Part shown: positions 1 through 64,000 of the stretch, piece by piece
Position numbering within the stretch: the stretch's first letter is position 1
Layout of the letters: each line of letters opens with the position of its first letter
Source of the DNA: Planctomycetota bacterium
GTDB lineage: Bacteria > Planctomycetota > UBA1135 > GCA-002686595
Reading direction: 5' to 3'
Assembly (NCBI GenBank): GCA_020847695.1
Contig: JADLBP010000211.1
Span: 62,001-126,000 of the forward strand
DNA length: 64,000 nt
The notes under the pieces: model-generated
What the model saw: the letters and a program-made list of their open reading frames with translations, nothing else
The model's database searches: none
Told to the model about the DNA's origin: nothing
Translations under genes and position numbers: made by a program

Positions 1-1
1 C

Positions 2-1198
2 TCGCGCATCGACGCGCCGGTCGATCTCGGCACGCAACCGTGGACGCTGGGGCGAGGCGCGAGCGCGCCGAGCGGCGCCCGCTTCTTCCGAGCGCCGTTC
101 CTCGACGTCCAGTACGTCGAGCAAGGCGCGTGGCGGTTCACGCTCGAGCTGCTCGACGCGCAGGGCGCGGTGCTCGGCTCGCGCGTCGCCGCGCTGACCG
201 CGATCGTGCGCGCGCCGAAGGCCGATCCGTTGTCGATCACGTTCCTGGTCGGCGCGCTGGTGCTGCTGGTCGTGTGGCCGCCGGGTCGCGGCCGCTTCGC
301 GTTCGCGCTCGCGTTGGTCGCGCTCCAGGGCGCCGACTTCCATCGCGGCCAGAATCCGGCGGTGCCGCGCGCCGAGTGCTTCCCGCCGACGCGGACGGTC
401 GCGATCCTCGCTCGCGAGCTCGGCTCCGCGCGCTACCTCGCCGATCCCGGCGTGCTGCCGGCGAACACGGGGATGATCGATCGGCTGCGAGCGCTCGACG
501 GGTACGACTCGATGGACGTCGCGAGCTTCGACCTGATGCGTCCGCTCTTGGTCCGGCCCGGCGTGCATCCGCTGCTCGGCTTCCACGCGCGCGGCATCGA
601 TCTCGACGCGCCGTTGTTCCGGTTGTTCGGCGTCGGGATGCTCGCGCTCGCCGCGCCGCTCGACCATCCGGATTGGGAGTACGTCGCGGGGCCGACGCCC
701 GGCGATCGCGAGTACGCGGAAGCGTTCGTCTACCGCGCGAAGGACCCGCTGCCGCGCGCGTTCTGCGTCGCGCGCAGCGTGCCGTTCGAGCGCGTGCTCG
801 CCGAACCGAAACGGTTCGCGCCGCGCGACGAGGCGTTCTTCACCGACGGGCGCACGTACGCGCCGCCGAATCCGTTCCGCTCGGCGAACGTCCGCGAGCG
901 TGAGTGGAAGAACGACAGCGTGCGCGTGCTCGCCGAGCTCGACGGCGCGGGACTGCTGGTGTTGACCGAGCAGCACTACCCCGGCTGGACGGTCGAGGTC
1001 GACGGCACTCCGCGCGAGCTGTTGCTGGTCGACGGCATCTTTCGCGGAGTCGAGCTCGAGCCCGGCGAGCACGAGGTCGTCTTCCGCTACGAGCCGACGC
1101 ACTGGCGCTACGCGCTCGGCCTCGCCGCGGTCGCGGCGATCGTCGCGGCGGCGCTCGCCGCGCGCGCGCTGGTCTCGCCGCGCCACGTCGCGAGCTAG
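2..1198 (+). CDS. YfhO-like membrane protein, C-terminal part (5' truncated by window edge)
   Basis: The reading frame is open from the first bases of the window, so the 342-residue ORF in the track is only an internal start. About 398 residues are visible. They hold one hydrophobic segment near residues 75-105, a soluble stretch, then a motif 'LLVLTEQHYPGWTVEVDG' followed by 'GIFRGVELEPGEHEVVFRY' and a final membrane helix. That closing arrangement is typical of the C-terminus of YfhO-type multi-spanning membrane proteins, a family linked in some bacteria to glycosylation of cell-surface polymers; the role here is inferred from that ending only. The stop codon shares a CTAG palindrome with the stop of the convergent gene, so the two genes overlap by 3 nt. 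The N-terminal multi-pass region lies outside the window. Confidence 0.7.
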   Translation, partial: SRIDAPVDLGTQPWTLGRGASAPSGARFFRAPFLDVQYVEQGAWRFTLELLDAQGAVLGSRVAALTAIVRAPKADPLSITFLVGALVLLVVWPPGRGRFAFALALVALQGADFHRGQNPAVPRAECFPPTRTVAILARELGSARYLADPGVLPANTGMIDRLRALDGYDSMDVASFDLMRPLLVRPGVHPLLGFHARGIDLDAPLFRLFGVGMLALAAPLDHPDWEYVAGPTPGDREYAEAFVYRAKDPLPRAFCVARSVPFERVLAEPKRFAPRDEAFFTDGRTYAPPNPFRSANVREREWKNDSVRVLAELDGAGLLVLTEQHYPGWTVEVDGTPRELLLVDGIFRGVELEPGEHEVVFRYEPTHWRYALGLAAVAAIVAAALAARALVSPRHVAS

Positions 1199-4100
1199 CG
1201 CAACGTCGCGAGGAACGCGAACAAGTCGGCGACCTCCGCGTCCGAGAGACCGTCGAGCAAGCCGTCGGGCATCACCGAGAGCTTGTCGAACGCGAGCGAC
1301 GCGATCTCGGCGCGCGCGAGCCGCAGATCGTCGCGACCCTGGCGCCGCAGCACGATCTCGCGCTCGTCCTGGCTCGCGAGGAAGCCGTCGAGCCGCTCGC
1401 CCGCCGTCGTCTCGACCAGCAACAGGCGATAGCCGCTCTCGACCGCCGCGCTCGGCGTCACCACCGCGCGCAAGAGCCCCTCGATGCCGCGGTGCGCGGA
1501 ACCGTCCAGCGGCGGGCCGAGCTTCGCGCCCTCGAGCTCGCCGACGGTCGTCACCGAGTGGCAGACCATGCAGGTGCGCTCGAACACCGCGCGGCCCTGC
1601 GCCGCGTCGCCGCCGCGCGCGGCGAGCGAGCGCGCGCGAGAGAACCGTGCGTCGAGCTCTTGCGCGGCGGCCGCGTCGAGCACCGGCGGCGCGTCGAGCG
1701 AGGCCTCGACCTTCGCTCCTCCCGCGAGCGGCGCGAAGTCCGCGGCGGTCGAGAACGCGCGCACCAGGCCCGCGCGGTTCGCGAGCGCGTCGGCGCGGCG
1801 ACGGAAGTCCTCGCCGAGCTCGCGGGCGCTCTTCGCGCGCGACCAGAGGCGGAACTCGGCGAGGCGACCGTGCATGCCCTCGGCCGGGGTCGTGCGCGCG
1901 ACGTCGAGCGCGTGGAAGCGCGCATCGAGCGGCAGCGTGCCTTGCGCTTCCGCTTCGGCGTTCTGGTAGAGCACGACCGCGCCGTCCGAGTCGCAGGTGA
2001 CCGCGACGTGCGTCCAGGTCTCCGGCTCGAGCGCGCGCTTCGCGATCACGCGGTCGCCGAGCTCGGGCCCCGCGTAGAACCGGAAGCGGCCGTTCGCGAA
2101 GTTGAAGTCGGCGTCGCCGGCGCGGCCGAGCACGCCGTCGGCGTTGGTGATCGGCTCGGCGAGCTTCACCCAGGCTTCGACAGTGAACGGCGGCGCGAGC
2201 TCGAAGTCGGTGTCGAGGCAGTCGTCGCCGCCGCCGAAGCACGCGAGCGCGGGCACCGCGCGGCGCGCGAGCTCGGAGTCGAGCGCCGCGAGCGCCCGCG
2301 AGCCGGCGCCGACCGCGCGCACCCGCGCGATCAAGTCCGCGTCGAGCTCGCGCGCGTCGACGTCGTCGCGCTCGAGCGCGGCGAGCAAGGCGCGCGCGCC
2401 CGCTTCGTTCGCCGCGAGCTCGCCGAGCGCGCTGCGCTTCAGCACCGGCGAGAGAGCGCGCCAGTTCTCGAACAGCGCCGCGGTGGATTCCTCGGTGCGC
2501 AGCGCGGCGAGCGCGAGCACCGCGGTCCGCTGCAGCTCCTCGCCGGGCAACGCGGTGCGCGCGAGCTCCGCGCACAGGTCGGCGGGCGGAGTCCCGAGCT
2601 CGACCAGCGCCCCGAGCGCCTTCGCGCGGCGCGCCAGCGGCTCGGAGGCGTCTCCCGCGAGCTCGGCGAGCCGCGGTGCGAGCTCGGTGAGCTTCCACGC
2701 GCTCGCCGCGCGGACGCAGCGGTCCTTCGCGGCGTCGGTCGCGTCGCGTTCGAGCGCCAGCGCGGGCACGAGCAGCGCGCGCAGCTCCTCGATCGGCGCG
2801 CGACCGCCGAGCGAGAGCAGCGCGTCGATCGTCGCGGCGCGGCGCGGCGCGGCGCCGAGACAGCGTTCCAGCAACGCGCGGGACTCCTCGATGTCGAGAT
2901 GGGCGGCGCAGAGCGAGAGCTCCTCCGCCGTCGGAGCGTCGCCGATGCGCTCGAGCGTGCGCGCGAGCAACCGCGCACCGTCCGCGCCGCCGCTCGCGAC
3001 CGCGAAGAGCCGCTGGCCCTCGCGGAAGACGATGTCGTCGTACCCGGTGACGCTCGCTTTCGCCGTCTCGGTCGCGTGCTCCCACGCCGCGCGGATCAGG
3101 CTGCGCTCGAAGTCGATGTACGCCTGGGTCGTCGCGTTCGACGTCCGAGGCGGAGGCGTGCGGGCGAGCAGCGCGCGCGCCGCGAACGGCGCGTCTTCGC
3201 GGCGGACGAGCCGAGTCAGGAGCTCGAGCAGCACCAGCCGCGTGCGCAGGTCGCTCGCGGGCTTGACGTCGTGCACGAACGCCTCGAACTCCGCCGGCGA
3301 CGCTTCGACGGTCAGCGCCGCGCGCACCGCCTCGCGCTTCAGCGCCGGCTGCAGGGCCTTGAGCAGCGGCTTCAACGTCGCGAGGTCGTGCTCCCCGAGC
3401 CCCTCGAGCGCCCAGAGCGCGTGCAACCGATGGTTCGAGCGCGCGCGGTCGTCGCGGACGAGCTCCCGCAGCCTCGGAGCGAGCTCGCTCGCGCGCCGAT
3501 CGACGATCTGGTGCCAGGCCGCGCGCGCTTCCCACGTCGCGTCGGCGTCGAGGTGCGCGACGAGCTCCGCGTTCGGCACGCGGGTCAGGTCCGGCGGCGT
3601 GCTGCGTTCCATCGCTTCGTGGCGGATGCGCCACACGCGCGTCTTCGACTTGTCGCGGCGCGGGTCGCTGCGCGGAACTTCGTTGTGCGAGATGATCTCG
3701 TTGTACCAGTCGACGACGTAGAGGCAGCCGTCCGGCCCGAAGTGGATCGCGACCGGTCGGAACCAGGTGTCGTCGGTGGCGACGAGCTCGGCTTCGAGCG
3801 TGAGCTCGTCGACGTCGCCCTCGCGCCGCACCGAGATCGTCTGCACCTCGTTGGTGATCGGATTCGCGACGAAGAACCACCGGTTCCACGGCGAGGGGAA
3901 GCCCTTGCGGTCCTCCGAGCACGCGAGGCCCGACAGCCCGGTGCCGCCCATCGAGAACTTCGCGAGCGCCGGCTGCCACGGCGAGTAGGGGCGATGCTTG
4001 TGGTCGCCGATGCCCGGGTACGAAGCGTGGAGGAAGAACGGCACCAACGGATACCCGAGGTCGTTCGCTTCCTGCACGTACAGCTCGCCCGAGCGATCGA

Positions 4101-4761
4101 GCACGATGCCCCAGATGTTGTTCAGTCCGTGGCCGATCACCTCGAACGCGCTGCCGTCGGGCTTGAAGCGCGCGAGCTTGCACTGGTCGAAGGGCACGAC
4201 CTCGCCGCTCTTGGTCCTCACCTGCGAGTGGTTGAACGCGCCTTGCGCGACGAAGATCCAATCGCCCGGGCCGCGCACGAAGCGGTGCGGCAAGAGGTGC
4301 GAGTCGTCGATGCCGAAGCCGGAGAGCACGACCTCGCGTCGATCGGCGCGGCCGTCGCCGTCGGTGTCGTCGAGGAACAGGATCTCGGGCCCGTGCCCGA
4401 CCAGCGCGCCGTTCTTCCACGGCAGGATCGCCATCGGCATCGCGAGCCCGCTCGCGAAGACGCGCGGCCGCTGCCGTCCGTCGGCGCACGGCGTGTCGAA
4501 GATCAGCACCTCGTCGGCGCCGCCCTTCGCGTAGAGCTCGGCCGCGGCCTTGGGGTTCTCGTTGCCGTCGAGCGGGTACTCGCTCGCCGTCAACGCCCAC
4601 ATCCGGCCCGCGTCGTCGAACGCGACGTCGACGATCTTCTTCACGTCCGGCTCCGCGACGACGAGCTCGGCGGAGAAGCCCGGCGGCAAGCGGAAGCTCG
4701 CGCGTTCGGCTTCGGGTGAGAGCGGGGACTGCAGCGCGGTCTGGAGCAGCAGGGAGAGCAT
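1195..4761 (-). CDS. PVC-type membrane-bound dehydrogenase with HEAT repeats, LamG-like domain and C-terminal CxxCH haem module
   Basis: This is a 1188-residue protein. The start is set at the ATG giving 'MLSLLLQTALQ', which makes a plausible export signal; the track start 48 nt upstream is less likely. Residues ~25-390 resemble the beta-propeller dehydrogenase domain (TIGR02604-type) with 'DDTDGDGRADRREVVLSGFG' and 'GCLYVVDWYNE'. A helical HEAT-like stretch follows (~400-830), then a concanavalin/LamG-like module (~845-990, 'PPFTVEAWVKLAEP'), then a single-haem domain with C1064-MV-C1067-H1068. Such proteins are abundant in Planctomycetes and Verrucomicrobia and are thought to be periplasmic redox enzymes acting on sugars or alcohols; the substrate is unknown. 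The gene is divergent from the permease at 4853, and a -10-like TATCCT lies 6 nt before the ATG. Confidence 0.85.
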   Translation of the reverse strand: MLSLLLQTALQSPLSPEAERASFRLPPGFSAELVVAEPDVKKIVDVAFDDAGRMWALTASEYPLDGNENPKAAAELYAKGGADEVLIFDTPCADGRQRPRVFASGLAMPMAILPWKNGALVGHGPEILFLDDTDGDGRADRREVVLSGFGIDDSHLLPHRFVRGPGDWIFVAQGAFNHSQVRTKSGEVVPFDQCKLARFKPDGSAFEVIGHGLNNIWGIVLDRSGELYVQEANDLGYPLVPFFLHASYPGIGDHKHRPYSPWQPALAKFSMGGTGLSGLACSEDRKGFPSPWNRWFFVANPITNEVQTISVRREGDVDELTLEAELVATDDTWFRPVAIHFGPDGCLYVVDWYNEIISHNEVPRSDPRRDKSKTRVWRIRHEAMERSTPPDLTRVPNAELVAHLDADATWEARAAWHQIVDRRASELAPRLRELVRDDRARSNHRLHALWALEGLGEHDLATLKPLLKALQPALKREAVRAALTVEASPAEFEAFVHDVKPASDLRTRLVLLELLTRLVRREDAPFAARALLARTPPPRTSNATTQAYIDFERSLIRAAWEHATETAKASVTGYDDIVFREGQRLFAVASGGADGARLLARTLERIGDAPTAEELSLCAAHLDIEESRALLERCLGAAPRRAATIDALLSLGGRAPIEELRALLVPALALERDATDAAKDRCVRAASAWKLTELAPRLAELAGDASEPLARRAKALGALVELGTPPADLCAELARTALPGEELQRTAVLALAALRTEESTAALFENWRALSPVLKRSALGELAANEAGARALLAALERDDVDARELDADLIARVRAVGAGSRALAALDSELARRAVPALACFGGGDDCLDTDFELAPPFTVEAWVKLAEPITNADGVLGRAGDADFNFANGRFRFYAGPELGDRVIAKRALEPETWTHVAVTCDSDGAVVLYQNAEAEAQGTLPLDARFHALDVARTTPAEGMHGRLAEFRLWSRAKSARELGEDFRRRADALANRAGLVRAFSTAADFAPLAGGAKVEASLDAPPVLDAAAAQELDARFSRARSLAARGGDAAQGRAVFERTCMVCHSVTTVGELEGAKLGPPLDGSAHRGIEGLLRAVVTPSAAVESGYRLLLVETTAGERLDGFLASQDEREIVLRRQGRDDLRLARAEIASLAFDKLSVMPDGLLDGLSDAEVADLFAFLATLR

Positions 4762-4767
4762 GCGGCG

Positions 4768-4773
4768 AGGATA
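4768..4773 (-). promoter_or_regulatory. -10-like TATCCT close to the dehydrogenase start
   Basis: On the minus strand TATCCT is followed by only six bases before the ATG at 4761, a spacing that would put transcription start at or near the A of the start codon (leaderless mRNA). No convincing -35 box is visible. Confidence 0.4.
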
Positions 4774-4837
4774 GCGATCGAGCTCCGCCGCGGCTCGACG
4801 CGGATGCACGCGCCATCGACGCGGGTTTCGCGAACGC

Positions 4838-4843
4838 TACGCT
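4838..4843 (+). promoter_or_regulatory. -10-like TACGCT close to the permease start
   Basis: TACGCT lies nine bases before the TTG start at 4853, with no Shine-Dalgarno between them. It follows the TAnnCT pattern seen at other starts in this window. Confidence 0.35.
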
Positions 4844-4852
4844 CACGCCTGC

Positions 4853-6064
4853 TTGGACTCGCTCGTCCTCGTCGTCTTCGCGCTCGTCTACCTCGGGATG
4901 ATCCTCGGCGGTCTGCCGGGTTGGAAGCTCGACCGGACCGGCGTCGCGTTGCTCGGCGCGATCGCGTTGATCGCCGCGGAGCGCGTCAGCCCCGCGGAGG
5001 CGTGGGCGTCGATCGACGCGGCGACGCTCGCGCTGCTGTTCGGACTGATGGTCGTGTCCGCGCAGTTCCAGTTCAGCGGCACGTACGCGGTGCTCGCTCG
5101 CCGGCTCGCGCACGCCCGCGGTAGCCCGCCGCTCCTGCTGCTGTACCTGTGCCTCGCGGCGGGCGGACTGTCGGCGCTGCTGACCAACGACGTCGTCTGC
5201 CTCGCGATGGCGCCGATCCTGATCGAGGGCTGCGCGGAGCGGAAGCTCGACCCGAAGCCCTTCCTGTTCGGACTCGCGGCGAGCGCGAACGTCGGCTCGG
5301 CCGCGACGCTGATCGGCAACCCGCAGAACATCCTGATCGGGCAAGCGCTCGAGCTCGATTTCGCGGGGTACCTGCTCGACGGCGGAGTGCCGGCGCTCGC
5401 GGGCGTGCTCGCGACGTGGGCGGTGATCGCGTGGCTCTGGCGCGGCAAGTGGGAGGGCGAGACGCCCAGGCCGAAGCTCGAGACGCAGACGCTCGATCGT
5501 TGGCAAGGCGCGAAGGCGTGGGCGCTGCTCGCCGCGTTGATGGTCGGCTTCGTCGTCGGCGGCGTGCCGCGCGAGGCGCTCGCTCTCGCGGCTGCCGGCA
5601 TCGTGCTGCTCTCGCGCACGCGCGCGACGACGCGGTTCCTCGGCAGCGTCGATTGGGAGCTGCTGGTGCTCTTCATGGGCCTCTTCGTCGTCAACCACGC
5701 GCTGCAGGCGTCCGGCGCGAGCGCGGCGGGGCTCGACTGGCTGGTCGCGCACGGTGTCGATCTCGCAGAGCCCGTCACGCTGTTCGTCGTGATCGTGCTC
5801 GCGTCCAACGTGATCAGCAACGTGCCCGCGATCATGCTGGTGCTGCCCGCGGCGACGCATCCCGACGCGGGGCCGATCCTCGCGGTCGCGAGCACGCTGG
5901 CGGGCAACCTCTTCGTCGTCGGCTCGATCGCGAACCTGATCGTGATCGACCAGGCGGCGAAGCTCGGCGTGAAGATCACCTGGCGCGAGCACGCGCGCGT
6001 CGGCGTGCCGGTGACGCTGGTCACGCTCGCGCTCGCCGCGTTCTGGCTGTGGCTGCGCGCGTGA
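4853..6064 (+). CDS. SLC13/ArsB-like anion permease
   Basis: This is a 403-residue integral membrane protein with about ten to eleven hydrophobic segments. Hallmarks of the ion-transporter superfamily (ArsB, NhaD, SLC13/DASS) are the 'IGNPQNILIG' motif near residue 160, the repeated 'SNVISNVPAIMLVLP' near residue 325, and 'AGNLFVVGSIANLIVID' near residue 350. It probably moves a dicarboxylate, sulfate, arsenite or similar anion across the inner membrane, with Na+ or H+ coupling; sequence alone does not decide the substrate. The start is TTG with no Shine-Dalgarno but a -10-like box nine bases upstream. It is divergent from the dehydrogenase and convergent with the O-antigen ligase gene. Confidence 0.8.
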   Translation: MDSLVLVVFALVYLGMILGGLPGWKLDRTGVALLGAIALIAAERVSPAEAWASIDAATLALLFGLMVVSAQFQFSGTYAVLARRLAHARGSPPLLLLYLCLAAGGLSALLTNDVVCLAMAPILIEGCAERKLDPKPFLFGLAASANVGSAATLIGNPQNILIGQALELDFAGYLLDGGVPALAGVLATWAVIAWLWRGKWEGETPRPKLETQTLDRWQGAKAWALLAALMVGFVVGGVPREALALAAAGIVLLSRTRATTRFLGSVDWELLVLFMGLFVVNHALQASGASAAGLDWLVAHGVDLAEPVTLFVVIVLASNVISNVPAIMLVLPAATHPDAGPILAVASTLAGNLFVVGSIANLIVIDQAAKLGVKITWREHARVGVPVTLVTLALAAFWLWLRA

Positions 6065-6107
6065 GCCAGCGCGCGGAGCGCGTGAACGTCCGCGCGGACG
6101 CGCGCGC

Positions 6108-8279
6108 TCAGCGAGCGAGCAGACCGAACTCGACCAGCGCGGTGCCGGCCCACTCGGGCAACAGCGCGAGCTCGTCGGGGCTCCAGCTCGAGCCGGCGAG
6201 CTCCTGCTTGCCGTCCTCTCGCTTGCCGTCGCGCGCGAGCGCCGCGGCGAACTCGAGGCGCAACGGCGCGCCGACGTCCTCGCCGTGGCGCTTCGATAGC
6301 CGCAGCGCTTGGCGATAGAGCCGCACGGAGTCGTGCCACGCGCCCGCGGCGGCGAAGTCGCGCGCGGAAACCTGCGCGAGACGGCAGTCGAGCGCGTCGG
6401 CGAGCTTGGTCTGGCCGGAAGCGTTCAACGCTCGCACCGACTCCTCGAGAGCGCTGCCGTCCAGGGTCGCGAGGTCCGGGACCAGCACCTGCAGCGCGAC
6501 GAAACCGAACTCGCGGCCCGCGAGCGTCGCGTTGACCGCGAGGTCGACGAGGTCGGCGTTCGAGAGCGTCGCGCGCGCCGTGGCGAGCGCCGCGTCGAGC
6601 TCGTCGCGCTCGCTGGAGCGCAACGCGAGCACGTAGAGGTTGCGGGTCGCCGCCGGCTGGGTCGGGTCGATCGCGAGCGCGCGCGCCCACACGCGGCGAG
6701 CCTCGGACGCGTCTCCTCGTCGCAGCGCGGCGAAGCCGAGCTGCACCAGCGCCTCGACGTGGAACGGTCGATGGTCGAGCACACGCTGCCACGCGCGGCG
6801 CGCGGTCGCCGGCGCATTTTGGCGCTCGAGCTCGCGCGCCGAGAGCGACCACGCGAGCACCGAGTCGTCGCGCCGCTCGAGCGCCTTCGCGGGATCGATC
6901 GCGGCCTTGGCGTGATCGAGCTCGCGCGTCAGGCGCAGCACCGACACCGCGGTCGTGCCGAACGCGACCAGCAGCGCGACCGAGAGCCACGGCAGGATCG
7001 CGCCGCTGCGGCTCGCCGTGCCCGCGTTCGGGCGGCTCGCGAGCGCGCCGGCGGCGAAGAAGAAGCACGCGGCGGAAGCAGGGTTCCAGAGCAGCGGCGC
7101 GCGCAGCGCGGCGTTCGCGAGCAAGCCGAGCGCGACCAACGCGAGCGCCGCGCGGTCGCGGCTCGGTTCGCGGAGCGCGCGCAGCGCGTTGAGCGCCGTC
7201 CACGCGAGGAACGCGAGCCACGCGAGTCCGCCGACCCAGCCCGCGTCGCACCAACCCTGCAGCCAGTCGTTGTGCGCGTGCTCGACCTCGGTTTCGGCGC
7301 CGAGCGCGCGGCGCTCGAGCTCGATCTCCTCGGGCGCGCGGTAGGGCGGGAAGCTCGCGCGGAACTGCCCGGGCCCGGCGCCCAGCGCGCCGTGATCGCG
7401 CACGAAGCTCGGGATCGCGCGCCACAGATGCACCCGGACCGCGACGCCGCCGGTGTGGACCGGGACGGTCGCGCTGCCGTTCGATGCGGTCGCGGTCCCG
7501 TTCGACACGCCCGCCGGCGCTGACGTCGGGGCGGCGCCGAAGTGCTCGACCGCGCGGCCGGCGCCGAACGCGAGCAGCGCGACGCCGAGCGCGAGCGCGA
7601 AGCCGCGTCGCTCACCGGGCGCGCGCAGGGCGCCGAGCACGAGCGCCGCCGCGAGCGACACCAGGCCGGCGAAGACCGGCGCGAGCCCGACGTAGAACGC
7701 GAACGCGGCGAGCGCGACGAACCCGAGCGTTCGCGCGACCCCGCGCGCCGTCGCGAAGCTCCACGCGCCGACCAACGCGCCGGCGAGCGCCGCCTCGGAT
7801 GTCGCGCCGGTGTTCTGCAGCACGCCGGCGAAGCGGTGCTCGCGATCGAAGAGCGCCGCGCCGAGCAGCAGCAACGCCAGGCCGTGGACGCCGATGACGA
7901 AGCGCTCGCGGGCGCCGCGCCGCGTGCTCGCGCCGACCAGCGCGAGCGCGAGCGCGCCGAGCAGCAGCAGCAACGCGCGATCGGCCTCGAGCGTGTCCGA
8001 CGGCGGTCGGAGCCGCAGCGACGCGAACCCGACCAGCGCGTACACGAAGAGCGGCGTCAGGCCGAACGCGACGGCGGACCGGCGGGTCAGCGCGACGAAG
8101 CCGATCGCCGGCAGCGCCGCGAGCGCGAGCACCGCGGCGCCGGCGAGCTCGGGCTCGAGCGCGGTGCGCACCGGCGAGCCCGCGAACGGCCACGCGAGCA
8201 CCGCAAGCGGCAGCAGCGCGAGCCAGCCGACGAGCGCGTACTCGTTCGCCTGTGCGCGCGACTCCTTGGCGGCTCCCAT
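6108..8279 (-). CDS. O-antigen ligase/Wzy-like membrane protein with C-terminal TPR region
   Basis: This is a 723-residue protein. Its N-terminal ~440 residues carry about eleven to twelve hydrophobic segments, and a periplasmic loop with 'HAHNDWLQGWCDAGWVGG' matches the conserved H-N-D-x-L/W-Q region of the Wzy_C (O-antigen ligase/polymerase) family. Residues ~450-723 are helical with tetratricopeptide-like repeats ('ALVQLGFAALRRGDASEA'). The family joins or polymerises lipid-linked glycans on the outer face of the inner membrane; the exact glycan is unknown. The fused TPR tail is common in planctomycete and deltaproteobacterial members. It is the last gene of the ribH-nusB-ftsY cluster but is 72 bp away and has its own -10-like TAGTCT. 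Confidence 0.8.
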   Translation of the reverse strand: MGAAKESRAQANEYALVGWLALLPLAVLAWPFAGSPVRTALEPELAGAAVLALAALPAIGFVALTRRSAVAFGLTPLFVYALVGFASLRLRPPSDTLEADRALLLLLGALALALVGASTRRGARERFVIGVHGLALLLLGAALFDREHRFAGVLQNTGATSEAALAGALVGAWSFATARGVARTLGFVALAAFAFYVGLAPVFAGLVSLAAALVLGALRAPGERRGFALALGVALLAFGAGRAVEHFGAAPTSAPAGVSNGTATASNGSATVPVHTGGVAVRVHLWRAIPSFVRDHGALGAGPGQFRASFPPYRAPEEIELERRALGAETEVEHAHNDWLQGWCDAGWVGGLAWLAFLAWTALNALRALREPSRDRAALALVALGLLANAALRAPLLWNPASAACFFFAAGALASRPNAGTASRSGAILPWLSVALLVAFGTTAVSVLRLTRELDHAKAAIDPAKALERRDDSVLAWSLSARELERQNAPATARRAWQRVLDHRPFHVEALVQLGFAALRRGDASEARRVWARALAIDPTQPAATRNLYVLALRSSERDELDAALATARATLSNADLVDLAVNATLAGREFGFVALQVLVPDLATLDGSALEESVRALNASGQTKLADALDCRLAQVSARDFAAAGAWHDSVRLYRQALRLSKRHGEDVGAPLRLEFAAALARDGKREDGKQELAGSSWSPDELALLPEWAGTALVEFGLLAR

Positions 8280-8288
8280 CGGCGCGCC

Positions 8289-8294
8289 AGACTA
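8289..8294 (-). promoter_or_regulatory. -10-like TAGTCT close to the O-antigen ligase start
   Basis: TAGTCT on the minus strand lies nine bases before the ATG at 8279. There is no Shine-Dalgarno in between, so the transcript could be leaderless. Confidence 0.4.
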
Positions 8295-8351
8295 GCGTCG
8301 CGCCGCCGCTGTCGCACCTCGCTCGCGGAGCGTGAGCACGCCGCGCGCGGC

Positions 8352-9278
8352 TCAGCGCGCGGCTTCGAGCGTCGGCCGCACGATCGCGTCGACGAACGCT
8401 TCGGGCTCGAACGGCTCGAGCAGCTCGAGCTGCTCGCCGGTGCCGATGTAGCGCACCGGCAGGCCGAGCGCCTTCTGGATCCCGAACAGCGCGCCGCCGC
8501 GCGCGGTGCCGTCGAGCTTCGCGACGACGAGCCCGGTGACCGCGAGCTCCTTGGTGAACTCGCGCGCCTGCTGGATCGCGTTCTGGCCGTTGGTGCCGTC
8601 GAGCACCAGCCACACCTCGTGCGGCGCGCCCGGCAGGCGCTTGGCGATCACGCGCTGCACCTTGGCGATCTCCGCCATCAGGTTCTTGTGCGTGTGCAGG
8701 CGGCCCGCGGTGTCGAGCAGCACGACGTCGGCTCCGGTCGCGACCGCTTTGTCGACCGCGTCGAACGCGACCGACGCCGGATCGGAGCCGTCGGGCCCGC
8801 GCACGATCGCGGATTGGTTGCGGCTCGCCCAGATCTCGAGCTGCTCCGCCGCCGCGGCGCGGAACGTGTCGCACGCGCCGAGCAGCACTCGCTTGCCTTG
8901 CTTCTGGAAGCGATGCGCGAGCTTCGCGATCGAAGTCGTCTTGCCCGAGCCGTTGACGCCGACGACCAGGATCACCGTCGGCTTGGTCTCGAAGCGCGGT
9001 TCGCCGCGCGCGGTGCCGAGACGCTCGAGCAGCAGCGCGCGCAGCGTCTTGCGCACGTCGTCCTCGCCCTTGACCTCGCCGCGCTTGTGCGCGCGCGCGA
9101 GCTCGGCGCAGACTTCGCCGGCGACCGCGCCGAGGTCGGACGTGTACAGGAGCTCCTCGAGCTCGTCGAACAGCGCTTGATCGATCGGCCGGCCGCCCTT
9201 GAAGAGCCCGGTGATGCCGTCGGAGATCGCTTCGCGCGTCTTCTTGAGGCGTTCCTTGAGACGATCGAAGAGGCCCAT
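8352..9278 (-). CDS. ftsY: Signal recognition particle receptor FtsY
   Basis: FtsY is the membrane-associated SRP GTPase that docks ribosome-nascent-chain complexes at SecYEG. The 308-residue protein has a helical N domain (residues 1-90, starting 'MGLFDRLKERLKKTREAIS') followed by the NG GTPase domain: P-loop 'GVNGSGKTTSIAKLA' (~110-125), 'DTFRAAAAEQLE', 'DTAGRLHTHKNLM' (~200) and 'VAKLDGTARGG' (~255). The acidic A domain of E. coli FtsY is absent, as in many bacteria with a short FtsY. It begins 3 nt after the nusB stop and is therefore probably co-transcribed with ribH and nusB. All G motifs are intact. Confidence 0.96.
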   Translation of the reverse strand: MGLFDRLKERLKKTREAISDGITGLFKGGRPIDQALFDELEELLYTSDLGAVAGEVCAELARAHKRGEVKGEDDVRKTLRALLLERLGTARGEPRFETKPTVILVVGVNGSGKTTSIAKLAHRFQKQGKRVLLGACDTFRAAAAEQLEIWASRNQSAIVRGPDGSDPASVAFDAVDKAVATGADVVLLDTAGRLHTHKNLMAEIAKVQRVIAKRLPGAPHEVWLVLDGTNGQNAIQQAREFTKELAVTGLVVAKLDGTARGGALFGIQKALGLPVRYIGTGEQLELLEPFEPEAFVDAIVRPTLEAAR

Positions 9279-9281
9279 GAC

Positions 9282-9722
9282 CTACGCCTCCGAGCGTTCG
9301 CCCTGCGCCGCGCCGTCCTTGGCGTGGCGGGACTTGATCTTGTCGAGGATCCCGTTGATGAACGCGCCGGAGTTCTGCGTCGAGTAGCGTTTGCCGAGCT
9401 CGATCGCTTCGTTGATCGCGACCTTCGGCGGGATGTCCTGGCAGTGGAGGAGCTCCCAGCTCGCGAGCCGCAGCACGTTGCGGTCGATCACCGCCATGCG
9501 CGCGATGTCCCAGTTCTGCGCGACCGATTGGATCGTCTTGTCGAGCTCGACGCGGCATTCCTGCACGCCGAGCAGGATCTTCTTCGCGAACTCCCGCGAC
9601 TCGCGGTCGGGCTCCTCGTCGCGCAGGAAGTCGTCGATCTCGGCGAGGATCTCATCGCCGCGCAGGTCGAGCTGGTAGAGCAGCTGCAGCGCGAGCTCGC
9701 GTCCGCGTGTGCGCTTCTTCAC
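9282..9722 (-). CDS. nusB: Transcription antitermination factor NusB
   Basis: NusB pairs with NusE (S10) and boxA RNA to promote antitermination of rRNA operons. The track ORF begins far upstream; the correct start is the GTG at 9722, giving 'VKKRTRGRELALQLLYQ', 146 residues, the usual NusB length. Conserved features are 'RELALQLLYQLD' at the N-terminus, 'IDRNVLRLASWELL' near residue 80 and 'INEAIELGKRYST' near residue 105. The GTG overlaps the ribH stop as GTGA, a sign of translational coupling. The ribH-nusB pairing is a widespread bacterial arrangement, and ftsY follows 3 nt downstream. Confidence 0.95.
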   Translation of the reverse strand: MKKRTRGRELALQLLYQLDLRGDEILAEIDDFLRDEEPDRESREFAKKILLGVQECRVELDKTIQSVAQNWDIARMAVIDRNVLRLASWELLHCQDIPPKVAINEAIELGKRYSTQNSGAFINGILDKIKSRHAKDGAAQGERSEA

Positions 9723-10267
9723 GGTTTCGACTCCTTGCGAGCTTGGAAGCCGATCGCCGGACGGCCGGAACCGATCGACGCCGCGCGCTCGAGCGCCGCG
9801 AGCACCTCGACCGCCGCGCGCGCGACCTCGCGGCCCTTGTCCTGCTTGCCGCCGAGCTCGGGCGGCAGCGCGCGCGAACGCGCCTGCTCCAGCGTCTCGC
9901 ACGTCAGCACGCCGAAGAGCACCGGGCGGCCGGTCGACAGCGCGAGGTCTTGCAGCGCGTGCGCGACCGAGCTCGCGATGTACTCGTCGTGGCGCGTCTC
10001 ACCCTTCAACACCAGGCCGAAGCAGAGCACCGCGTCGATGTCCTCGCGCAGCGCGAGTCGGCGCGCGATCACCGGCAGCTCGAACGAGCCCGGCGCGTCG
10101 ACGACCAGCCAGTCCTCGGCCGCCAGGCCGGCGGCTTCGAGCTCGCGGCGCGCGGACTCCGCCATCGCGGCGCAGAGTTCACGGTGATAGCCCGAGACCA
10201 CGGCGGCGACGCGCGTCCCGGGTTCCAGACGGAGTGCGATGGGGGCTTGTGCGGCGTCGCGGGACAT
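9719..10267 (-). CDS. ribH: 6,7-dimethyl-8-ribityllumazine synthase
   Basis: RibH condenses 5-amino-6-ribitylaminouracil with 3,4-dihydroxy-2-butanone 4-phosphate, the penultimate step of riboflavin synthesis, usually as a pentamer or 60-mer. The chosen start (MSRDAAQ..., 182 residues) fits the family better than the track start and leaves the TATGCT element upstream as a -10 box. Family motifs are 'AVVSGYHRELCAAMAESA', 'VDAPGSFELPVIARRLA' and 'CFGLVLKGETRHDEYI', then 'GVLTCETLEQARSRA'. The catalytic His is in the 'KGETRHDEYI' segment. The last codons overlap nusB (GTGA). Confidence 0.93.
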   Translation of the reverse strand: MSRDAAQAPIALRLEPGTRVAAVVSGYHRELCAAMAESARRELEAAGLAAEDWLVVDAPGSFELPVIARRLALREDIDAVLCFGLVLKGETRHDEYIASSVAHALQDLALSTGRPVLFGVLTCETLEQARSRALPPELGGKQDKGREVARAAVEVLAALERAASIGSGRPAIGFQARKESKP

Positions 10268-10307
10268 GGCTTGCGAAGGAGCTTCCGAACGGAAAGCGAA
10301 GGCGGAG

Positions 10308-10313
10308 AGCATA
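10308..10313 (-). promoter_or_regulatory. -10-like TATGCT upstream of ribH
   Basis: On the minus strand TATGCT is followed by CTCCGCC, the same context seen after other TAnnCT elements here. It would give a leader of about 35 nt before the ATG at 10267. The ATG embedded in the box is the alternative ribH start that I rejected. Confidence 0.35.
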
Positions 10314-10480
10314 CCGCGCCGACCACCCGCGCGCACGCCGCTCGCCGCGTCGGCCGGCGGCGAAGCGGCGGTCGCGCGGCGCGGCTCGGCGCGCGGCGGA
10401 CGGGTGGCGGCGCCGGGGGCGTTCCCGGCGTCGCGGCGCGCGGACGGTGCGGCGCGCGTGGGTGGTTCGCGGTGGGGCGT

Positions 10481-13400
10481 TCAGCTCGGCTCGCCGGTGG
10501 GACCGACCGCGGCCGCCGGCTTCGGACGCAGGCCTCGCAGGCCGAACGCCCAGCTCGCGCGCTTGCGCAGCGCGACCGCGAAGTCGTCGACGAACGTGTA
10601 GGCGAGCGGCACCACCCACAGCGTGAAGAACGTCGAGATCGTCAATCCGCCGGCGACGCAGGTCGACAGCGCGCGGTAGTCGATGCCCTGCGACGGCGGC
10701 TCGGCGAGGATCGTCGGGATCAGGCCGAACACCGTGGTCAGCGCGGTCATCAACACCGGCCGCACGCGGTTCGAGCAGCCTTCGAGCACCGCGGCGCCGC
10801 GTTCCCACCCCTCGCCGCGCAGCTGGTGGATCCGGTCGATCAGCACGATGCCGTTGTTCACCACGACGCCGACCAACACGATGATCCCGATCCAACCGAC
10901 CGAGTCCATCGTGATCCCGGTCAGGTAGAGCGCCCAGAACGAGCCGACGACCGCGAACGGGATCGTGAACATCACCGAGATCGGCAGCAGCGCCGACTCG
11001 AACAGGATGCCCATCAAGAGGAACACGAGCACCAGCGAGAGCAGGAACGCGTCCTTCAGCTCGGCCATCTCGGATTCCGCGCGCAGCGTCACCGAGTTCT
11101 CGTCGCCGATCGAGAAGCCGCGCGGCAGGTCGAGCTCGCGGCGCAGCGCGTCGTAGCCCGCGCGCGACAGGCGTTCCTGATCGAGCGGGTTGTCGACGCG
11201 CGCGAGCACCGTGTACGTGATCTCGCCGTTGATGCGCTCGATCGTCGGGCTCGCCTTGGCGTACTCGAGCGAGCTGATCGACGACAGCGGCACGCTGGAC
11301 GTGTTCGCGAACACCTGCATGTTCTGCAGCGTCGACAGGCCCTCGACCGCGGCGTCGTCGTACTCGATGAAGAGCGGGACCTCGCGGCCCGGCTCTTGGA
11401 ACCGCGGCAGTTGCCAACCGCGCAGCGCCCACGCGATCGACTGGAACGCCGTGTCCGGCGTCAGGCCGAAACTCTGCGTCAGGTCGGAGTCGAAGCGCAC
11501 GCGGACCTCGCGCGACGCCTCCTCGCGCTCGGTGCCGACGCTGGAGAGCCCGGGCACGCGCTCGAGCACCGAAACGGCGCGCGCGCCGAGTTCCTCGAGC
11601 TCGTCCGCGTCGGGCCCCTTGATGCGGAACGTCACCTGGCTGCGACTGCGGCTGTCCGCGCCTCCGTCGCCGCGCATGCTGAGCTTGTGGCCCGGCAGCC
11701 GCGGCGCTTCGGCGAGCACGCGCCGACGGAGCTCTTCCATCCGCTTGGGCGGCACCGCGCTCTCCCAGTAGAGCGTGAAGCGACCGCTGTGCCGATCGAA
11801 GCGGTTCGCGACGTGCTCGAACCCGAATTCGGCCTTGCGCGCGTCGAAGAAGCGCTCGTAGGCGAGCAGCTCCTGCTCCGCCTCGTTCAGATCGAAGTTG
11901 TCCTCGAGCTCGACGTTCAGACTGATCCGCGCGTTGTCCTCGTCCTCGCCGAACGCGGCGACCGACATCTTCGAGCGCGGGATCACCACCGTGCAGAACG
12001 CGAGCACCGCGAGCACCGTCGCCACGATGCGGTGCTGCAGCGTCCACTCGACCAGCCGGTGGTTCGACTGCACGAAGAGGTCGAGGAACGAGCCCGAGCG
12101 CTCGCCGACGACGCGGACGCGCTGCGGCGCGAGGGGACTGCGGCGGCGCCAGCGCGGCACGCCGAAGAGCAAGATCGCGATCGCGGCGACCGCCGGGACC
12201 AGCAACGCCAGCAGGCCTTGCACCGACGCCTGCGGCTTGCCGCGCGTCGCGCCTTCGAGCGCGTCCGCGACCTGCAACGCGGGCAGCGCCTCGCGCACCC
12301 GCCACGCGCACAGGCCGACGATGCCGACCGCGAGCGGCCAGCGCAGCGCGCCGAGCCCCGCCAACGTCACGCGCGTGGCGTGGAAGAGCACCTTCGCGAA
12401 CGCCGCGAAACCCGCGCCGACCACGTCGGTGAAGAGGTAGGCGCCGCGCGCCGGCAGCTCGCCGACGATCGTCAGGCGGTCCGCGCAGCGCTGGACCCAC
12501 TTCGGCCGCGGTCCGAGGATCCGCGCGGCGATCACCGGCAGCAGGATCAGCGCGACCGCCAGCGAGAAGATCAGCGACGTGCAGAGCGGCAGCCCGAGCT
12601 CGCCGAAGATGATCGCGAGCTGCGGATTCTTCGTCATGAAGATCAGCGGCATGAAGACGACGACCGTGGTCAACGTCGAGAGCAGCACCGCCAGCCCGAC
12701 CTCCTGCGCGCCGCCCGCCGCCGAATCGCGATCGGTGTGGCCGAGCTGCTTCCAGCGCACGACGTTCTCGATGACGACGATCGCGTTGTCGACGAGCATC
12801 CCGAGCGCCAGCGTGATGCCGGTCATCGTCAGCACGTTGAACGTGCCGCCGCCGAGGAACTGCCACGCGATCGCGAACAGCACCGAGATCGGGATCGCGA
12901 GCGCGACCGCGATCGTCATCCGGAGGCGCTTGAGGAACGCGAAGAGCACGATCACCGCGAACAGTCCGCCCCAGTACGCGGTCTCGACGAGCTGCGAGAT
13001 CGACGACTCGATGAACTCGCCTTGGTCGAACAGCGGCAGGAAGTGGAACTTGCCGGCGAGACGCGGGTTCTTCTCGAGCTCCGCGAACGCGGCCTTCAGA
13101 CGCTTGCACGTCGCGACCGCGTTGGCTTGCGAGTCCTTGCGGACCTCGCCGTAGTACGAGTAGCTGCCGTCGATCCGGAAGAGCCGGTTGCGGACGCTCT
13201 TCGCGGTGATGACGCGGCCGACGTCCTTGATCGCGAGCCCGTTGCCGATCGGGTAGTTCTCGATCTCCTCGTGCGTCTTGAAACGCATGTCGGAGCGCAA
13301 CAGCACGCGCCGGCCGCCGTCGGTGACCTCACCGAGCGGGAGGGCGAAGTTGTCGGCGGAGAGACGCTGGATCAGCTTGCCGAGCTCGAGGTTCGCCGCG

Positions 13401-14014
13401 ACGACGCGCTCCTCGTCGAGCAGGATGCGCAGCGAGTCGTCGAGGACGCCCCAGATCTCGAGCTGCGCGACTCCGTCGACCGCCTCGAGCTGACGCTGGA
13501 TCACGTTGTCGATCAGCGCATCGGTCTCGTCGGAGTCGCCCGGGTGCAGGATCGCGAAGAACATCACCGGCAGGTCGGATTGGCTCCACGAGAAGAGCTG
13601 CACCTCGCGTACGGTGTTCGGCAGCTTCGCGCGCGCCCGCTCGATCCGATCGCGCACCTCGGCCTTGGCGAGGTCCATCGAGACGCGCGCGTTGAACTCG
13701 ACCTGCAGGTTGACGAAGCCGTCGCGCGAGCTGCTGTAGAGGTTCTCGACGCCCGCGAGCGTGCGGATCTCCTCCTCCAGGACGCGGGCGACCTTCTCCT
13801 CGTTCTCCTTCGCGCTCGCGCCGGGATTCGCGGCGGAGATCCAGAGCCCGGGCTCGGTGATGCCCTCGGGCATCATCTGCACCGGGATGCGCTGGTAGCA
13901 GATCAATCCGATGACGATCAGCGACACGAAGAGCACGATCAGCGTGACCGGCCGGCGCACCAACGCGCCGAAGAAGCCGGACGCGCGGTCGAGATTCGTG
14001 CTGGTAGCGCTCAT
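10481..14014 (-). CDS. RND efflux permease (second of a tandem pair)
   Basis: This is a 1177-residue AcrB/MdtC-type inner-membrane proton antiporter. The true start is the ATG at 14014 ('MSATSTNLDRASGFFGALVRR'), which overlaps the stop of the upstream permease as ATGA; the track extends it wrongly. The order is one N-terminal helix, a large periplasmic porter loop (~45-340), six helices including 'GMLVDNAIVVIENVVRW' (TM4, with the proton-relay Asp), a second porter loop, and a final bundle with 'LVGVVVNNGIVLIDRIHQ'. Relative to a ~1040-residue AcrB there are about 130 extra residues around 500-670, mostly extra hydrophobic segments between the first bundle and the second porter loop. The two coupled permeases resemble the MdtB/MdtC heteromeric layout. 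No outer-membrane factor gene is adjacent. Confidence 0.9.
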   Translation of the reverse strand: MSATSTNLDRASGFFGALVRRPVTLIVLFVSLIVIGLICYQRIPVQMMPEGITEPGLWISAANPGASAKENEEKVARVLEEEIRTLAGVENLYSSSRDGFVNLQVEFNARVSMDLAKAEVRDRIERARAKLPNTVREVQLFSWSQSDLPVMFFAILHPGDSDETDALIDNVIQRQLEAVDGVAQLEIWGVLDDSLRILLDEERVVAANLELGKLIQRLSADNFALPLGEVTDGGRRVLLRSDMRFKTHEEIENYPIGNGLAIKDVGRVITAKSVRNRLFRIDGSYSYYGEVRKDSQANAVATCKRLKAAFAELEKNPRLAGKFHFLPLFDQGEFIESSISQLVETAYWGGLFAVIVLFAFLKRLRMTIAVALAIPISVLFAIAWQFLGGGTFNVLTMTGITLALGMLVDNAIVVIENVVRWKQLGHTDRDSAAGGAQEVGLAVLLSTLTTVVVFMPLIFMTKNPQLAIIFGELGLPLCTSLIFSLAVALILLPVIAARILGPRPKWVQRCADRLTIVGELPARGAYLFTDVVGAGFAAFAKVLFHATRVTLAGLGALRWPLAVGIVGLCAWRVREALPALQVADALEGATRGKPQASVQGLLALLVPAVAAIAILLFGVPRWRRRSPLAPQRVRVVGERSGSFLDLFVQSNHRLVEWTLQHRIVATVLAVLAFCTVVIPRSKMSVAAFGEDEDNARISLNVELEDNFDLNEAEQELLAYERFFDARKAEFGFEHVANRFDRHSGRFTLYWESAVPPKRMEELRRRVLAEAPRLPGHKLSMRGDGGADSRSRSQVTFRIKGPDADELEELGARAVSVLERVPGLSSVGTEREEASREVRVRFDSDLTQSFGLTPDTAFQSIAWALRGWQLPRFQEPGREVPLFIEYDDAAVEGLSTLQNMQVFANTSSVPLSSISSLEYAKASPTIERINGEITYTVLARVDNPLDQERLSRAGYDALRRELDLPRGFSIGDENSVTLRAESEMAELKDAFLLSLVLVFLLMGILFESALLPISVMFTIPFAVVGSFWALYLTGITMDSVGWIGIIVLVGVVVNNGIVLIDRIHQLRGEGWERGAAVLEGCSNRVRPVLMTALTTVFGLIPTILAEPPSQGIDYRALSTCVAGGLTISTFFTLWVVPLAYTFVDDFAVALRKRASWAFGLRGLRPKPAAAVGPTGEPS

Positions 14015-17000
14015 GCCGCACGCTCCGGCGCGCTGCGCCGATAGACGACGAAGTACACGACCGGGATCACGACGAGCGTCAGCAGCGTCGACACGGTCAG
14101 ACCCGAGATCACGGTGATCGCGAGCGGCCGATTGAGCTCGGCGCCCTCGCCGGTTCCGAGACTGCCGAGCCCCGGGATCCACGCGAGCCAACCGGTCATC
14201 GGCAAGAGGCCGATCACCGTCGTCGCGGCGGTCATGTAGATCGGACGCAGGCGAGTCTGCCCGGCTTCCATCAACGCGTCGTAGAGGCCGACGCCGTTGG
14301 CGCGCTGCTGGTTGACGCGGTCGATCAGCACGATCGCGTTGTTGACCACGATGCCCGCGAGCAGGATCAGACCGAGGAACACGACCACCGACAACGGCAC
14401 CTCAAGCAGGTCGAGCGTGAACATCACGCCGACCGCCGCGAGCGGGACCGACACCAGGATGATCAGCGGCTGCACGATCGACTCGAACTGCACCGCCATG
14501 ACGACGTAGACGAGGAAGAGAGCGAGCGCGAGCGCGAAGATCATGTTCTGCTTCGCGTCGTCCATCTCGCGCTTCTTGCCGCCGAGCTGGAGCACGACGT
14601 CGTTCGGCACGTCGACGCTCGCGAGCGCCGCCTCGATCTTGCGGTTGACGCCGCCGAGGTCGAGCCCGCTGGTCGCCGCGCTGACGACGACCGCGCGCGT
14701 GTTGCCGATGCGGCGGATCTCCGCGGGTCCGTCGGCGCGGACGACCCGCGCGACCGCGTGCAGCGGCACCGGCGTCGCGCCGGCGGGGTTGACGACGAGC
14801 TCGAGCACGCGCTCGACGTTGCCGAGCATGATCTCGTCGCCCATCACTCGCACGTCGATCCGGTCGTCGCCTTCGTTGAAGCGCGTCGAGACGTTGCCGA
14901 GCACCTGGTCGCGCACCAGGTTCGACACCTGCTGCAGGTCGAGACCGTACTCGAGCGTCTTGTCGCGATCGAAGACGATCAGCGCCTCCGGGTGCCCCGG
15001 GCGGACGCTCGAACGCACGTCGGTCAGGCCCTCGATGCCGGAGATCGCGTCGACGACGCGTGCGCCGATCGTCTGGAGCTTGGCGAGGTCGTGGCCGAGC
15101 ACCTCGATCTGCACCGGCGCCTCGAGCGCGAACGGCGTCGGCCGCGAGACCTCGACCGAGCGCACGGCGGCGTTCGCGGCGACGAGCTCGCGCACGCGCA
15201 CCAGCAGCGCCTCCTCGGACTCCGGCGTGAACGTCTCGGGCTTCATGCGCACGGTCAGGCGCGCGGTGTGCTTGCCTTCGATCTCGCGCGTCAGCGTGTC
15301 CTTCTCGACGCCGACCGTCAGCGCGGTCAGTGCGACGCCGTCGAGCGCGCGCACGCTGCGCTCGAGCTCGGAGAGCACGCGATCGGTGTTCTCGAGCGGG
15401 CTGCCGACCGCGAGCCCGACGTGGACCGTGAACTCACCTTGGTGGATGTCGGGCAAGAGCTCGAGCCCGAGCGTCTTCGCGCGCTCGTACGAGAACCACC
15501 CGAGCCCGCCGACCAAGAGCAGCACGACCCACGGCGCCGCGAGCGCGCCGCGCAGCAGCCCGGGATAGACCCGCGCGATCGCGCCCCACGCCTTGTCGTG
15601 CAGCCATCCGAACGGCGCGGTGATCCAGAAGAAGGCGAGGTAGAGCACGTACCCGACGAACGCGACGACCCGCATCAGCCCCGCGACGATCGCGAGCGGC
15701 AGACCGAGCACCCCGCGGCCGACTCCGCGGCCGGTGCCGTCGAGGAGGTGCCGATACCACGGTGTCGCGTGCTCGGCGCGATCACCTCCGCGCTCCGCCC
15801 CAGCGAGCATCGGCCGAGCGGCGAGCATCGGGATGTAGATCACGGAGACCAAGAGCGACGCGGAGAGCGAGACGACGACCGTCATCGCCTGGTCGCCGAA
15901 GATGCGTCCGGCGACGCCGTGCACGAAGACGATCGGCGCGAACACGCAGATCGAGGTCGCGGTCGACGCGGTGATCGCGCCCAGCACTTCGCGCGTGCCG
16001 CGCACCGCGGCCTGCCCGAGCCCGTCGCCCTCGTCGCGACAGCGCGTGATCGACTCGAGCACGACGATCGCGTTGTCGACGACCATGCCGACGCCGAGCG
16101 CGAGGCCGCCGAGCGACATGATGTTCAGCGAGACGCCCCAGAGGTACATCGGCGCGAACGTGACGATCACCGACAACGGCAGCGACACGCCGATGATCAC
16201 CGTCGGCGGGAGCCGGCGCAGCGCGAGCCAGATGATCCCGATCGCGAGCACGCCGCCGATCAGGCCCGACTGCTTGACGTCCTCGATCGAGGAGCGGATG
16301 AACGTCGACTGGTCCGACAGCACGTCGAAGCGCGCGTCGTCGCGGAAGCGATTGGCGAGGAACGCGGTCTGCTCGCGCTCCATGAAATTCAGCGTCGGGT
16401 TCTTGCCGCGCTTCTCGATCTCCTCGGCAGCCTTCTGCTGAGACTCGTCGCCGAAGACCTTCTGGCGGACCTTGTCGGCGAGCTCGACGATGTTGGCGCC
16501 GGCCTCGCGGTAGACCGCGATCTCGACCATCTCGGCGCCGGAGAGTCGCGCGACGACCTCGCGCTCGCGGTGCGTGCGCTCGACGGTCGCGATGTCGCGG
16601 ACGCGGATCACCGCCTCGCCGCGGCGCACGATCGCGAGGTTCTCGATCTCGGCGAGATCCTGGAACTCGTTCAGCGTGCGCACGAGGTACTCGGTCGAGC
16701 CCTCGCGCACCGAGCCGCCGCTCGCGTTGATGTTCTCGGCGGCGAGGCGCTGCTGCAGCGCCTGCGGATCGAGGTTCTGCGCCGCCATCTTGAACGGGTC
16801 GACGCGGACGCGGATCTCTTCCTCGAGACCGCCGCGCACCTGGACGGCGGCGACGCCGGGGATCGACTCGAGCTCGCGCTTGACGCGGTTCTCCGCGATC
16901 CAGCGCAACTGCATCAGCGCCTTCTCGGGCTCGAGCTCGCGCGCCGACGACAGGCCGATCCGCAGGATCGGATCGCGGTTGGGGTCGTAGCGCAGGATCA

Positions 17001-17400
17001 GCGGCCGTTCCGCGCCTTGCGGCAGGAACACGCCGTCGAGCTTGTCGCGCACGTCCTGGACCGCGAACGTCATGTTCGTGCCCCAGTCGAAGTCGAGCAC
17101 GATGTCGGACGTCTCGGCGCGGCTGATCGAGGTCGAGCGCACGAGGTGGGGGAGCGTCGAGAGCTGCTCCTGGATGCGCTCGGAGATCCGATCCTCGACG
17201 TCTTCCGGCGCGGCGCCGGGGAACGTCGTCCGCACGGTGAGCGTCGGATAGCTGATCTCCGGCAACAGGTCCATCGGCAGCTTGCCGAACGAGACCACTC
17301 CGAAGACGGCGAGCGAGATCATGAACATGGTGATCGCGACCGGTCGCGACACTACCGTTCCGATCACCCCGCCGCCCGTGCGCGCTTGCGTCGAGCCCAT
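14011..17400 (-). CDS. RND efflux permease (first of a tandem pair)
   Basis: This is a 1129-residue RND transporter. The N-terminus 'VVSRPVAITMFMISLAVFG' is the first transmembrane helix, followed by the porter domain ('FPGAAPEDVEDRISERIQEQ'). TM4 carries 'GMVVDNAIVVLESITR' with the conserved Asp, and the C-terminal half has 'LAGIVVNNAIVLIDRVNQQ' followed by 'TRLRPIYMTAATTVIGLLPM'. An enlarged loop with extra hydrophobic segments sits between the two halves, as in its partner. It follows the adaptor gene by 12 nt and overlaps the next permease by 4 nt, so all three are one operon. Substrate class is not readable; neither half looks like a CzcA metal exporter by its motifs. Confidence 0.92.
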   Translation of the reverse strand: MGSTQARTGGGVIGTVVSRPVAITMFMISLAVFGVVSFGKLPMDLLPEISYPTLTVRTTFPGAAPEDVEDRISERIQEQLSTLPHLVRSTSISRAETSDIVLDFDWGTNMTFAVQDVRDKLDGVFLPQGAERPLILRYDPNRDPILRIGLSSARELEPEKALMQLRWIAENRVKRELESIPGVAAVQVRGGLEEEIRVRVDPFKMAAQNLDPQALQQRLAAENINASGGSVREGSTEYLVRTLNEFQDLAEIENLAIVRRGEAVIRVRDIATVERTHREREVVARLSGAEMVEIAVYREAGANIVELADKVRQKVFGDESQQKAAEEIEKRGKNPTLNFMEREQTAFLANRFRDDARFDVLSDQSTFIRSSIEDVKQSGLIGGVLAIGIIWLALRRLPPTVIIGVSLPLSVIVTFAPMYLWGVSLNIMSLGGLALGVGMVVDNAIVVLESITRCRDEGDGLGQAAVRGTREVLGAITASTATSICVFAPIVFVHGVAGRIFGDQAMTVVVSLSASLLVSVIYIPMLAARPMLAGAERGGDRAEHATPWYRHLLDGTGRGVGRGVLGLPLAIVAGLMRVVAFVGYVLYLAFFWITAPFGWLHDKAWGAIARVYPGLLRGALAAPWVVLLLVGGLGWFSYERAKTLGLELLPDIHQGEFTVHVGLAVGSPLENTDRVLSELERSVRALDGVALTALTVGVEKDTLTREIEGKHTARLTVRMKPETFTPESEEALLVRVRELVAANAAVRSVEVSRPTPFALEAPVQIEVLGHDLAKLQTIGARVVDAISGIEGLTDVRSSVRPGHPEALIVFDRDKTLEYGLDLQQVSNLVRDQVLGNVSTRFNEGDDRIDVRVMGDEIMLGNVERVLELVVNPAGATPVPLHAVARVVRADGPAEIRRIGNTRAVVVSAATSGLDLGGVNRKIEAALASVDVPNDVVLQLGGKKREMDDAKQNMIFALALALFLVYVVMAVQFESIVQPLIILVSVPLAAVGVMFTLDLLEVPLSVVVFLGLILLAGIVVNNAIVLIDRVNQQRANGVGLYDALMEAGQTRLRPIYMTAATTVIGLLPMTGWLAWIPGLGSLGTGEGAELNRPLAITVISGLTVSTLLTLVVIPVVYFVVYRRSAPERAA

Positions 17401-17412
17401 GGCGTTCGCGAC

Positions 17413-18780
17413 CTACTTCTTCGCCGACGCGCTCGACGCGTCGATCTCGACTTCGGCGCCCTCTTCGAGGTCGCGGTTGCCGACGACCACCACGAGCTCG
17501 CCGACCTTCAGCGTCGCGTCGCCCTGCGCGCGGACCTCGACGTACTCCTCGTCGGAGAGCCCTTCCTCGACCGCGACTCGGTGCGCACGGCCGTCTCGGA
17601 CGACGACCACGTGGCCGACCTCGCCTTCGCGCAGCACCGCGCGCTTCGGCACGACCATCGCGTTCGGGTGGCGTTCGGTGACGATCTCGAGCCGCACCAG
17701 CATCCCGGGCAGCAGCATCGCGCTCGGGTCGTTCTCCGCCGTGACCTGCATCGCCGCGGTGACGCGGAACGCGCCCGATTGGGCGTCGATCGTCGGCGAC
17801 ACGCGCTCGATCAGGCCGCGGAACTTCGCGTTCGGCATCGCCTCGGTCGTCGCCGTGAGCTCGAGGCCGCCCGCATGGCTGGTGTCGCCGTTGACCGCTT
17901 CGCGGGTGGTCGTTTCACGCGGGCGGAAGAGCGCGAGCTCGCGCTGCGGCCGGTAGAACACGACGCGCAGCGCCTCGATGTCGACCAGCGTGAACCCCGC
18001 GACGCCCGCGCGCGCCGAGAACGAGGTCGTCGCGGCGACGCTGTCGCCGACCTTGAGCGAGCGCAGCGCGATCACGCCGCGCGCCGGCGCGAGGATCTCC
18101 ATGTAGGAGAACATCAGCTGGGCTTGCTGCAGTTGCAGCTCGGCGCGCGCGACCGCGTTCTTCGCCGATTCGTACTCGACGCGCGCGCGTTCGAGCGCGA
18201 GCTTCGCCGTGTCGTAGTCGGAGACCGCTTGGTCGCGCTGGAGCCGGCTCTGCTCGAGTTCCTTCGCCGAGAGCAAGCCCGGCCGGTCCGTGCCGGCGAC
18301 CGAGATCGTCTCGTTGCGCTCGAAGTCGCGCTGGGCCTGTTCGGCGGAACGCCGTGCGCTCTCGGCGCGCGATTCCGCCTCCTTGATCGCGATCGCGAGC
18401 TTGGGGACGTTGTCGCGCGCTTCCTTCAGCGCGACTTCGGCCTCGCCGACGGCGATCTTCGCCTCGCGATCGTCCAGGCGGGCGAGCACCTGCCCGGCCT
18501 CGACGCGATCGCCCTCTTCGGCGAGCACCTCGGTGACCAGTCCGCTCGCTCGCGGCACGATCTCGTGTTGGAACTCGCTCTCGACCTTGGTGGTCGTGTC
18601 GAGCGTCTTCAGCATCTCGCGCTCGGCGACCGGCTCGACCAGCACGCGCGAACGCTCGCGCGGCTTCAGCCCGGAGTCCCCGGATGCGTTGGAGCTCGCG
18701 GCCGCCGAATCGGACGGTTGGCAGGCGGCGACGAACAACGAACAGAGCAGCAGCGCTCGGACGGCAATCGATCGATGCAT
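17413..18780 (-). CDS. RND periplasmic adaptor (HlyD/AcrA family) lipoprotein
   Basis: This is a 455-residue membrane-fusion protein. The N-terminus 'MHRSIAVRALLLCSLFVAAC' ends in a lipobox-like site, so it is probably anchored by a lipid in the inner membrane like AcrA. A lipoyl/beta-barrel half ('IVPRASGLVTEVLAEEGDRV') precedes a long helical hairpin of charged heptads (~110-235), then the second lipoyl half ('ILAPARGVIALRSLKVGDSV') and beta-barrel ('MLLPGMLVRLEIV'). It would bridge the two RND permeases downstream to an outer-membrane factor encoded elsewhere. It is divergent from moeA with a 62 bp gap. Confidence 0.9.
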   Translation of the reverse strand: MHRSIAVRALLLCSLFVAACQPSDSAAASSNASGDSGLKPRERSRVLVEPVAEREMLKTLDTTTKVESEFQHEIVPRASGLVTEVLAEEGDRVEAGQVLARLDDREAKIAVGEAEVALKEARDNVPKLAIAIKEAESRAESARRSAEQAQRDFERNETISVAGTDRPGLLSAKELEQSRLQRDQAVSDYDTAKLALERARVEYESAKNAVARAELQLQQAQLMFSYMEILAPARGVIALRSLKVGDSVAATTSFSARAGVAGFTLVDIEALRVVFYRPQRELALFRPRETTTREAVNGDTSHAGGLELTATTEAMPNAKFRGLIERVSPTIDAQSGAFRVTAAMQVTAENDPSAMLLPGMLVRLEIVTERHPNAMVVPKRAVLREGEVGHVVVVRDGRAHRVAVEEGLSDEEYVEVRAQGDATLKVGELVVVVGNRDLEEGAEVEIDASSASAKK

Positions 18781-18827
18781 CTTGGGGGGAGGACTGGCTC
18801 GGGGGACCGGGCGGGTGCGAAGCTCGC

Positions 18828-18833
18828 TACACT
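18828..18833 (+). promoter_or_regulatory. -10-like TACACT close to the moeA start
   Basis: TACACT lies nine bases before the moeA ATG, with no Shine-Dalgarno in the gap. It sits in the 62 bp divergent region shared with the RND operon. Confidence 0.4.
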
Positions 18834-18842
18834 GCCGCCCGC

Positions 18843-20057
18843 ATGCGCAGCCCCAAGGAGGCCATTGCCGAGATTCTAGGTTGCGTGACGGGCGTCCGCG
18901 ACGACGAGCTCGTCTCGGTGGAGCAGTCTGACGGCCGCGTGCTCTCGCGTCGCGCTTCGTCCGACTTGGATTTGCCGCCGTTCGAAAAGAGTGCCGTCGA
19001 CGGGTTCGCGGTGCGCGCGGCCGATTTCGCGGAGTCGAACGCGGCGAGCGGGGAGCGAAGCCTGCCCATCCTGGGCGAATCCCGCGCGGGCGAGCCCTTC
19101 CGCGGCGATCTTCCGGCGGGAGCGTGCGTCGCGATCTACACCGGAGCCGAGTTGCCGTCAGGCTCCGACGCGGTGGTGATGGTCGAGCAGTCGCGCTCCG
19201 ACGGCGCGAACGTGGTGCTCCGCGACCATGTTCGACTCGGGCAAAACGTTTGCCATCGCGGTCAGGACCTGCGCGACGGACAGCTCGTGTTCGAGCCCGG
19301 CCGCGTGTTGCGACCCGCGGATCTCGCGGTGCTCGCGTCGATCGGCTGCGACCCGGTGCCGGTGTGGCGCCGCGTCAAGGTGTGCGTGGTGACCACCGGC
19401 GACGAACTCGTGCCCCCGAGCGCGCGCCCCGGCCCCGGCCAGATCCGCGAGAGCAACACGTTGGAGCTCGCGGCGCTCGCGCGACGCGCCGGCGCCGACG
19501 TCACCAACCTCGGCGTCGTCCGCGACGTGCCGGCGGAGCTCGCGCGGCGGCTCGCGGACGCGCTCGCGCGCTGCGACGTGCTCGTGACCACCGGCGGCGT
19601 CTCGGTCGGCAAGTACGACTTCGTCGGCGCGGCGCTCGAGGCGCTCGGCGTGCGACCGGTGTTCCACAAGATCGCGATGAAGCCCGGCAAGCCGCTGTGG
19701 TTCGGCATGCACGGCGAGAAGCCGGTATTCGCGCTGCCCGGCAACCCGGTGTCGTGCTTCGTCGGTTTCGAGCTCTTCGTGCGGCCGGCGCTCGCCAAGC
19801 TCTCGAACGCGACGGACTTCGGCGCGCGCGTGCGCCGCGGACGTTGGTGCGGCGGCGAACTCGCACCCAATCCGCGCGAGCAGTACCTGCCGTGCACGAC
19901 GCGGCCCGGCAGCGACGGCGTCGAGGAGCTCGTGCCCGTTCGCTGGAACGGTTCCGCAGACGTCGTCGGGCTCGCGCGCTCCGAAGCGCTCGCGGTCGCG
20001 CCGATCGAGACTCGCATCGCGGCCGGCGAAATGGTCGAGTACCGGCTGCTGCCTTGA
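18843..20057 (+). CDS. moeA: Molybdopterin molybdenumtransferase MoeA
   Basis: MoeA inserts molybdate into adenylylated molybdopterin to complete the molybdenum cofactor. The start chosen is the ATG giving 'MRSPKEAIAEILGCV', 404 residues, close to the usual ~410. Domain I/III begins with 'LPPFEKSAVDGFAVRAADF' (the family SxxDG motif), and the MoaB/Mog-like domain carries 'VCVVTTGDELVPP', 'IRESNTLELAALARRAGAD' and 'VLVTTGGVSVGKYDFVG', then 'ALPGNPVSCFVGFELFVRP'. All recognised motifs are intact. The stop overlaps the TTG start of lnt, so the two are a translationally coupled pair. No other cofactor gene is nearby. Confidence 0.95.
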   Translation: MRSPKEAIAEILGCVTGVRDDELVSVEQSDGRVLSRRASSDLDLPPFEKSAVDGFAVRAADFAESNAASGERSLPILGESRAGEPFRGDLPAGACVAIYTGAELPSGSDAVVMVEQSRSDGANVVLRDHVRLGQNVCHRGQDLRDGQLVFEPGRVLRPADLAVLASIGCDPVPVWRRVKVCVVTTGDELVPPSARPGPGQIRESNTLELAALARRAGADVTNLGVVRDVPAELARRLADALARCDVLVTTGGVSVGKYDFVGAALEALGVRPVFHKIAMKPGKPLWFGMHGEKPVFALPGNPVSCFVGFELFVRPALAKLSNATDFGARVRRGRWCGGELAPNPREQYLPCTTRPGSDGVEELVPVRWNGSADVVGLARSEALAVAPIETRIAAGEMVEYRLLP

Positions 20058-21754
20058 AGTCGGTCGATCCGCTCCCGCCGCTCGCTCCCGCGCGCCGCCT
20101 CGTCCTCCAGCTCGCCGCGTGGTTGCTCCTCGCGCTCGCGAGCCCGGGCATCCTCGTGCCCGACGGCGTGTGGTTGCTCGCGATCCTCGGCGTCGCGCTG
20201 TGGAGCCTCTCGGCGTCGCGGCCGGGCAAGGGCGCGTTCTGGATCGAGTGGTTCGCGAGCTCGCTCGGCTGGGCGTGGATCTGCGGCTGGGCGTGGCACG
20301 TGTGGCCGGGCACGTTGCTCTTCATGGGGCCCGCGAACGGGCTCTACGCGTGCGCCGCGATGGCTCTGCTGCGCCGCACCGCGCGCGTCGCGCCGCTCGC
20401 GCTCGCCGCGCCGCTCGCGTGGCTCGGCGTCGAGACGTTGAAGTCGATCCTCGAGCCGCCGTTCGGCCTGCCGTGGATGCGCCTCGGCACGCACTTGCAC
20501 GCCGCGGACTGGATCCTCGGCAGCGCGCGCGTCTGGGGCGTGATCGGGCTCGGCTGGGTGCTCGCGGCGCTCGGCGGATGGATCGCCGATGTGCTCGGCG
20601 GTGGGGGCTCGAAGCTCGCGCGCTCCGGCGTGTTCGCGGGCGTGCCGCTGCTCGCCGGAGTGCTGCTCAGCGCGCTGGTGCCCGCGCCGGACACCGTCGA
20701 CGGGCCGCGCGTGCTGCTGGTGCAACCGAACATCGCGCAGAGCCGCAAGATGCGCGCGCGCGGCGGCGACGAGATCTTCAAGGAAGGCCGCGCGCGGACG
20801 CTCGAAGGGCTCGCCGCCGCGCGCGCGTCCGCCGAGCCGCCGCCGGACCTCGTCTGTTGGGGCGAGACGATGCTCGGGATGCCGATCATGGATCGCGGGC
20901 TCGCCGCGGCGATCGAGCAGGGCGCCTCGAGCGATCCGTGGGCCGGCTACGAAGCGGACGTCGAGTGGGTCCACGGCTGGCTCGACGTCGAGGACAACTG
21001 GATCGGTCAGGGGCTGTTCGGCGCGACGCGCACCGGCGCCGTGCTGCCCGCGGGGACGAGCTTCCTCGCCGGCGCGGAGACGTTCGTCGCCCACGAGGGG
21101 CGGGTCCGACGGCGCAATTCCATGGTGCTGTGGAACGCGGACGGCGTGCGCGACGGTGTCGCGTCCAAGCTCCACTTGGTGCCCGGCGCCGAGACGTTGA
21201 CCGGGCTCGAGCGCTTCGATTGGGCGCGCGGCGCCATCGGGGCACTCGCGGGGTACGTGCCCGACCTGCTCGCCGACGACGAGGCGGGGATCCTCGAGCT
21301 CGCGACCCGCGACGGCCGCCGCTTCCGCTTCGGCGGCAGCGTCTGTTTCGACAACGCGTTCGACGACCCGTACACCGGGCCGGCGCGCCGGGACGACCTC
21401 GCGTTCCACCTGATCGTCAGCAACGAGGCGTGGTACCTCCAGAGCCACGAGGTCGATCAGATGATGGCCTTCTCGCACCTCGAGGCCGCGCTGACCGGGC
21501 GGGCGGTGGTGCGCGCGACCAACTCGGGAGCGAGCGCGGTGATCGGGCCCGACGGGCTCGAGGTCGCGCGCCTCGTCGTCGACGGCTCGGACCGCGAGGT
21601 CGGCGGCAGCCTGCTCGCGACGGTGCCGGTGCCCGCGCCCGGCGTCGGCGTCACCCCCTATGTACGTAGCGAGCGCCTGTGGCAGCTCGCGGTGCTGGTC
21701 GCGCCACTCGCGGCGCTGCTGCTCGCCCGCCGCCGGCGCGCACCGGCGGCGTAG
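20054..21754 (+). CDS. lnt: Apolipoprotein N-acyltransferase Lnt
   Basis: Lnt adds the third acyl chain to lipoproteins at the periplasmic face of the inner membrane. The track ORF begins far upstream in the moeA region; the likely start is the TTG at 20054 (TTGA overlap with moeA), giving 566 residues. About six N-terminal helices (residues ~15-220) precede a nitrilase-like domain. The expected triad is visible: Glu271 in 'CWGETMLGMP', Lys372 in 'SKLHLVPGAET' and Cys431 in 'GGSVCFDNAF'. The local motifs deviate from E. coli (CFD instead of CYE after the nucleophile), and about 35 extra residues (~280-315) follow the first catalytic Glu. The many lipobox proteins in this window would be substrates. 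Confidence 0.88.
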   Translation: MKSVDPLPPLAPARRLVLQLAAWLLLALASPGILVPDGVWLLAILGVALWSLSASRPGKGAFWIEWFASSLGWAWICGWAWHVWPGTLLFMGPANGLYACAAMALLRRTARVAPLALAAPLAWLGVETLKSILEPPFGLPWMRLGTHLHAADWILGSARVWGVIGLGWVLAALGGWIADVLGGGGSKLARSGVFAGVPLLAGVLLSALVPAPDTVDGPRVLLVQPNIAQSRKMRARGGDEIFKEGRARTLEGLAAARASAEPPPDLVCWGETMLGMPIMDRGLAAAIEQGASSDPWAGYEADVEWVHGWLDVEDNWIGQGLFGATRTGAVLPAGTSFLAGAETFVAHEGRVRRRNSMVLWNADGVRDGVASKLHLVPGAETLTGLERFDWARGAIGALAGYVPDLLADDEAGILELATRDGRRFRFGGSVCFDNAFDDPYTGPARRDDLAFHLIVSNEAWYLQSHEVDQMMAFSHLEAALTGRAVVRATNSGASAVIGPDGLEVARLVVDGSDREVGGSLLATVPVPAPGVGVTPYVRSERLWQLAVLVAPLAALLLARRRRAPAA

Positions 21755-22057
21755 TCGAGCCGCGCCGCAGGCGGTCGCCGTCGAGCGCTCCGACCCGCGC
21801 CGCGTGATCGGCCGGCGTAACCGGGCGGCCGAGCCAGGTAATCACGCCGGTGTCGATGACAGACGGGCCAACGTCCCTTGACCCTCGCTCGACACCCTCC
21901 CTATACTCCCCGCCCTCTCCAGTTCGACTCCGGCCCACCCAGACTCTGATCCGCGCCCGGTGCCAGCCCCTGCGCCCCGCACCCCGCGCGCGTCCCCAAA
22001 GCCGAAGACGAACGGGTCCCCATCCGACTCTCGACACCCCGCCCTTCTCATCGACGT
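21755..22057 (+). other. Intergenic region carrying a strong promoter and a ~145 nt leader
   Basis: This 303 bp stretch has no credible gene; the ORFs crossing it are antisense shadows. It contains a good sigma70-type promoter (21878-21907) and then a C-rich, purine-poor leader up to the ATG at 22058 with no Shine-Dalgarno. I see no riboswitch-like structure. Confidence 0.5.
21878..21907 (+). promoter_or_regulatory. Sigma70-type promoter TTGACC-N18-TATACT
   Basis: The -35 box TTGACC (21878-21883) and -10 box TATACT (21902-21907) are separated by 18 bp. This is the best match to the canonical consensus in the window, and it predicts start of transcription near 21914. It would drive the coiled-coil gene and the small membrane protein gene. 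Confidence 0.75.
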
Positions 22058-22915
22058 ATGAGCACGATCGGCAAGATCTTCATCATCCTCAACGCGCTCC
22101 TCGCCGCGGCCTTCCTGGGCTACGCGGTTCACTCGCTCGGGAAGACCAAGCAAGTGATGGAGGATCACAAGAAGGTCCTGGCGGAACGCGACGCGAAGGT
22201 CGCCGACCAGGACAAGCAGATCGCCGACCTCAGCACCCGCCTCAACGGCGAAACCGGTGCGAAGGACGCGGCGCGCGCCGAAGCGGTCAACAACAAGGAC
22301 CTCGCCGATCGCAACCAACGCGACCTCGACGCGGCGAAGGACGAGAGCTCGAAGCTCAAGTCGCAGCTCGACAAGATCAGCGAGAGCCTCGGCGGCTTCA
22401 ACACGACCAACCAGGACCTGATCGCCGCCAAGGACAAGGCCTTCGCGGAAGCCCGCGACGCCGAGAAGGCGCGCGACCAGGCGCTGGAAGAGAAGATGGC
22501 GGCCGAGAAGGCGCGCCGTGACGCGGAAGACGCGCTCGCCGCCGCGAACGTCGAGATCGAAGGCCTGAAGACCGAGGTCGCCTCGGCCAGCCAGAACATC
22601 GACGACCTGAACACCAAGCTCAGCACGGTGGTCGCGGTCACCGGCGTCGATCTCCAGAAGATCACCGCCCAGCCGCAGATCGACGGCGCGGTGATGGGGA
22701 TCTCCTACGACATCAAGCCGGGCCTCCTGACGCTGAACGTCGGCTCGGACGCGGGCGTCACCGCCGGCATGACCTTCGAGATCTACCGCGGCAGCACCTA
22801 CAAGGGCCAAGCGCGCGTCCAGAAGGTCCTGAACAACATGTGCTCGGCGCTGATCACGCGCCCGGTCGCCGGTCAGACGATCGGCCAAGGCGACAGCGCC
22901 TCGACCCGCCTCTGA
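22058..22915 (+). CDS. Membrane-anchored coiled-coil protein with small C-terminal beta domain, function unknown
   Basis: This is a 285-residue protein not assignable to a named family from sequence alone. Residues 5-25 ('IGKIFIILNALLAAAFLGYA') form a single membrane anchor. Residues ~30-205 are a long charged coiled coil rich in A, K, D and E. Residues ~220-285 form a compact predicted beta domain ('LLTLNVGSDAGVTAGMTFEIYRG' is one continuous stretch, of which 'GSDAGVTAGMTFEIYRG' is the core). This anchor / coiled coil / beta-module order recalls MreC and other periplasmic scaffolds; that is an analogy, not homology I can prove. It has its own strong promoter and is followed 31 nt later by a small membrane protein and then a strong terminator, so the pair is an independent two-gene unit just ahead of the mre genes. 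Confidence 0.75.
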   Translation: MSTIGKIFIILNALLAAAFLGYAVHSLGKTKQVMEDHKKVLAERDAKVADQDKQIADLSTRLNGETGAKDAARAEAVNNKDLADRNQRDLDAAKDESSKLKSQLDKISESLGGFNTTNQDLIAAKDKAFAEARDAEKARDQALEEKMAAEKARRDAEDALAAANVEIEGLKTEVASASQNIDDLNTKLSTVVAVTGVDLQKITAQPQIDGAVMGISYDIKPGLLTLNVGSDAGVTAGMTFEIYRGSTYKGQARVQKVLNNMCSALITRPVAGQTIGQGDSASTRL

Positions 22916-22946
22916 TCCCGGCCCACCCCCGAAGGGACTACGAACC

Positions 22947-23153
22947 ATGGCCAAGAGCACTCGGATGAGCAAGCGCGCGGCGTCCTCGCCGACGCCGGTC
23001 CAGCAAGCGCAAGTCGTCGAGGCGTCGGCTTCCAGCGAAGCCAGCGTCTACACCGGGGTCGCGATCGTCGCGACGCTCGTGTTCCTCGTCGCCTGCATCA
23101 TGATGGATCACGAGCTCGGACCGCTCGGCAGCGGCCTGTTCTTCAAGGGCTGA
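22947..23153 (+). CDS. Small single-span membrane protein, function unknown
   Basis: This 68-residue protein has a basic, Ser/Ala/Pro-rich N-terminal half and one hydrophobic helix at residues ~36-55 ('VYTGVAIVATLVFLVACIMM'), then a short Gly-rich tail ending 'GSGLFFKG'. A purine-rich GAAGGGA eight to nine bases upstream of the ATG is a reasonable ribosome binding site. It lies 31 nt after the coiled-coil gene and immediately before a strong terminator, so it is the second gene of that unit. The basic N-terminus suggests a cytoplasmic N-in orientation. Function is unknown; partner of the coiled-coil protein by context. Confidence 0.7.
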   Translation: MAKSTRMSKRAASSPTPVQQAQVVEASASSEASVYTGVAIVATLVFLVACIMMDHELGPLGSGLFFKG

Positions 23154-23171
23154 GCTCCCGCTTCGAACCAC

Positions 23172-23213
23172 GCGCGGCCGTCGTCCTCTCCGGACGGCGG
23201 CCGCGCTGCTTTT
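23172..23213 (+). terminator. Intrinsic terminator after the coiled-coil/small-protein unit
   Basis: This is a 15-bp stem (23172-23186 with 23192-23206, all positions paired with one G-U) closed by the 5-nt loop TCTCC and followed by TGCTTTT. It lies 18 nt after the stop at 23153 and separates the unit from mreB. Confidence 0.9.
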
Positions 23214-23579
23214 CGGCCCGGGCCTCGCGCCCGGCGTGAGCTCGCCGTGAACTCGGGCGCATCCGCCGTTCGAAGGGCGCGAGCCGCCGCGCTCGCGAGC
23301 GAGCTCTCGACCGGTGCGAGCGCGTCGCATCGAGACGATCGAGACCTCGGCGTGTGCGCCGCGTCGCTCGCCGTGAACGCGCCGTCCGCGCGGGCACGCC
23401 GTTCGGGACGCGCATTCCGCGCGATCCACGCTAGAATCCGCGCGTTCTGCGGGGCGGAAGCTCGACGCGCGCGCGACGCGCCGGATGCCCGCCCGCGCAC
23501 GCCGCGCGTCGGCGTGCGAAAGCGAGAGAGGGACACACGAGCGCGCTCGAGCGAGTCTCAGTGAGAAGGGTACGGGGTC
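23214..23579 (+). other. Intergenic region upstream of mreB with one -10-like element
   Basis: There is no credible gene in these 366 bases. A TAGAAT at 23431-23436 followed by CCGCGCG has the same downstream context as other promoter-like elements here (compare 54539) and would give a leader of roughly 140 nt. A purine-rich GAGAAGGG precedes the mreB TTG start. Confidence 0.4.
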
Positions 23580-24638
23580 TTGGAATCCAATCCGTGGCAA
23601 TGGGTGCTGGGTCGATTCTCCGTCGACATGGGGATCGATTTGGGCACCGCCAACACGCTGGTCACGGTGCGCGGGCGCGGCATCATCCTGAATGAGCCCA
23701 GCGTCGTCGCCGTGAAGAAGGGCACCAACGAGGTGCTGCTCGACGGCATGGCGGTCGGCAAGGCCGCGAAGGACATGCTCGGCAAGGCGCCGTCCGGCAT
23801 CGAAGTCATCCGTCCGCTGCGCAACGGCGTGATCGCGGACTTCGAGGTGACCGAGCGGATGCTCCGCTACTTCATCACCAAGGTCCACGAGGGCCGCACG
23901 TGGGTGAAGCCGCAGGTGGTGATCTCGGTGCCGGTCGGCATCACCGCGGTCGAGCGTCGCGCGGTGATCCACTCGGCGGAACGCGCCGGCGCGCGCCGCG
24001 TGTTCCTGATCGACGAGCCGATGGCCGCGGGCATCGGCGTGCAATTGCCGGTGACCGAACCGCGCGGCTCGCTGATCGTCGACATCGGCGGCGGCACGAG
24101 CGAGATCGCGGTGATCGCGCTCGCCGGCCTGGTCTGCGCGACCAGCTTGCGCATCGCGGGCGACGAGCTCGACGAAGCGATCATGAACCACCTGCGCCGC
24201 CACCACAACTTGGCGATCGGCGAGCAGAGCGCGGAGCGCATCAAGCTGACGATCGGCTCGGCGTGGCCGCTCGAGCAAGAGCTCTCGATGACCGTCGCCG
24301 GCCGCGACACCGTCCACGGATTGCCGCGGCGCACGTCGGTGACGTCGATCGAGATCCGCGAAGCGCTCTCCGGTCCGGTGCGCCAGATCTGCGAGGCGAC
24401 GCGCTCGATCCTCGAGGAAGCGCCGCCGGAAATCTCCGCGGACATCGTCGAGACCGGCGTCACGCTGGTCGGCGGCGGCGCGCTGCTGCCCGGCCTCGCC
24501 AACGCGATGAGCGAACTGCTCGGCATCCCGGCGCGCGTCGCCGAGGATCCGCTGACGGCGGTCGCGCGCGGCACCGGCGTGTTCCTCGAGCGCCTGGACG
24601 ACTTCTCGTCGGTGCTCTCGACCGACGACGAAGGCTGA
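23580..24638 (+). CDS. mreB: Rod shape-determining protein MreB
   Basis: MreB is the actin-like ATPase that forms membrane-associated filaments and directs the elongasome. The protein has 352 residues, starting at TTG ('MESNPWQWVLGRFSVDMGID') with GAGAAGGG upstream. Actin-fold motifs are the phosphate 1 loop 'DMGIDLGTANTLV' (~16-28), 'VPVGITAVERRAV', phosphate 2 'LIVDIGGGTSEIAVIAL' (~163-179), and the adenosine motif 'VGGGALLPGLANAMSELLG' (~298-316). The short N-terminal extension with two Trp residues could act as a membrane-binding amphipathic segment. mreC, mreD, PBP2 and rodA follow on the same strand with tiny gaps or overlaps. Intact MreB is not universal in Planctomycetes. Confidence 0.96.
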   Translation: MESNPWQWVLGRFSVDMGIDLGTANTLVTVRGRGIILNEPSVVAVKKGTNEVLLDGMAVGKAAKDMLGKAPSGIEVIRPLRNGVIADFEVTERMLRYFITKVHEGRTWVKPQVVISVPVGITAVERRAVIHSAERAGARRVFLIDEPMAAGIGVQLPVTEPRGSLIVDIGGGTSEIAVIALAGLVCATSLRIAGDELDEAIMNHLRRHHNLAIGEQSAERIKLTIGSAWPLEQELSMTVAGRDTVHGLPRRTSVTSIEIREALSGPVRQICEATRSILEEAPPEISADIVETGVTLVGGGALLPGLANAMSELLGIPARVAEDPLTAVARGTGVFLERLDDFSSVLSTDDEG

Positions 24639-24677
24639 ACGACCCGCGCGTCCGCGAGCGGCTAGGAGGCGATCGCC

Positions 24678-26057
24678 GTGCGTCTGACCTATGCACGCGC
24701 GCTCTACCTGATCCTGTTCGTCGCGGCGTTGGTGTGCTCGCTCAAGCCGATGCCGTCGGTCGACGCGGCGCTCGAGCGAGCGAGCTCGCCGCTGCGCCTG
24801 CTCGCCGAGCTCGCCGCGCCGGCCGAATGGGCGCGTTCCAGCCGCGTCGAGGCCGCGGTCGCGCACCTCGCGAGCACCGCGGAACGCGAGCAGGAGCTGC
24901 GGCGCGAGCTCTACGCCGACGAGTGGCGCTTCACGTTGCCGCAGAGCCCGGAGCTCGCCGCCGGGCGCCGGTTCGTCCGCGGCGACGTCGTCGGACGCGG
25001 CGAGACGTCGCGCGATCGGCTCGAAGTGCACCTCGAGAGCGCGGACGCGTCGGGCATCGAGGTCGGCATGCCGGTGATCTCTGGCGACGCGTACGTCGGC
25101 CGGGTCGCCGAGCTCGAACGCGCGCGCCCCGGCGTCGCATGGATCGAGCTCGTCACCGCGCGCGGCGCGTACGTCGGCGCGCGGGTCGACGTCGAGCGCA
25201 CCCAGCGGAGCGCGTCGCTGGTGGTCGGCGGCGTCAGCGGCGCGTCGGCGAGCACCGCGCACGCGTACCTCGCGGTGCACCACCCCGAGGATCCCGAGCT
25301 CTTCGAGGGCCGCGTCGTCGTCGACGAGACGTGGTCGCACTTCGAGCGCTTCGCGGAGGAGTCGCGCGGGTTCGAGCTCGGCTACCTCGAGCGCGACCCG
25401 TCCGGCGCCGCGGGCGTGCGGCCGACGCTCGACTACCAGAACGGCCTCTTCCACGTCGCGGTGGTCTGCCCGGCGGGCGTCGCGCGCGGCGAGGAGACCG
25501 CGCACGTCGACGAGCTCGAGAGCGGACGCTGGGTGCGAGCGCGCGTGCTGTCGTCGCGCGACCCGGCGCGCGCGTGGGGCGGCATCGTGCTCGCCGCGGG
25601 CTCGAGCGACGGCGTGCGCCCGGGTTCGGCGGTCGTGTTCGGCACGCGGCTGGTCGGTCGGGTGGAGGCCGTGTCGCGCTGGAGCGCCAAGGTCAGTTTG
25701 CTCGCGTCGCGCGGCTTCGCGCTCGGTGCGGTCGCGCGCGTCGCGAGCGACGAGCGGCCCGCGGCGCTCGGCGAGATCCGCGCGCTCGGCGGGCGCGACG
25801 AGCAGGGCGCCGCGCGGTTCGTGTGGAGCGCGCCGCGCGAGCTCGCCGGCGAGGCCGGCGCGACCTCCGACGCGATCCTTTTCACCGGCTCCGGCGACCG
25901 CGGCGTGCCGCGCGGGCTGATCGTCGGGCGCGCGGCGCTGCCCGCGCACGCGCGCGCGAGCGTCGAGTTCGGCCTGACCGAGTTCGCCGACGGCGCCGAG
26001 CTCGGCGAGGTCTGGGTCTTCGCGCCCGAAGAGCCCGCCACGGAGGGCGCGCCGTGA
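24678..26057 (+). CDS. mreC: Rod shape-determining protein MreC (long form)
   Basis: This is a 459-residue bitopic protein, longer than the usual 280-370. GTG start with a perfect AGGAGG 8 nt upstream (24664-24669). One anchor helix lies at residues 8-25 ('ALYLILFVAALVCSLKP'), followed by a short helical region with a charged coiled-coil segment (~45-80). The beta-barrel core then carries 'ESADASGIEVGMPVISGDAYVGRV', the MreC-type 'G(V/I)xxGMPV' signature, and a second copy of the same pattern further on ('SSDGVRPGSAVVFGTRLVGRV'). An inserted block lies between the two barrel halves. MreC links MreB to PBP2 in the periplasm. The stop overlaps the mreD GTG by 3 nt. Identity rests on the core pattern plus position after mreB. 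Confidence 0.82.
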   Translation: MRLTYARALYLILFVAALVCSLKPMPSVDAALERASSPLRLLAELAAPAEWARSSRVEAAVAHLASTAEREQELRRELYADEWRFTLPQSPELAAGRRFVRGDVVGRGETSRDRLEVHLESADASGIEVGMPVISGDAYVGRVAELERARPGVAWIELVTARGAYVGARVDVERTQRSASLVVGGVSGASASTAHAYLAVHHPEDPELFEGRVVVDETWSHFERFAEESRGFELGYLERDPSGAAGVRPTLDYQNGLFHVAVVCPAGVARGEETAHVDELESGRWVRARVLSSRDPARAWGGIVLAAGSSDGVRPGSAVVFGTRLVGRVEAVSRWSAKVSLLASRGFALGAVARVASDERPAALGEIRALGGRDEQGAARFVWSAPRELAGEAGATSDAILFTGSGDRGVPRGLIVGRAALPAHARASVEFGLTEFADGAELGEVWVFAPEEPATEGAP

Positions 26058-26593
26058 CCAAGAGTCCGTGGCTCGCGTGGTTCTTGCTCTGCGTGTGGTC
26101 GCTGTGGGCGTCCGCGGTCGAAGCGCGGCTCGCCGATCCGTTCGGGCCGTTCGCGCCGGCGCTCGGATCGATGCTGGTGCTCGGACTCGCCGCGCGGCTC
26201 TCGACCGGTCAGTCGTTCGGGCTCGCGCTGGTCGGGACGTGCGGCGCCGCGGCGCTCGGCACGCAACCGGTCGCCGCGGTGCTCGCGGCGTTCCTCGGCG
26301 TGCTGCTCTTCCTGCGCATCGTTCGATCGGCGCTCGACGTGTCGTCGCCGCTGGTGCTCGCGGTCGCCACCGGCATCGCCGTGTTCGGCGCGCAGACGTG
26401 GGGCGAGCTCGTCCGCGAATCGCGCTTGGTGCACGGGCTCGCGCTCGCCGACGGAGCGCTCTGGCGGTCGCTCGCGACCGCGGTTTCGAGCGGCGTCGCG
26501 ATGCTTCTCGTCGGGCCCGCGATCGCCTACCTTCCGGGAGTGACGCCGCTGAAGAGGAACTCCCCGTGGTCCAACGTCGCGTCGGTCCGCTGA
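26054..26593 (+). CDS. mreD: Rod shape-determining protein MreD-like
   Basis: This is a 179-residue hydrophobic protein with about five membrane segments. It starts at the GTG overlapping the mreC stop (GTGA) and ends 28 nt inside the PBP2 gene. The track shows it only as the tail of a much longer shadow ORF. Sequence similarity to E. coli MreD is weak, which is normal for this fast-evolving family. The call relies on length, hydrophobicity ('WLAWFLLCVWSLWASAVEA' at the N-terminus) and its place between mreC and the PBP2 gene. MreD is an inner-membrane partner of MreC. Confidence 0.75.
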   Translation: MTKSPWLAWFLLCVWSLWASAVEARLADPFGPFAPALGSMLVLGLAARLSTGQSFGLALVGTCGAAALGTQPVAAVLAAFLGVLLFLRIVRSALDVSSPLVLAVATGIAVFGAQTWGELVRESRLVHGLALADGALWRSLATAVSSGVAMLLVGPAIAYLPGVTPLKRNSPWSNVASVR

Positions 26594-29500
26594 TCGCGCT
26601 GGTGGTCCTGGGGCTCGGCGTGCTCGTCGCGCGCCTGTTCCAGATCCAGGTGGTCCAGCACCGCACGTGGGCCGCCGAGGCCGCGAACCTCGTGCGTTCC
26701 GGCAGCGTCGTGCCGTTCCAGCGCGGTGCGATCCTCGACGCGCGCGGCCGGCCGCTCGCGCACGAGCGCCGCGCGTTCCAGGTCGAGTTCTGCTACCGCG
26801 ACTTCCGGCGCGCCAATCCGTTGGGCGCGGTCGTGCACGCGCGTTCGGCGTTGTTCGCGCGTCCGGTCGGCTACGCGGAGACGCTCGGCGAGCTCGCGTC
26901 CGCCGCACGGACGCTCGCGCTGCTGTCGCCTCGCTCGCTCGCGGCGTTCGCGCGCGGCGAAGGGCTCGCGCTCGGAGGCGGCAGCGCCGTCGCGCCGAGC
27001 TCGTCGCCCGCGGAGGACCAGTGTGCCGCGCGCGCCGCCGACGTGCGCTTCTACATCGGTTCGTTGCTCGAGTTCACGCTGAAGGAGCGCCGCGCGCTGC
27101 GCGACGCGATCGCGAACGAACGCGAGATCGAGTCGTACGCCGCCTTCGCCGCGAAGGCGCGCGGCGTGACCGTCGAAGAGGTGCTCGCGGCGCTCGAGCG
27201 GCGCGTCGGCGAGTCGGTCGACGATCTCGGAAGGCTCGCGGCGCTGCTCTCGCGCGAAGGCGAGTCGCGCGCGGCGAGGTCGGATCCCGCGACGGCGCTC
27301 GCCGGGCTCTTCAGCGAGCTCGAAGGCTGGCGCGCCGAGGTCGAGGACGAGGTCGCGAGCGAGCTCTTCGCGCGCGCCGCCGGTTTCCGCGTCGGTCGAC
27401 TCGACGCGCGCACGGTCGAGGCGGGCTTCGACCTGACGTGGCTCGCGCGCGTGCTCTGCTGGGACGACGCTCGCGTCGCCGAATGGATCCAGCGCGAGCG
27501 GACGACGTGGCTCGAGAGCATCGCGCAATGGGGCGTGCCGACGGTGCTCGCGGAGATCCAGCTCGCGCCCGAGGACGAGCGCCGCGCGGTCGCGTTGGTC
27601 GGCGAGCTCGCCGCGCAGATCGCGCCCGCCGACGACGGCGGCGCCGAGCGCCGGCGCGCGTGGGCCGAGGACCGGCCGCTCGACTTCACGGCGTTCGAGC
27701 GTTGGCTCGTGCTCGGTGAGCTCGACGATCTGACCCTCGCGTCGTGCCCCGGCGGTCTCGGCGACGAACGCGAGCACACGTTCCCGTTCCAAGACCTGCG
27801 CGGCGACTCGGGCGCCGGCGTCGATCCGTGGCAACGCGTGGCCGCGCTCGAGCTCGCGCTGCGCGGCGAGAACGCCGCCGACTCCGCCGCGGTGCAGAGG
27901 CGCGCGGCGGAGTGGTATCGCCGCTGTGTCGACGACTGGGACTCGAGTTGGATCGCCGCGAACGTCGAGGCGCTGATCGTCGCGTGCGACGCGCGCTTGC
28001 AGCGCGAAGCGGCGCGCGAGCTCGATTCGCTGTTCGCGTGCGCGGAGATGGAGGAGCTCGGCGCGACCAAGCGCCTGCTCTGGAACCCCGCGCGCATCGC
28101 GCTCGCCGGCGAGCAGGTCGCGTACGTGCAGAAGGACCGCGGCAACCGGCCGTTCGTCGTCGAGGAGGAGCCGCCGTACGAGCTCGTCGAGACGCTTTCG
28201 CGCTACCGCGCGCGCTTCGCCGGCTTCTCGGTCCGCGCGCGTCAGGAGCGCGTCCGCGAGGTCGATCCGTCGACCGGGCGCACCGCGGCGGCGGGCTTGA
28301 TCGGCGGGCTCGGCGAGCCCGGCATGGTCGAGCTGCGGCGCCAACGGCGCGACGCGCACGAGCTCGCGGCGCTCTTGCGGCAGGGTTCGCGCAACGAAGC
28401 GGAGGCGCAGCGGCTCGCGGAGCTCGTCGCGAGCGTCGACCGCCCCGGCGAGAAGCGCGGCACCAGCGGCCTCGAAGGCTACTTCGATCCCGAGCTCTCC
28501 GGTCACAACGGTTATCGCGAGAGCCGCGGGCTGCAGGAGCTCTCCGAGCGCGACGCCGGCCGGCGCGACGTCGATCTCGACGCGCGCGACGGCAACGACG
28601 TCGTGCTGACGCTCGACCTCGACCTGCAGCGCGCCGCGGAGTGGGTGCTCCAGCATCCCGTCGGCGATCCCGATCCCGATCGACGCGACGAGCGTTGGCT
28701 CGCCGCGCCGGTCGGTGCGATCGTGTTGCTCACGGTCGACGGCGACGTGCTCGCCGCGGCGTCGGTGCCGCTCGACGATCGCGGCGAGACGGCGACGTCG
28801 AACCACCGCGACCTCGCGGTCGATCGCACGCTGCGCATCTTCGATCACCAGCCGCCGGGCTCGGTGTTCAAGCCGTTCGTCGCCGCATGGGCGCTCGATC
28901 ACCTCGGGCTCGATCCGACGCGCACGGTGCTCTGCCAGGGCGCGCCCGGCGATGGCGCGAACTACAAGGGCCTGCACTGCGCGAGCACGTACGGCCACGG
29001 CACGGTCGACCTCGCGGAAGCGCTGAAGCTGTCGTGCAACTGCTACTTCGCGTGGCTCGGCGAGCAGTTCGACGACGCGGCGGCGGTCGCGTGCCTCGAG
29101 ACGTTCGGATTCGGGGCGCCGACCGGGATCAAGACGTTCGGCACGCGCTCGGCGTGGCGCGAGGACACGTGGCGGAGCTACTCCAAGCTGCGCTTCACCA
29201 ACGTCCGCCAGCGGCTGTCGTTCGGAAACGGGCTCTCGGTCGTGCAAGCGACTCCGATGCAGGTCGGGCGCGCGCTGTGCGGGCTCGCGACCGGCGAGCT
29301 GCCCGATCTGCGGCTCGCCGCGGAGATCGGCGGCTCCGCGGTGCCGAAGTCCGCGCGGCCTCTGGAGATCTCCGCCGCGGCGCGCGAGCGCGTGCGCGCG
29401 GCGATGCTGACCGTCGCGAGCGACGCGCGCGGCACCGCGCACGCCGCGCTCAGCTCCGAAGACCTCGGCTTCGCCGTCGCGGTCAAGACCGGCAGCGCGG

Positions 29501-29790
29501 ACTACAAGGCGCTGCCGAAGGGCGCGAGCGCCGACGGCTCGAACAAGGTGCGCAAGCACACGTGGATCGGCGGTTGGCTGCCGGCGGAGGATCCCAAGCT
29601 GGTGTTCGTCGTCTTCGAGTTCGACACGCTCGCGACCGCGAGCCACGGCGCGGTGTGGCTCACGCAGGAGTTCCTGCAGCGCGACGAAGTGCGCGCGTGG
29701 CTCGCGGCGCAAGCCGCGGCCGACGCCGCGCGCGCCGTCGAGGCGTCGGCGCCCGCAGCCGGCGACGAAGCCGTGGAGCCGAAGCAATGA
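26566..29790 (+). CDS. mrdA: Elongasome transpeptidase PBP2 with a large extra N-terminal region
   Basis: This is a peptidoglycan transpeptidase of the elongation complex. The start is the GTG at 26566, with AGAGGA eight nt upstream, overlapping mreD; the track start further upstream is a shadow. The 1074 residues far exceed the usual 600-650. An anchor helix (residues ~5-25) is followed by 'VPFQRGAILDARGRPLA' (~45-61), the typical start of the pedestal domain. The catalytic motifs are intact: S766-V-F-K769 in 'PPGSVFKPF', S823-C-N825, and K974-T-G976. The excess is a ~430-residue helical, Arg/Glu/Ala-rich block between the pedestal start and the transpeptidase. The ATGA overlap with rodA is typical of a mrdA-mrdB pair. 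Confidence 0.93.
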   Translation: MVQRRVGPLIALVVLGLGVLVARLFQIQVVQHRTWAAEAANLVRSGSVVPFQRGAILDARGRPLAHERRAFQVEFCYRDFRRANPLGAVVHARSALFARPVGYAETLGELASAARTLALLSPRSLAAFARGEGLALGGGSAVAPSSSPAEDQCAARAADVRFYIGSLLEFTLKERRALRDAIANEREIESYAAFAAKARGVTVEEVLAALERRVGESVDDLGRLAALLSREGESRAARSDPATALAGLFSELEGWRAEVEDEVASELFARAAGFRVGRLDARTVEAGFDLTWLARVLCWDDARVAEWIQRERTTWLESIAQWGVPTVLAEIQLAPEDERRAVALVGELAAQIAPADDGGAERRRAWAEDRPLDFTAFERWLVLGELDDLTLASCPGGLGDEREHTFPFQDLRGDSGAGVDPWQRVAALELALRGENAADSAAVQRRAAEWYRRCVDDWDSSWIAANVEALIVACDARLQREAARELDSLFACAEMEELGATKRLLWNPARIALAGEQVAYVQKDRGNRPFVVEEEPPYELVETLSRYRARFAGFSVRARQERVREVDPSTGRTAAAGLIGGLGEPGMVELRRQRRDAHELAALLRQGSRNEAEAQRLAELVASVDRPGEKRGTSGLEGYFDPELSGHNGYRESRGLQELSERDAGRRDVDLDARDGNDVVLTLDLDLQRAAEWVLQHPVGDPDPDRRDERWLAAPVGAIVLLTVDGDVLAAASVPLDDRGETATSNHRDLAVDRTLRIFDHQPPGSVFKPFVAAWALDHLGLDPTRTVLCQGAPGDGANYKGLHCASTYGHGTVDLAEALKLSCNCYFAWLGEQFDDAAAVACLETFGFGAPTGIKTFGTRSAWREDTWRSYSKLRFTNVRQRLSFGNGLSVVQATPMQVGRALCGLATGELPDLRLAAEIGGSAVPKSARPLEISAAARERVRAAMLTVASDARGTAHAALSSEDLGFAVAVKTGSADYKALPKGASADGSNKVRKHTWIGGWLPAEDPKLVFVVFEFDTLATASHGAVWLTQEFLQRDEVRAWLAAQAAADAARAVEASAPAAGDEAVEPKQ

Positions 29791-30983
29791 GCTCGTCGCC
29801 GTTCGCCCGCGAGCGCGGTTCGTCGCTCGAGCGCGCGCTGTCGCTGCGCCACGTGCGCTGGCTCGAGGTCGATTGGCACGTGCTCGTCGTCGCGCTCGCG
29901 CTTTGCGCGCTCGGGCTGGTCTTCGTGCACGCGATGGACCAGGCGGACGAGTACTTCCTGCGCGGCGACATCGACTTCGCCAAGCAAGCGGAGCGCGTCG
30001 TGTTGACGCTGCCCGCGCTGCTCTTCGGCCTCTTGGTGCGGCCGCGTTGGCTGCGGCGCAGCGCGTGGCTCGTGTTCGTCGTCGCGTTGATCCTGTTGCT
30101 GCTCGTGCCGCTGGTCGGCGAGGTGCGCAACGGCGCGCGGCGTTGGATCCAGCTCCCGCGCTTCGACCTGCAGCCGTCGGAGTTGGCGAAGCTCGGCGTG
30201 ATCGTGATCCTCGCTCGGGCGCTCTACACGACGAGGCTGAAGCGTTGGCGCGATTGGCTCCTGCCGCTCGGGCTCGCGATCCTGCCGATGGGGCTCGTCG
30301 CGCTCCAGCCCGACCTCGGCACGGCGATGACGCTCGTGCCGATCACGCTCGGGATGCTGTACGCGGCGGGAGCTCGGCTGCGCGTGCTCGCAGGCGGCGT
30401 CCTGCTCGTGTTCCTGCTCGGCGTCGGCGCGGTGCGCTTCGGGATCGTCCACGAGTACCAGGCGCAGCGCGTCGAGACGTGGCTCGATTCGCTGACCCCC
30501 GACGACCTGATCGCCAATCGCAACGGCGCCGCGTTCCACACGTACCAAGCGCGCGTCGCGATCGGCAACGGAGGGTGGCTCGGCACCGGCCTCGGCCAAG
30601 GCGTCGCGAACGAAGCGGCGCACTTGCCCGAGCGCGAGACCGATTCGATCTTCGCCGTGATCGCGGAGGAGACCGGTTTCGTCGGCACGGCGGGGCTGCT
30701 CGCGCTCTACACGTTGCTCGTGATCTTGCTCTTCAGCACCGCGGGGCATGTCCGCGAGCGTTTCTCGCGCCTGGTGGTCACCGGCGTCGGGCTCTACTTC
30801 GCCTCGCACCTCTTCATCAACGTCAGCGTCAACCTCGGGCTCGTCCCGATGACCGGCGTGCCGCTGCCGTTGTTCTCGACCGGCGGTTCGTCGTTGCTGG
30901 TGACGTTCCTCGCGCTCGGCCTCGCGGTCGGACTCGCGGCGCACCGCGAGCCGAGCCTCGACGAGGACGCGTTCCGAGAATGA
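29787..30983 (+). CDS. rodA: SEDS glycosyltransferase RodA
   Basis: RodA polymerises lipid II into glycan strands with PBP2 as its transpeptidase partner. The start is the ATG overlapping the PBP2 stop (ATGA), giving 398 residues with about ten membrane helices. Family motifs are 'NGARRWIQLPRFDLQPSELAK' (~115-135; its core is 'ARRWI'), 'QPDLGTAMTLVPI' (~172-184), the large extracytoplasmic loop with 'AVAIGNGGWLGTGLGQG'-type sequence (here 'RVAIGNGGWLGTGLGQG', ~253-269) containing the conserved acidic segment downstream ('ERETDSIFAVIAEETGFVG'), and 'MTGVPLPLFSTGGSSLL' near the C-terminus. It closes the mreB-rodA run and is followed by a hairpin. Confidence 0.95.
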   Translation: MSSSPFARERGSSLERALSLRHVRWLEVDWHVLVVALALCALGLVFVHAMDQADEYFLRGDIDFAKQAERVVLTLPALLFGLLVRPRWLRRSAWLVFVVALILLLLVPLVGEVRNGARRWIQLPRFDLQPSELAKLGVIVILARALYTTRLKRWRDWLLPLGLAILPMGLVALQPDLGTAMTLVPITLGMLYAAGARLRVLAGGVLLVFLLGVGAVRFGIVHEYQAQRVETWLDSLTPDDLIANRNGAAFHTYQARVAIGNGGWLGTGLGQGVANEAAHLPERETDSIFAVIAEETGFVGTAGLLALYTLLVILLFSTAGHVRERFSRLVVTGVGLYFASHLFINVSVNLGLVPMTGVPLPLFSTGGSSLLVTFLALGLAVGLAAHREPSLDEDAFRE

Positions 30984-30989
30984 GTGCGA

Positions 30990-31012
30990 GCGAGCGCTGA
31001 ACCGGCGCTCGC
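30990..31012 (+). terminator. Hairpin after rodA, possible terminator
   Basis: An 8-bp perfect stem (GCGAGCGC / GCGCTCGC) with the 7-nt loop TGAACCG begins 6 nt after the rodA stop and is followed by CGTTCTCC. The T-tract is weak, so factor-independent termination is uncertain. Confidence 0.45.
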
Positions 31013-31089
31013 CGTTCTCCGTTGGCGCCGACGTCCGTGGCGCTCCTGCACCCCGGGAGCCCACCCGTCCCCCCCGACGTGGAGAACCC

Positions 31090-32025
31090 ATGCAACGAAT
31101 CCGACTCCAACGGAGCGCCCTCGCCTGGTCGAGCGCGCTCCTGCTCGGCGGCCTTGCGCACGCGCAGGTCGTCAACCCGGCCGACAAGGCCGCCTCCCAG
31201 GATCGCGCTCGCACCGGCGACCTCGCCGACGAGCTCGACGCCGACCTGCAGGACGGGCACGCGCCGTCCTACGCGATGCCATCGATCGAGGTCCAAGGCG
31301 AGCGCGTGTCGCCGCTGCGCGAAGAGGATCGCATCGGCAGCTACGGTCAGCCGCGCTGGACCGCGAAGCGCCGCTTCCCGTCGACGCGCGTGTACGTCGT
31401 GCCCGAAGGCAAGGTCGAGTTCGAGTGGTGGGCGCGCTGGAAGGACCCGCGCGACGGCAAGCCGGAGCTCCAGACGCAGTACGAGTGGGAGTTCGGCCTG
31501 CCGCACCGCCTGCAGCTCGACCTGTACGCGGTCTCGAACCAGACGGTCGACACCGGCGAGATGGCGTTCAACGAGCAGAAGATCGAGCTGCGCTACGCAT
31601 TCGCTGATTGGGGCAAGCTCTGGGGCAACCCCGCCGCCTACGTCGAGTGGGATCAGAAGTCCGACGAGGCCGATGTCGTCGAGTACAAGCTCTTGCTCGG
31701 CGACGAAGCCGCGGTCGGCTGGCACTGGGGCGCGAACCTGATCTACGAGCAGCAGGTCGGCGATCTGCGCGAGGCGGAGTACGGGCTCTCGCTCGGCCTC
31801 TCGCACACGCTCCAAGACGAGCGCCTTTCGCTCGGCGGCGAGCTCAAGGCCGCGCTGGTCGACGACTCGGCCGACCGCGGCGACTACGCGAAGGAGCTCG
31901 AGATCGGTCCGAGCCTGCAGTGGCGCCCGAACCCGGCGCTGCACATCGACTTCGCCCCGCTGGTCGGCATCGGGCCGGACTCCCGGCAGTTCGACGTCTT
32001 CGTCGTGATCGGTTGGGAGTTCTAG
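31090..32025 (+). CDS. Predicted outer-membrane beta-barrel protein
   Basis: This is a 311-residue exported protein. Residues 1-25 form a signal peptide ending '[10 protein letters not shown]'. A polar linker (~26-80) is followed by about twelve alternating-hydrophobicity strands ('[10 protein letters not shown]', 'YAVSNQTV', 'AAYVEWDQK') and the chain ends in Phe ('VIGWEF'), the usual C-terminal signature of outer-membrane barrels. A purine-rich GTGGAGAA lies just upstream of the ATG. I do not recognise the family and assign no transport function. It sits between the elongasome and BMC operons but is separated from the latter by its own promoter, so a link to the compartment is unproven. Confidence 0.65.
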
Positions 32026-32166
32026 GCGGTCGCCGCGCGGCGCGCGAGCACGCGAGAAGGGTGGATCGCGGCCGGACGCTCGCCGAGCGCCCGGCCGCCT
32101 TCGTTGGCGCGAGTGGGCCGCAAGTTCACCGCGAGTCCAGGCGATCTTCCGCGCGCGTTCCGGCGA

Positions 32167-32195
32167 TTGCGCTCGCTCGGCGACGCTCGTACACT
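32167..32195 (+). promoter_or_regulatory. Promoter of the microcompartment operon, TTGCGC-N17-TACACT
   Basis: A -35-like TTGCGC (32167-32172) and -10-like TACACT (32190-32195) with the ideal 17-bp spacer lie 72 bp before the first shell gene. The sequence after the -10 (CCGCGCC) matches the context of other predicted promoters in this window. Confidence 0.6.
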
Positions 32196-32267
32196 CCGCG
32201 CCTCTTTCCGCGCGCGCACGAGCCCTCGGGAGCTCGCGTTCGCCGGGTGCGAACCAGCAGAGGATCC

Positions 32268-32597
32268 ATGGACAACAACGCTTTGGGAATGGTCGAGACC
32301 AAGGGTCTCGTGGGCTCGATCGAGGCGGCGGACGCGATGGTCAAGGCGGCTCAGGTCCAGCTCTTCGGCAAGGAGAAGGTGACCGCCGGCCTGGTGACCA
32401 TGTTCGTCATCGGCGAGGTCGGCGCGGTCAAGGCCGCGACCGATGCCGGCGCCGCGGCCGCGCGCCGGGTCGGCGAGCTCGTCACCGTGCACGTCATCCC
32501 GCGCCCGCACGAGCAGCTGAAGCGCATCCTGCCGGCGATGGTTCCGATCCAGCCGCCGAAGGGCAAGGACGGCGGCAAGGACAAGAACCCCGATTGA
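32268..32597 (+). CDS. BMC-H hexameric shell protein 1
   Basis: This 109-residue protein consists of one PF00936 BMC domain plus a charged tail. Core motifs are '[20 protein letters not shown]' at the N-terminus and '[17 protein letters not shown]' (~50-66), and '[17 protein letters not shown]' closes the domain. Hexamers of this family tile the facets of microcompartment shells and let metabolites through the central pore. In the usual pore-loop position ('KVTAGLVTM') the sequence is T-A-G rather than G-S-G. The C-terminal 20 residues ('[14 protein letters not shown]') are an unusual Lys/Asp-rich extension. It is the first gene of the operon and lies 38 nt before the aldehyde dehydrogenase. 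Confidence 0.95.
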
Positions 32598-32635
32598 GCG
32601 GCCCGCGCGCCTAGCGCAACGCCGTTCCGAACGCC

Positions 32636-34489
32636 GTGTCGAATCTCGATCCGGACCTGCGCGCTCTCCAGGAAGTGCGCGACTACGTCGAACGCTCGAA
32701 GAAGGCGTGCGAGGCGGTCGCGCATTACTCGCAGAGCGAGATCGACAACGTCTGCCGCGCGATGGCGGAAGCCGGCGCGGCGGCCGCGTACGACCTCGGA
32801 CGCCTCGCGGTCGAGGAGACCGGCATCGGGCGCGTGCACTACAAGGTGCTGAAGAACCTGTTCGGCTCGCTCGGCATCTGGGAGTCGATCAAGAACGAGA
32901 AGTCGGTCGGCATCCTCTCGCGCGACGAGAAGACCGGCATCGTCGAGGTGGGGACGCCGAGCGGGATCATCGCCGGCATCATCCCGACGACCAATCCGAC
33001 GTCGACCGCGCTCGGCAAGGCGCTGATCTCCGTCAAGGGCCGCAATTCGATCGTCATCAGCCCGCACCCGCGCGCCAAGCGCTGCATCGGCGAGACGGTC
33101 GAGGTGATGCGCCGCGCGATCGAGCGCGTCGGCGCGCCGCCCGATCTCGTGCTGTCGCTCTCGAACCCGACGATCGAGTCGACCGGCGCGCTGATGAAGC
33201 ACAAGAAGGTCGCGATCATCCTCGCGACCGGCGGCTCGGGGCTGGTCGAGGCCGCGTACTCGTCGGGCAAGCCCGCGTACGGCGTCGGTCCGGGCAACGT
33301 GCCGTGCTTCGTCGATCGCTCCGCCGACGTCGCGCAGGCCGCGCGCTCGGTCGTCACCAGCCAGAGCTTCGACAACGGCACGCTGTGCTGCTCCGAGCAG
33401 GCGTTGGTGCTCGACAAGCCGATCGCCGAGCGCTTCCTCGCCGAGATGCAGAAGCGCGGCGCGTATCTCTGCAACGCGGAGGAGACCGACAAGCTCGCGA
33501 AGTACTGCAATCGCCGCGGACACATGAACGCCGACGTCGTCGGCCTCGATCCCTGGCGCATCGCCGAGAACGCCGGCTTCCGCGTGCCGCGCGAGACCAG
33601 CGTGCTGCTCGCGCACCAGGGCGGCGTCGGTCCCGACTGGCCGCTGTCGATCGAGATCCTCGCGCCGGTGCTCTCGGTGCACGTCGTCGACGACTGGAAG
33701 CACGGCTGCAAGGTCTCGATGGAGCTCCTGCAGTACGGCGGCCTCGGCCACACGTGCGCGGTGCACGCGAAGGACGAGCGCGTGCTCGACGCGTGGTTCC
33801 TCGAGAAGCCCGCGAGCCGCATCATCGTCAACGGACCGTCGTCGCAGGGCGCCGTCGGCTACTCGACGTGGCTGATGCCGTCGATGTCGCTCGGCTGCAG
33901 CCCGCTCGCCGGCAACATCACCAGCGACAACATCACCTTCAAGCACCTGCTGAACGTCAAGCGCGCCGCGTACCCGCGCAAGGACTGGGACGCGGTCGAG
34001 CGTCGCGACCACGAGCGCGTCGCCAAGTTCACGCGCGACCTCGCGCCGCGCGGCTCGGGGCTCGCGGGCGATCCCGCGATCTCCGGCGGCACGTTCTCGC
34101 CCGACGTGCGCAGCGCGCTGAAGAGCGAGCGCGTGCAGTCGAACTGGCAAGGCAATCCGGTGCCCGCGTCGTCGCCGAAGGCGGCCGCCGCGCCGAGCGC
34201 CACCGGCGTGCCGCGTTCGTTCACCGACACCGGCTCGAGCTCCGCGCGCGTGCACGCGGCGCCGAAGTCTCCCGCCGCCCCGGCGAGCTCGCCGATCTAC
34301 ACGACCTCGGTCTCGCCGATCGGGGGGGCCGCGGCGGCCGGCGGCGGAGCGAGCCAGGTGTACTCGGGCTCCGCGCTCTCGGTCCCCGAGATCCAATCGA
34401 TCATGTCGCACGCCGGCGCGGGTTGCCCGCTCGGTCCGTGCAAGGGCTGCGGCCACCAAGACGTCCAAACCGGCGCGTGCAAGGCGTGA
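32636..34489 (+). CDS. CoA-acylating aldehyde dehydrogenase (EutE/PduP type) with encapsulation-like, Cys-rich tail
   Basis: This 617-residue enzyme is expected to oxidise an aldehyde to its acyl-CoA with NAD+. GTG start. Residues ~1-475 form the ALDH core with 'IIPTTNPTSTALGKAL' (~115-130), 'ILATGGSGLVEAAYSSGKP' (~195-213), 'GVGPGNVPCF' and the nucleophile in 'FDNGTLCCSEQ' (Cys251). EutE/PduP proteins are ~460-500 residues. The extra ~140 are a Pro/Ala/Ser-rich linker (~500-578), a short amphipathic helix 'LSVPEIQSIMSHA' (581-593), which looks like an encapsulation peptide, and a tail with four cysteines (597, 602, 605, 615; 'CPLGPCKGCGHQD'). It lies between two shell genes, so lumen localisation is likely. 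Which aldehyde it uses is unknown. Confidence 0.92.
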   Translation: MSNLDPDLRALQEVRDYVERSKKACEAVAHYSQSEIDNVCRAMAEAGAAAAYDLGRLAVEETGIGRVHYKVLKNLFGSLGIWESIKNEKSVGILSRDEKTGIVEVGTPSGIIAGIIPTTNPTSTALGKALISVKGRNSIVISPHPRAKRCIGETVEVMRRAIERVGAPPDLVLSLSNPTIESTGALMKHKKVAIILATGGSGLVEAAYSSGKPAYGVGPGNVPCFVDRSADVAQAARSVVTSQSFDNGTLCCSEQALVLDKPIAERFLAEMQKRGAYLCNAEETDKLAKYCNRRGHMNADVVGLDPWRIAENAGFRVPRETSVLLAHQGGVGPDWPLSIEILAPVLSVHVVDDWKHGCKVSMELLQYGGLGHTCAVHAKDERVLDAWFLEKPASRIIVNGPSSQGAVGYSTWLMPSMSLGCSPLAGNITSDNITFKHLLNVKRAAYPRKDWDAVERRDHERVAKFTRDLAPRGSGLAGDPAISGGTFSPDVRSALKSERVQSNWQGNPVPASSPKAAAAPSATGVPRSFTDTGSSSARVHAAPKSPAAPASSPIYTTSVSPIGGAAAAGGGASQVYSGSALSVPEIQSIMSHAGAGCPLGPCKGCGHQDVQTGACKA

Positions 34490-34545
34490 GCGCCTCGCCG
34501 TCGGTCGAGTTCACTCCAACCAACCTCTTCGCGAGATAACCCAAC

Positions 34546-34839
34546 ATGGAAACCATGATCGCTCTCGGTCTCATCGAGACCAAAGGGCTCGTCGGTGCGG
34601 TCGAAGCCGCCGACGCGATGTGCAAGGCCGCCAAGGTGACGTTGCTCGGCCGCGAGCAAGTCGGCGGCGGTCTCGTGACGGTGATGGTGCGCGGCGAGGT
34701 CGGCGCGGTGAAGGCCGCGGTCGAAGCCGGCGCCGCGGGCGCGAAGCGCGTCGGCGAGCTCGTCAGCGTCCACGTGATCCCGCGCCCGGCGGGCGATCTC
34801 GACAAGTACCTGCCGCCGCTGCCGACGGACGGCAAGTGA
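34546..34839 (+). CDS. BMC-H hexameric shell protein 2
   Basis: This is a 97-residue single-domain BMC-H shell protein. It opens '[20 protein letters not shown]' and continues '[18 protein letters not shown]', closely paralogous to the first hexamer gene of this operon. The pore-loop position reads G-G-G ('[10 protein letters not shown]') instead of T-A-G, so the two hexamers probably have different pores. It lacks the long charged tail of the first protein. It sits 56 nt after the aldehyde dehydrogenase and 51 nt before the tandem BMC-like gene. Confidence 0.95.
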
Positions 34840-34890
34840 CGTCCGTGAGGCGCGTCCGCGTCGCCTGACGCCGCGCGCCTCCCGACCGAC

Positions 34891-35541
34891 ATGGCCACCC
34901 GCTCCTCGAGCCCGATCGACCTGCGCGGCGCGCTGGTGATCGACCACATGCAGCCCCAGTTCGCGGCGACGATCGCCGCGAACTCGGACGGCTACTTCCC
35001 CGTGGTCGGCGAGAGCGCGTTCTGGCTCGAGGTGCGCCCCGGCATCGTGATCAACCGGCTGATGGACGTCGCGCTCAAGCGCTGCCGCGTCACGCCGGGC
35101 GCGCTGGTGACCGAGCGCTCGTACGGCACGCTCGAGGTGCACGGCGACGACCAGGGGCAGGTGCGCGAGGCGGGCCGCTTGATCCTCGCGGCGGCGAACG
35201 TGACCGAAGCGGATCAACTGCGGCCGAACCTGATGACCAACGAGGTCATCCGTCAGGTCGACAGCCACCACGCGATGCTGATCAACCGCACGCGCAGCGG
35301 GATGCTGTTGCTCGCGAAGGACTCGCTCTACACGCTCGAGGTCAATCCGGCGATCTGGGTGCTGCTCGCCGCGAACGAAGCCGAGAAGGCCGCGCCGATC
35401 CGCATCGTCGGGCTCGGCAACAACGGCGCGGTCGGTCGCTTGCGACTCGCCGGCACCGACGCGGCGATCGACGCCGCGGTCGAAGCGGTGCAACGCGCGC
35501 TCGCCAACATCCAAGGCCGCAAGAACGAGGGCGTCGACTGA
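34891..35541 (+). CDS. Divergent tandem BMC-domain protein, EutL-like trimer candidate
   Basis: This 216-residue protein shows no single strong motif but clearly has two halves that repeat one another. 'LEVRPGIVINRLMDVALK' with the following 'GTLEVHGDDQGQVREAGRLIL' (~45-100) aligns with 'LEVNPAIWVLLAANEAEK' followed by 'GRLRLAGTDAAIDAAVEAV' (~150-205). Each half has the BMC-like order of a helix, strands, then 'G(T/R)LxLxGxxxxVxxA' and a final helix. Length and order are close to EutL (219 residues), a circularly permuted trimeric shell protein. The position between hexamer and pentamer genes supports a shell role. It overlaps the next gene by one base (TGATG). Alternative: a non-shell accessory protein. 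Confidence 0.6.
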   Translation: MATRSSSPIDLRGALVIDHMQPQFAATIAANSDGYFPVVGESAFWLEVRPGIVINRLMDVALKRCRVTPGALVTERSYGTLEVHGDDQGQVREAGRLILAAANVTEADQLRPNLMTNEVIRQVDSHHAMLINRTRSGMLLLAKDSLYTLEVNPAIWVLLAANEAEKAAPIRIVGLGNNGAVGRLRLAGTDAAIDAAVEAVQRALANIQGRKNEGVD

Positions 35542-35882
35542 TGTTCCTCGGACGCGTCGTCGGCGAAGTCTGGGTGACGAAGAAGGTCGCGGACCTGGCC
35601 GGCAAGCGCCTGCTCGTGATCGAAGCGCTCGACGAGCGCCGCGAGCCCGGCGCGCCCAAGGTGACGCCGGTGGTCGCGGCCGACCCGCTCGGCGCGGGCA
35701 TCGGCGAGCACGTCGTCGTCGCGTTCGGCAAGGCGGCGCGCGTCGCGTTCGGCGGCGACGGCGACTTCGCGTTCGAGGCCGCGGTCGTCGGCATCGTCGA
35801 CGATTTCGACGTGCCCGGCGCGCCGAAGTCGTGGCGCATGCGCGAATCACCCGGAGCGAAGACTTCGCGAGGAGGCGTCTGA
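35541..35882 (+). CDS. BMC-P (EutN/CcmL) pentameric vertex protein 1
   Basis: This 113-residue EutN/CcmL-family (PF03319) protein forms the pentamers that cap icosahedral vertices of the shell. Motifs are the N-terminal 'MFLGRVVGEVWVTKK' and the central 'ADPLGAGIGEHVVVAFGKAAR'. 'AAVVGIVDDFDVPG' marks the end of the domain. The last ~20 residues ('MRESPGAKTSRGGV') are a basic tail not normally part of the domain and partly encode the AGGAGG ribosome binding site of the next gene. Start and stop both overlap neighbours by one base (TGATG), so the trio is translationally coupled. Confidence 0.93.
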   Translation: MFLGRVVGEVWVTKKVADLAGKRLLVIEALDERREPGAPKVTPVVAADPLGAGIGEHVVVAFGKAARVAFGGDGDFAFEAAVVGIVDDFDVPGAPKSWRMRESPGAKTSRGGV

Positions 35883-36196
35883 TGCTCCTCGGAACCGTCG
35901 TCGGCAACGTGTGGGCGACCGTCAAGGATCCGACGTTGACCGGCTTGCGCTTGCTGGTGATCCAACCGTACACGCTCGACGGCAAACCGTCGGCGGAGAC
36001 GCTGATCGCGGTCGATCCGCTCGGCGCGGGGATCGGCGAGCGCGTGCTCGTCGTCTTCGGCCGCGCCGCGCGTCACGCGATCGGCCGCGGCCCCGACATA
36101 GGTTTCCAGACCGCGGTCGCGGGCATCATCGACCGCATGGAGCTCGGCGACGGCCGCACCGTCGGTCCGGTGAAGGCACAAGACACGGCGCCCTGA
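35882..36196 (+). CDS. BMC-P (EutN/CcmL) pentameric vertex protein 2
   Basis: This is a second EutN/CcmL-family protein, 104 residues. The start is the ATG at 35882 (TGATG overlap, AGGAGG eight nt upstream), not the longer track start. It opens 'MLLGTVVGNVWATVKDPTL' and carries 'AVDPLGAGIGERVLVVFGRAAR', then 'TAVAGIIDRMEL'. It is clearly paralogous to the first pentamer protein but lacks its basic tail. Known planctomycete compartments encode three pentamer paralogues; only two are seen here. It is followed 12 nt later by the trimer gene, with AAGGAG before that start. Confidence 0.94.
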   Translation: MLLGTVVGNVWATVKDPTLTGLRLLVIQPYTLDGKPSAETLIAVDPLGAGIGERVLVVFGRAARHAIGRGPDIGFQTAVAGIIDRMELGDGRTVGPVKAQDTAP

Positions 36197-36208
36197 AGGA
36201 GCGAGGCC

Positions 36209-36805
36209 ATGGAACGCAACGACTACAACCCGGAGATGCGCGCGGACGTCAAGCTCGCGCACTGCATCGGACTGCTCGAGCTGTGCTCGGTCGCGCGCGG
36301 CGTCGAAGTCGCCGATGCGGTGCTCTGGCAAGCGCGCATCGAGCTGCTCTTCTCGACGCCGGTCCACCCGGGCAAGTACGTGCTGCTGTTCACCGGCTCG
36401 GTCGACGACGTGCGCGCCGGCGTGCGCCGCGGCGCGGAGATCGCGGGCGCGGATCTCGTCGATCAGCTGATGATCCCGCAGATCCACGAGCAGGTGGTGC
36501 CGATCCTGAAGCGCAACGGCGGTCGCATCAAAGGCGAGCTCGATGCGATCGGCCTGATCGAGACCACGACGGTCGCATCCGCGATCGTCGCCGCCGACAT
36601 CGCGCTGAAGACCGCGACCGTCGACCTGATCGACCTGCGGATCGCGAACGGCCTCGGCGGCAAGAGCTTCCTGACGCTGACCGGCGAAGTGTCCGACGTG
36701 CGCTCGTCGGTCGCGGCGGGCGCGCGCTCGGCCCAGGAAAAAGGCCTGCTCGCGCGCGAAGTCGTGATCGCGCGTCCGCACCCCGACCTCGTCCACCACC
36801 TGTGA
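36209..36805 (+). CDS. BMC-T trimeric shell protein (two BMC domains, PduT-like order)
   Basis: This 198-residue protein has two fused BMC domains: 'AHCIGLLELCSVARGVEVAD' (~17-36) to ~100, and 'AIGLIETTTVASAIVAADIA' (~112-131) to the end. Such proteins make pseudohexameric trimers in the facet. The first-domain pore region reads 'STPVHPGKYVLL'. In PduT-type proteins the comparable CPGK-like loop carries an iron-sulfur ligand Cys, and here that position is His, so no cluster is predicted from this loop. The second domain pore region is 'GLGGKSFL'. AAGGAG precedes the ATG. It lies between the pentamer genes and the EutQ-like small gene. Confidence 0.92.
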   Translation: MERNDYNPEMRADVKLAHCIGLLELCSVARGVEVADAVLWQARIELLFSTPVHPGKYVLLFTGSVDDVRAGVRRGAEIAGADLVDQLMIPQIHEQVVPILKRNGGRIKGELDAIGLIETTTVASAIVAADIALKTATVDLIDLRIANGLGGKSFLTLTGEVSDVRSSVAAGARSAQEKGLLAREVVIARPHPDLVHHL

Positions 36806-36825
36806 TCGCGAGCTAGAGCACGTCC

Positions 36826-37128
36826 GTGGCGCAGAAGCGTCTGATCGTCGAGTCCGAGGTGCACGCGCTCGCGCGCGGCTCCGAGCTCGTGATCTCGAAG
36901 GACGTGATCATCACGCCGGCGGCGCTCGACGCCGCGTTCGCGCGCCAGATCCGCGTCGTGCGCATCGACAAGAGCGCGGAGTCCGCACCGAGCGTCGTCG
37001 CCGCGCCGACGAACCTGTGGCAGCGCATGCACCAGGGCGAAGGCACGTACGTCGTGCAAGTGAAGAACGGCCGCGCGACCGTCTCGCGCCTGACCGACCA
37101 AGGGCCGATCCACTTCGGCTCCGAGTGA
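36826..37128 (+). CDS. Small BMC-associated protein with EutQ N-terminus-like motif
   Basis: This 100-residue protein starts at GTG. Residues 1-45 read 'KRLIVESEVHALARGSELVI' and then 'DVIITPAALDAAFA', a pattern I recognise from the N-terminal segment of EutQ (helix, then 'xxIITPxAxxxA'). The second half ('GEGTYVVQVKNGRATVSRL') is short, beta-rich and unassigned; there is no cupin domain as in full EutQ. The next gene begins with the same motif, so the pair probably share a binding partner, perhaps the shell or a cargo enzyme. It lies 20 nt after the trimer gene and 10 nt before the ACT-fusion gene. Function unknown. Confidence 0.65.
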   Translation: MAQKRLIVESEVHALARGSELVISKDVIITPAALDAAFARQIRVVRIDKSAESAPSVVAAPTNLWQRMHQGEGTYVVQVKNGRATVSRLTDQGPIHFGSE

Positions 37129-37138
37129 GGACCTCTCG

Positions 37139-37645
37139 ATGGCCCGCCGCTTCCTGACCGCCGACGACGTCCGCCGCGAGCATTCGGGCTCGATCGTCGT
37201 CGAAGCCGACACGATCGTGACGCCGCAAGCGCAGGAGACCGCGCGCGAGCTCGGCAAGGTGATCAGCACCACCAAGGGGCCGTACGTCCAACCGACGCCC
37301 GATCGCGGCCCGGACGCGGACAAGGCGCGCCGCTCGCTACCGAACCTGCCCGAGCCGCTCGAAAGCGACAGCCAAGCGACGTCGATGATCGTCACCGCGG
37401 TCGGCAAGAACCGACCGGGCGTGCTCGCGGAGTTGACCAGCGCGCTCGCCGAGTTCCACGCGAGCGTGCACGACATCAGCCAGCGCGTGGTCGACGGCTA
37501 CTTCCATTTGATCCTGGTGGTCGAGACGCCGCAGGGCGTCGGCTTCGGCACGTTGAAGCAACGGATGGAGTGCCTCGGCGGCGCCGACGACTACGCGGTG
37601 CGCGTGATGCACGAGCGCGTGTTCCGGTTCATGCACCGCGTCTGA
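37139..37645 (+). CDS. EutQ-N-like segment fused to an ACT (UPF0237-type) domain
   Basis: This is a 168-residue fusion. Residues 1-42 ('RRFLTADDVRREHSGSIVVE' then 'DTIVTPQAQETAREL') match the EutQ-like motif of the preceding gene. A linker (~43-78) leads to an ACT domain (~80-168), with 'VTAVGKNRPGVLAELTSAL', 'HDISQRVVDGYFHLILVVE' and the ending 'ERVFRFMHRV', the hallmark of the UPF0237 ACT family. Normal UPF0237 proteins are ~90 residues with only the ACT part and are encoded next to UPF0210. The UPF0210 gene here lies 1.6 kb downstream. ACT domains usually bind amino acids, so a regulatory or sensing role is plausible but unproven. It is the last gene of the BMC operon. Confidence 0.85.
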   Translation: MARRFLTADDVRREHSGSIVVEADTIVTPQAQETARELGKVISTTKGPYVQPTPDRGPDADKARRSLPNLPEPLESDSQATSMIVTAVGKNRPGVLAELTSALAEFHASVHDISQRVVDGYFHLILVVETPQGVGFGTLKQRMECLGGADDYAVRVMHERVFRFMHRV

Positions 37646-37967
37646 GCGCGGGCGCGGCGCCTTCCAGCGCTCCCGTCCTTGCCCGCTCGTGTTGTTCGGG
37701 TGCGACGGAAACTCGGATACCGTCCGCCCGATTGCTGGTCTCGTCTGCGACGGGCCAGCGTGCTCACCGTGGAGGTCGGTGGGGAACCGGTGCGCACGCG
37801 CTTGCCGTCGCAGCGCACTGCGCTCACGCGGGAGCTCCACGCGTGTGGCCGGTTCGCGCGGCGGTCGTCGCCCAAGGGCGTCCTGCCCGACATTGGACGC
37901 CGTTGGACGTTCGCTCGATTGCCGGAAACCAACGGGCGGCTTGTCGGTCTTTCCACCGGAGGAAACA
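37646..37967 (+). other. Intergenic region before the toxin-antitoxin remnant
   Basis: These 322 bases hold no credible gene. A weak promoter-like pair (TTGTTC at 37692-37697 and GATACC at 37716-37721, 18-bp spacer) is visible. A strong GGAGGAAA ribosome binding site sits just before the ATG at 37968, stronger than most in this window. Codon use in the following remnant is less GC-rich than its neighbours. Confidence 0.35.
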
Positions 37968-38194
37968 ATGATCGGCATGGCGTACACGTGGGAGGACCTG
38001 AAGAAGCTCTCTGTCGCGGAACGCTTGAGACTGCTCGAGACGATCTGGGAGAGCCTCGAGGACGATACGGCGTCGCCGAGATCTCCGACGAGCTCAAGCA
38101 TGAGCTGGAAGCACGCTGGGCAGAGCACCTGAGAGATCCCTCGTCCACGATTCCCTGGGACGAGTTTCGTAAGCGGTACGGGCTCGCGCAGTGA
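37968..38194 (+). pseudogene. Frameshifted addiction-module antitoxin (TIGR02574-like)
   Basis: The frame from the ATG at 37968 reads 'TWEDLKKLSVAERLRLLETI' and 'WESLEDD', the usual start of the short RelE-partner antitoxin family. It then runs out of homology and stops at 38132. The expected second half, 'ISDELKHELEARWAEHLRDP' followed by 'STIPWDEFRKRYG', is present in another frame and ends at 38194. A single-base deletion (or two-base insertion) near 38070 explains the switch. The intact protein would be about 75 residues. The stop overlaps a GTG that would begin the toxin gene. A sequencing error is the alternative explanation. Confidence 0.7.
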
Positions 38195-38300
38195 AGTTCG
38201 CGTTCCTCGCTTCCGCGGGGGACCACCCGGACGAGCTCGCGCGTCGGTGTCGTTCGAAGAGCGTGGTGCAGTTCCCGCGTGCCTCGGTACCGCGAGCGGC
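38191..38300 (+). pseudogene. Decayed RelE/ParE-type toxin remnant
   Basis: The GTG at 38191 overlaps the antitoxin stop (GTGA), the normal layout of this module. It encodes 'MKFAFLASAGDHPDELARR', which resembles the beginning of RelE/ParE toxins. A second frame then gives 'VSFEERGAV', reminiscent of the following 'YYEERGPGLG' region. No full-length toxin frame exists before the convergent gene ends at 38319, so about two thirds of the gene is missing. The assignment is weak and rests largely on the neighbouring antitoxin. Confidence 0.4.
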
Positions 38301-38318
38301 GACCCTCGCGCGCCGAAC

Positions 38319-39062
38319 TCAGCGCGAGCAGCGGAACGAATCCCGGACCGCGGCGAGTTGCGTCCACACGGCGTCGTCCGACGGGCGAGGCGACACGCGG
38401 AACAGCGCGACCGTGCGGTCTTGCACCTCGCAGCGGAAGGACTCGACTTCGAGTTGGAGCTCGATGCGCGCGTGCGTCGCGAACGGGTCGTACGACGAAA
38501 CCGTGCCGCGCCAGTGCGTGCGCGTCGAATCGTCGGAAGGCGCGGCCACCAGGCGACTGACGACCTTCGCGCGCTCCGCGTCGAAGTCGGAGCCCTCGAC
38601 GGCCGCGGACAGCCCCTCGAAGTAGGCCGCGAGCTCCTCGTTCAGCCGGTTCGCGTCCAACTCGACCTCGCCTTCGAGCCACCACACGAACGCGTACGTC
38701 CAGAACTGCTCGCTCGCCGCGTCGAACATCCCCGGCGCGAAGCGCAGCTCCTCGAGGCCGCGGTAGGGGAGGCTCGGCGCGAAGCCGAGCGGGAACGGGA
38801 TCGTCTCGGAGCGCCAACCGGGCGGCAGCGGCCAGGCGAACGGCAGCGGCTCGCGCGGCGCCGGCTCGTCCGCCGGTCGCGCCGGCTGCGCGCCAACCGG
38901 CTCGCTCGCCGGCGCTGCGATGACCTCGACGCGCGTCGCCGCGCGCTCGCCGGCCCGCACGTCGGTGCACGCCGACGATGCCGCGAGCCCCAGCACCGCC
39001 GACAGCGCCCCGAGCGCGCTCGCGCGTCGCATCCGTCCGTAGTCGAGCGCTCTCCCGTGCAT
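38319..39062 (-). CDS. Exported protein of unknown function, possible lipoprotein
   Basis: This is a 247-residue protein. The start is the ATG at 39062 because GGAGGA lies 4 nt upstream; an internal ATG ten codons later is possible. A signal sequence ('ALGALSAVLGLAASSAC') ends at a Cys, but the residues before it are not an ideal lipobox. A Pro/Ala-rich linker (~35-70) is followed by a conserved-looking globular region with 'FPLGFAPSLPYRGLEELRF' and an aromatic cluster 'EQFWTYAFVWWLEG'. I do not recognise the family. The gene lies on the opposite strand between the ACT-fusion gene and the UPF0210 gene, together with the toxin-antitoxin remnant, and looks like part of an insertion that split that pair. 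Confidence 0.7.
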   Translation of the reverse strand: MHGRALDYGRMRRASALGALSAVLGLAASSACTDVRAGERAATRVEVIAAPASEPVGAQPARPADEPAPREPLPFAWPLPPGWRSETIPFPLGFAPSLPYRGLEELRFAPGMFDAASEQFWTYAFVWWLEGEVELDANRLNEELAAYFEGLSAAVEGSDFDAERAKVVSRLVAAPSDDSTRTHWRGTVSSYDPFATHARIELQLEVESFRCEVQDRTVALFRVSPRPSDDAVWTQLAAVRDSFRCSR

Positions 39063-39079
39063 CGCGTCCTCCGGCGGGC

Positions 39080-39085
39080 AGCGTA
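39080..39085 (-). promoter_or_regulatory. -10-like TACGCT upstream of the exported protein
   Basis: TACGCT on the minus strand lies 17 nt before the ATG at 39062, with the GGAGGA site between. A plus-strand TAAGCT at 39185-39190 could serve the divergent UPF0210 gene with a short ~20 nt leader; neither has a clear -35 box. Confidence 0.4.
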
Positions 39086-39217
39086 CCCGGCCCGCTCGGC
39101 GCACTCCACGAACTCCGCGGCGACCGCGCCGCGGCCCGAGCGCTCACCTCGCGGGATCCGGCGTCGATCGCCGCCCTCGGACGCTAAGCTCTCGCGCCCG
39201 AGCGGAGCCCCGAACCC

Positions 39218-40582
39218 GTGTCCTTCACCGAACAAGAGATCCTCGAAACCGTCCGGATGTTCGAGCTCGAGACGCTCGACATCCGCACGACCACGCTCGG
39301 CATCAACCTGCTCGACTGCGCCGACCCGGACATCGAGTCGGCCTGCGAGAAGGTCTACGCCAAGATCGTCCACCAAGCACGCGACCTGGTGAAGGTCGGC
39401 CAGTCGATCACCGCCGACTACGGCATCCCGATCGTCAACAAGCGCATCGCGGTCACGCCGATCTCGCTGGTCGCCGCCGCGTGCGGGAGCGACGACCTCG
39501 TGCCGTTCGCGCGCGCGATGGACGCCGCTGCGAAAGCGGTCGGCGTCGACTTCATCGGCGGCTTCACCGCCTACGTCCACAAGGGCTACACCAACGCCGA
39601 CCGCGCGCTGATCGAGTCGATCCCGCGCGCGCTCGCCGAGACCGACCACGTCTGCTCCTCGATCTCGCTCGCTTCGACGCGCGCCGGGATCAACATGGAT
39701 GCGGTCGGCCACTTCAGTCGCATCGTGCTCGCGACCGCGAAGCTGACGGCGGATCGCGGCGGGCTCGGTTGCGCGAAGCTCGTGTGCTTCTGCAACACCG
39801 TCGAGGACAACCCGTTCGTGGCGGGCGCTCACATCGGGATCGGCGAGGGCGAGACCGTGCTCAACGTCGGCGTCTCCGGCCCCGGCGTGGTGCGTTCCGC
39901 GCTCGCCCGGCTCGGGCCCGACGCCGATCTGCTCGCGGTCGCCGAGACGATCAAGCGCACCGCGTTCAAGATCACGCGCATGGGCGAGCTCGTCGGCCGC
40001 GAAGCCGCGCGCCGACTCGGCACGACGTTCGGCATCGTCGACGTATCGCTCGCGCCGACGCCTGCGATCGGCGACTCGGTCTCCGACATCCTCGAGCTGA
40101 TCGGCGCCGAACGCACCGGCGCGCCCGGCACGACCGCGGCGCTCGCGCTCTTGACCGACGCGGTCAAGAAGGGCGGCGCGATGGCGAGCTCGTCGGTCGG
40201 CGGCCTCTCCGGCGCGTTCATCCCGGTCAGCGAGGACGCCGGCATGATCGCGGCGGTGCGCGACGACGCGCTCAGCCTCGCCAAGCTCGAAGCGATGACC
40301 GCGGTGTGCTCGGTCGGCCTCGACATGGTCGCGGTACCCGGCGACACGCCGCCCGCGACGATCGCGGGCATCATCGCGGACGAGATGGCGATCGGCATGA
40401 TCAACAACAAGACGACCGCGGTCCGGATCATCCCCGTCCCGGGCAAGGGGCCGGGCGAGACCGTCGAGTGGGGCGGCCTGCTCGGCACCGCGATCGTCCA
40501 AGACCCCGGCAAGTACTCCTGCGAGCGCTTCTACCTGCGCGGCGGCCGCATCCCGGCACCCTTGCAGGGTTACAAGAACTGA
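39218..40582 (+). CDS. UPF0210 (DUF711, PFL-like fold) family protein
   Basis: This 454-residue protein has the full length of the family and starts at GTG. Strong family blocks are '[20 protein letters not shown]' (~19-38), '[16 protein letters not shown]' (~69-84), '[20 protein letters not shown]' (~109-128), '[20 protein letters not shown]' (~153-172), '[20 protein letters not shown]', and '[14 protein letters not shown]' (~219-232). Structures of homologues show a pyruvate-formate-lyase-like barrel, but no glycyl-radical motif is present here and the catalytic role of the family is unknown. The usual partner is an adjacent ACT protein (UPF0237). Here that partner is the EutQ-N/ACT fusion at the end of the shell operon, 1.6 kb upstream. 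The gene likely has its own promoter. Confidence 0.93.
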
Positions 40583-40764
40583 CGCGGCGCCGGTGCCACG
40601 TTCGTGGGCCGGCCGCGACGGAAGTTCCGTCCGTCGTCCCGATCGGAGTCCCGTTTCACGCGGGAAACGAACGATCTCAAGCGCGCGGCCGGCGCGGTCG
40701 AAGTTGGGGTGTCGCGCGCGATCCGTGCGCGCTCCCCCGAGTCCCCTCGACCGACCGAAACGCC

Positions 40765-42285
40765 TTGGCCGATCGCATCCTCATCGTCGACGACGCCCGC
40801 GAAGTGCTCGCGAGCTTCGAACGTTTGCTCGGCAGGAGTTTCGACGTCGTCACCGCTTCGAGCGGCGAGCGCGCGCTCGAGCTCTGCCGCGAACAGGGCC
40901 CCTTCGCCGTCGTGGTCGCCGACTACGAGATGCCCGGGATGAAGGGGATCGAGCTCCTGATGCGCGTGCGCGAGCACTGGCCGCACACCGTGCCGATCAT
41001 GATCACCGGCGTGGTCGACGTCGACGTCGCGATCGATGCGCTGCACAACGGACGGATCTTCCGCTTCCTCGAGAAGCCGTGTCCTCCGGGGCTCCTGACC
41101 ACCGCGATCGAGGACGCGCTCGCCGAGCACCGGCGCATCGCGCGGGAACACGAGCTCGCCAACACGCTGCGCTTCTCGCGCGAGACGTTGGCGCGGTTCA
41201 ATCAGACGCTGAACGGCTTGATCGACGAGCAGACCGAGGCGTTGCTGCGCCTCAACCGGTTCGTCAGCGACCTCAACGCCGCCGATTCGCTGCAGGAGAT
41301 CGGCGAGCTTGCGGCGCGCGCCGCGCGCGACTTGGTCGGCGACCGCGCGGTGTCGGTCGAGATCTGCTCCCGGCCCGGCGGCGGCGTCGAATGCCGCTCG
41401 ATGCTCGGTCCGGCGGCGAGCGGAGAGCAGCGGCGCGAGCCCGCGCACTCGCCCGACGGCGAGATCGGCTGCATCCGCGTCGACGAGCACGATTCCGCCG
41501 GGCGGCCGATGAGCTCGCTCCAGGCGAGCCTGCTCGCCGCGATCGCGGGCTCGACCGCGGTCGCCGCGCACAACCAGGTGCGCAGACGCGAGCGCGACGA
41601 AGCGCAGCACGCGACGATCCTCGCGCTCGCGAAGCTCGCGGAGCAACGGGACAACGAGACCGGCAAGCACCTCGAGCGCGTCAGCCTCTACTGCACGCTG
41701 ATCGCCGAAGGGCTGCGCGAAGACGGCTGCTACCGCGACGTGATCACCGACGGCTTCGTGCGCGATATCTACCGTTGCGCCCCGTTGCACGACATCGGCA
41801 AGGTCGGGATCCCCGACGCGATCCTGCTGAAGCCCGGAAAGCTGACGCCGGACGAGTGGGTCGTGATGAAGACGCACACCGAGATCGGCGCCGAAACGCT
41901 GCGCACGGTGATGGAGCACAACGGCACGCAGAGCTTCCTGCGGATGAGCCTCGACATCGCGTGGTGCCATCACGAGTACTGGAACGGCCTCGGCTATCCG
42001 CGCGGCCTCGCCGGCGAAGCGATCCCGCTCTCCGCGCGCATCCTCGCGTTGGCGGACGTGTACGACGCGTTGACGACCGTGCGCGTGTACAAATCGGCAT
42101 GGACGCACCAAGCCGCGCTCGACTGGATCCGCAAGGAATCCGGGACGCACTTCGATCCGCTGTGCGTCGCGAGCTTCGTGAAGCGCGAGCAGCTCGCCGA
42201 CCAGATCCGCGCGCGGCTCGCCGACAGCCGCGACGAAGTGCTCGCGCACCTCGGTGTGTCCGGCGCGAGCTCGCACGCGGCGTGA
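40765..42285 (+). CDS. RpfG-like response regulator: receiver + HD-GYP phosphodiesterase
   Basis: This 506-residue protein starts at TTG ('LADRILIVDDAREVLASFER'); the longer track ORF is a shadow extension. Residues 1-120 are a receiver with the phospho-acceptor Asp53 in 'VVADYEMPG' and the Lys of 'FRFLEKP'. A helical linker and a GAF-like middle region (~160-270) precede the HD-GYP domain (~285-480) with 'APLHDIGKVGIPDAILLKPG' (His342-Asp343) and 'HHEYWNGLGYPRGLAG'. The GYP loop reads NGLGYP rather than the common DGTGYP, so activity is probable but not certain. It should respond to a histidine kinase and hydrolyse c-di-GMP. No kinase gene is adjacent. Confidence 0.9.
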   Translation: MADRILIVDDAREVLASFERLLGRSFDVVTASSGERALELCREQGPFAVVVADYEMPGMKGIELLMRVREHWPHTVPIMITGVVDVDVAIDALHNGRIFRFLEKPCPPGLLTTAIEDALAEHRRIAREHELANTLRFSRETLARFNQTLNGLIDEQTEALLRLNRFVSDLNAADSLQEIGELAARAARDLVGDRAVSVEICSRPGGGVECRSMLGPAASGEQRREPAHSPDGEIGCIRVDEHDSAGRPMSSLQASLLAAIAGSTAVAAHNQVRRRERDEAQHATILALAKLAEQRDNETGKHLERVSLYCTLIAEGLREDGCYRDVITDGFVRDIYRCAPLHDIGKVGIPDAILLKPGKLTPDEWVVMKTHTEIGAETLRTVMEHNGTQSFLRMSLDIAWCHHEYWNGLGYPRGLAGEAIPLSARILALADVYDALTTVRVYKSAWTHQAALDWIRKESGTHFDPLCVASFVKREQLADQIRARLADSRDEVLAHLGVSGASSHAA

Positions 42286-42739
42286 GGGGAGCCCTCGTGC
42301 GGTCGCCGAGCGCGCGGCGTCGTCGCTAGCCCGGGCCGAGCGCATCGCGCGCGGCCGAAGCGCAGCACCGCGGGCTCTAGTTGCCTGCGCGAAGGCGCAC
42401 ACGCCGGTCGCCTCGCCGACCGGCTTCCCAGTGCGCGCGTCCCCGAGCCGACGGGACACGACACGCAGGCGCGGCCGAAGCACCGCGCGGCCGAACGACG
42501 GCATGTCTGCGGGACGGTCGGGTGGTTCACGTGGCGAGATCGCGATGCGGCGCTGCCTTGCGGCGGCGACACGGCGCCGTGTGATGCCGTGAGGCCGTGA
42601 GCGCGCGACGCTGCGCTGCTGCGACGCTCCATCGGAGCGATGTTGCGGTGGCGCGCGGGCCGCCGAGCACCGAGCACGCGACGGAATTCGTTCGGTGACG
42701 ATGTGCGCGCGCGGCCGCGGTGTCATCCTGCTCGGCTCG
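42286..42739 (+). other. Intergenic region upstream of the MFS gene with short repeats and a palindrome
   Basis: These ~450 bases hold no credible gene. The decamer CGCGGCCGAA occurs three times (once near 42350-42365 and twice around 42470-42500), and a 14-bp perfect palindrome lies at 42569-42582. I see no tRNA or obvious promoter. The MFS gene could start up to 45 nt earlier than annotated. Confidence 0.4.
42569..42582. promoter_or_regulatory. 14-bp perfect palindrome ACACGGCGCCGTGT
   Basis: The sequence equals its own reverse complement and lies about 160 bp before the MFS start. Size and symmetry fit a dimeric repressor operator, but chance occurrence in 70% GC DNA is possible. Confidence 0.3.
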
Positions 42740-43996
42740 ATGGAAGCCTGGCGTCGGACGCAGCGCGCGGTGTGGTTCGCCAACCTGGTCACCGCGGCGG
42801 GGATGATGAGCTTCCTGCCGTTCTTCCCGAGCCACTTGCAGGCGCTCGGTCTCGAGGATCGGGGTGAGATCGCGACGTGGGCGGGCGTGCTGTATGGCGC
42901 CGCACCGCTGTCCGCGGCGGTGATGAGCCCGATCTGGGGCGCGGTCGGCGATCGAGTCGGCCGCAAGGTGATGGTGTTGCGCTCGATGCTCGCGATCGCG
43001 CTGTTCGTCGGCGCGATGGCGTTCGCGACGTCGCCTTGGCAGATCCTGGTGCTCCGGCTGCTGCAGGGGGCGTTCTCGGGTTTCGTCGCGCCGAGCCTGA
43101 CGTTGGTCAGCGTCGCCGCGCCCGCCGATCGACAAGGCTCGATCTCCGCGTCGCTGCAGCAAGCGATGACGGTCGGCGCGGTCGCGGGCCCGGCGCTCGG
43201 CGAGTTCGCGCGCGCGCACGGCGGCATCCGCGCGGCGTACCTCGTCGTCGCCGCGCTCGCATTGCTCTCCGCCGGTTGCGTCGCGCTGTTCGCGCAAGAG
43301 CATGCCGGCCATCGTCGCGTCGCCGTGGTCGAGCGCGAATCGGGCGCCGACTCGCGCGGTCGCGCGAGTTGGCGCGGCGCGTTGCGAGCGAGCTTCGGCG
43401 ATCTCGCGGAACTGCGCACGAACCGCGCGTTGCGCGCGGCGGTCGTGCTGACGTTCTGGTTGCAGTTCGGCATGGGCGCGACGACTCCGATGCTCGAGCT
43501 CGTCGTGCAGGACTTCCCGAGCGACGCCGCGCACGTCTTGCCGCTCTCCACCGGCGCGTTGTTCAGCGCGGTCGCGATCGCGAACCTCGTGTTCCTGCCG
43601 TGGTGGGGTCGCTTCGGCGATCGACACGGGCACGCGCGGGCGCTGCTTGCATGCTCGTGTCTCTCGGGCGCCGTGCTCGCGTTGCACGCGCTGCCGCTCT
43701 CGTTCGACGGTCTGATGGCGATGCGCTTCGCGCTCGGCGCGGTGATGGCGGGCGCCGGTCCGCTCGCGTTCGGCGTCGCCGCGGCGGAGTCGTCGACCCA
43801 CGGCCGCGGCGGCGCGTTCGGCGTCGTGTTCGCCGCGCGCTGCCTCGCGGTCGCGATCGCCGCGGCGCTCGGCGGCAGAGGTTTCGGCTGGCTGGGCGCG
43901 CGTGGGCTCTTCCTGGTCGCAGGCGGGCTGGTGCTCGCGTCGGTCGCGTGGTGCGCGGCGCGGTCCCGCCGCACGAGACCGGTCGGCGCTCCGTGA
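42740..43996 (+). CDS. Major facilitator superfamily transporter, MdtG-like
   Basis: This is a 418-residue protein with about twelve hydrophobic segments. Start set at the ATG giving 'MEAWRRTQRAVWFANLVTAA', a typical N-terminus of MdtG-type drug exporters; a GTG 45 nt upstream is possible. MFS motif A 'GAVGDRVGRKVMVL' lies between helices 2 and 3 (~65-80), and a degenerate copy 'GRFGDRHGHARAL' lies in the second half. The motif-C-like 'GAVAGPALGEF' near residue 150 marks drug/H+ antiporters. Proton-driven export of a small molecule is the likely function; substrate unknown. No regulator gene is adjacent. Confidence 0.85.
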   Translation: MEAWRRTQRAVWFANLVTAAGMMSFLPFFPSHLQALGLEDRGEIATWAGVLYGAAPLSAAVMSPIWGAVGDRVGRKVMVLRSMLAIALFVGAMAFATSPWQILVLRLLQGAFSGFVAPSLTLVSVAAPADRQGSISASLQQAMTVGAVAGPALGEFARAHGGIRAAYLVVAALALLSAGCVALFAQEHAGHRRVAVVERESGADSRGRASWRGALRASFGDLAELRTNRALRAAVVLTFWLQFGMGATTPMLELVVQDFPSDAAHVLPLSTGALFSAVAIANLVFLPWWGRFGDRHGHARALLACSCLSGAVLALHALPLSFDGLMAMRFALGAVMAGAGPLAFGVAAAESSTHGRGGAFGVVFAARCLAVAIAAALGGRGFGWLGARGLFLVAGGLVLASVAWCAARSRRTRPVGAP

Positions 43997-43998
43997 AC

Positions 43999-44018
43999 TT
44001 ATCCACCGGCTTTCCACA
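43999..44018. promoter_or_regulatory. Two adjacent DnaA-box-like sequences
   Basis: TTATCCACC (43999-44007) matches the DnaA box TTATCCACA at 8 of 9 positions. CTTTCCACA (44010-44018) matches the relaxed form TTWTNCACA at all but the first position. They lie 11 bp apart in the same direction, just upstream of a predicted promoter. Confidence 0.4.
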
Positions 44019-44033
44019 ATCCGTAGTGGGGGA

Positions 44034-44061
44034 TTGTCAGGCCTGGCCCCGGCGGTAGTGT
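44034..44061 (+). promoter_or_regulatory. Promoter TTGTCA-N16-TAGTGT for the P-loop NTPase gene
   Basis: A near-consensus -35 TTGTCA (44034-44039) is followed after 16 bp by TAGTGT (44056-44061) and CGCGCC. The predicted leader is about 27 nt. Confidence 0.5.
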
Positions 44062-44094
44062 GTCGCGCCGACCCCCAGTTCCGCGGAGCAAGCG

Positions 44095-44781
44095 ATGCGC
44101 AAACCGGTTCGGATCTACTTCGTCGGCGCCCACTCGACCGGCAAGACCACGCTCGCGCGTTGGGTTCGCGACCACTACGACCTGCCGATGATCTCCGAGG
44201 TCGCGCGCGGCGTGCTCGCGGAGATGGAGGAGCGGCTCGATCAGATTCGTTCGAACCTGGACGTCGTCGATCGCTACCAGACGCAGGTCTTCGAGCGGCA
44301 GATCGCCGCGGAAGCCGATCACCAAGGCGCATTCGTCAGCGACCGAGCGTTCTGCAACCTCGCGTACGCGGCGCATCATTCGACCGTGCTCGCCGATCTC
44401 GCGCGCGATCGGCGGCTCGCCGACTACATGGCGTCGGTTCGTGAGGGCATCGTGTTCTTCCTGCGGCCGCACGCGGAGTTGCTCTCCCACGACGGAGTGC
44501 GCGCCGGCGTCGCGTGGGAGGAAGTCGTGCGCATCGACGGCATGGTCAAGTTCATGCTCGAGATGTTCGCGGTGCCGTACATCCCGGTCGAGTCGCTCGC
44601 GATGCAGGAGCGCGTGCGCCTGATCGAGCGCGTGCTCTCGCTCGCGGGCGTCGATCGCGCGCACGACGTGCAAGCGCCGATGGAATCGGTGCCCGCGCGG
44701 CGCGCGACGCTGCGCCCGACGCGCCGCGACGGCAATGGCGAGGGCTCCGGTCTTCGCAATTCCGAAACAGCGAGCCTCTGA
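44095..44781 (+). CDS. P-loop NTPase/kinase of the AAA_28 (NadR-like) type
   Basis: This is a 228-residue protein. Walker A is 'FVGAHSTGKTTLARWVRDHY' (~9-28), close to the NadR kinase-domain style ('GAxSTGKTT'). Other features are 'MISEVARGVL' (~33-42), 'VSDRAFCNLAYAAHHS' (~81-96) and 'GIVFFLRPHAEL' (~118-129), in the order expected for small kinases such as NadR or deoxynucleoside kinases. The C-terminal ~40 residues are Arg-rich and probably disordered. It could phosphorylate a nucleoside or nicotinamide riboside, but no substrate-specific residues can be named. It has its own promoter, preceded by DnaA-box-like sites, and the next gene is 174 bp away. Confidence 0.75.
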   Translation: MRKPVRIYFVGAHSTGKTTLARWVRDHYDLPMISEVARGVLAEMEERLDQIRSNLDVVDRYQTQVFERQIAAEADHQGAFVSDRAFCNLAYAAHHSTVLADLARDRRLADYMASVREGIVFFLRPHAELLSHDGVRAGVAWEEVVRIDGMVKFMLEMFAVPYIPVESLAMQERVRLIERVLSLAGVDRAHDVQAPMESVPARRATLRPTRRDGNGEGSGLRNSETASL

Positions 44782-44955
44782 GATCGCGCGGCGCGGGCTC
44801 CGCGGACTCGACTTCGTCGATTCGCCGGGCCATCGCTCCGCACATGGGCGGATAACGAGCGCGATAGTCCCGCGCGGCGCTCCCTTGCGGGTTGGAGCGG
44901 AGTGGATACCCTCCTTCGCTCTCCAAACGTCCCCGACCCATCCAATCAACGAGCC

Positions 44956-45741
44956 ATGCTGATCCTCCCGATCTTCCTCCTCAGCGTTCCGACCGAATCC
45001 GCCGCGACGACCAGCGCGGTCGACACCGCGCCGGTTTCCGTGCAAGACGCCGCGCAACCGGTCGAGCCCAAGTGGACCGGCGCCGTCAGCCTCGGTCTGT
45101 CGGTCTTCGACGGCGACACCGATACGCGCAGCGCGACCGCAACCGCCGACGCCGAGTACCGCCGCGAGCACGATCGCACGACGGTCGGCTTCTACTGGAA
45201 CTACCAACAAGACAAGAACGCGACGCCGTCGATCACGCAGCGTCGCACCGGCCTCAAGGCGAAGTACGACTACTTCTTCTCGAAGCGCACGTACGGTCTG
45301 GTCCAGGGCAGCGCGGAAGCCGACAAGGCCGCCGACGTCAAGCTGCGCACGACGATCGGCGTCGGCGCCGGTCATCAGTTCCTCGAAGACGAGGCGTGGA
45401 TCGGCTCGGGCACGTGGAAGGTCTCGGCGGAAGCCGGCGTCGCGCAGTTCGACGAGGACTTCAACGTCGCGCAGGACAGCGACTACATCACGGCTCGCGC
45501 GGCGTACTCCGCCGAATGGAAGGCGAGCGAGAAGTGGAGCCTCTCGCAGAACTGCGAGATCTTCCCGTCGCTCGAGGACTCGAGCGACCTGTTCATCAAG
45601 CTCGACACGCGCGGCAAGATCGCGCTGACGGAGAAGATGTTCGGCCAGATCCAGTGGCTGTGGACGTACGACAACACGCCGGCCGCCGGCCTGTCGCGCA
45701 CGAACGATCTCTACGCGCTGACGCTCGGTTGGAGCTTCTGA
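44956..45741 (+). CDS. DUF481/YdiY-like outer-membrane beta-barrel protein
   Basis: This 261-residue exported protein starts at the ATG giving '[19 protein letters not shown]', a short signal peptide; the track start upstream would bury it. The mature part opens with '[20 protein letters not shown]', the usual 'G(x)(x)LG(x)xxxxGNT(x)' pattern of YdiY/DUF481 proteins, followed by alternating strands ('[15 protein letters not shown]', '[15 protein letters not shown]') and a final aromatic residue ('TLGWSF'). Such proteins are salt- or acid-induced barrels of unknown transport role. Upstream 44782-44955 shows only weak promoter-like elements (TTGCGG, GATACC). mscL follows after 97 nt. Confidence 0.8.
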
Positions 45742-45838
45742 TCGCGACTTCCAGAGCGAGCATCCGTGCGTCAGGCGCCGGGTGCTCGCCGCACTTCCCA
45801 CGGAACCGTCCCATTCCCACCCAGCAGGAGTTCAAGTC

Positions 45839-46216
45839 ATGGGCATGATGCAAGAGTTCAAAGAGTTCGCCATGAAGGGCAACGTCGTCGACATGGCCGT
45901 CGGCGTCGTGATCGGAGCTGCCTTCGGCAAGATCGTGTCGTCGATGGTCAACGACATCATCATGCCGTTGGTCGGTCTGATCCTCGGCGGCGTCGACTTC
46001 ACGAAGCACGCGCTGTCGATCGACAAGGCGAGCGCCTCGCTGCAGACGCTGTCGGGCGAAGCCGCGATCAAGGCCGCGACCGACGCCGGTCAGTCGGTCG
46101 TGAAGTACGGCGCGTTCCTCCAGAACGTCCTCGACTTCATCATCGTCGCGTTCGCGATCTTCATGGCCGTGCGCATCATGAACAAGATGCGCAAGCAAGC
46201 GCCGCCCGCGAAGTAG
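45839..46216 (+). CDS. mscL: Large-conductance mechanosensitive channel MscL
   Basis: MscL releases solutes during hypo-osmotic shock. The start is the ATG giving '[20 protein letters not shown]', with CAGGAG ten nt upstream, 125 residues, the family's usual size. TM1 is '[20 protein letters not shown]' with the Gly/Ala gate pattern; '[17 protein letters not shown]' leads to the periplasmic loop. TM2 is '[19 protein letters not shown]', and the short cytoplasmic helix is '[12 protein letters not shown]'. It is convergent with the following minus-strand gene, with adjacent stops and no intervening terminator. Confidence 0.96.
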
Positions 46217-47249
46217 TCAGTCCGGGAGCACCAGCGCGCTCCGCAGCGCCGCGGCCAACTCGCGCCGGACCACCGTCGGCGAGAGCGAGCTCGCAGCGAG
46301 ACAGCGGTTGTGCTCCTCGAATGCATCGAGCCCCTCGACCCCGAACCAGAGTTCGGGCGAGGGGCTCGAGCTGTCTTCCGCGCGCCATGCGAGCGGCGCG
46401 GCCGCGTCCACGCGCTCGAGTTGATTCAAGCGCGCCGCGAGCGCCGCGAGGTCCGGACGCGGCAGCCGTGCCGGCTCCGCGCCGTCGAACCACGAGCGCG
46501 TGCCGATCACGAAGCGGTAGTGCGTGCCGTCGGGCCGCGGCGCGACGGTCAGGATCCGATCGCGCGGCGTGGAGCCGAAGAGCGCGTGTCGGCCGGGCGC
46601 GAACGGCGCGTGCACGTCCTTCGCTGTCCAGATCGACCAGTCGAGATGCACCAGGTCGTCGCGCGTCGCGCGCGCGAGCTCGGCGCGGCCGCGCGCGAGC
46701 GACTGGAGCGCGTCCTTCCAGAGCTCGCGATGGAGCTCGAGCTCGCCGTCGAGCAACGCGGGCAGTCGTTCGACGAGCTCGCGCGCGGCGAGCTCCCAGC
46801 GCGCCCACGAGTCGAGACCGACGAACCGCGCGGCGAGCGGCGAGCGCTCGCGATCCGCGAACGCCGCGACCAGGGCGTCGAGCGCGACCGCGGCGTCGCT
46901 CGGCGCTTCGAAGAAGTCGCCGGCGGCGGCGGCGTCGAGCAGCGCGCGCTCGCGCGGCAACGCTTCCTCCGGCCGCAGGAACGCGAACAACGCGAGCACG
47001 CCGTCGGTGTCGTCGTGGTTGTTGACGACCACGCGAGCGTCGCCGATCCAGCGCGCGCGCTCGGCGGCCGGGAGGCGCGCGAACGCGAGCACGATCCCGG
47101 TCGACAGCGGCCTCTTCAACTCCGTCGGCGTGCGATTGCCCGGCCAGTGGCTCAGGTTCAAAATCGGGCGCGTCCCACGCGCCGTCGACGCTGACCACGG
47201 GCTCCGTTCCGAACGAGGGCCCGAGACGGAGCTCGAACGCGCCGCTCAC
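46217..47249 (-). pseudogene. DUF6687-like protein with an apparent single-base frameshift
   Basis: The gene probably starts at the GTG at 47249, overlapping the upstream TPR stop (GTGA), and reads 'VSGAFELRLGPSFG' then 'PVVSVDGAWDAPD'. The conserved continuation 'LNLSHWPGNRTPTEL', 'VVVNNHDDTDGVLALFAF' and onwards to the stop is in another frame. Removing one T from the T4 run (A4 at 47160-47163 on the plus strand) restores a single frame of ~343 residues. The pattern 'VxVDG ... LSHWPGxxTP ... NNHDDTDG' resembles DUF6687 proteins, of unknown function (family name from memory). If not an assembly error, the gene is inactivated or needs slippage. It is the last gene of the TPR operon. Confidence 0.65.
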
Positions 47250-48913
47250 TGCTTGCCGTCGCCGCCCTTGCGCTCGAGCTGCTTCTTCAAGAGCGCGAGG
47301 TTGTTCTTCGAGTCGCGGTGCGCGATCTCGATCGCCGCGCGATCGTCCGGCGACAGGTCCTTGCGCGCGAGCTCCGTCTCGGCGCACGCGAAGGCCTTCG
47401 CGTAGAGCTCGAGCGCGCGCTCGAAGTCGCGCTCGAGGTTGTAGTGCAGGATCACCGCGGTGTCGTTCAGGTAGTTCGGGTTCTCCGGCGCGATCGAGAG
47501 CGCGGTTTCGTACGCCGCGAGCGCCCGCTCCCAGAACCCGACCAGCGTCTCGTGCGGCGTGTCCTTCTTGGTGCGCTTCAGCGCGTCCGCGTGGTCGCGC
47601 AGGAAGAGCCCGAGGTTGTTCCAGTGACGGCCGACCTCGGGGCTGACGCGCGTGCAGATCTCGCAGAGCAACGCAGCGTCGAGGTTCAGCGCCTCGCCCT
47701 CGTGCTTCTCCGGATTCGCGCACCAGCCGACCAGGTACTCGATCTCGGCGAGCGTCATCTCCTTCGCGGCGGCGATCGCGGCGGTGAGGCCGTTCGGATC
47801 GGCGTCGGAGAACGTGCGCAGCGCGGCGATCGCTTCGGGGTACTCCTGCTGCGAGTAGCAGGCCTTGTAGACGTAGAACCACGAGTTGACGAACTCCGGG
47901 TTCTTCGCCAGCGTCGCTCGGAACGCTTCTTCGGCCTCGGGGTACTTCTTGCGGTCGAAGCGCGCCCAACCGAGCCACCAGAGCAACGTCGCTTCGCCCC
48001 ACGCGTCGTCGGGATGCGCGACGAACGCGGTCTTCGCGGCCTCGAGCACCGCGAGCAACTCGTCGGCGCCGAGCGCCTGGTACGCCGCGAGGTAGTCGAC
48101 GGTGCTCGGCGACGCGACGATCGCGGTCGTGTAGGCGGCGGTCGCCTTGTCCTTCGCTTGTTTCCAGAGCTGCGCGTTGCCGAGCTCCTTCGCGGCTTCG
48201 GCGCGTTTCGCGCGCGAGCCGAGGTCGTCCTGGCCGGCGAGCTCGGCGAGCGCGCGCTCGAACGACTCGACCGCGACGGTCCAGTGCGCATCGGCTTCCG
48301 ACTTGGTCTTCTCGTCCGCCTGCGCGGAGACGAACTGCGACATCGCGATGCGCCCGCGCAGCGTCAGCGCGTCGGGGCTCTTCGGCGCGACGGTCACCGC
48401 ACGGTCGATCGCCTTGCGCGCGCGCGGCAGATCCGGCGCGAACCACGCGGCTTCGGCGAGCGGCAGGAACGCGTCGCGATAGCGTTCGCCGTTCGCCGTG
48501 GTCGCGCGTTCGAGGAACGTGACCGCGTCCGCGAACTGTTGGCCGACGAAGCCGCCGGGGTTGCCGCCGGCGACCGCCTGTTTCGCCAGCTCGACCAGGC
48601 CGATGCCCATCACGTAGTCGACGTCGGGGCCCTTCGCGCCGGCGGCTTGCGCTTGGTCCGCCGCCGCGAGCGCGTCCTCGACCTGCCCGAGCGCGATCTG
48701 GGCGCGCAGCACCCAGACGCGGGTGCGGAACTGGTCGCCGTCGCGTTTCGCGGCGTCTTCGAACAGCGCCATCGCTTCGTCGGGCTTGCCCGCGTCGAGC
48801 AGCGCGCGCCCGCGCGAGATCAGCGCGTCGAGCGACTCCTGCTCGACGAACGTGACGGCGGTCGGCGCGGGGAGCGGAGCGGGAACGCAGAACACGAAGA
48901 TGGGAACGAACAT
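47246..48913 (-). CDS. TPR-repeat protein, exported
   Basis: This is a 555-residue protein. A short hydrophobic N-terminus ('MFVPIFVFCVPAPLPAP') suggests export. The rest is almost entirely helical, with recurrent tetratricopeptide pairs such as 'ALLDAGKPDEAMALFEDAAK' and 'YPEAEEAFRATLAKNPEFV'. TPR arrays are protein-binding scaffolds; no enzymatic domain is seen. Its C-terminal segment 'YLNDTAVILHYNLERDFERA' aligns well with 'ILNDVALIQVYYLKRDWERA' in the upstream TPR lipoprotein, so the two are paralogues. It follows that gene by 36 nt and overlaps the next gene (GTGA). Confidence 0.8.
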   Translation of the reverse strand: MFVPIFVFCVPAPLPAPTAVTFVEQESLDALISRGRALLDAGKPDEAMALFEDAAKRDGDQFRTRVWVLRAQIALGQVEDALAAADQAQAAGAKGPDVDYVMGIGLVELAKQAVAGGNPGGFVGQQFADAVTFLERATTANGERYRDAFLPLAEAAWFAPDLPRARKAIDRAVTVAPKSPDALTLRGRIAMSQFVSAQADEKTKSEADAHWTVAVESFERALAELAGQDDLGSRAKRAEAAKELGNAQLWKQAKDKATAAYTTAIVASPSTVDYLAAYQALGADELLAVLEAAKTAFVAHPDDAWGEATLLWWLGWARFDRKKYPEAEEAFRATLAKNPEFVNSWFYVYKACYSQQEYPEAIAALRTFSDADPNGLTAAIAAAKEMTLAEIEYLVGWCANPEKHEGEALNLDAALLCEICTRVSPEVGRHWNNLGLFLRDHADALKRTKKDTPHETLVGFWERALAAYETALSIAPENPNYLNDTAVILHYNLERDFERALELYAKAFACAETELARKDLSPDDRAAIEIAHRDSKNNLALLKKQLERKGGDGKQ

Positions 48914-48949
48914 GGCGGTCTCGTCGGAAGGGGAGGAGTTGGAGAGCTG

Positions 48950-51031
48950 CTAGCGTCGCGCTTCGAGCTCGTCGCACTGCTTCAGCCAGACATCGGTCAC
49001 TTTCGGCCGCGGATCGGGGCCGATCTCGACGGCGCGCTGGAACCACTTGCGGGCAGCGGCGACGTCGTGGTCGTGCTCGAGCGCGAGCACTCCGAGGTTC
49101 TCGTGCGCGTCGCCCCAGGCGTTCTCGAGCTCGAAGCGCTTGTCCTTGGCGAGCGTCGTGTCGGCGAGCTGGCGTTCGCCGAGCTCGACCGCGCGCAACA
49201 GCCACGCGCGCGCGCGCTCCCAATCACGCTTCAGGTAGTACACCTGGATCAGCGCGACGTCGTTCAGGATCCGGACGTCCTCGGGCGCGAGCTCGGCGGC
49301 CCGCTCGTACGCGGCGAAGCTCTGCTCGAAGAGGCGGGTCGCTTTCGCGCGCAGCGCGTCGGCCGCGCGCCCGAGCGCACGGCGCGAGGCTTCGTCGTCG
49401 GCGCCGGTGCGCGGGAGTTGCGCCGCCGCGCGCAGTTCCGCGAGACGCGCGGGATCGCGGATCTCGCCGCGCGACGCGCGCGCGAGGTCGTCCGCGTTGC
49501 CGGCGAGCTTGTCCGCGAGGTCGCGAGCGAAGAGCCCGGCGTTGTTCGCGAAGTCGAGGTTCCCGGGCTCGTACTCGAAGAGGCGCTGGAACGTCGCGGC
49601 GGCATCCTCGAGCGCACCGTCGCGTTGGAAGCCCGCGCCGACGTACGTCAGGCCGTCGACTCCCGAGCGCATGCGGCCCTCGATCGCGCAGCGCAGGCCG
49701 CCGGGGTAGAGCTCTTCCATCGACTCGAACGCGGCACGCGCGCCTGCGAGGTCGTTCGCGGCGAGCTTGGTCCAGCCGACGCCCGCGCGGCACATCGCTT
49801 CCCAGCCGAGCGCGGCGGACTCGAGGCTCGGATCGGCGCGGCGCGCGGCGGCGAGGTCGGCCTCGGCGCGCGCGTACTCGTTGACGCTCGACGCATCGTT
49901 CTTCGCGAGCGCGAGCTCGAAGCGCGTGACGCCGAGATCGAAACGCGCGCGAGCGAGCTCGGGATGCGAGCCGAGCACGCGCGTCATCGCCGCGGCGGCG
50001 GCCTCGAAGCCGCCGAGTTGCTGCGCCGCGCGCCAGAGGCCTTCGAGCAGCGCGGTTTCGGAGCTCGCGCGGTGCAGCCCGCGTTCGTACGCGCTGCGCG
50101 CTTCCTCGAAGCGGCCTTCGCTCTCCGCCAGCGCGCCGAGCTGCACCCAGATCCAACCGTCGGGCGAGTTGGTGCCGAGGTAGCGGGCGAGCGCGTCCTC
50201 GCATTCGACGCGCAGTGCGTCGGCTTCCGCCGATTGGTTGGCGCGCGCGAGGTAGTACGAGTCGAGCGCGGCGCGCGCCCACGTGCGCTCGCCGGGCTCG
50301 GCGAGCGGGCTCGTCGTGCCGCGCGCGTCGAGCCGGCGCAAACCTTCGCGCGCGAAGCGCAGCGCCTCGTCGGTCCGGCCGAGCGCGGCGGCCGCGCGGC
50401 TCGCGCCGAACGCCGCGGCCGGCTCGCCGTCGAGCTGCGTGAACGCGCCGAGCGCGCGCTCGATCAGCGCGGATTCACCGAGCTGTCGGCCCGCTTGCAA
50501 GCTCGCTTCCGCGAACGGCAGCAGCGTGTCCTGACGACCGGGCGCTTCGTGGCGGACGTCCTCGAGCAGCGCGACCGCTTCGAGCGCTTGGCCCGCGGCG
50601 AGCAGGCGGACGCCTTCCTGGAGGCGCGAGCCGACGATCAGCTCCTCGAGCAGGTCGCGCGCGGTCGCGAAATCGCCGTCCTCGATCGCTTGGATCGCCG
50701 CCGCGCGTTGGTCTTCGATCGCCGCGGGATCGGCGGGGGCCTGGGGCTCGGGGGCGGAGGGGTCGGTCTCGCCGGAAGCGGCCGGCGCGGTGGGGCCGAT
50801 CGGTGCGGCCGAGCTCTCCGCGGTGGGCTCGCGCGGCGTCTCCCGCGCGTCAGCGTCGTTCCGGCCGCTGCTCGGCTCGGTCGCGGCGAGCGCGGGCGCC
50901 GCGTTGTCCGCAGGGGCGCCTGCCGAGGCCGCCGGGTCGCTCGGTCCGCCCACGTCGGCGGGCTCGTTCGGCGTCGCGCGGCACGCCGCGAGCGCGGCGA
51001 AACCGATCAGACCGAAGCGCGCGACGTTCAT
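48950..51031 (-). CDS. TPR-repeat lipoprotein
   Basis: This is a 693-residue protein; the start is moved to the ATG giving 'MNVARFGLIGFAALAAC', an ideal signal peptide with lipobox LAAC, 27 codons inside the track ORF. A ~110-residue disordered Pro/Ala/Glu-rich linker follows, then tetratricopeptide repeats ('GRFEEARSAYERGLHRAS', 'QLGGFEAAAAAMTRVLGSHP') to the end. It is probably attached to a membrane on the periplasmic side as an assembly scaffold. A -10-like TACACT lies 43 nt upstream of the start. It heads a three-gene minus-strand operon with the second TPR protein and the frameshifted gene. Confidence 0.82.
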   Translation of the reverse strand: MNVARFGLIGFAALAACRATPNEPADVGGPSDPAASAGAPADNAAPALAATEPSSGRNDADARETPREPTAESSAAPIGPTAPAASGETDPSAPEPQAPADPAAIEDQRAAAIQAIEDGDFATARDLLEELIVGSRLQEGVRLLAAGQALEAVALLEDVRHEAPGRQDTLLPFAEASLQAGRQLGESALIERALGAFTQLDGEPAAAFGASRAAAALGRTDEALRFAREGLRRLDARGTTSPLAEPGERTWARAALDSYYLARANQSAEADALRVECEDALARYLGTNSPDGWIWVQLGALAESEGRFEEARSAYERGLHRASSETALLEGLWRAAQQLGGFEAAAAAMTRVLGSHPELARARFDLGVTRFELALAKNDASSVNEYARAEADLAAARRADPSLESAALGWEAMCRAGVGWTKLAANDLAGARAAFESMEELYPGGLRCAIEGRMRSGVDGLTYVGAGFQRDGALEDAAATFQRLFEYEPGNLDFANNAGLFARDLADKLAGNADDLARASRGEIRDPARLAELRAAAQLPRTGADDEASRRALGRAADALRAKATRLFEQSFAAYERAAELAPEDVRILNDVALIQVYYLKRDWERARAWLLRAVELGERQLADTTLAKDKRFELENAWGDAHENLGVLALEHDHDVAAARKWFQRAVEIGPDPRPKVTDVWLKQCDELEARR

Positions 51032-51412
51032 GCGGGGAGGGCGGGCCGCGGCGTGCGGACCGGGATGGAGGGGGAGTGTAGCCGACGCGAGTGGGCCGTT
51101 CACTCGCTCCACCGGCTCGGGCGCGCGCTCTAGCTCCGGCGAGCTCTCCGGTCACCCGTCGACGCGTCGCACGCTGGACTCCCGCTCGCGGCGAGCTCCG
51201 CGCGTGCGCTCGAGCCGCGAACTCGGCGGTCGCCCGGCCGCGGCGAGCGCGCCGGTCCCCAGCGGGCGACTCGAGCGCCCGACGTGACGCGATCGCGTGC
51301 GGGGCGGAAGAAGCTCCGCGCTCGCGCGTCCTGCACCTCCCCGTCGCGTTCGCTATCCTTCCCCGTTCCGCCGGGGGAGCTGCGCCCCGTTCTCCAGCCC
51401 GCGAGCGTTCCC
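51032..51412. other. Divergent promoter region between two lipoprotein genes
   Basis: These 381 bases hold no credible gene. A minus-strand TACACT at 51075-51080 (followed by CCCCC) is placed to serve the TPR operon. A plus-strand TATCCT at 51354-51359 is placed to serve the Ig-like lipoprotein, with a leader of about 47 nt. Neither has a convincing -35 box. Confidence 0.45.
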
Positions 51413-54400
51413 GTGATCCCGATTCCCCGCCCGTCCGCCCGCCTCGCCTCCCTCGCTGCGCTCGCCGCGTTCGTCCTGACCGCCGGCGCGCTGCTCTCGG
51501 GCTGCGACAACCCCGCGTGCATCTTCGGGCCCAACGGCTGCCAGTCGGGCGGCGGGACCGGGGCGATCGGTTCCGAGCCCGCGACCGCGCCTTCGAACCA
51601 CACGTGGCTGCGGACCGGCGCGCCGACGTTGACCGCGAAGTTCCCGTCGACCAACACCGCGCACCCCGACTCGCCGATCGTGCTGGTGTTCAGCGAGTCG
51701 ATGTCGGCCTCGAAGCTCCAGAGTTCGTTCCGACTCGACGTCGAAGGCAGCCTGGGGCAACCGGTGCCGATCGGGCCGGTCGCGTTGGTCGGCGACGGAC
51801 GGATGTTGGTGCTCTTCCCGGCGGTCGCGCTGACCCCGGCGACCGGGTACACGCTCAGTTACGCCGAGCAAGCGGTGGTCGCCGACCTGCAGGGCACGCC
51901 GATCGACCAGCCCGCGGACAAGGTGATCTTCAGCTTCAAGACCGCCGACACCGCGCCCGCGACGCCGAAGGTGCTCGCGACGTGGCCGCCGGACAACGCG
52001 ACCAACCAGAGCCCGTTCGGCGAGATCGTGGTCGTGTTCGATCGCCGCGTCAACGCGAGCACGGTCGACACCGATTCGTTCGACATCCAGGTCGACGGCG
52101 CGCCGCCGCCGTTCGATCCGCTGCCGCAGGCGCTGCTGACCGTCACCAACGGCATCCCGGTCTCCGACACGCGCGTCTACCGTTTTCGCAGCGTCGACGA
52201 CGAGAACGAGGCGGTCGATCTCGGCGCCGACGCCGACGTCGCGGTGACGCTCTCGCCGAGCGGCCATCGCATCCGCATGGCGGACGGCTCGCAGCTCGCG
52301 GAGATCAAGATCGACTACACGACCGCGTCGTTCGCGCCGCCGTCCTCCGCCGAGATGGTGTCGCTGCCGTTCGACGGCATCGGGATCGCCCACCTGACCG
52401 GGGGCAGCACGAAGGTCGGCGAGCTCGAGATCGCGTTGACGCTCGACGACGGCCAAGCGACCGACCTGATCGGCGTCTTCGTGTTCGGCTACGAGAAAGC
52501 GTCGTCGCCGCCGACGCTCGCCGCGCTCTATCGCGAGTTCGAGCTCGGCGACGTCCCGTACGACGCGAACACGCACGTCGCGACGATTCGCGAAGCCCAG
52601 CTCGAGCTCACCGCGTCGACGTCGCCGCTGTCGACGCGCTTCGCCGACGGTCCGCTGTACTTCGCGTTCCGTCGCCAGCGCGGCTCGGTCGCGAGCACCG
52701 TGCGCCTGCTCGACTCCGACGCCGACGCCCAGGGCACGCAGACGCCGACGCAGGACACCAAGGCGCCGACGCTGACCGGATTCGGCCTGAGCGGCAGCGA
52801 CAAGACCAAGTTCCGCGGCGACGTGCGCAACTTCGCCCTGGTCGGACGCGCGAGCGAGCCGATCGAGTCGGTCGAGATCACGACCGCGCTCGGCGACAAC
52901 GGTACGTTGCCGTCGGTCGTCGCGTCGAACTCGGCCGGGCTCTTCGTGGCGCAGCCCTTCACGCAGCCCGAGTTCCTCTCGGCGCTCGATCCGCTCGCGG
53001 GCAACAACCCGCTCGACTTCAGCGTCGTGCTCTACGACCGCGCGCTCAACGAATCGACGCAGACCGACGCGGAGTACACCCAGGTCGGCGCGGTCGGCAC
53101 CGGTTCCGCGCTCGGCGCGACGGTCACCGTCGAAGTGTTCGACGTCAACACGCTCGCGTTCATCGCCGACGCGAACGTGTTCACGCACGAGGACTTCCTG
53201 TTGACCGTCGACGCGCTGGACCAGGACGTCACCGACGCGAGCGGACTCGCGACGCTCGACGCCGCGACGCTCGGCGACACGCTGGTCACCGTCGATGCGC
53301 CGGGCTACGACCTGGTGACCGTGCACGCGGTCGCGGTCGATCGCATCTCGATCGGGCTCGAGCCGAGCGGGCTCCTGCTCGGCACGGTCGACGGGCTGCT
53401 GTCGAGCGGCGACGGCAACGTCGCCGACTTCGAGCGCGTCTACGCCGACTCGCGCAAGCTAGAGGTCGACGAGCCGCTCGATGCGGTGCAGGTGTGCTCG
53501 ATCAATCCGACGACCGCGAGCTACGAGTGCGCGTTCGGTCCGTACGACGTCCGTCCGAATCGCATCGGCGCGGTCGCGGTCGGCGTCACCGACACGCCGG
53601 CGAGCGAGTTCAACTACACCGCCGCGGGCTTCCTCAAGGGCTACGCGATCGAGGTGCCGGTCAAGCAGGTCTCGGTCAACGGCACGCAGGACGTCGACGT
53701 CGATCTCGACGCGCTGCTCGACGATCCGTCGACGACGCTCGAGGACGCTCCGATCGACGGGCCGGCGACGTTGTTCGATGCGTCGACGGTGACCGGGCTC
53801 GACGTCAACGACCTCTCCGGCGCTCCGCGGGTCTTCCTCGAGAGCCCGATCCCGGCGCTCGCGCGCCCCGGCGCGGTCGGCTTCGGCGTCGCGTTCGACC
53901 AGGGCGGCAGCGTCTGGAAGCTGCGCACCGCGTACCCCGGCATCGCGGACCCGACCGACGGCAAGTACCCGGGCGACGACAAGGGCGAGCTCGTGCTCGA
54001 CGGCACGATCGATCCCGACCTGATGCTCCACTGCGAGCTGCGCGACGTGTACGGCGCCCGCGTCGGCCGCCGACCGCGGATGTCCGCGGTCGGCGCGAAC
54101 CTCGCCGCGCCCAGCGCGCCGGCGCTGCTCGTGCCCGCGCCATCGGGCTCGACCGGCGCCGAAGGCTTCGACCTCGAGTTCGAGAACACGCTGCCGGATG
54201 CGCTCGGGCTGCCCGGGCTCTACCGCGTGACGCTCTCGGACGACTCCGGCCGAGCCTGGCGTCTCTACGTCGCCGATCCGGACGATGCGTCGCCGACCGT
54301 TCGCGTGCACGCCCCCGATTTGCTCGCGTCCGGCGGCGTCGGGCTGTCCGACGGGACGCTCCACGCGACGATCGAGGCGTTCGCGTGGTCGGGCTTCGCG

Positions 54401-54484
54401 TGGGACGCCTTCTTCTGGACCGACGTCGAGCGCGAGCACGACGCTTTCGCCCAGAGCGCGCCTTTCAGCTTCAGCAAGCCCTGA
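51413..54484 (+). CDS. Large lipoprotein with SbsA Ig-like domains
   Basis: This is a 1023-residue protein. The start is the GTG that gives 'VIPIPRPSARLASLAALAAF' and the lipobox in 'LLSGCDNPAC'; the track start lies ahead of the promoter. Residues ~60-310 carry two SbsA/Big_5 Ig-like domains ('HPDSPIVLVFSESMSASKLQ' and 'FGEIVVVFDRRVNASTVDTD'). The middle is beta-rich repeats. A carboxypeptidase-regulatory-like unit ('DASGLATLDAATLGDTLVTV') lies near 600-650. The C-terminal half is additional beta domains. It is probably a cell-surface or periplasmic adhesin or scaffold. The next gene is another lipoprotein 90 nt downstream with its own -10-like TAGAAT (54539-54544). Confidence 0.8.
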   Translation: MIPIPRPSARLASLAALAAFVLTAGALLSGCDNPACIFGPNGCQSGGGTGAIGSEPATAPSNHTWLRTGAPTLTAKFPSTNTAHPDSPIVLVFSESMSASKLQSSFRLDVEGSLGQPVPIGPVALVGDGRMLVLFPAVALTPATGYTLSYAEQAVVADLQGTPIDQPADKVIFSFKTADTAPATPKVLATWPPDNATNQSPFGEIVVVFDRRVNASTVDTDSFDIQVDGAPPPFDPLPQALLTVTNGIPVSDTRVYRFRSVDDENEAVDLGADADVAVTLSPSGHRIRMADGSQLAEIKIDYTTASFAPPSSAEMVSLPFDGIGIAHLTGGSTKVGELEIALTLDDGQATDLIGVFVFGYEKASSPPTLAALYREFELGDVPYDANTHVATIREAQLELTASTSPLSTRFADGPLYFAFRRQRGSVASTVRLLDSDADAQGTQTPTQDTKAPTLTGFGLSGSDKTKFRGDVRNFALVGRASEPIESVEITTALGDNGTLPSVVASNSAGLFVAQPFTQPEFLSALDPLAGNNPLDFSVVLYDRALNESTQTDAEYTQVGAVGTGSALGATVTVEVFDVNTLAFIADANVFTHEDFLLTVDALDQDVTDASGLATLDAATLGDTLVTVDAPGYDLVTVHAVAVDRISIGLEPSGLLLGTVDGLLSSGDGNVADFERVYADSRKLEVDEPLDAVQVCSINPTTASYECAFGPYDVRPNRIGAVAVGVTDTPASEFNYTAAGFLKGYAIEVPVKQVSVNGTQDVDVDLDALLDDPSTTLEDAPIDGPATLFDASTVTGLDVNDLSGAPRVFLESPIPALARPGAVGFGVAFDQGGSVWKLRTAYPGIADPTDGKYPGDDKGELVLDGTIDPDLMLHCELRDVYGARVGRRPRMSAVGANLAAPSAPALLVPAPSGSTGAEGFDLEFENTLPDALGLPGLYRVTLSDDSGRAWRLYVADPDDASPTVRVHAPDLLASGGVGLSDGTLHATIEAFAWSGFAWDAFFWTDVEREHDAFAQSAPFSFSKP

Positions 54485-54574
54485 ACGAACTCGCGCGGCG
54501 TCGCGGTTTTCCGTTAGGCCCCGCGCCACCCGGCTCCGTAGAATCCGCGCCGTCTTCCGACGCGAGAGGTGACC

Positions 54575-55174
54575 GTGAAGCTCCGAATCGTTGCGATTTC
54601 CTCGTTCCTCGGCCTGGCGGCCCTCCTTTCTTCCCTGAGCGGCTGCGACTCGCCGCGGACGGCCCCGCGTGGCGCCGACAACCTCGAGCTGCACACCGGA
54701 CGGCTGCGTCAAGCGAACCCGCTCGACATCGCGGTCCTGCCGGTGCAGAACAACTCGGGCAACGAGCACGTGCCGCTCGACCTGCTGCGCTCCGCGTTCC
54801 ACCGCGGGCTCGTTCGCCAGCGCTACACGCCGCTCGCGCTCGCGTACGTCGACTCGAAGATCGTCGAAGCCGCGTACACGCCCGGCGACACCGACGAGAA
54901 TGCGATCCTGCAGGTCTTCGTCACCCGCTGGGACGACGCTCGCTGGAAGTCGAGCGCCGAGCTGCGCATCGACGGCGAGGTCTACCTGCTCGACGTCGGC
55001 AATCCGGATCCGACCAAGGCGCTGTGGGGCGGCAAGGTGTCGCGCACGGTGTCGATGCTCGCGCGTCGCCAGGTCGTCGCCTCCGACGGCGAGCTCCTCG
55101 GCGAAGCGTTGCAGCAGTTCGCGGACGACGTGCTGGCGTCGCTGCCGGCGCGCAACCCCGAGCAGGCGCCCTAG
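54575..55174 (+). CDS. Small lipoprotein, GNA1162/DUF799-like
   Basis: This is a 199-residue protein. GTG start chosen because AGAGG lies about 7 nt upstream; a GTG two codons earlier is possible. The signal peptide ends at the lipobox in 'LSSLSGCDSP'. The mature part opens 'DIAVLPVQNNSGNEHVPLDL' and later has 'AILQVFVTRWDD' and 'EVYLLDVGNPDPTKALWGG', the sort of pattern found in GNA1162/DUF799-type lipoproteins that help assemble outer-membrane secretion structures. Similarity is partial and from memory, so the family name is tentative. It lies 90 nt after the Ig-like lipoprotein and 82 nt before a sulfatase. Confidence 0.55.
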   Translation: MKLRIVAISSFLGLAALLSSLSGCDSPRTAPRGADNLELHTGRLRQANPLDIAVLPVQNNSGNEHVPLDLLRSAFHRGLVRQRYTPLALAYVDSKIVEAAYTPGDTDENAILQVFVTRWDDARWKSSAELRIDGEVYLLDVGNPDPTKALWGGKVSRTVSMLARRQVVASDGELLGEALQQFADDVLASLPARNPEQAP

Positions 55175-55256
55175 GCTCCGCAGGCTCGCGCGCGAGCGCG
55201 CCGCGGTCGATTCCAGCCGCCGCGCGCCCGTCCGCCACGGCCAGCGGGTGCTCGCG

Positions 55257-56654
55257 ATGTCGCTTCTCGGCACGACTCCTTCGCGCGGGCCCGGCGCGAG
55301 CTTCGCGCTCGCGACTCTGCTGCTCCCTGCCGTGTTGCTGTGGTGCGCGACGCTCTCGTTCGCGCGCCCGGGCGAAGGCGAGCGCAAGCCGAACGTCGTG
55401 CTGATCGTCGCCGACGACCTCGGTTACGCGGATCTCGGCGTCCAAGGCGCGCGCGACGTGCGCACGCCGAACCTCGATCGACTCGCGGCGGAGGGCGTGC
55501 GCTTCACCGCCGGTTACGTCACCGCGCCGCTGTGCGCTCCGAGCCGCGCGGCGCTGTTGACCGGCCGCTACGGCCAGCGCTTCGGGCTCGAGACCAACCC
55601 GGGTTCCGAACGCGACGCCGCCGCGGGCTTCGGCGTGCCGCGCGACGAGCCGATGCTCGCGGAACGCCTGAAGGCCGCCGGCTACGCGACCGCGATCGTC
55701 GGCAAGTGGCACGTCGGTTACGAAGCCGAGCTGCGGCCGCAGCGCCGAGGCTTCGACAGCTTCTTCGGCTTCCTCTCCGGCTCGAGCCGCTACGTCGCGC
55801 GCAACCTGCGCAACCCGATCCTGCGCGGCGACGAGCCGACCAAGGTCGAGGGTTACCTGACCGACGCGTTCACGCGCGAAGCGGTCGAGTTCATCGGCGC
55901 GCACGCCGAGCAGCCGTTCTTCCTCTACGTGCCGTTCAACGCGGTGCACGTGCCGCTCGAAGCTCCCGAGCCCGACCGCGAGCGCTTCGCCGGGATCTCC
56001 GACGAGAAGCGGCGCACGTTCGCCGTGATGCTCTCGAAGCTCGACTCCGGCGTCGGCGCGATCCTCGCGGCGCTCGACGAGAAGAAGCTCTCCGAGGACA
56101 CGCTGGTGATCTTCCTCTCCGACAACGGCGGCGCGACGGCGGAGAACACGTCGAGGAACGCGCCGCTGCGCGGCGAGAAGCCCGAGCTCTACGAAGGCGG
56201 CGTGCGCGTGCCGTTCCTCGTCCGCTGGACCGGCAAGCTGAAGGCGGGGACCGTCGAGGCGCGGCCGGTGAGCTCGCTCGACGTCGTGCCGACGGTGCTC
56301 GCGGCCGCGGGTCTGGCGAAGGGCGGCGGCCGCCCCGATGGCAAGACGGACGACAAGCCGCTCGACGGCGTCGACCTCGTGCCGTTCCTGACCGGCAAGT
56401 CGAAGGCGCGGCCGCACGACGCGCTCTTCTGGCGGATCGGCAAGGACTCCGCGGCGCGCGTCGGCGACTGGAAGCTCGTCGTCCACGGCGATCAGACCGA
56501 GCTCTACGACCTGACCGAAGACCTCGCGGAGAAGACGAACCTCGCCAAGCGCCGGCCGGAGGTCGTCGCGAAGCTGCGCGCGGCGTACGAGGCTTGGGAG
56601 CGCCAATTGGTCGCACCGCGTTGGACTCCGACGCGCGGAGCAGGCGACGAATAG
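55257..56654 (+). CDS. Formylglycine-dependent sulfatase, exported
   Basis: This is a 465-residue arylsulfatase-family enzyme. The start is the ATG giving 'MSLLGTTPSRGPGASFALAT', followed by a hydrophobic segment (signal peptide to ~residue 38, 'LSFARPG'). Metal ligands are in 'NVVLIVADDLGYADLG' (~47-62). The modification site Cys93 lies in 'APLCAPSRAALLTGRYGQRF', the full CxPSR sulfatase signature, so it can be converted to formylglycine by FGE. 'VGKWHVG' and 'IFLSDNGG' supply further catalytic and metal residues. Sulfatases are greatly expanded in planctomycetes for sulfated polysaccharide breakdown; substrate is not predictable. A sulfatase-like gene follows. Confidence 0.93.
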   Translation: MSLLGTTPSRGPGASFALATLLLPAVLLWCATLSFARPGEGERKPNVVLIVADDLGYADLGVQGARDVRTPNLDRLAAEGVRFTAGYVTAPLCAPSRAALLTGRYGQRFGLETNPGSERDAAAGFGVPRDEPMLAERLKAAGYATAIVGKWHVGYEAELRPQRRGFDSFFGFLSGSSRYVARNLRNPILRGDEPTKVEGYLTDAFTREAVEFIGAHAEQPFFLYVPFNAVHVPLEAPEPDRERFAGISDEKRRTFAVMLSKLDSGVGAILAALDEKKLSEDTLVIFLSDNGGATAENTSRNAPLRGEKPELYEGGVRVPFLVRWTGKLKAGTVEARPVSSLDVVPTVLAAAGLAKGGGRPDGKTDDKPLDGVDLVPFLTGKSKARPHDALFWRIGKDSAARVGDWKLVVHGDQTELYDLTEDLAEKTNLAKRRPEVVAKLRAAYEAWERQLVAPRWTPTRGAGDE

Positions 56655-56724
56655 CGTTCGCTCGCCGGAGCGAGCCGGCGCGTCGCCGCGGTTAGGATGG
56701 ACGTCGCGCCTCCGAGGCGAAGCC

Positions 56725-58269
56725 ATGCAGCGAAAGAGCGCGACCCCCGTTCCCCGCGACGCCCGACGCGGACGCACCGCCGCCTGGCTCGCGGCGCTGG
56801 TCGCGGTGTCGCTGCTCGTCGTCGCGGGCGGGCTCTGGTGGCAGCGCCGGAGCGAGCCCGCGCGCCGTCCCGACGTCGTGTTCTTGCTGATCGACACGCT
56901 GCGCGCCGATCGGCTGTCGTGCTACGGCTACCCGCGGCCGACGTCGCCGTTCCTCGACTCGCTGGCCGCCGACGGCGTGCTCTTCGAGGACGTCACGTGC
57001 CAGTTCTCGTGGACGCGGCCGTCGATGGTGTCGCTGATGGAAGGCCGCTACCTGACCGCGTATCGTGACGCGATCGAGGACGGGGTGCCGACGCTGCCCG
57101 ACGCGTTCCAGCGCGCCGGCTACCGCACGGTCGGGCTCGTCGCCAACGCGTCGGTCAACGCGGAGACCGGTTTCGCGCGCGGCTTCGACCACTACGACTC
57201 CGGCGACCTGAAGGCGAGCGGCCCGATCTACGCGGACTTCCTGCGTGACGTCGACGAGCTCTCGTCGTCGCTGTGGCAACCGCTGCAGACCGCGCTCGCA
57301 CGCGACGAGCACGGCGAGCGTCCGCCGCTCTTCCTCTACCTGCACGTGATGGACGTGCACGATCCCTACGATCCGTATCCGGAGTTCGACGCGGCGCTGC
57401 CGAGCACGAGCAGCGCGCCGGTGCTGCCGCTCGACTGGCAGCGCGAGACGTTGCGCGCGAAAGGTGCGCCCGCGGCCGACCTGAAGGCGCACGAGCAGGC
57501 GCTCGGCGAGCTCGCGGAGGAGCGCGGACGCTACGACCAAGGCGTGCGGCACACCGACCAGGCGCTGCAGCGGCTCTTCGCGCGCTTGCGCGAGCTCGGC
57601 GTGCTCGATCACACCGTGCTCGCGATCGCCGCGGATCACGGCGAGGGTCTGTGGGAGCACCTGACGCCGAGCTCGGACGCGGAGCTCGCGACGTTGCCGC
57701 CCGCCGAGTTCTTCTACCAGAAGCACGGCGCGTCGCAGTTCCAAGAGGTGCTCGCGACGCCGTTGATCCTCTCCGGCCCCGGCGTCGTGCGCGGCCTGCG
57801 CGTGCGCGAGGCCGTCGAGAACGTCGACCTCTTCCCGACGCTGCTCGAGCTCTGCGACTTGCCGCGACCGAATGGATTGCACGGCCGCTCGCTCGCGCCG
57901 GTGCTGCGCGGCGACGGCGAGCCCGCGTCGCTCGCGCGCGACTTCGTCTACAGCTTCGGCGTGCACGGCAACGCGCTGCGCGAGGTCGCGACCGGGCTCA
58001 AGCTGATCATGCCGCGCGGCAAGGCGTTGGCGGCGGGGCACGAGCTCCAGCTCTACGACCTGAAGTCGGATCCCGAGGAGCGCGACGACCTCGCTCGCGC
58101 GCGTCCGGCGGACGTCAAGCGCCTGGTCGCCGCGTTTCTGGCGTGGGAACAGGCGTACCCGACCGCGGCCAGCCTGCGCGACCGCACGGTCGAGCGCCTG
58201 AAGGCCGAGCAAGGCGAGCTGCTGCGCGGGCTCGGCTACACCGGGCTCGACGTCGGCGGCGATCAGTAG
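56725..58269 (+). CDS. Membrane-anchored sulfatase-like hydrolase lacking the formylglycine cysteine
   Basis: This is a 514-residue alkaline-phosphatase-superfamily protein. One anchor helix (~18-38, '[20 protein letters not shown]') precedes the catalytic domain. Metal ligand motif '[19 protein letters not shown]' (~50-68). At the sulfatase signature position it reads '[15 protein letters not shown]', with Thr97 where Cys or Ser should be. 'DHGEGLWEH' and '[10 protein letters not shown]' provide the later metal ligands. A Thr nucleophile occurs in related phosphotransferases, so it may act as a phosphotransferase or phosphodiesterase instead of a sulfatase; that is inference. The C-terminal '[17 protein letters not shown]' is typical of this subgroup. 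Confidence 0.85.
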
Positions 58270-58562
58270 GCGCGCCGCGCCGCAAAGGGCGCGATCGGCG
58301 CCGCGCCCCGGCCCGTTGAGCTGCGTCGCGTCCGGCGTCGGCGACGCACCGCGTCCGTCCGGCGTCCGCGGTGATCGGCTCGCCTGTGGGGCCCGCTCGG
58401 TCCGAGCGAGCGCCCCGAGCGCCCGCCGATCGGCGTCCAACGACCCAACGGCGGCCGACCTCGCCTGCGCCGACCCGTCACCGAGCTCGGGGCGAGGTCG
58501 CGGGCTCGATCCGCGCCGGTGGGGGCGCCGTCGGGCCTTCCCGGTCGGATCCCGCGGTCGAC
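58270..58562 (+). other. Intergenic region before the rpsO promoter
   Basis: There is no credible gene here; the crossing ORFs are shadows of GC-rich DNA. It contains imperfect GC-rich inverted repeats but no convincing terminator for the upstream gene. Confidence 0.35.
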
Positions 58563-58590
58563 TTGGTTCCGCCGGGGACCTCGCTATACT
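58563..58590 (+). promoter_or_regulatory. rpsO promoter TTGGTT-N16-TATACT
   Basis: The -35-like TTGGTT (58563-58568) and -10 TATACT (58585-58590) are 16 bp apart and followed by CCTCGGCCCC. The predicted transcription start is near 58597. Confidence 0.65.
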
Positions 58591-58789
58591 CCTCGGCCCC
58601 TTCGCTGGGTTTGGGGCGGGTGCCTACCCGCGCCAAGGGCCGGTCGATCGCACCGTCGGTGCGAGCCGGCGCACCCGGTACCTGGAGTTCCAACCCTGGG
58701 TTCCGGGCAAGTTCCAGGATCGCCGACCGGTCGACGCGCTGTCGACGCAACACGGCCGACGATCAGTCGCCAGACATTTGGAGATTGCC
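58591..58789 (+). promoter_or_regulatory. Long structured rpsO leader, candidate S15 autoregulatory element
   Basis: The ~190 nt untranslated leader contains GCGGGT-GCCT-ACCCGC and GCACC-GTC-GGTGC hairpins and a GGTCGA/TCGACC long-range pairing option. S15 represses its own mRNA through leader structures in many bacteria, but the structures differ between phyla, so assignment is by position only. The Shine-Dalgarno (TTTGGAGA) is close to the ATG. Confidence 0.35.
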
Positions 58790-59059
58790 ATGGCAATCAC
58801 TGCCGATCGCAAGGCTCAGGTCATCAAGGAGTTCGCCCGGATCCCGGGCGACACCGGTTCCCCGGAAGTTCAGGTCGCCGTCCTCACCGAGGAAATCAAG
58901 GCGCTGACGGAGCACCTGCGGTCGCACCGCAAGGACTACACCTCTCGCCGGGGCCTCCTGATGATGGTCGGCGCGCGCAGCAAGCTCTTGAAGTACCTGC
59001 GCACGAAGGCTCCCGAGCGCTATCAGCTCGTGGTCAACAAGCTCGGCCTCCGTCGCTGA
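58790..59059 (+). CDS. rpsO: 30S ribosomal protein S15
   Basis: The 89-residue protein has exactly the canonical length and starts at the ATG within 'GGAGATTGCCATGGCAATC'; the track ORF is extended upstream wrongly. Signature: '[20 protein letters not shown]' (~13-32), '[20 protein letters not shown]' (~38-57) and '[18 protein letters not shown]' (~63-80). S15 binds the central domain of 16S rRNA early in 30S assembly. It is followed by pnp, the conserved rpsO-pnp order, with a hairpin in the 166 nt gap. Confidence 0.98.
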
Positions 59060-59146
59060 GCCGAGCCTGAAGGAGGACTCCTCGACGTGAGCGCGTGCAG
59101 CCGAGCCAAGACGGAGCTGACGCGGTCGACGTGCGAGGTGCTTGGA

Positions 59147-59173
59147 GGAGCGTTCGCCTGGCGCGAGCGCTCC
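59147..59173 (+). other. rpsO-pnp intergenic RNA hairpin
   Basis: An 11-bp stem (GGAGCGTTCGC with GCGAGCGCTCC, one G-U) and the 5-nt loop CTGGC lie 52 nt before the pnp ATG. No T-run follows. In E. coli the same gap holds an RNase III-cleaved stem used for PNPase autocontrol; this may be an equivalent or an mRNA-stability element. Confidence 0.5.
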
Positions 59174-59225
59174 GCGTGGTAAGGGAATTCAACGCAACGA
59201 TTCGAGACAAAAGGACATTGGTTTC

Positions 59226-61388
59226 ATGACCAGCACGTACGCGAGTGTGACGCGCGAGATCGCCGGACACACGATCACATTGGAGACGGGCCAGATGGCT
59301 CGTCAGGCGCTCGGAAGCGTCATCGCCACGGTCGACGGCACGAAGTGCTTCGCCGCCGTTTGCGCGGGCCCGGGCCGCGAAGACCAGGACTTCTTCCCGC
59401 TGACCGTCGACTATCGCGAGAAGACCGAAGCCGCGGGCAAGATCCCGGGCGGCTTCTTCAAGCGCGAGGGTCGTCCGACGACGAAGGAGATCCTGACGAT
59501 GCGCCTGATCGACCGCGCGATCCGGCCGCTGTTCGCCGACGGGTTCAAGCAAGAGGTGCAGCTGATGAGCCACTGCCTCTGCTACGACGGAGTCACCAAC
59601 GCCGACGTCACCGCGATGATCGCGGGCTTCGCCGCGGTGCGCATCAGCGGCCTGCCGTTCCACGGTTCGCTCGGCGCGGTCCGCGTCGGGCAGATCGACG
59701 GCAAGTTCGTCGCGTTCCCGAACGACGAGGAACGTCGCACGAGCTCCGCGCTCGACCTCGTCGTCGCCGGCCACGCGCAAGCGGTGTGCATGGTCGAAGC
59801 GAGCGCGAAGCAGCTCAAGGAACGCGAGATGGTCGACGCGCTCGAGTTCGCGCACGACGTCATCCGCCAGATCGCGGAGCTCGTCGACGAGCTCAACGCG
59901 AAGGCCGGCAAGCCTGCCTACGAGTGGACGCCGCCGACGGTCGACGAGGCGCTCGCCAAGGCGGTCTCGGTGTACCGCCCGCGCGTCAAGGACGTGCTGT
60001 TCACGCCGGGCAAGCACGACCGCGCCGACGCGATCGACGCGATCCGCGACGAGGCGGTCGCCGCCCTGGTCGCCGGCATCACCGACGAGAAGGAACTCGC
60101 GAAGCGCACTAAAGCCGCGAAGGGCGCCTTCGACGAGCTCGCTTCGAGCGTCGAGCGCGAAGCGATCGTCGACGGCAAGCGCGCCGACGGCCGTGCGTTC
60201 GATCAGATCCGCGAGATCACGATCGTCCCGAACTTCATCCCGCGTCAGCACGGTTCGGTGTTGTTCACGCGCGGCGAGACGCAGGCGTTGGTCAGCGTCA
60301 CGCTCGGCACCGCCGACGACGAGCAGATCATCGACGGCCTCGACGACGAGTACCGCAAGAACTTCTACCTCCACTACAACTTCCCGCCGTACTCGGTCGG
60401 TGAGACGCGCCGCATCATGGGCCCGGGTCGCCGCGAGATCGGACACGGCATGCTCGCCGAGCGCGCGCTCGGCAACGTCACGCCGCCGAAGGAGCGCTTC
60501 CCGTACACGATCCGGATCGTCTCCGACATCATGGAGTCGAACGGCAGCTCGTCGATGGCGAGCGTGTGCGGTGGTTGCCTCGCGATGATGCTCGCCGGCG
60601 TTCCGCTGATGCAGCCGGTCGCGGGCATCGCGATGGGCCTGGTCGAGGAAGGCGGCAAGCAAGCCGTGCTCTCCGACATCCTCGGCTCGGAAGACCACCA
60701 CGGCGACATGGACTTCAAGGTCGCTGGCTCCGGTCTCGGCATCACCGCGCTGCAGATGGACATCAAGATCAAGGGCGTCACCCGCGAGTTGCTCGAGCGT
60801 GCGCTCGAGCAAGCGCGTCGCGGTCGCATCGAGATCCTGAAGAAGATGCTCGATGCCGTGCCGCGTCCGGCGAAGGAGATCTCTCCGTACGCGCCGCGCA
60901 TGGAAGTGATCCGCATCCCGTCGGACAAGATCGGTTACCTGATCGGGCCCGGCGGTCGCAACATCAAGGCGATGCAGGAGCAGTACAAGGTCAAGATCGC
61001 GATCCTCGACGACACCGGGACCGTTCAGGTCGCCGGCGTCGAGCGCGACAACGTGGCCGCGTGCATCCAGGCGATCCAAGCGATGTGCGAGACGCCGAAG
61101 ATCGGCACCCGCTACAAGGGCACCGTCAAGTCGATCAAGGACTTCGGCGCGTTCATCGAGATCCTGCCGGGCGTCGAAGGCCTGTGCCACATCTCGGAGC
61201 TCGACGAAGGCTACGTCGATCGCGTCACCGACATCGTCCAGATCGGCGAAGAGGTCGAGGTCGAGATCATCAACGTCGACGACCGCGGCAAGATCAAGCT
61301 CTCGCGCAAGGCGGTGCTGGTCGGCAGCGGCGCGGGCCCGGAAGAGCCCGAAGGCGACGTCGAAGAAGGTCAACCGAACGACGAGTGA
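59226..61388 (+). CDS. pnp: Polyribonucleotide nucleotidyltransferase (PNPase)
   Basis: PNPase is the 3'-5' phosphorolytic exoribonuclease of mRNA decay. It starts at the ATG giving '[20 protein letters not shown]'; 720 residues, standard for the family. First RNase PH-like domain with '[20 protein letters not shown]' (~78-97); an alpha-helical linker; second RNase PH domain with '[14 protein letters not shown]' and '[18 protein letters not shown]' (~440-457), containing the phosphate-binding GSSSMA motif. '[18 protein letters not shown]' is the KH GxxG motif, and '[20 protein letters not shown]' opens the S1 domain. All functional motifs are present. Confidence 0.98.
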
Positions 61389-61407
61389 TCGTCGCCGGCG
61401 ATCGAAG

Positions 61408-61450
61408 CCGCGGGCCGCGAGGGGACTGACCCCGCGCGGCCCGCGGTGTT
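61408..61450 (+). terminator. Intrinsic terminator-like hairpin after pnp
   Basis: A 17-position stem (61408-61424 with 61430-61446) has 16 pairs and one A-G mismatch, the 5-nt loop ACTGA, and is followed by TGTTT. It begins 19 nt after the pnp stop. Confidence 0.8.
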
Positions 61451-61494
61451 TCGGCGCCGCACGGCTCGGCCCTACTTCGCCGCGCTCGCCGAGC

Positions 61495-61500
61495 TATCTT
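61495..61500 (+). promoter_or_regulatory. -10-like TATCTT close to the last gene's start
   Basis: TATCTT lies eight bases before the GTG at 61509 with no Shine-Dalgarno of normal spacing, another candidate leaderless start. Confidence 0.35.
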
Positions 61501-61508
61501 GGAGCCGC

Positions 61509-64000
61509 GTGAGCCTCCTCGTCGCCGGACTCCTCGCCGCCGCGCTCCAAGGCGCGGAGCTCGCGCCGTCGACGGCGACTCCGCCGCGACCGACGGTCCA
61601 CGCGGTGTGGATCGAGCCGGCGACGCTGGTGGTCGACGGCGATCCGAACGAGTGGCAGCCCGGCACGCCCGCCGAAGTCGTCATCGACGATCCGCGGCAG
61701 TTCATCGCGCTCGGCCGACCGATCACCGATCTTTGGTCGGGCCTCGACGACGCGTCTCTCGAGCTCTGGGTCGGCTGGAATCGCGACGATCTGGTGCTCG
61801 GCGGCGTCGTGCTCGATTCCGTCGCGGACCACAACGCGCAGCGCTGGTACCAGGGCGACAGCCTCGAGCTCTTCCTCGATCTCGGCGAGCGCCGCGCGCA
61901 GTGGGGACGCGACGACTACCAGGTGATGCTCGCGCCCAATTGGGACGAGCGTCCGTGGGGCGTCTACTTGCACGAGGGTCAGGGCGGACCCGCCGGTCCG
62001 TCCGACGGCGGCTTCGGCGGCGTCGAGGTCGCGTCGAAGCGCATCGACGGCGGCTATCGCTTCGAGGCGCGACTGCCTTGGCGCAACTTCCACGGCTTCG
62101 AGCCGCGCGCCGGCGCGGCGCTCGGGTTCAACTTCGCGCTGTGCGATCGCGACAGCATCGGACCGCTCGAGAGCTACGCGAACTGGACCGGCGAGACCGA
62201 CATCGCGTTCCACGCGGATCGGCGCGGCACGCTCGAGCTCGTCGCGCCTCCGCTCGAGGCTTCGGCGGCATCCGAAGGCGCGGGCGAGTTCGAGGTGCTG
62301 CCGAACTTGCGCTGGATCGAGCTCGTCGTGCTCGCGGGCTTGTACGTGCTCGCGCTGTGGACGCGCGGACTCTGGAGCCGGCCGCGCGCGCGGCGTGCCG
62401 CGGCCGCGTTCGCGTTGCTCGCGCTCCTCGGCGCGGTTGCCGCGGCGTTCGTCGCGGGCGCGATCGACCAACGGGAGCGCGTCGGTCGTCGCGAAGCACT
62501 GGACGAGTATTGGACGCGCTTCCAGGCGTTGCTCGACTCCGGCGCGCTCGGCCATCCCGAGCCCGACGAGCTCGCGACGCGCGTCGAAGCGTTGCTCGCG
62601 GGCAAGTCGATCCCCGCGGAGCGTCCGTCGGCGTTCGTCAGCATCGCGCCCGAGGGCTCGGAGCTCGGCGCGGTCGAACGCACGCTGCGGCGCGGCATCC
62701 CGTATCGCCCGATCGTGTCGCCGGGCGCTCCCGATCCGCTGCGCGGAGTGATGCTCGCGCCGGGCGAGACGCGCACGTTGAAGCTCGATCCGCCGATCGA
62801 GATCGATGCCGTCGAGCTGGTCGCTCGCGTATCCGATCCGCGCTACGTGCAGTTCGGCGTCGCGCAGACCAGCGTCCTGTCGCTCTCGTTCCTGCGCGGC
62901 GGCGAAGCGGTCGGCATCGCGCGCGAGGTGCGTCACCGCCAAGACCTGCACTTCGAGGAAGACGTCCACCGCGACCACCCGGGCCTCGAGCCCGCGTTCT
63001 ATCGCGCCGGCGGTCGTGTCGGGCGCGTGCACGCCGACGCGCTGCTGCTCGACCTCGGGCCGCCGAGGGCGGTCGACGAGATCGTCGTGCGGCACGTCGG
63101 CGGAGAGCGCGGCTACCTCGTCGAGCTCGTCGCGTTCGCCGTGCGCGCGCCCGCCGTCGGCGCGGAGCTGCCGGAAGGACTGCGCGCGAACGCGGCGGGC
63201 GAATGGGAGTGGAGCGCGTGGACGCGCACGATCGCCGCGGAGGTCGCCGCGCCCGCGCGCGCTCCGAAGACCAGCGCCGAGCTCGAGATCGTGCGCGAGC
63301 TCTCCATCGGCGGCGAGGCGATCGGCACCGTCTACCTGCGCGACACGCGTGCCGTGCCGTCGCTCGCGCGCTGGCGTTGGTTGCCGATCTTCGTCGCGGC
63401 CGGTCTCGCGCCGTTCGCGGTCGCGTTCTTCGCCGAGTGGCTCTCCGCGCGCCGGCGCATCCGCAACAAGCTCGCGGTCGGCTTCGCGATCTCGTCGGCG
63501 GTGCCGCTGCTCGCATTGACGTTGTTGCTCGAGAAGTCGCTCGAGCAGGAGCACGTCCAGTACGAGAGCGAACGAGTCGCGCTCGAGCTCGCCGACGCCG
63601 AGCGCGCGCTCGACGCGGAGCAGCGCGAGCTCGCGCGCGAAGCGGAGCGTCTGCTGCGCGTCGCCGCGGTGCGCTGGGAACTCTCGCGCGAGGTCCCGGC
63701 GACCAGCGAGACGCTCGCGAGCGAAGCGTGGTGGGGGCCTGGCGAGACCGGCGTCCTGCGGATGCTGATGCGCGTCGCGCCGGACGGGCGGTGGCTGCGC
63801 GTCGGCACCGGTCCCGGCTGGCAGAGCCTGCCGGCGTCGTTCCAGCCGAGCTCCGGCGTCTGGCGGCCGTGGGGGCGCACGCTGGTCTGCGGCGTCGCGC
63901 AGACGGCGAGCGGCGCGGAGCAACCGCTCTTGGTGCTCGTCGCGCGCGAGCCGCGCGTCGAGGTCGCGAAGCGCGTGGGTCGCGAGGATCGCGCGGCTTC
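61509..64000 (+). CDS. Large membrane protein with N-terminal carbohydrate-binding-like domain, 3' truncated by window edge
   Basis: This frame has no stop up to the window end and is missing from the ORF track, but it is the real gene here. GTG start gives 'VSLLVAGLLAAALQGAELAP' (signal peptide). Residues ~30-265 look like a CBM9/DOMON-type beta-sandwich ('VVDGDPNEWQPG', 'QRWYQGDSLELFLDLG', 'RLPWRNFHGFEPRAGAALGF'). Two helices follow (~278-296, ~303-324), then a ~295-residue extracytoplasmic domain, two more helices (~621-643, ~655-677), and another extracytoplasmic segment with a charged helical stretch ('ELADAERALDAEQRELAREA'). At least 830 residues. The layout suggests a membrane sensor such as a histidine kinase or adenylate cyclase-like receptor, but the output domain lies outside the window. 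Confidence 0.7.
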   Translation, partial: MSLLVAGLLAAALQGAELAPSTATPPRPTVHAVWIEPATLVVDGDPNEWQPGTPAEVVIDDPRQFIALGRPITDLWSGLDDASLELWVGWNRDDLVLGGVVLDSVADHNAQRWYQGDSLELFLDLGERRAQWGRDDYQVMLAPNWDERPWGVYLHEGQGGPAGPSDGGFGGVEVASKRIDGGYRFEARLPWRNFHGFEPRAGAALGFNFALCDRDSIGPLESYANWTGETDIAFHADRRGTLELVAPPLEASAASEGAGEFEVLPNLRWIELVVLAGLYVLALWTRGLWSRPRARRAAAAFALLALLGAVAAAFVAGAIDQRERVGRREALDEYWTRFQALLDSGALGHPEPDELATRVEALLAGKSIPAERPSAFVSIAPEGSELGAVERTLRRGIPYRPIVSPGAPDPLRGVMLAPGETRTLKLDPPIEIDAVELVARVSDPRYVQFGVAQTSVLSLSFLRGGEAVGIAREVRHRQDLHFEEDVHRDHPGLEPAFYRAGGRVGRVHADALLLDLGPPRAVDEIVVRHVGGERGYLVELVAFAVRAPAVGAELPEGLRANAAGEWEWSAWTRTIAAEVAAPARAPKTSAELEIVRELSIGGEAIGTVYLRDTRAVPSLARWRWLPIFVAAGLAPFAVAFFAEWLSARRRIRNKLAVGFAISSAVPLLALTLLLEKSLEQEHVQYESERVALELADAERALDAEQRELAREAERLLRVAAVRWELSREVPATSETLASEAWWGPGETGVLRMLMRVAPDGRWLRVGTGPGWQSLPASFQPSSGVWRPWGRTLVCGVAQTASGAEQPLLVLVAREPRVEVAKRVGREDRAA

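Follow-up and report, generated by a model that had tools for sequence, protein, structure and literature searches.

In the window analysed here, a 64,000-nucleotide stretch of Planctomycetota DNA, the two proteins encoded at the end of a microcompartment (BMC) operon are confirmed by profile comparison to open with one and the same domain, statistically related to parts of EutQ, EutT, and PduM. This ~45-residue N-terminal domain is named QN here, and the two proteins are designated QN-small and QN-ACT. The best explanation, to which a rough probability of 0.62 is assigned, is that QN acts as a docking module through which QN-ACT tethers a complex of the UPF0210/DUF711 protein to the shell of a compartment that is probably of the sugar-phosphate type. 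In this scheme, QN would fold as a β-α-β-β-α-β unit and bind shell facet proteins, so that its fusion partners would be held at the luminal side of the shell, while the UPF0237-type ACT domain of QN-ACT would dimerise and bind the PFL-fold UPF0210/DUF711 protein. Since DUF711 itself lacks a targeting extension, QN-ACT would serve as the adaptor, possibly also as a regulator, that brings it into the compartment; QN-small would be a stand-alone docking or assembly factor with a role comparable to that of EutQ or PduM.

Organization of the Locus

QN-small (100 aa, GTG start) and QN-ACT (168 aa) are separated by 10 bp and form the final two genes of a compact plus-strand BMC operon that begins with BMC-H1 and follows the order given in Table 1; the preliminary description had placed these consecutive genes and their reading frames correctly. 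All 35 named loci show the same shell-gene order, as do the loci inspected in genomes, with QN-small missing from some of them. Of 48 genomes sampled from the window's GTDB family, 44 encode QN-ACT; the closest named relative (JACRIN010000006.1) carries a 96% identical copy, and a search across the order found none of comparable similarity in its other families.

Table 1. Coordinates of the BMC operon and the DUF711 gene in the window.
Feature	Position	Strand	Remarks
BMC-H1 shell hexamer protein	32268..32597	+	
Aldehyde dehydrogenase, TIGR02518-like	32636..34489	+	C-terminal helix and four-Cys tail
BMC-H2 shell hexamer protein	34546..34839	+	
CcmP-like BMC-T (Tdp) shell protein	34891..35541	+	
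BMC-P1 (EutN/CcmL)	35541..35882	+	
BMC-P2 (EutN/CcmL)	35882..36196	+	
PduT-like BMC-T (Ts) shell protein	36209..36805	+	
QN-small	36826..37128	+	QN at aa ~5–46, variable linker, three-strand C-terminal tail
QN-ACT	37139..37645	+	QN at aa ~4–44, conserved linker, UPF0237-type ACT at aa ~82–168
UPF0210/DUF711 (PFL-fold) protein	39218..40582	+	No terminal extension

The DUF711 gene of the window starts 1,572 bp past QN-ACT, beyond an insertion of ~1.6 kb. Between the two genes lie an addiction-module-like sequence apparently split across two frames (37689–38194) and, on the minus strand, a lipoprotein-like open reading frame that is conserved in the genus and has no Pfam match (38319–39104). Over its last ~40 residues, the aldehyde dehydrogenase has a helix predicted to act in targeting and, after it, a four-cysteine tail (CP.GPC.GC.H......G.C.A), which is retained in all 25 full-length homologues compared and looks like a metal-binding tail. 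Outside the window, on the same contig (C212), a satellite cluster of three BMC-P genes is located at ~22.4–23.3 kb (L168:8446-9335), ~75 kb upstream of the main locus, and relatives have similar satellites.

A Shared N-Terminal Domain

When scanned as single sequences, QN-small gives weak matches to TIGR02536 (C-terminal), PduM (C-terminal), EutT (N-terminal), and EutQ (N-terminal), and QN-ACT gives matches to PduM and EutQ, all with E-values between 1e-3 and 5e-2. The preliminary description had proposed that both proteins share an N-terminal pattern of ~40 residues resembling the start of EutQ, and profile searches bear this out: a profile built from 64 QN-ACT N-termini detects the QN-small of the window (E = 4e-4) and residues 2–46 of E. 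coli EutQ (E = 2e-4; both at Z = 10,000), and reciprocally, a profile of QN-small N-termini detects QN-ACT (E = 6e-3) and residues 2–46 of EutT (E = 1.2e-2). A broader profile was constructed from 80 Planctomycetota QN domains, devoid of any enterobacterial sequence, and was searched against 467 E. coli ORFs with E-values scaled to a whole proteome (Z = 4300); it retrieves the N-terminus of EutT (4.6e-7), the N-terminus of EutQ (2.9e-5), and the C-terminus of PduM (5.8e-5), the next-best E. coli match lying at only 9.6. A lack of statistical similarity to EutQ N-termini would have spoken against the proposed kinship; instead, the profiles detected homology to all three of EutQ, EutT, and PduM.

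The invariant core of QN across 38 sequences is T-P-x-A...A. The segment had earlier been depicted as a helix followed by a motif; it comprises more than these, being predicted as β-α-β-β-α-β. AlphaFold (AF2) models both proteins with this unit, at pLDDT values of mostly 80–95. The "beta-rich tail" attributed to the small protein likewise corresponds to three strands predicted at residues 74–99 (pLDDT ~90), and a fold search of QN-small against the PDB gave no match at E < 0.001. In the linker of QN-small, at least four cysteines, often as CxCGG, occur in 16 of 38 proteins, and the window copy lacks them; the linker of QN-ACT is conserved (PDRGPDA...PEP).

Neither protein of the window is EutQ itself, because no match to the PF06249 cupin was found in QN-small or QN-ACT by a Pfam scan; in their own genome, only a sub-threshold fragment of a EutQ cupin was detected. 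PF06249 had been suggested as the search target for the N-terminal likeness; it covers the cupin half of EutQ, and that search is therefore unable to reveal the relationship. The PduM match is confined to the last ~40 positions of the model (the end of PF15953), and the full-length PduM model is not matched. In E. coli E24377A, the QN domain stands at the C-terminus of PduM (L242:9625-10116). An earlier account restricts the homologues of PduM to Pdu systems (PMC12108088), and the QN domain recognised by profile at the PduM C-terminus runs contrary to that account.

No internal duplication of the QN halves was found by hhalign. The possibility that QN is a circularly permuted E3-binding (PSBD) domain was considered and rejected, AF2 predicting a strand-containing domain. 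The best PDB sequence matches of the QN profile are E2 PSBDs (E = 0.05–0.46), and the PF02817 cut-off was attained by 2 of 10 QN sequences when these were doubled, through the first helix only and with a score that is doubled by construction.

Distribution of QN

A survey of 294 Planctomycetota genomes, with a QN match threshold of E ≤ 1e-3 and the BMC pentamer (BMC-P) as the compartment marker, found QN in 67 genomes, 65 of which also encode BMC-P; the 65 span 25 GTDB families, and the exceptions belong to two families. Among the 227 genomes without QN, 29 encode BMC-P and the other 198 do not (Fisher p ~1.6e-39 for co-occurrence, with genomes counted as independent and relatedness uncorrected). 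The motif might have been common outside BMC loci, as the preliminary description had allowed; QN proves to occur almost solely where the genome encodes BMC shells. It is highly improbable that the similarity is convergent, or driven by the composition of GC-rich genomes, and that QN is not one domain at all: the domain is short and its single-sequence matches are weak, yet profiles from GC-rich Planctomycetota single out three BMC proteins among the E. coli ORFs with nothing else close, and QN co-occurs strongly with BMC shells.

Fusion partners were read from 40 match regions, where most QN genes adjoin shell genes. QN takes an N-terminal or nearly N-terminal position in RpiB (PF02502), in triosephosphate-isomerase-like proteins (PF00121), in UPF0237-type ACT proteins, in small proteins with a strand-rich tail, and in ~180-aa proteins whose loci carry shell and AldDh genes divergent from those of the window. 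In most genomes of the window's family (L169, L170, L098-L102, L138-L167), a satellite QN-RpiB is encoded at a distance from the shell genes, adjoining an N-terminally extended DeoC aldolase.

Probable Docking at the Shell

In Salmonella EutQ, residues 9–41 contact the shell and residues 62–99 hold the targeting peptides of cargo, and residues 1–99 by themselves send GFP to the compartment (PMC12487888); the pull-down of EutM requires EutQ 1–100 (PMC4827028). Since QN is homologous to residues 2–46, the shell-binding part of EutQ (PMC12487888), shell docking would be its most likely function, and we infer by homology that QN-small and QN-ACT of the window bind the shell. Reading the shared segment as a docking module, as had been proposed at the outset, thus appears well supported by the homology to EutQ, EutT, and PduM, by the recurrence of the domain on unrelated BMC proteins, and by its near-confinement to BMC genomes. 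Several microcompartment proteins that are otherwise unrelated share the domain, which suggests a general tag for anchoring proteins to the organelle, and such a tag would explain how QN-RpiB can be encoded far from the shell genes. More broadly, QN may be a general folded shell-docking domain common to EutQ, EutT, PduM, TIGR02536, RpiB, TIM-like, and ACT proteins, hitherto regarded as unrelated, and a second route of targeting alongside encapsulation peptides, with the ACT partner bringing DUF711 into the microcompartment; this wider claim is tentative and falls somewhat short of even odds. Encapsulation peptides are likewise add-ons that direct unrelated enzymes to BMCs, but they are amphipathic helices of 15–20 residues, whereas QN is a predicted folded β-α-β-β-α-β domain of ~45 residues. 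No description of a domain common to EutQ, EutT, PduM, and RpiB was found in open-licence PMC papers, although an earlier notice elsewhere is possible.

Alternatively, QN could bind cargo or other QN domains within the core rather than the shell, as might be surmised from PduM, which remains with the cargo when PduB1-37 is missing (PMC9132943). This is quite unlikely, given that the QN-aligned residues 9–41 of EutQ bind the shell and undergo no chemical shift change with a cargo peptide (PMC12487888). The shell proteins themselves are neutral on QN docking: residues K53 and D57 of EutM, which are needed for EutQ binding, correspond to K and D in BMC-H1 and to K and E in BMC-H2, but both are also retained in PduA and PduJ, and Q64 is not retained.

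The QN proteins might also be shell–cargo assembly factors in the manner of EutQ and PduM, with QN on the shell, the remainder on cargo targeting peptides, and no specific role for DUF711. The QN-bearing PduM and EutQ both connect shell and core (PMC9132943, PMC12487888), and in L129/L130 the two domains of QN-ACT are separated by a helix resembling a targeting peptide. However, EutQ continues with the cargo-binding helices H3/H4 and the PF06249 cupin, and the window proteins have neither; the AF2 model of the family's QN-ACT holds only a short, low-confidence helix at residues 60–66. This reading, which also gives no account of the DUF711 linkage, is considered improbable. The other carriers differ as well: EutT shares the QN domain at its N-terminus but is a cobalamin adenosyltransferase, and in PduM the QN domain is C-terminal, with a targeting helix at the N-terminal end.

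UPF0237-Type ACT and the DUF711 Gene

Pfam recovers the ACT domain that had been assigned to the second protein (ACT_6, 7.5e-13) in its C-terminal part, and the assignment is confirmed by similarity to 1zpv in both sequence (3e-10) and fold (TM 0.86 on the target). QN-ACT also matches NF001220 at E = 8e-20 with 70.9 bits, slightly below the cut-off of 74 bits, and ends in MHRV, in accordance with the C-terminal MHR[VI] of UPF0237. The single-domain UPF0237 form measures ~90 aa, and QN and the linker add ~80 residues to it; hence, QN-ACT is a fusion variant of the UPF0237 ACT proteins. The resemblance to the UPF0237 ACT and UPF0210/DUF711 pair (1zpv, 2ha9) extends from ACT sequence and fold to the terminal MHRV/MHKL and the gene order ACT-DUF711, but the plain pair has neither QN nor linkage to BMC genes. 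Structures exist for this pair, and to our knowledge no activity has been established.

In 26 of 35 family loci, DUF711 starts at most 50 bp downstream of QN-ACT; it lies elsewhere in a few relatives, and two sampled family members (G021, G037) lack it. Other Planctomycetota families likewise have QN-ACT followed by DUF711 next to shell genes. ACT proteins near shell genes carry QN (L109, L112, L115, L118, L119, L215, L216, L217, and the family loci), whereas those in DUF711 pairs outside BMC loci do not: in Listeria and Enterococcus, a plain ACT gene of 88–89 aa directly precedes a PFL-family/UPF0210 gene; a Planctomycetota genome without a BMC-P match (G241) has a plain ACT-DUF711 pair; and in three loci with no shell genes nearby (L209, L219, L220), the adjoining protein has a double ACT and no QN. 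The DUF711 protein of the window is 63% identical to the Listeria protein. DUF711 belongs to a ten-stranded barrel superfamily together with ribonucleotide reductase and PFL (PMC4390871).

A further reading, which takes up the ligand-sensing ACT of the preliminary description, holds that QN docks QN-ACT at the shell and that ACT is a ligand sensor for lumen metabolites or a regulator of an encapsulated enzyme, DUF711 being a mere neighbour. ACT domains are frequent amino acid binders and enzyme regulators, and several loci carry QN-ACT without an adjoining DUF711; even so, this reading is unlikely, the closest ACT relatives directly preceding DUF711 in Firmicutes and in BMC-free Planctomycetota and the QN-ACT/DUF711 adjacency being retained in most family loci. 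Because these closest relatives are UPF0237 proteins encoded beside UPF0210/DUF711, a role of ACT as a subunit or adaptor towards DUF711 would be at least as likely as one as a ligand sensor.

Compartment Type

Under the preferred tethering of DUF711 by QN-ACT, we infer the ACT–DUF711 contact, the encapsulation of DUF711, and the metabolic pathway. The compartment of the window's family probably handles sugar phosphates, because the satellite operons encode QN-RpiB beside the extended DeoC aldolase; DeoC would produce acetaldehyde for the aldehyde dehydrogenase of the shell operon. Several observations count against the preferred explanation: QN-RpiB and the extended DeoC are absent from the window's own MAG (89.9% complete), a search of 26 family genomes gave no PduL-type phosphotransacylase, DUF711 is displaced from QN-ACT in the window and in a few relatives, and two sampled family members lack DUF711. 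With the satellite enzymes lacking from that MAG and PduL from the family genomes searched, the pathway is incomplete. The SPU and MIC types of BMC loci (PMC8217296, PMC4207490) resemble the window's family in a CcmP-like BMC-T, in a main locus that has AldDh but no enzyme to make the aldehyde, and in DeoC and RpiB, which most family genomes carry as satellites (QN-RpiB and extended DeoC) that the window's own MAG lacks; they differ in that PduL is absent from the window's family, and the main text of neither survey mentions DUF711 or QN-ACT.

Significance

For the question of how shell and cargo are connected in microcompartments, a QN domain common to EutQ, EutT, PduM, and many Planctomycetota enzymes points to a shared mechanism that can be tested. 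QN may serve as a marker for new BMC cargo whose genes lie at a distance from those of the shell, and possibly as an engineering tag. Moreover, the linkage of QN-ACT with DUF711 supplies a functional context for the UPF0237/UPF0210 pair.
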